Below are positions 1 through 11,110 of a stretch of 11,110 nt of DNA, piece after piece (positions within the stretch are counted from its first letter, which is position 1; each line of letters opens with the position of its first letter). This DNA comes from Crocinitomix sp. (GTDB lineage: Bacteria; Bacteroidota; Bacteroidia; Flavobacteriales_D; Crocinitomicaceae). The notes beneath the pieces were generated by a model. The model had not been told where the DNA came from. It saw only the letters and a list, made by a program, of their open reading frames with translations, and did not search any database. The stretch covers positions 1 through 11,110 of the forward strand of contig JADZFJ010000247.1 in NCBI GenBank assembly GCA_020849935.1, in the 5' to 3' direction. The position numbers and the translations under genes are program-made.

Positions 1-1
1 A

Positions 2-223
2 GTAATAGGAAATTTAAGAGAATTTTTAAATTCACTTCATGGTATATTCTCTCTAAACAAAGAGAGGGAGTATAATTCTGAATATTTTGATATGACAAAT
101 TCGCTTAATAAAATGATGAAACAATCAGAGGACAAAAAAAGAATTAAATCTGATGTAAATGTCATCCTAAAAGATTTAGGTACCGCTACCAAAAAAGCCG
201 CTGAAAAGCATCCGAAACATTAA
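2..223 (+). CDS. C-terminal part of an unrecognised protein (5' end outside window)
   Basis: The frame is open from base 2 to the TAA at 221-223, giving 73 residues of a protein whose start lies before the window. I do not recognise the family. What is visible is a soluble, Lys-rich and Asn-rich, charged tail ending in KAAEKHPKH, with a likely helical stretch containing NSLNKMMKQ and no membrane segment. Its stop is 7 bp before the ATG of the small membrane-protein gene on the same strand, so the two are probably co-transcribed and may act together. The stretch is strongly AT-rich (the first 60 bases contain only 14 G or C), like the following gene and unlike the metH region. The coding call rests on frame openness, the tight spacing and a plausible residue mix. 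Confidence 0.55.
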   Translation, partial: VIGNLREFLNSLHGIFSLNKEREYNSEYFDMTNSLNKMMKQSEDKKRIKSDVNVILKDLGTATKKAAEKHPKH

Positions 224-230
224 TGAGTCA

Positions 231-686
231 ATGGCTAAAGGTACTAAAAAAACAACCCAAACTAAAGCTATTTCAAAGAATGGTGATTCAGCTGTTCAAC
301 GAATAGAAGATCATTTAGAATTTGATGATAGCTTGTTACCAACATCAGAAGAGTTAGAGAGATTAAAATTAATTGACCCGAAAATAATAGATTGGATTTT
401 AGAGGCAGCCAAAGATAAGCAGGATGCGCGCCATAACTGGAATGATAGAGTTATGGGATTAGCAGAAACAAATAGTGCCAGACATTATTATATTGATAAA
501 ATGACTATTCGAGCTGCTCTATTCATTACAATATTTATCACCGGGCTATCAGCTTTATTGATTTACTTTGATCAAATTATTACAGGTTCAGTGTTTGCTG
601 GTGTTGTTTTGATTTCGTGTGTTGGCATGTTTTTAAATTTTAGGACGAATAAGAAAAAAACACAAGAGGGTGTAAACGATAAATAA
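231..686 (+). CDS. Small two-helix membrane protein, DUF2335-like
   Basis: This is a 151-residue protein of unknown function. Residues 1-30 are basic and polar. Residues about 35-90 form a charged helical region with LLPTSEELERLKLIDPKIID followed by KQDARHNW. Two hydrophobic segments at about 92-113 and 117-137 look like transmembrane helices joined by a very short turn, and the tail (138-151) is Lys-rich and probably cytoplasmic. The order 'P-x-x-E-L, D/G-P, long helix with an R-H pair, two C-terminal helices' matches my recollection of DUF2335, a family of predicted membrane proteins often seen in phage-like or accessory regions; this is pattern recognition, not a search result. The ATG at 231 follows the upstream stop by 7 bp with no Shine-Dalgarno sequence, normal for Bacteroidota. 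It converges on the large secreted-protein gene, with only 51 bp between them. No enzymatic motif is visible. Confidence 0.75.
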   Translation: MAKGTKKTTQTKAISKNGDSAVQRIEDHLEFDDSLLPTSEELERLKLIDPKIIDWILEAAKDKQDARHNWNDRVMGLAETNSARHYYIDKMTIRAALFITIFITGLSALLIYFDQIITGSVFAGVVLISCVGMFLNFRTNKKKTQEGVNDK

Positions 687-737
687 TTCGCTTAATATCT
701 CCCAATTTCAAAATGAAATAAATTATTCGAATTAAGT

Positions 738-2396
738 TTAGAGCCAAATAAATTTGGTGGCATAAACAGGTACCTCTCCATCCAATACATTTATTAAATA
801 CATCCCACTAGAAAGTCCTGTTAAATCGATCGCGTTTTGTGTCGCACTTTTAGCCACCAAATCTCCTTGAAGCGAATAAATTTCATACGAGAGATTTAAA
901 GTTTCAACATCTTCTAAACTCACAATCGTCAAGGTTTCGTCCGCAGGATTGGCGATAATTCGATACAATTCTTCTTCTTCAGAATCCGTTTCTTCGGGTG
1001 CCATCATTGCGTAAATTCCCAAATCCAGAAAACTGGTATAGCGATACCACTGACAGCCAGAAATTTTTAAATCGCTCACCCCCGGCGCATCATCCGACGT
1101 GTATCCCATCAATCCATACATCCAGGTCTCCATCGCTGCGTCAATTTCATGGGTCATTAACCAAGGTCCCATGTGGTAGGCGCGTGAAGAAAAAATCGGC
1201 ATCACCGCCGGCATCCGATCCGACAAAGCAATGGCTCGAATGCGATTAGTGTGGTAATTATAAATACTGGTACCATCCCCATAAACATCCGAGGTTCGGT
1301 AATGATGCAATAAAATTCGATCTGTATTTTCCGCTAATTCAATTGCTTGAGAATCGGATAGATAACCCAAATAAATCTCACTGATGAGACCCATACTATG
1401 TGCTCTTGCATCGATCATAGCTAATTCATCGAGGTAAAAATTATAGGCGCCTGCATTGGTACAAGGATATCCATTCGGTGATAAATAATTATCGCAATAA
1501 TAGTCAAACACATCGCTTCCTGGACTTGTCCAAAATTCAAACTCTAAATTTAAAACATCAAATTTTCGAAACCAATTGTCCCCATAAAAACTATTAAACG
1601 TGGTGATTTTATCAAACGAAGCATCCTTTTCGCCCACCGCACCTACTTGAACAATGCCATAGTTTTTTTTGGCACGTTCGATAAAATGAGCCAATACGAT
1701 GGCTTCCGATGGCAAGGTTAAATCGTAGGTATGTTCGTGGATATAAGAGAGATTATAAAGTAATAAATAATTAAATCCATTCTCGTTGGCAAATTCTAAT
1801 AAGGCGGTTTCGGCGGCAGGATTTCCCAAGATATTTTTAAAATCATCGACATATAAACCATTTAAAGGTATTTTATCGAAATAAGCAATTGGTTCTGGGA
1901 CATATTCAAAAGCACCAGCATCTGGGGCACCTGCTAAATTTCTAAGTTGGTTAAGATGATCCAATGGAATTCCAGTTAAAATCCCCGAATTAATTCCCGG
2001 CGATTCATGGGTTAATTGGAAATTTTCTTCTCCTACATTTACAAAAACTTGCGCATCAATGGTCGAACTATAGATGTTATGATCGATTTGAAGCAAGGCA
2101 GTCGCCCCAGCATTTAAATAAGGCGCATGGAGTTCATCACTCAAAAATAACTCTGTTGGTTCGCAAAAAATATTGTTTTGAATTTTAGAAACCGAAGATA
2201 TTGAACCAGAATTTTCAATTTCGACGTTAAATGCGGCAGATGCTAAAACCGTATTGTGTTGGAAATTAAAACTATTTGGATAGGTGTCTCCCAAAGCTGT
2301 ATAACACGAAAGTTGCGCCGCACCAGCACCTATGGCGCCATTTTTATAAAAAATGGAGTTCACCACGTTTAAATGACCATCGCCATGCCACACCAC
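738..2396 (-). CDS. 3' part of the interrupted gene: beta-helix end, barrel-like domain, T9SS sorting domain (552 codons)
   Basis: This is the in-frame continuation after the TAG; the GTG at 2396 is only a nominal start and no signal peptide precedes it. In local numbering, residues 1-165 finish the beta-helix and end with SPGINSG and GAPDAGAFEY, the usual terminal coil of bacterial beta-helix surface proteins. Residues 170-465 form a separate domain with alternating hydrophobic strands and helices (GLYVDDFKNIL, FNYLLLYNL, YGIVQVGAVGE, VLNLEFEFW, LISEIYLGYL, DRILLHHYR, PAVMPIFSS). This resembles a TIM-barrel glycosidase-like fold with candidate acidic residues E285/E287 and E340; no named family is assigned. 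Residues 478-552 form a T9SS type A sorting domain: IANPADETLTI, YEIYSLQGDLV, IDLTGLSSGMYLINV and a terminal strand ATKFIWL. The protein would normally be exported through the outer membrane and attached to the cell surface or released. Confidence 0.7.
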   Translation of the reverse strand: MVWHGDGHLNVVNSIFYKNGAIGAGAAQLSCYTALGDTYPNSFNFQHNTVLASAAFNVEIENSGSISSVSKIQNNIFCEPTELFLSDELHAPYLNAGATALLQIDHNIYSSTIDAQVFVNVGEENFQLTHESPGINSGILTGIPLDHLNQLRNLAGAPDAGAFEYVPEPIAYFDKIPLNGLYVDDFKNILGNPAAETALLEFANENGFNYLLLYNLSYIHEHTYDLTLPSEAIVLAHFIERAKKNYGIVQVGAVGEKDASFDKITTFNSFYGDNWFRKFDVLNLEFEFWTSPGSDVFDYYCDNYLSPNGYPCTNAGAYNFYLDELAMIDARAHSMGLISEIYLGYLSDSQAIELAENTDRILLHHYRTSDVYGDGTSIYNYHTNRIRAIALSDRMPAVMPIFSSRAYHMGPWLMTHEIDAAMETWMYGLMGYTSDDAPGVSDLKISGCQWYRYTSFLDLGIYAMMAPEETDSEEEELYRIIANPADETLTIVSLEDVETLNLSYEIYSLQGDLVAKSATQNAIDLTGLSSGMYLINVLDGEVPVYATKFIWL

Positions 2397-2399
2397 ACC

Positions 2400-3203
2400 C
2401 TACAGATCTGTATTGCTAATTTTATTGGAACTCAAACTCACCTGTCCACCTCGCCCAATTTCAATCCCATTTGCAGTAATTTGGTCGATGATGTTATCTT
2501 CAACAATTCCCTGCATCAAATACAATTCGAGCCCATTGCCGGGCGAAATCGAATGGATTGAACTCTTTGAAATCACAACATCCTCCACCGAATAAGGATA
2601 AAGCATGTCACAAAGGTCATTGTATTGTCCAACCAAATAATTCGGATGCCCAATTTGAATCCCTGTTTCACAATGGTGAACATTTAACTCCGTAAGATCA
2701 ATCGATTTTAATAAAAACACCCCTTCATTTGCACTCAAATCACAGCGTGGCTCATCAAAAACTTGCAAACCAACCCCATGTACATTTTCAATTTCTACCT
2801 GATCCACTTCAAAATGGTGCGACAAATCATTAATTAACAAACCTACTTCACTTCCCCCATCAATATGAATTCCGAATGGTACATCCGCATCGCCCGATCC
2901 TGTTAAGTGGAAAAAATAAGAATTTCCAATCATCAAGGTTTGTGCAGCTGGTTCACCTTCCATAATCACCTCTCCCCCACAATTCTTGATAATAATTGGA
3001 TCAGACGTTGACCCATACACATTTTTGATTTTTAAAGCCGAACGGGTGCCAGCCGTGATACAAATCACTTCACCAGGCAAGACACCTTCTCCGTTAAAAT
3101 AATTCATTTCCGGTGAGATGACATGATCGCATCCACAATCCTGCGCAAATCCTTTATTAAAAATCACTGAAAATAACACTACCAAAAGACTAATTTTTTT
3201 CAT
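2400..3203 (-). CDS. 5' part of the interrupted gene: signal peptide and beta-helix start (267 aa)
   Basis: The ATG at 3203 begins a clear Sec signal peptide, with MKK, a hydrophobic core LLVVLFSVIF and a probable cleavage after GFAQ. The mature start DCGCDHVISP is Cys-rich, and the region contains ITAGTRSALKIKNVYGS, common in Bacteroidota beta-helix proteins where the first coil is described as an unbearable or precious state. Repeated short strands follow, with patterns such as IIIKNCGG, GLLIND, VEIENVHGVGLQVFD, LNVHHCETGIQIG and ISKSSIHSISPGNGLEL. These are typical of right-handed parallel beta-helix coils of about 22-28 residues. The reading ends at ISNTDL then TAG. The next sense codons (Gly-Val-Val-Trp-His) continue the same helix pattern, so this stop lies inside a coil and not at a domain boundary. 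Confidence 0.7.
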   Translation of the reverse strand: MKKISLLVVLFSVIFNKGFAQDCGCDHVISPEMNYFNGEGVLPGEVICITAGTRSALKIKNVYGSTSDPIIIKNCGGEVIMEGEPAAQTLMIGNSYFFHLTGSGDADVPFGIHIDGGSEVGLLINDLSHHFEVDQVEIENVHGVGLQVFDEPRCDLSANEGVFLLKSIDLTELNVHHCETGIQIGHPNYLVGQYNDLCDMLYPYSVEDVVISKSSIHSISPGNGLELYLMQGIVEDNIIDQITANGIEIGRGGQVSLSSNKISNTDL

Positions 3204-3464
3204 ACGAGCAGATTTTAGTTGGTAAATATTTCAATAGCAATCAAACAAGAGCAACGGAAATTTTGTGAAGTTCGCGAGGTTTCATTTTTTTTCCGTTTTG
3301 AAGCAAATTATGGAAATTTTCAACCCGAAACAATATATTTTGGCGGATTCTCAAGAATATTCGACCAAAATCGATAATACGTTCGACCGACCCGATTTAT
3401 TGATAGAGCGAAGCGCTTTTTTGCTCAAAATGAAGTTTTTTTTTGTGAAACCTTGTCAAATAAT
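3204..3464. other. Divergent intergenic region upstream of the metH promoter
   Basis: This is about 260 bp between the divergent secreted-protein gene and the metH promoter. I see no convincing gene. A 74-codon frame at 3265-3489 begins with GTG, has an unconvincing composition and runs into the metH promoter. The region holds two copies of TTCGACC (3360-3366 and 3382-3388) spaced 22 bp, about two helical turns, and a terminator-like hairpin at 3405-3422. I could not find a good TAnnTTTG box for the minus-strand gene. Confidence 0.5.
3405..3422 (+). terminator. Terminator-like hairpin with T-run, no obvious upstream gene
   Basis: AGAGCG (3405-3410) can pair with CGCTTT (3414-3419), six pairs including one G-U, around the loop AAG, and the T-run extends to 3422. 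The shape is that of a short intrinsic terminator on the plus strand. There is no plus-strand gene upstream for it to end, so it may close an unannotated short transcript, insulate the metH promoter, or be chance. Confidence 0.25.
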
Positions 3465-3494
3465 TTGGAAATTCAAAGATTCAACGTAAATTTG
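3465..3494 (+). promoter_or_regulatory. Bacteroidota-type promoter for the metH operon
   Basis: TTG (3465-3467) and TAAATTTG (3487-3494) are separated by 19 bp. The second box matches the Bacteroidota -7 consensus TAnnTTTG exactly, and the spacing is the usual one for the primary sigma factor of this phylum. Transcription would begin around 3500, about 20 nt before the riboswitch, giving a leader of about 180 nt before the metH start codon. Confidence 0.75.
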
Positions 3495-3518
3495 CAGCAG
3501 TTCTTAATTTATTAATGT

Positions 3519-3624
3519 ACTTATACAGAAAGGTGGAGGGACCGGCCCTTTGAAACCTTGGCAACCGAACTCGTCATGGGGATAAGGTGCCAATTCCTGA
3601 TTAACAATGTTAATCACTATAAGT
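3519..3624 (+). promoter_or_regulatory. SAM-I (S-box) riboswitch
   Basis: The conserved core and all four helices are visible. P1 is ACTTATA (3519-3525) with TATAAGT (3618-3624). P2 is AAGG (3530-3533) with CCTT (3556-3559), plus GGG (3538-3540) with CCC (3546-3548). P3 is GGC and ACC (3560-3562, 3564-3566) with GGT and GCC (3586-3591). P4 is a perfect 8-bp stem TGATTAAC (3598-3605) with GTTAATCA (3609-3616) and an AAT loop. The hallmark stretches GGTGGAGGGA, TGAAACC, GGCAACC and GGTGCCAATTCCTG are intact. The family binds S-adenosylmethionine and normally lowers expression of methionine and SAM biosynthesis genes when SAM is plentiful. Its position directly before the split metH operon fits that role. 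Confidence 0.95.
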
Positions 3625-3654
3625 TTTCAAATCGCTTCTTTCGAGAATTTCCGG

Positions 3655-3687
3655 TCAACTTACTTTTCATTCAACTTATGAATGAGA
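3655..3687 (+). promoter_or_regulatory. Possible riboswitch expression platform overlapping the metH start codon
   Basis: TCAACTTA occurs twice, at 3655-3662 and 3671-3678; the second copy includes the A of the ATG at 3678. Both can pair with TAAGTT at 3620-3625, mostly the 3' strand of riboswitch helix P1, and the second pairing extends to seven bases (3619-3625 with 3673-3679). The start codon also lies in a local hairpin, 3665-3672 with 3680-3687 (eight pairs, one G-U), whose seven-base loop is AACTTAT. No intrinsic terminator with a T-run lies between the riboswitch and the ATG, so control of translation initiation is more plausible than attenuation. Which SAM state each pairing favours is not clear from the sequence. 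Confidence 0.4.
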
Positions 3688-4670
3688 TTAGAGAAATATT
3701 GAAAAAAAGAATTTTGATTCTGGATGGTGCCATGGGAACAATGATTCAACGGTACAAATTAGAAGAAAACGATTTTCGAAAAGGTTGGTTCGAGGATCAT
3801 CCTTATTCTTTAAAAGGTAATAACGATTTACTTGTATTAACTCGTCCAGATATTATTAAAGCAATTCATGCCGAATACTTGGAAGCGGGTGCGGATATTA
3901 TCGAAACCAATACCTTCAGTGGTACAACCATCGCCCAAGCCGATTATCACCTCGAAAAAAGTGCCTATGACATTAATTTCTATGGTGCAAAAATTGCTCG
4001 TGAAGTTTGTAACGAGTTTACCAAAGCAAATCCAAATAAGCCAAGGTTTGTAGCAGGTTCTATCGGCCCGACAAACATGACGCTCTCCATTTCACCAGAC
4101 GTTAATGACCCTGGATTTAGAAGCACGACTTTTGATAAAATGGTGGTGGCCTATTCCGAACAAGTAACAGGACTAATTAAAGGTGGTTCAGACATCCTTT
4201 TAGTGGAAACGATTTTTGACACTTTAAATGCAAAAGCGGCACTTTTTGCGATTGAAAATGTTCAAAAAGAACTTGGTACCGATCTTCCGATCATGGTTTC
4301 TGGTACCATTACCGATGCCAGTGGACGAACCTTGTCAGGTCAAACTACCGAAGCGTTTTTGATCTCCGTGCAACACATGAACCTCTTAACAATTGGTTTA
4401 AATTGTGCGTTGGGTGCAAGTGCTTTGCGTCCTTATTTACAAGTTTTAAAGAATAAAGCACCTTTTCATATTAGTGCACATCCAAATGCTGGTTTGCCAA
4501 ATGAAATGGGAGAATACGATGAAACGCCTGAAATGATGGCCGCTCAAATAAAAACATTTTTAGACGAAGGCTTGGTAAATATTATCGGTGGATGTTGTGG
4601 CACCACCCCCGCACATATAAAAGCAATGGCTGATTTGGTTGATTCCATGACCAATTCGCCAAAGAATTAA
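3678..4670 (+). CDS. metH: Methionine synthase, homocysteine-binding subunit (N-terminal half of MetH)
   Basis: This 330-residue protein matches the homocysteine S-methyltransferase module of cobalamin-dependent methionine synthase. It starts with [13 protein letters not shown] (13-24) and contains ADIIETNTF (72-80), [10 protein letters not shown] (124-133) and [10 protein letters not shown] (176-185). Three zinc-ligand cysteines, C243 (GLNCALGA) and C306/C307 (GGCCGTTP), bind the zinc that activates the homocysteine thiol. It lacks folate-binding, B12-binding and reactivation domains; these are on the protein encoded at 5202-7916. The two together (1,234 residues) equal one-piece MetH (E. 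coli about 1,227), so this is a split enzyme and not a truncation. The ATG at 3678 is chosen over an in-frame TTG at 3558 because the latter lies inside the riboswitch and its extra 40 residues have no counterpart in the family. The product acts in the cytoplasm and must dock with its partner to receive the methyl group. Confidence 0.95.
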
Positions 4671-4701
4671 TAAATAGCAGTATAAATTAAAAACAGAATA
4701 A

Positions 4702-5136
4702 ATGGCAAAATTGTATAAAGAAATCGATAAAACGATTTTAGTTTCTCTTCCAAATCCTACGAAAGAAGCGTATGAAATAAAAGTGAAAATTCCTGAATTT
4801 ACATTTTTGGGAGTAAACGAGCAACCTGACTTTGCAACGATTTATATCACCTTTTATCCAAAAGGAAAAATTATCGAGCTAAAGTCGCTAAAATTATATT
4901 CGTATCATTTAAGAAATATCATTGTTTCTTACGAGCGATTGATCAATATTTTTTACGATCACTTAATGGAAGCGTATGAGCCAGAACGTTTAAGAATCAT
5001 GATGGTGTGTAATCCACGAGGAGGAATTAGTTCCAAATTAACCATCGATTCGGATTGGGCTGCGCGTGGTGGACAAGAAAAATTTAATGATTGGAATGGA
5101 TTGGGAAGTGAAGAAAGCTGGAGCGTTTTAATGTAA
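4702..5136 (+). CDS. QueF-like T-fold protein lacking the catalytic Cys, in the metH operon
   Basis: This 144-residue protein is clearly related to QueF (NADPH-dependent 7-cyano-7-deazaguanine, preQ0, reductase). It has QPDFATIYITF (41-51), the QueF signature ELKSLKLY (59-66), LRN (70-72) and PRGGI (105-109). True QueF has a Cys a few residues before QPDF that forms a thioimide with the nitrile, plus a His-Glu pair. Here the Cys position is Gly37 (FTFLGVNEQ, also one residue shorter), the His is Tyr77 and the Glu is kept (E78). The Asp of PDF (D43) is retained. The only Cys, C103, lies just before PRGGI on another strand. About 18 N-terminal residues of the Bacillus-type enzyme are absent. 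Ordinary preQ0 reduction is therefore unlikely. It lies 31 bp after the first metH half and 65 bp before the second, under the same SAM riboswitch. Pterin or purine binding in support of MetH is possible but is inference. Confidence 0.85.
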   Translation: MAKLYKEIDKTILVSLPNPTKEAYEIKVKIPEFTFLGVNEQPDFATIYITFYPKGKIIELKSLKLYSYHLRNIIVSYERLINIFYDHLMEAYEPERLRIMMVCNPRGGISSKLTIDSDWAARGGQEKFNDWNGLGSEESWSVLM

Positions 5137-5201
5137 TTCTCCTACTCGGATTCAACCTAAGAGCACTTACCTATTGATTAAAAGCAAATTATCTTAAAAA
5201 A

Positions 5202-7916
5202 ATGAGTTTACATCCTGACTACAAAGGAAAATACAATTATAAATGGTCGAATTTGCCCAATTTAAAATTGAGCGGATTAGAACCTTTAGAAGTTACACCA
5301 ACCACCAATTTCGTGAATATTGGTGAACGAACCAATGTAGCGGGGTCGCGACTTTTTTTGCGGTTAATCAAAGAAGAAAAATTTGACGAAGCTTTATCGA
5401 TTGCGCGCGATCAAGTAGATGGCGGCGCACAAATCATTGACATCAACATGGACGATGGTTTGATTGATGGCAAAGAAGCAATGGTTAAATTTTTAAATTT
5501 AATTGCTGCCGAACCAGACATTTCCAAAATCCCCATCATGATCGATTCCTCTAAATGGGAAATCATTGAAGCAGGATTACAATGTGTACAAGGCAAATGC
5601 GTCGTAAACTCAATTAGTTTAAAAGAAGGTAAAGAAAAATTTGTTGAAGCAGCGCGTAAAATCAGACAATACGGTGCGGCGGTCGTAGTGATGGCCTTTG
5701 ACGAATTAGGACAAGCGGATTCGTACGAACGAAGAATCGAAATTTGTGAAACTTCGTATCGTATTTTGGTGGATGAGGTAAATTTTCCACCGCAAGACAT
5801 CATTTTTGATCCAAACGTTTTTCCTGTTGCCACAGGAATGGATGAGCATCGCCGAAATGCACTCGACTTTTTCCTTGCCACCCGATGGATTCGTGAAAAC
5901 CTTCCCGGGGCGCACATCAGCGGAGGAATCAGCAATGTGTCCTTTTCTTTCCGAGGAAATGATATCGTTCGGGAAGCGATGCACTCAGCCTTTTTATACC
6001 ATGCCATTAAAGAAGGTATGGACATGGGAATTGTAAATCCATCCATGTTGATGGTGTATGATGATATTCCAAAAGATTTATTGGCACATGTCGAAGATGT
6101 TTTATTGGATTTAAGAGAGGACGCCACCGAACGATTGTTAAATTTTGCTGAAACAGTTTCTGGAAATGGAAAAGTGCGGGTGGTCGATTTAGAATGGCGT
6201 AATACCAGTCTTCAAGAACGATTGACCTACTCCTTGGTAAAGGGTATGGCCGATTTTATTGACGACGATGTTGAAGAAGCTCGTAAATCCGTTAAAGAAC
6301 CCATCGAAGTCATTGAGGGTTATTTAATGACCGGAATGAACGTGGTTGGTGACCTTTTTGGAGAAGGAAAAATGTTCCTTCCTCAAGTGGTAAAATCGGC
6401 ACGGGTGATGAAAAAGGCGGTGGCGTATTTATTGCCCTACATCGAAGCATCAAAAACTGACAACCGTTCCAAAGGAAAAGTCTTAATGGCAACGGTAAAA
6501 GGAGATGTCCATGACATTGGTAAAAACATTGTCGCCGTTGTTTTGGGATGTAATAATTACGACATCATCGACTTAGGTGTCATGGTGCCAGCCAATAAAA
6601 TTTTAGAAGCAGCAGTCGAACATAAGGTAGATATCATTGGTTTAAGTGGATTGATTACTCCTTCGTTGGATGAAATGGTACACGTTGCCAAGGAAATGGA
6701 GTTGATGGGAATGACCATTCCATTGTTAATTGGAGGCGCAACAACTTCTAAAGTACACACGGCTGTAAAAATCGATCAGCATTACAAAAAAGGGCAAACG
6801 GTGTATGTCTTAGATGCTTCACGTTCGGTAACTGTGGTCAGCGATTTATTGGGTGAAAAAAGAGATCAATTTATCGAAGACATCAAAAACGAATATGAGG
6901 GCGTGCGTGTTAATTATGCCAAGAAAAAAGGATTCAAAAAATTCCTTTCTATCAACGAAGCACGGGCAAACAAATTTCAAATCGATTGGAAACCAAGTGA
7001 TTTACAAAAGCCAAACTTAGTAGGTGTAAAAGTTTTAGCCGATTATGATTTAGCCGAATTAAGAGAATATATTGATTGGACTCCTTTTTTCCACACCTGG
7101 GAATTACGCGGAAAATATCCGGAAATACTCACCCACGAATTAATGGGAATCGAAGCCTCCAAATTATTTAAAGATGCCAATACCATGTTGGATCAAATCA
7201 TCGCTGAAAAATGGCTCATTGCCAAAGCAAGTGTTGGAATTTGGCCAGCAAATACAATTAACGATGACGACATCGAAATTTACAGCGACGAAACTCGCTC
7301 AACTCTTTTGTACACCCAACGTGGATTGCGTCAACAATTGAAAAAAGCGGACACGGCCAGCAATGTCTGTCTAGCTGATTTTATTGCGCCAAAAGAAAGT
7401 GGATTTCAGGATTATATCGGCGGATTTGTGGTCACCACTGGTTTGGGAATTGAAAAAAAATTAGCCGAATTTGAAGCCGATCACGACGATTATCATTCGA
7501 TTTTACTAAAAGCCCTCGCCGATCGCCTCGCCGAAGCTTTTGCCGAACGTTTGCACGAATTGGTCCGAACAGATTATTGGGGCTACGATCAAACCCCTTT
7601 GGATAAAACCGAACTCATCCAAGAAAAATACCGCGGCATTCGTCCTGCCCCAGGCTATCCTGCAAATCCTGACCACACCGAAAAACCAGGTTTATTTGAA
7701 CTCTTAAATGCTACCGAATTAACGGGCGTAACCCTCACCGAATCTATGGCCATGATGCCAGCATCTTCGGTCAGTGGTTGGTATTTTGCCCATCCACAAG
7801 CACACTATTTTGGCGTGGGTAAAATTAAAGAAGATCAAGTTGAACGTCTTGCCATGGCAAAAGGAATTTCCTTGGCGCGCATGAAACAATGGTTGAGCAG
7901 TAATTTGGAAGATTAA
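5202..7916 (+). CDS. metH: Methionine synthase, folate/cobalamin/activation subunit (C-terminal part of MetH)
   Basis: This 904-residue protein carries the remaining MetH modules in canonical order. Residues about 35-295 are the pterin-binding barrel ([12 protein letters not shown] 39-50, DINMDDG 80-86, MIDSS 113-117, [13 protein letters not shown] 240-252), which takes the methyl group from 5-methyltetrahydrofolate. Residues about 325-415 are the four-helix cap. Residues about 425-560 are the cobalamin-binding domain with DxHxxG (D435, H437, G440), where His437 is the lower cobalt ligand, and LSGLITPS (481-488). Residues about 600-900 are the reactivation domain with the AdoMet-binding motif RPAPGYPA (814-821). 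It works with the homocysteine subunit encoded at 3678-4670 to make methionine, regenerating tetrahydrofolate. The N terminus contains only a short linker, confirming a natural split before the pterin domain. All key residues are present. The ATG at 5202 follows an A-rich run with no Shine-Dalgarno sequence. No metF follows it. Confidence 0.95.
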
Positions 7917-7994
7917 ATTGATAGTGGATTCAATCCCGATTTAATTCAGAAAAAAATCTCCTCGTCTTGATTAGACTTTAATCACCGCTGATGC

Positions 7995-8636
7995 TTAACA
8001 TCCGCAGTAAGAGGTCAAATGAAAATAACCTAGGCTGTCGGTAGTAATCGAATAATAACAACCCGCACCACCATCTAGTGGACTAAATTCTCTATGTTCT
8101 TCGTCCCAGCCATAATCTTCGATTGATTCAAAAGGTTCGTAATTTAACACCTGATCTATTACCTCAAAAAAGGCAGCCTCGTCTTTACATCGGGTCCATA
8201 ATTCAATACCACCACCCGATTCTAATTCTTCATAACAATAAAAAATACCCTGCTCAAACTCTTGACCCCACATCAACCCTCCAGGAGAATCAGTTGTTAG
8301 ATAAAATCGCTTTTCTGAAACTGTGTCTAGTGCGTGGTACAAATACAGATACAAATCGTCTAAGTATAAGCCATCAACGTTCGAATTGAGCGTACCTGAA
8401 ATACGCCCTTCAGTAAACGCTGATGTTGGTTGCGGCAAACATTGATCAAGACCTGTATAAGTAACGGGATAACTCGGAAATTCAACCAAATTGCCCGTAA
8501 TCCTTTCTGAACCAAATCTACCCTCTTGTGCAACCAACGTATCCTTGTTTTCCGCATGAGTGTCATTCACCAATAAATCAGTTTCGGATGAAGCGCAAGA
8601 AGCCAGAATTAAAAAAGAATAAAGAAAATTTTTCAT
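7995..8636 (-). CDS. Putative lipoprotein of unknown function with C-terminal Cys-Gly-Cys
   Basis: The ATG at 8636 gives 213 residues; an in-frame TTG two codons upstream is less likely. MKNFLYSFLILASC is a short lipoprotein signal peptide with lipobox L11-A12-S13-C14, so Cys14 should be lipidated and the protein held on the cell envelope. The mature part is acidic and has six more cysteines (C66, C134, C150, C193, C211, C213), enough for three disulfides, and ends in SYCGC. Aromatic-rich stretches such as GLYLDDLYLYLYH and RFYLTT suggest beta strands. I recognise no family and see no catalytic motif. It converges on metH and diverges from the photolyase gene, so it is probably a single-gene unit. 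Predicted secretion plus an even number of cysteines suits an oxidised, extracytoplasmic fold. Confidence 0.75.
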   Translation of the reverse strand: MKNFLYSFLILASCASSETDLLVNDTHAENKDTLVAQEGRFGSERITGNLVEFPSYPVTYTGLDQCLPQPTSAFTEGRISGTLNSNVDGLYLDDLYLYLYHALDTVSEKRFYLTTDSPGGLMWGQEFEQGIFYCYEELESGGGIELWTRCKDEAAFFEVIDQVLNYEPFESIEDYGWDEEHREFSPLDGGAGCYYSITTDSLGYFHLTSYCGC

Positions 8637-8735
8637 ATCCAAAAATAAGAATGTCTAGAACAAAACCGTACTATAAATTCGATTTTTTAAAACATTTCTT
8701 GTACTTTGCTGTTCTTACACAAAGCGTCCCTGCAA

Positions 8736-10043
8736 ATGAAAAAAACAACTTATTTTTGGTTTCGCCGCGACCTGCGATTAAACGATAATTCAGGACTTAA
8801 ACAGGCACTAAGAGCAAGTAAAAACGTTCAATTAGTATTCATCTTCGATGATACCATTTTGGCTGATCTTCCAAAAAACGATGCTCGGGTTACCTTTGTT
8901 TGGCAAGAATTAGAAAAAATCAACAAAGAACTGAAAGAATTTGACACCAACCTCCTTGTTTTAAAAGGAAAACCAATCGATGTTTGGAAAAAAATTCTCA
9001 CTGATTATCAACTCGAAGCGGTTTATACCAACCGCGATTACGAACCAAAAGCCCTTGCACGCGATGAGGAGGTTCGTTTTTTACTCGAATCAAACGGCAT
9101 CCAATTTAATACCTTTAAAGACCACGTTTTTTTTGAAAAAGATGAAATTCTAAAATTGGATGGAACACCTTATACCATCTATACCCCTTACAAAAATAAA
9201 TGGTTAGAAAAATACGCCAAAACCAATTTAGAAATTCCTAAACCGGAACTCGAATTAAACGCCAATTATGCTAAAAGCGACTTTACTTTTCCATCCTTGG
9301 CCGATATTGGGTTCGTAAAAAGCGACATCATCGCCCCAGCCTACAAATTGGCAGGTGTCGAAAATTATGATTTACACCGCGACTTTCCTGGAAAAGATCA
9401 CACCACCCATTTGGGGCACCATTTGCGTTTCGGCACCATCAGCATTCGCAGTTTAGTTTATTATTCCGCCCGAAAAAACGCCACCTTTCTTTCAGAAATT
9501 ATTTGGCGCGATTTCTTTTCACAAATCATGGGACATTTCCCGGATGCTATGAACGAGGCATTTAAGAAAAAATACAACCACATTCAATGGCGAAATAATG
9601 AATCGGAATTTAAAAAATGGTGCAACGGTGAAACAGGTTATCCAATTGTAGATGCAGGCATGCGCCAATTAAATCAAACCGGGTTTATGCACAACCGCGT
9701 GCGCATGATCACCGCAAGCTTTTTGGTCAAACATTTATTGATTGATTGGCGTTGGGGCGAGGCCTATTTCGCGGAAAAATTATTAGATTTTGATTTATCT
9801 GCCAACAACGGAAATTGGCAATGGGCCGCAGGAACAGGCTGCGATGCTGCCCCTTATTTTAGGGTGTTTAACCCATCCATTCAAGCGGAAAAATTCGATA
9901 AAAAACAAACCTATATTCGCCAGTGGATTCCTAATTTTGATCCATCTACCTATCTCCCACCAATGGTCGATCACGCCATGGCCCGCGACCGCGCCATAAA
10001 AACATACAAACAGGCATTGGACATGTTTCCTGTTAATGATTAG
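8736..10043 (+). CDS. phrB: Deoxyribodipyrimidine photolyase (class I CPD photolyase)
   Basis: This 435-residue flavoprotein uses blue light to split cyclobutane pyrimidine dimers in DNA. The N-terminal alpha/beta photolyase domain begins YFWFRRDLRLNDN (6-18), and the FAD-binding domain has EIIWRDF (254-260), NRVRM (320-324), IDWRWGEAY (336-344) and ANNGNWQWAAGTG (356-368). By comparison with E. coli PhrB, E254, W257, N320, M324 and W363 correspond to the CPD pocket. Met at 324 is typical of CPD and not (6-4) enzymes. W285, W338 and W361 form the electron-transfer chain, and N357 is the flavin N5 contact. Nothing appears missing, and it has no Cry-DASH features that I can see. The ATG at 8736 is preferred over an in-frame TTG at 8706, because the family starts just before the FRRDLRL motif. 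The TIGR01777 gene follows 52 bp later and may be co-transcribed. Confidence 0.95.
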   Translation: MKKTTYFWFRRDLRLNDNSGLKQALRASKNVQLVFIFDDTILADLPKNDARVTFVWQELEKINKELKEFDTNLLVLKGKPIDVWKKILTDYQLEAVYTNRDYEPKALARDEEVRFLLESNGIQFNTFKDHVFFEKDEILKLDGTPYTIYTPYKNKWLEKYAKTNLEIPKPELELNANYAKSDFTFPSLADIGFVKSDIIAPAYKLAGVENYDLHRDFPGKDHTTHLGHHLRFGTISIRSLVYYSARKNATFLSEIIWRDFFSQIMGHFPDAMNEAFKKKYNHIQWRNNESEFKKWCNGETGYPIVDAGMRQLNQTGFMHNRVRMITASFLVKHLLIDWRWGEAYFAEKLLDFDLSANNGNWQWAAGTGCDAAPYFRVFNPSIQAEKFDKKQTYIRQWIPNFDPSTYLPPMVDHAMARDRAIKTYKQALDMFPVND

Positions 10044-10095
10044 TTAAAAAAGCAAAAGGAGCCAGTTTCCTTCAATATTATTTATAATTTTCACC

Positions 10096-11025
10096 ATGGA
10101 AACAATTTTAATCACCGGCGGGTCGGGCATCATCGGCAGACGTTTAAGCGAATTACTCGTTCAACATCATTTTGCCGTGCGCCACTTGTCACGTAAATCA
10201 ACTGGCTCTGAAAAATACCCTACGTTTGTGTGGAATATCGATGAACAATTTATAGATCCTAAAGCACTGGAAGGAGTCGATCATATCATCCATTTGGCAG
10301 GCGAAAATGTGGGCGATGGCAGATGGACAGCCACGCGTCGAAAAAAAATCCTTTCTAGCCGAATTGACAGTGCTAACCTCATTTTAAACAAAATGAAGGG
10401 CCAACACCTCAAAAGTTTTATCAGTGCTTCGGGCATCAGTTATTATGGTTCCATCACGTCTAGCCAAATATTTAAAGAAACCGACCCCTGCGGCACCGAT
10501 TATTTAGCCAACGTAAGCGTACAATGGGAAAAAGCAGCCTTTCAATTTGAGGACATCGCCAAACGCGTGGTGGCTTTGCGAACAGGGGTTGTTTTAAGTC
10601 CAACGGGCGGCGCTTTGGCACAATTAATAAAACCCATTAAACTTGGCATTGGCTCTGCGCTCGGCTCGGGCAAACAATACATGCCTTGGTTGCATTTGGA
10701 GGATATGTGCCAAATCTACCTCAAAGCAATCACCGACGAGGGAATGGTAGGAATCTATAATGCAGCAAGTTCGGATCACCTCACCAATCAAGAAATGGTC
10801 AATGCCTTGGCAAAAAATTGTGGCAAAAAATTATGGGCACCAAAAGTTCCTGGTTTTCTTTTAAAACTCCTTTTTGGCGAAATGTCCGTCATCATTCTCG
10901 AAGGCAGCCGCGTGGATAACGATAAAATCAAAAAAGCCGGCTTCGTTTTTCAATACGATACGATCGATGAAGCCTTAAAATCACCTGTTTTCCGCACTGG
11001 GACACCCAATCTAAAATTCAAATAA
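10096..11025 (+). CDS. TIGR01777-family NAD(P)-binding epimerase-like protein (YfcH/SDR39U1 type)
   Basis: This is a 309-residue atypical short-chain dehydrogenase. The Rossmann nucleotide-binding motif TGGSGIIG is at residues 7-14 directly after the start. Further family marks are HLAGENVGDGRW (67-77), FISASGISYYG (108-118), LRTGVVLSPTGGAL (161-174), GSGKQYMPWLHLED (190-203) and YNAASSD (221-227). The C-terminal region from about 248 (WAPKVPGFLLKLLFGEMS) matches the DUF1731 domain that ends these proteins. Length is normal for the family. The substrate is not established for the family in general, although YfcH-like proteins bind NADP(H) and are often called sugar-nucleotide epimerases by homology. 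It lies 52 bp after the photolyase gene on the same strand with no clear promoter between, so an operon is likely. Its 3' end overlaps a likely minus-strand gene by 15 bp. Confidence 0.9.
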   Translation: METILITGGSGIIGRRLSELLVQHHFAVRHLSRKSTGSEKYPTFVWNIDEQFIDPKALEGVDHIIHLAGENVGDGRWTATRRKKILSSRIDSANLILNKMKGQHLKSFISASGISYYGSITSSQIFKETDPCGTDYLANVSVQWEKAAFQFEDIAKRVVALRTGVVLSPTGGALAQLIKPIKLGIGSALGSGKQYMPWLHLEDMCQIYLKAITDEGMVGIYNAASSDHLTNQEMVNALAKNCGKKLWAPKVPGFLLKLLFGEMSVIILEGSRVDNDKIKKAGFVFQYDTIDEALKSPVFRTGTPNLKFK

Positions 11026-11110
11026 TTTTTTCAGTTGTTTTTGTTCCTCATTTAGGATCAAAAGTTCTGTGTTTACAATGTTTGTAGTCGGGTTCTTTAT
11101 TTTAATGGCG
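11011..11110 (-). CDS. Possible 3' end of a converging minus-strand gene (partial)
   Basis: On the minus strand one frame is open from the window edge to a TAG at 11011-11013, giving about 32 residues: a KIKNPTTNIVNTELLILN stretch, then EEQKQLKKLFEF at the C terminus. The mix of charged and aliphatic residues looks like a helical protein tail, and the other two minus frames contain stops within the first 12 bases from the edge. It would overlap the end of the TIGR01777 gene tail-to-tail by 15 bp. The fragment is too short to identify, and chance openness in AT-rich DNA cannot be excluded. Confidence 0.4.
   Translation of the reverse strand, partial: AIKIKNPTTNIVNTELLILNEEQKQLKKLFEF

Follow-up and report, generated by a model that had tools for sequence, protein, structure and literature searches.

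A Cys-less QueF-like protein linked to methionine synthesis is a candidate methylenetetrahydrofolate reductase that probably takes the place of MetF in many bacteria

Methylene-tetrahydrofolate (methylene-THF) reductase catalyses a central step of one-carbon metabolism. MetF, the FAD-dependent methylenetetrahydrofolate reductase (MTHFR; PF02219), is a (beta-alpha)8 barrel. QueF, the nitrile reductase or preQ(1) synthase, has a T-fold instead and depends on a Cys that converts the nitrile to a C=N bond open to attack by hydride. A second MTHFR, the mycobacterial Mfr (MSMEG_6596/6649), is flavin-free and transfers hydride to methylene-THF straight from NAD(P)H; it too is a monomeric (beta-alpha)8 barrel (PMC11094777). 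PMC5372742 gives the QueF motif that holds the NADPH-binding residues as E(S/L)K(S/A)hK(L/Y)(Y/F/W) and has Glu97 anchoring preQ0; its authors left out Cys-less sequences as non-QueF. In the QueF family the general acid/base is an Asp, according to PMC5485725, where the archaeal QueF-Like protein (archaeosine synthase, 5JYX) is also described as using a thioimide-forming Cys to make archaeosine from preQ0-tRNA. A search of the open-access full-text literature, which holds no preprints and few subscription papers, found no QueF relative acting on methyl-folate.

Here we describe a Cys-less QueF-like protein that is most likely a methylenetetrahydrofolate reductase on the QueF T-fold scaffold, replacing MetF for methionine synthase. 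It is encoded in a stretch of 11,110 nucleotides from a Crocinitomix genome (the window; genome 67.65% complete), in an operon with these features:

3518..3625, forward strand: SAM riboswitch (RF00162, 80.1 bits) at the head of the operon
3678..4670, forward strand: homocysteine S-methyltransferase, a separately encoded N-terminal MetH module (PF02574, 336 bits)
4702..5136, forward strand: Cys-less QueF-like protein, candidate methylenetetrahydrofolate reductase (144 aa, ATG start)
5202..7916, forward strand: C-terminal part of MetH with methyl-folate, cobalamin and activation domains (PF00809, PF02607, PF02310, PF02965)

The QueF-like gene starts 31 nt after the homocysteine S-methyltransferase gene ends, and 65 nt separate it from the C-terminal MetH part downstream. 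The product of 3678..4670 matched NCBIfam methionine synthase models at 504 and 528 bits, over the first quarter of those models. QueF (PF14489) was the sole Pfam family found in the 144-residue protein, at 62.1 bits against a cut-off of 27.3, and the NCBIfam model for preQ(1) synthase, TIGR03139, scored it at 85.6 bits, slightly under its cut-off of 86.9. The only solved chains that matched were three QueF entries (best E 4.3e-17), one of them, 5udg, being B. subtilis QueF by name. The protein is thus a unimodular QueF homologue, with a T-fold in the structure model. An earlier note on this DNA had described a Cys-less QueF-like protein between the halves of a SAM-regulated methionine synthase. 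This description was confirmed: the protein is single-domain and of QueF fold, with a methionine-synthase gene on either side and a SAM riboswitch ahead of them. Elsewhere in the window, two ORFs lie in line on the reverse strand at 738-3203, one with a beta-helix part and the other with a Por secretion tail part; the pair resembles one secreted-protein gene broken near 2396-2400.

The residues that bear on catalysis are encoded as follows:

4810..4812, forward strand: Gly37 codon, at the place of the QueF catalytic Cys (from alignment)
4828..4830, forward strand: Asp43 codon, corresponding to QueF Asp62 (from alignment)
4876..4899, forward strand: ELKSLKLY, which fits the QueF motif holding the NADPH-binding residues (from sequence)
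4930..4935, forward strand: Tyr77-Glu78 codons, Glu78 corresponding to QueF Glu97 (from alignment)

Alignment to the solved QueF chains paired Gly37 with Cys55, Asp43 with Asp62, Tyr77 with His96 and Glu78 with Glu97; in the mutant entries Gly37 faces Ala (C55A) and Glu78 faces Gln (E97Q). The Cys loop is one residue shorter than in QueF. Gly replaces Cys in all 24 Cys-less loci read from the window's class and the Fidelibacterota. Gly37, Asp43, Glu59, Lys64 and Tyr77 are kept in all 24, and Glu78 in 23, being unreadable in the other; Lys61 gives way to Arg in five of the 24. In an alignment of 53 Cys-less and 52 canonical-type sequences the Asp43 position is Asp throughout (53/53 and 52/52), and Glu59 and Lys64 are invariant in both groups; the Cys-less sequences also have Glu at position 78 wherever it can be read. 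The clade departs from the QueF motif at Lys61, which is Lys in 48 of the 53 and Arg in five, and at the residue following Lys64, which varies within the clade. Residues fixed in the Cys-less clade only include F35, Y52, S76, R79, Y85, R96 and D116.

The substitutions of Gly for Cys and Tyr for His that the earlier note had pointed out are both present, each with a qualification. The Gly-Cys pairing depends on the aligner and is absent from the 53 + 52 sequence alignment, although the loop is free of Cys regardless. The His96 position in the 52 canonical-type sequences is His in 20, Gln in 11, Phe in 10, Tyr in nine and Asn in two, and, judged from these sequences, Tyr in place of His is not diagnostic of the Cys-less group. 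Chemistry with C103, the sole Cys of the window protein, had also been suggested; as C103 is Phe in three deep members of the clade (L211, L213, L214), it is no catalytic signature and we dropped the idea.

A scan that took one genome from each species found 33 loci, with 70-84% identity to the query. These named loci belong to Bacteroidota, one Fidelibacterota (Marinimicrobia) genome and two Gammaproteobacteria (Aliikangiella and a member of the Kangiellaceae). Identity to the window protein is 70-75% for the scan's Fidelibacterota and Gammaproteobacteria members and 56-61% for the deepest members of the clade. Matches in 37 plasmid records were all below 60% identity. Profile A1, run against 295 genomes of the window's class, produced 17 matches at 252-282 bits and 23 at 25-67 bits, with nothing between; no genome had both a strong and a weak match. 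Of 199 Fidelibacterota genomes, 118 matched, seven at 181-273 bits and the other 111 at no more than 74 bits. In a tree of 100 sequences (without L043, L045, L060, L061 and L083) the 49 Cys-less sequences all lay on one side of a single branch, with support 100/100 and length 1.84. Alignments A1 and A2 were made without L059, L060, which has an internal stop, and L061, which has unknown bases. L060 is the Chitinophaga varians locus (G815, L060:6001-6420), where a stop codon lies within the QueF-like frame; the MetF match of that genome has no stops.

Could these proteins be queuosine enzymes, either preQ0 reductases or relatives with altered chemistry? Eight Cys-less members scored 83-98 bits with TIGR03139, six of them above its cut-off, so they would be named preQ(1) synthase. 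Yet the catalytic Cys is absent, and each of the 15 carriers among 150 genomes of the window's family has a single PF14489 match, while 14 of the 15 have no full-length-looking match to QueC. Such QueC matches occurred in two of the 150 genomes, the exceptional carrier G060, where it is in two pieces, and G019. Among the matches listed, PF06508 was over the Pfam cut-off in 124 of the 150, but nearly all of those covered only the start of the model, mostly ending near position 80 of 210, with scores of no more than 35 bits and mostly in ORFs much longer than QueC (387-660 aa in carriers), and we discounted them. The window's own genome has partial QueC matches only. A second, weaker QueF match stands beside the Cys-less one in three of the seven Fidelibacterota carriers (G853, G870, G873), and in G873 it has Cys in the loop and scores 116 bits with TIGR03139. 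We therefore regard a queuosine role as extremely improbable. This agrees with the earlier view that the protein is not a usual preQ0 reductase, and leaves the proposed link to SAM through queuosine synthesis without footing. As to whether a normal QueF accompanies the protein, no second QueF match was found in the 15 family and 17 class carriers, in contrast to the Fidelibacterota trio.

The PF14489 search also suggested replacement of FolE, which we dropped on finding a FolE match in all 15 family carriers. The best matches have E values of about 1e-60 to 1e-63 (about 210-214 bits), and six aligned copies keep the active site, whose zinc ligands we take to be the CEHH ... H.C motif. Two FolE types thus occur in the family set (for example L094-L105): most non-carriers have a FolE match of about 250-267 bits, and some have both types; the carriers' type of about 210 bits is, by eye, presumably the E. 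coli-like one. Non-carriers G020, G047 and G093 show the same pattern as the carriers, and the split may be a clade effect. Unlike FolE, FolB and other pterin T-fold enzymes, the window protein has no FolE CEHH zinc motif and a single Cys.

The distribution of the clade points to MetF. With MetF judged by PF02219 matches, the window's family showed none in 12 of its 15 carriers but lacked one in only 10 of its 135 non-carriers. The corresponding figures are 15 of 17 and 23 of 278 for the class, and five of seven and 14 of 73 for the Fidelibacterota, where 80 of the 199 genomes were compared. Fisher p values are 1.4e-9, 3e-13 and 0.007, respectively; they take no account of shared ancestry, and some genomes are in both the family and the class set. 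Many of the genomes are incomplete draft MAGs, the completeness values used here being those of the family and class sets, and absence was partly taken from the matches listed for the 38 MetF-less class genomes (37 of them named) and for G125 and G143 in the family set. In the family set, MetF is missing from all eight carriers of the window's genus and present in its only non-carrier, G047. The MetF-less carriers of the class set span eight families (f1, presumably Crocinitomicaceae, f62, f75, f76, f85, f101, f102, f109). The named loci come from 32 genomes, a set that overlaps the others: 19 had no MetF match, 10 had a stop-free match and three had stop-ridden remnants.

Gene order tells a similar story. 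In five of 40 non-carrier loci (L168, L179, L192, L193, L204) lepA is the diverging neighbour of metF, as it is at three of four further metF loci (G047, G026 and G055, not G023). G772 (L193) has the order lepA-metF-ribE, with ribE converging on metF less than 10 nt away by match ends. Carrier G563 (L162) has lepA-QueF-like-ribE in the same relative orientations: here the QueF-like gene sits at metF's place. More widely, a converging ribE lies no more than 104 nt from the QueF-like gene at seven of 17 class loci and four of 33 named loci. The metF remnants of G799 and G801 adjoin lepA (L146, L147), the QueF-like gene of these genomes being instead in the metH operon (L043, L045). That operon also holds metF itself in five of the 40 non-carrier loci (L196, L200, L201, L205, L206).

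MetF and the QueF-like gene do occur together. Only two class carriers have a MetF match. That of G741 (by identical match values presumably G801; E 9.8e-25) is a stop-ridden remnant. That of G729 (likewise presumably G809; L136, contig C67) is a 575-aa MTHFR with an MTHFR_C SAM-binding regulatory domain, a type that PMC13001107 describes for eukaryotic, not bacterial, MTHFR; it may be a contaminant or a foreign gene. PF02219 matches in two Fidelibacterota genomes, G841 and G890, lie in frames of 587-588 aa, a length similar to that of the G729 protein. Intact-looking MetF was found in the family-set carriers G023, G026 and G055, in two Chitinophaga (G811, G815), two Anaerophaga (G813, G814), Aliikangiella (G812) and a member of the Kangiellaceae (G818). 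Among Fidelibacterota carriers, G870 also has an intact-looking MetF and G848 a weak match at 70.9 bits. In Marinoscillum (G806, L050) the two genes share one operon. As several carriers keep an intact-looking MetF, the QueF-like gene is not always a replacement.

This co-occurrence, above all in the Marinoscillum operon, is not something that a simple replacement calls for, and would suit a protein that is required for 5-methyl-THF but does part of the work, with an unrecognised partner or by reducing another folate species that is then converted. We saw by eye no constant second partner gene in the loci with listed ORFs, however, and in G563 the QueF-like gene stands where metF would be. A stand-alone reductase could also make use of the anchoring Glu and the NADPH-motif core, both of which are kept, and we think a partial enzyme improbable.

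The association with metH is strong in the window's family and looser elsewhere. The QueF-like gene is in a metH operon at all 15 family loci and at 20 of the 33 named ones; recurrence beside metH, which the earlier note had asked about, thus holds for these, but at just three of 17 class loci. In the family, the C-terminal MetH part is downstream at all 15 loci and a homocysteine methyltransferase match upstream at 14; the fifteenth locus, L011, starts close to the QueF-like gene. Such constancy would suit an accessory subunit bridging, as had been proposed, or reactivating the split methionine synthase. Five carriers (G562, G563, G607, G631, G658) have instead a one-frame MetH of 1221-1238 aa on another contig, however, and G047 in the window's own genus has the same split MetH without the QueF-like gene. 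The gene is beside metE in L232 and at metF's place in G563, and neither bridging nor reactivation predicts the loss of MetF. An accessory role is very unlikely.

The Fidelibacterota neighbours favour a folate enzyme. In L232 the QueF-like gene adjoins metE, which encodes the cobalamin-independent methionine synthase; the two genes overlap by some 7-22 nt, according to which start codon is taken for metE. A Pterin_bind gene adjoins it in L228, L230 and L234, and L229 looks alike by eye; the L234 Pterin_bind gene is most like methyl-THF:corrinoid methyltransferases, at 141 bits, below the model cut-off of 259. L231 and L233 have no metE or Pterin_bind neighbour. What MetH, MetE and methyl-THF:corrinoid-type methyltransferases have in common is 5-methyl-THF.

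Most carriers would need this compound. MetH (PF02965) was found in 27 of the 30 carriers of the family and class sets, and not in G549, G683 and G754. Neither MetF nor the QueF-like gene was found in 32 genomes of these sets; of the 31 examined, 16 had no MetH match and 15 had one, two as fragments. Of the 15 double-negative genomes with completeness of 90% or more and contamination of 5% or less, 12 had no MetH, so well-covered MetH-using genomes usually have one gene or the other. The clade thus stands in for MetF where methyl-THF is used, a strong tendency with exceptions. The MetH-positive double negatives that are at least 90% complete are G671, G723 and G745; the 12 others, including the two with MetH fragments only, are all under 90%. 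Genus g240 (G723, G745, G765, G783; L153, L154) and G671 (L150) share this state; they may have another route to methyl-THF or a divergent MetF, or their assemblies may have gaps.

The three well-covered genomes hint that a further route may exist, in which case another reductase could supply methyl-THF in MetF-less carriers too and the QueF-like protein do something else. It would then be hard to see why it occupies metF's slot in G563, why it is so strongly conserved, or why it lies beside three sorts of gene, with products that use methyl-folate or look like enzymes that do. We give this explanation very little credence.

The case for a methylenetetrahydrofolate reductase rests on the single Cys-less clade, its kept Asp, Glu and NADPH-motif core, the complementarity with MetF in three sets of genomes, the metF slot, the decayed metF genes and the neighbours. 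With unimodular QueF (TIGR03139, B. subtilis 4F8B) the protein shares fold, length, NADPH-motif core, Asp62, Glu97 and the PRGG motif; it differs in having no catalytic Cys, a shorter loop, clade-only residues and other neighbours, with no full-length QueC in most family-set carriers. Nor does it have the loop Cys of archaeal QueF-Like. With MetF it shares the proposed reaction and pathway position, the lepA/ribE place in G563 and the metH operon, whereas sequence and fold are unrelated and it is less than half the length. Glu78 would anchor the pterin ring, as Glu97 anchors preQ0, and Asp43 (or Glu78) would act as the acid in the opening of 5,10-methylene-THF to its N5=CH2 iminium form. NAD(P)H held by the QueF motif would then donate hydride directly, with no flavin, as in Mfr, although Mfr is a barrel and this candidate a T-fold. 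The Cys would be dispensable because methylene-THF already presents an iminium, and Gly in its place may make room for a larger substrate. The product, 5-methyl-THF, would be supplied to methionine synthase, and the SAM riboswitch would tune methyl-folate supply to SAM demand. Of the earlier suggestion that the protein binds a folate or pterin, the tie to folate and methionine metabolism stands; the binding itself we infer.

We also consider it likely that the clade is a fourth class of methylene-tetrahydropterin reductase. Where the earlier classes are (beta-alpha)8 barrels, it would be a T-fold enzyme that needs no flavin and that arose within the nitrile-reductase family through loss of the nucleophile. 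It would have displaced metF in two phyla or more, seemingly several times, at metF's own site as well as within the methionine operon. MetF has probably been replaced by this candidate in many marine and other bacteria. If so, this would be a clean non-homologous replacement, in which loss of the nucleophile turned a nitrile reductase into an iminium reductase. The working of MetH in Bacteroidota that have no MetF would then be accounted for, and Cys-less proteins would lose the mistaken name preQ(1) synthase. As the bridge and queuosine readings fit poorly, the accessory-subunit idea should yield to that of a T-fold methylenetetrahydrofolate reductase.

The riboswitch follows the operon. A SAM riboswitch was found at 11 of 12 metH-operon loci scanned (not at L040), one of the 11, L148, being a relative's operon without the QueF-like gene, and at none of 16 loci scanned where the QueF-like gene lies outside a metH operon. 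Neighbours were uninformative at eight of 33 named loci and seven of 17 class loci. In Anaerophaga (L057, L059) the QueF-like gene is followed by genes that encode rhodanese, TusA and AIRS domains, by Pfam in L057 and by eye in L059; these look like selenouridine synthase and selenophosphate synthase genes, in an apparent selenium gene island.
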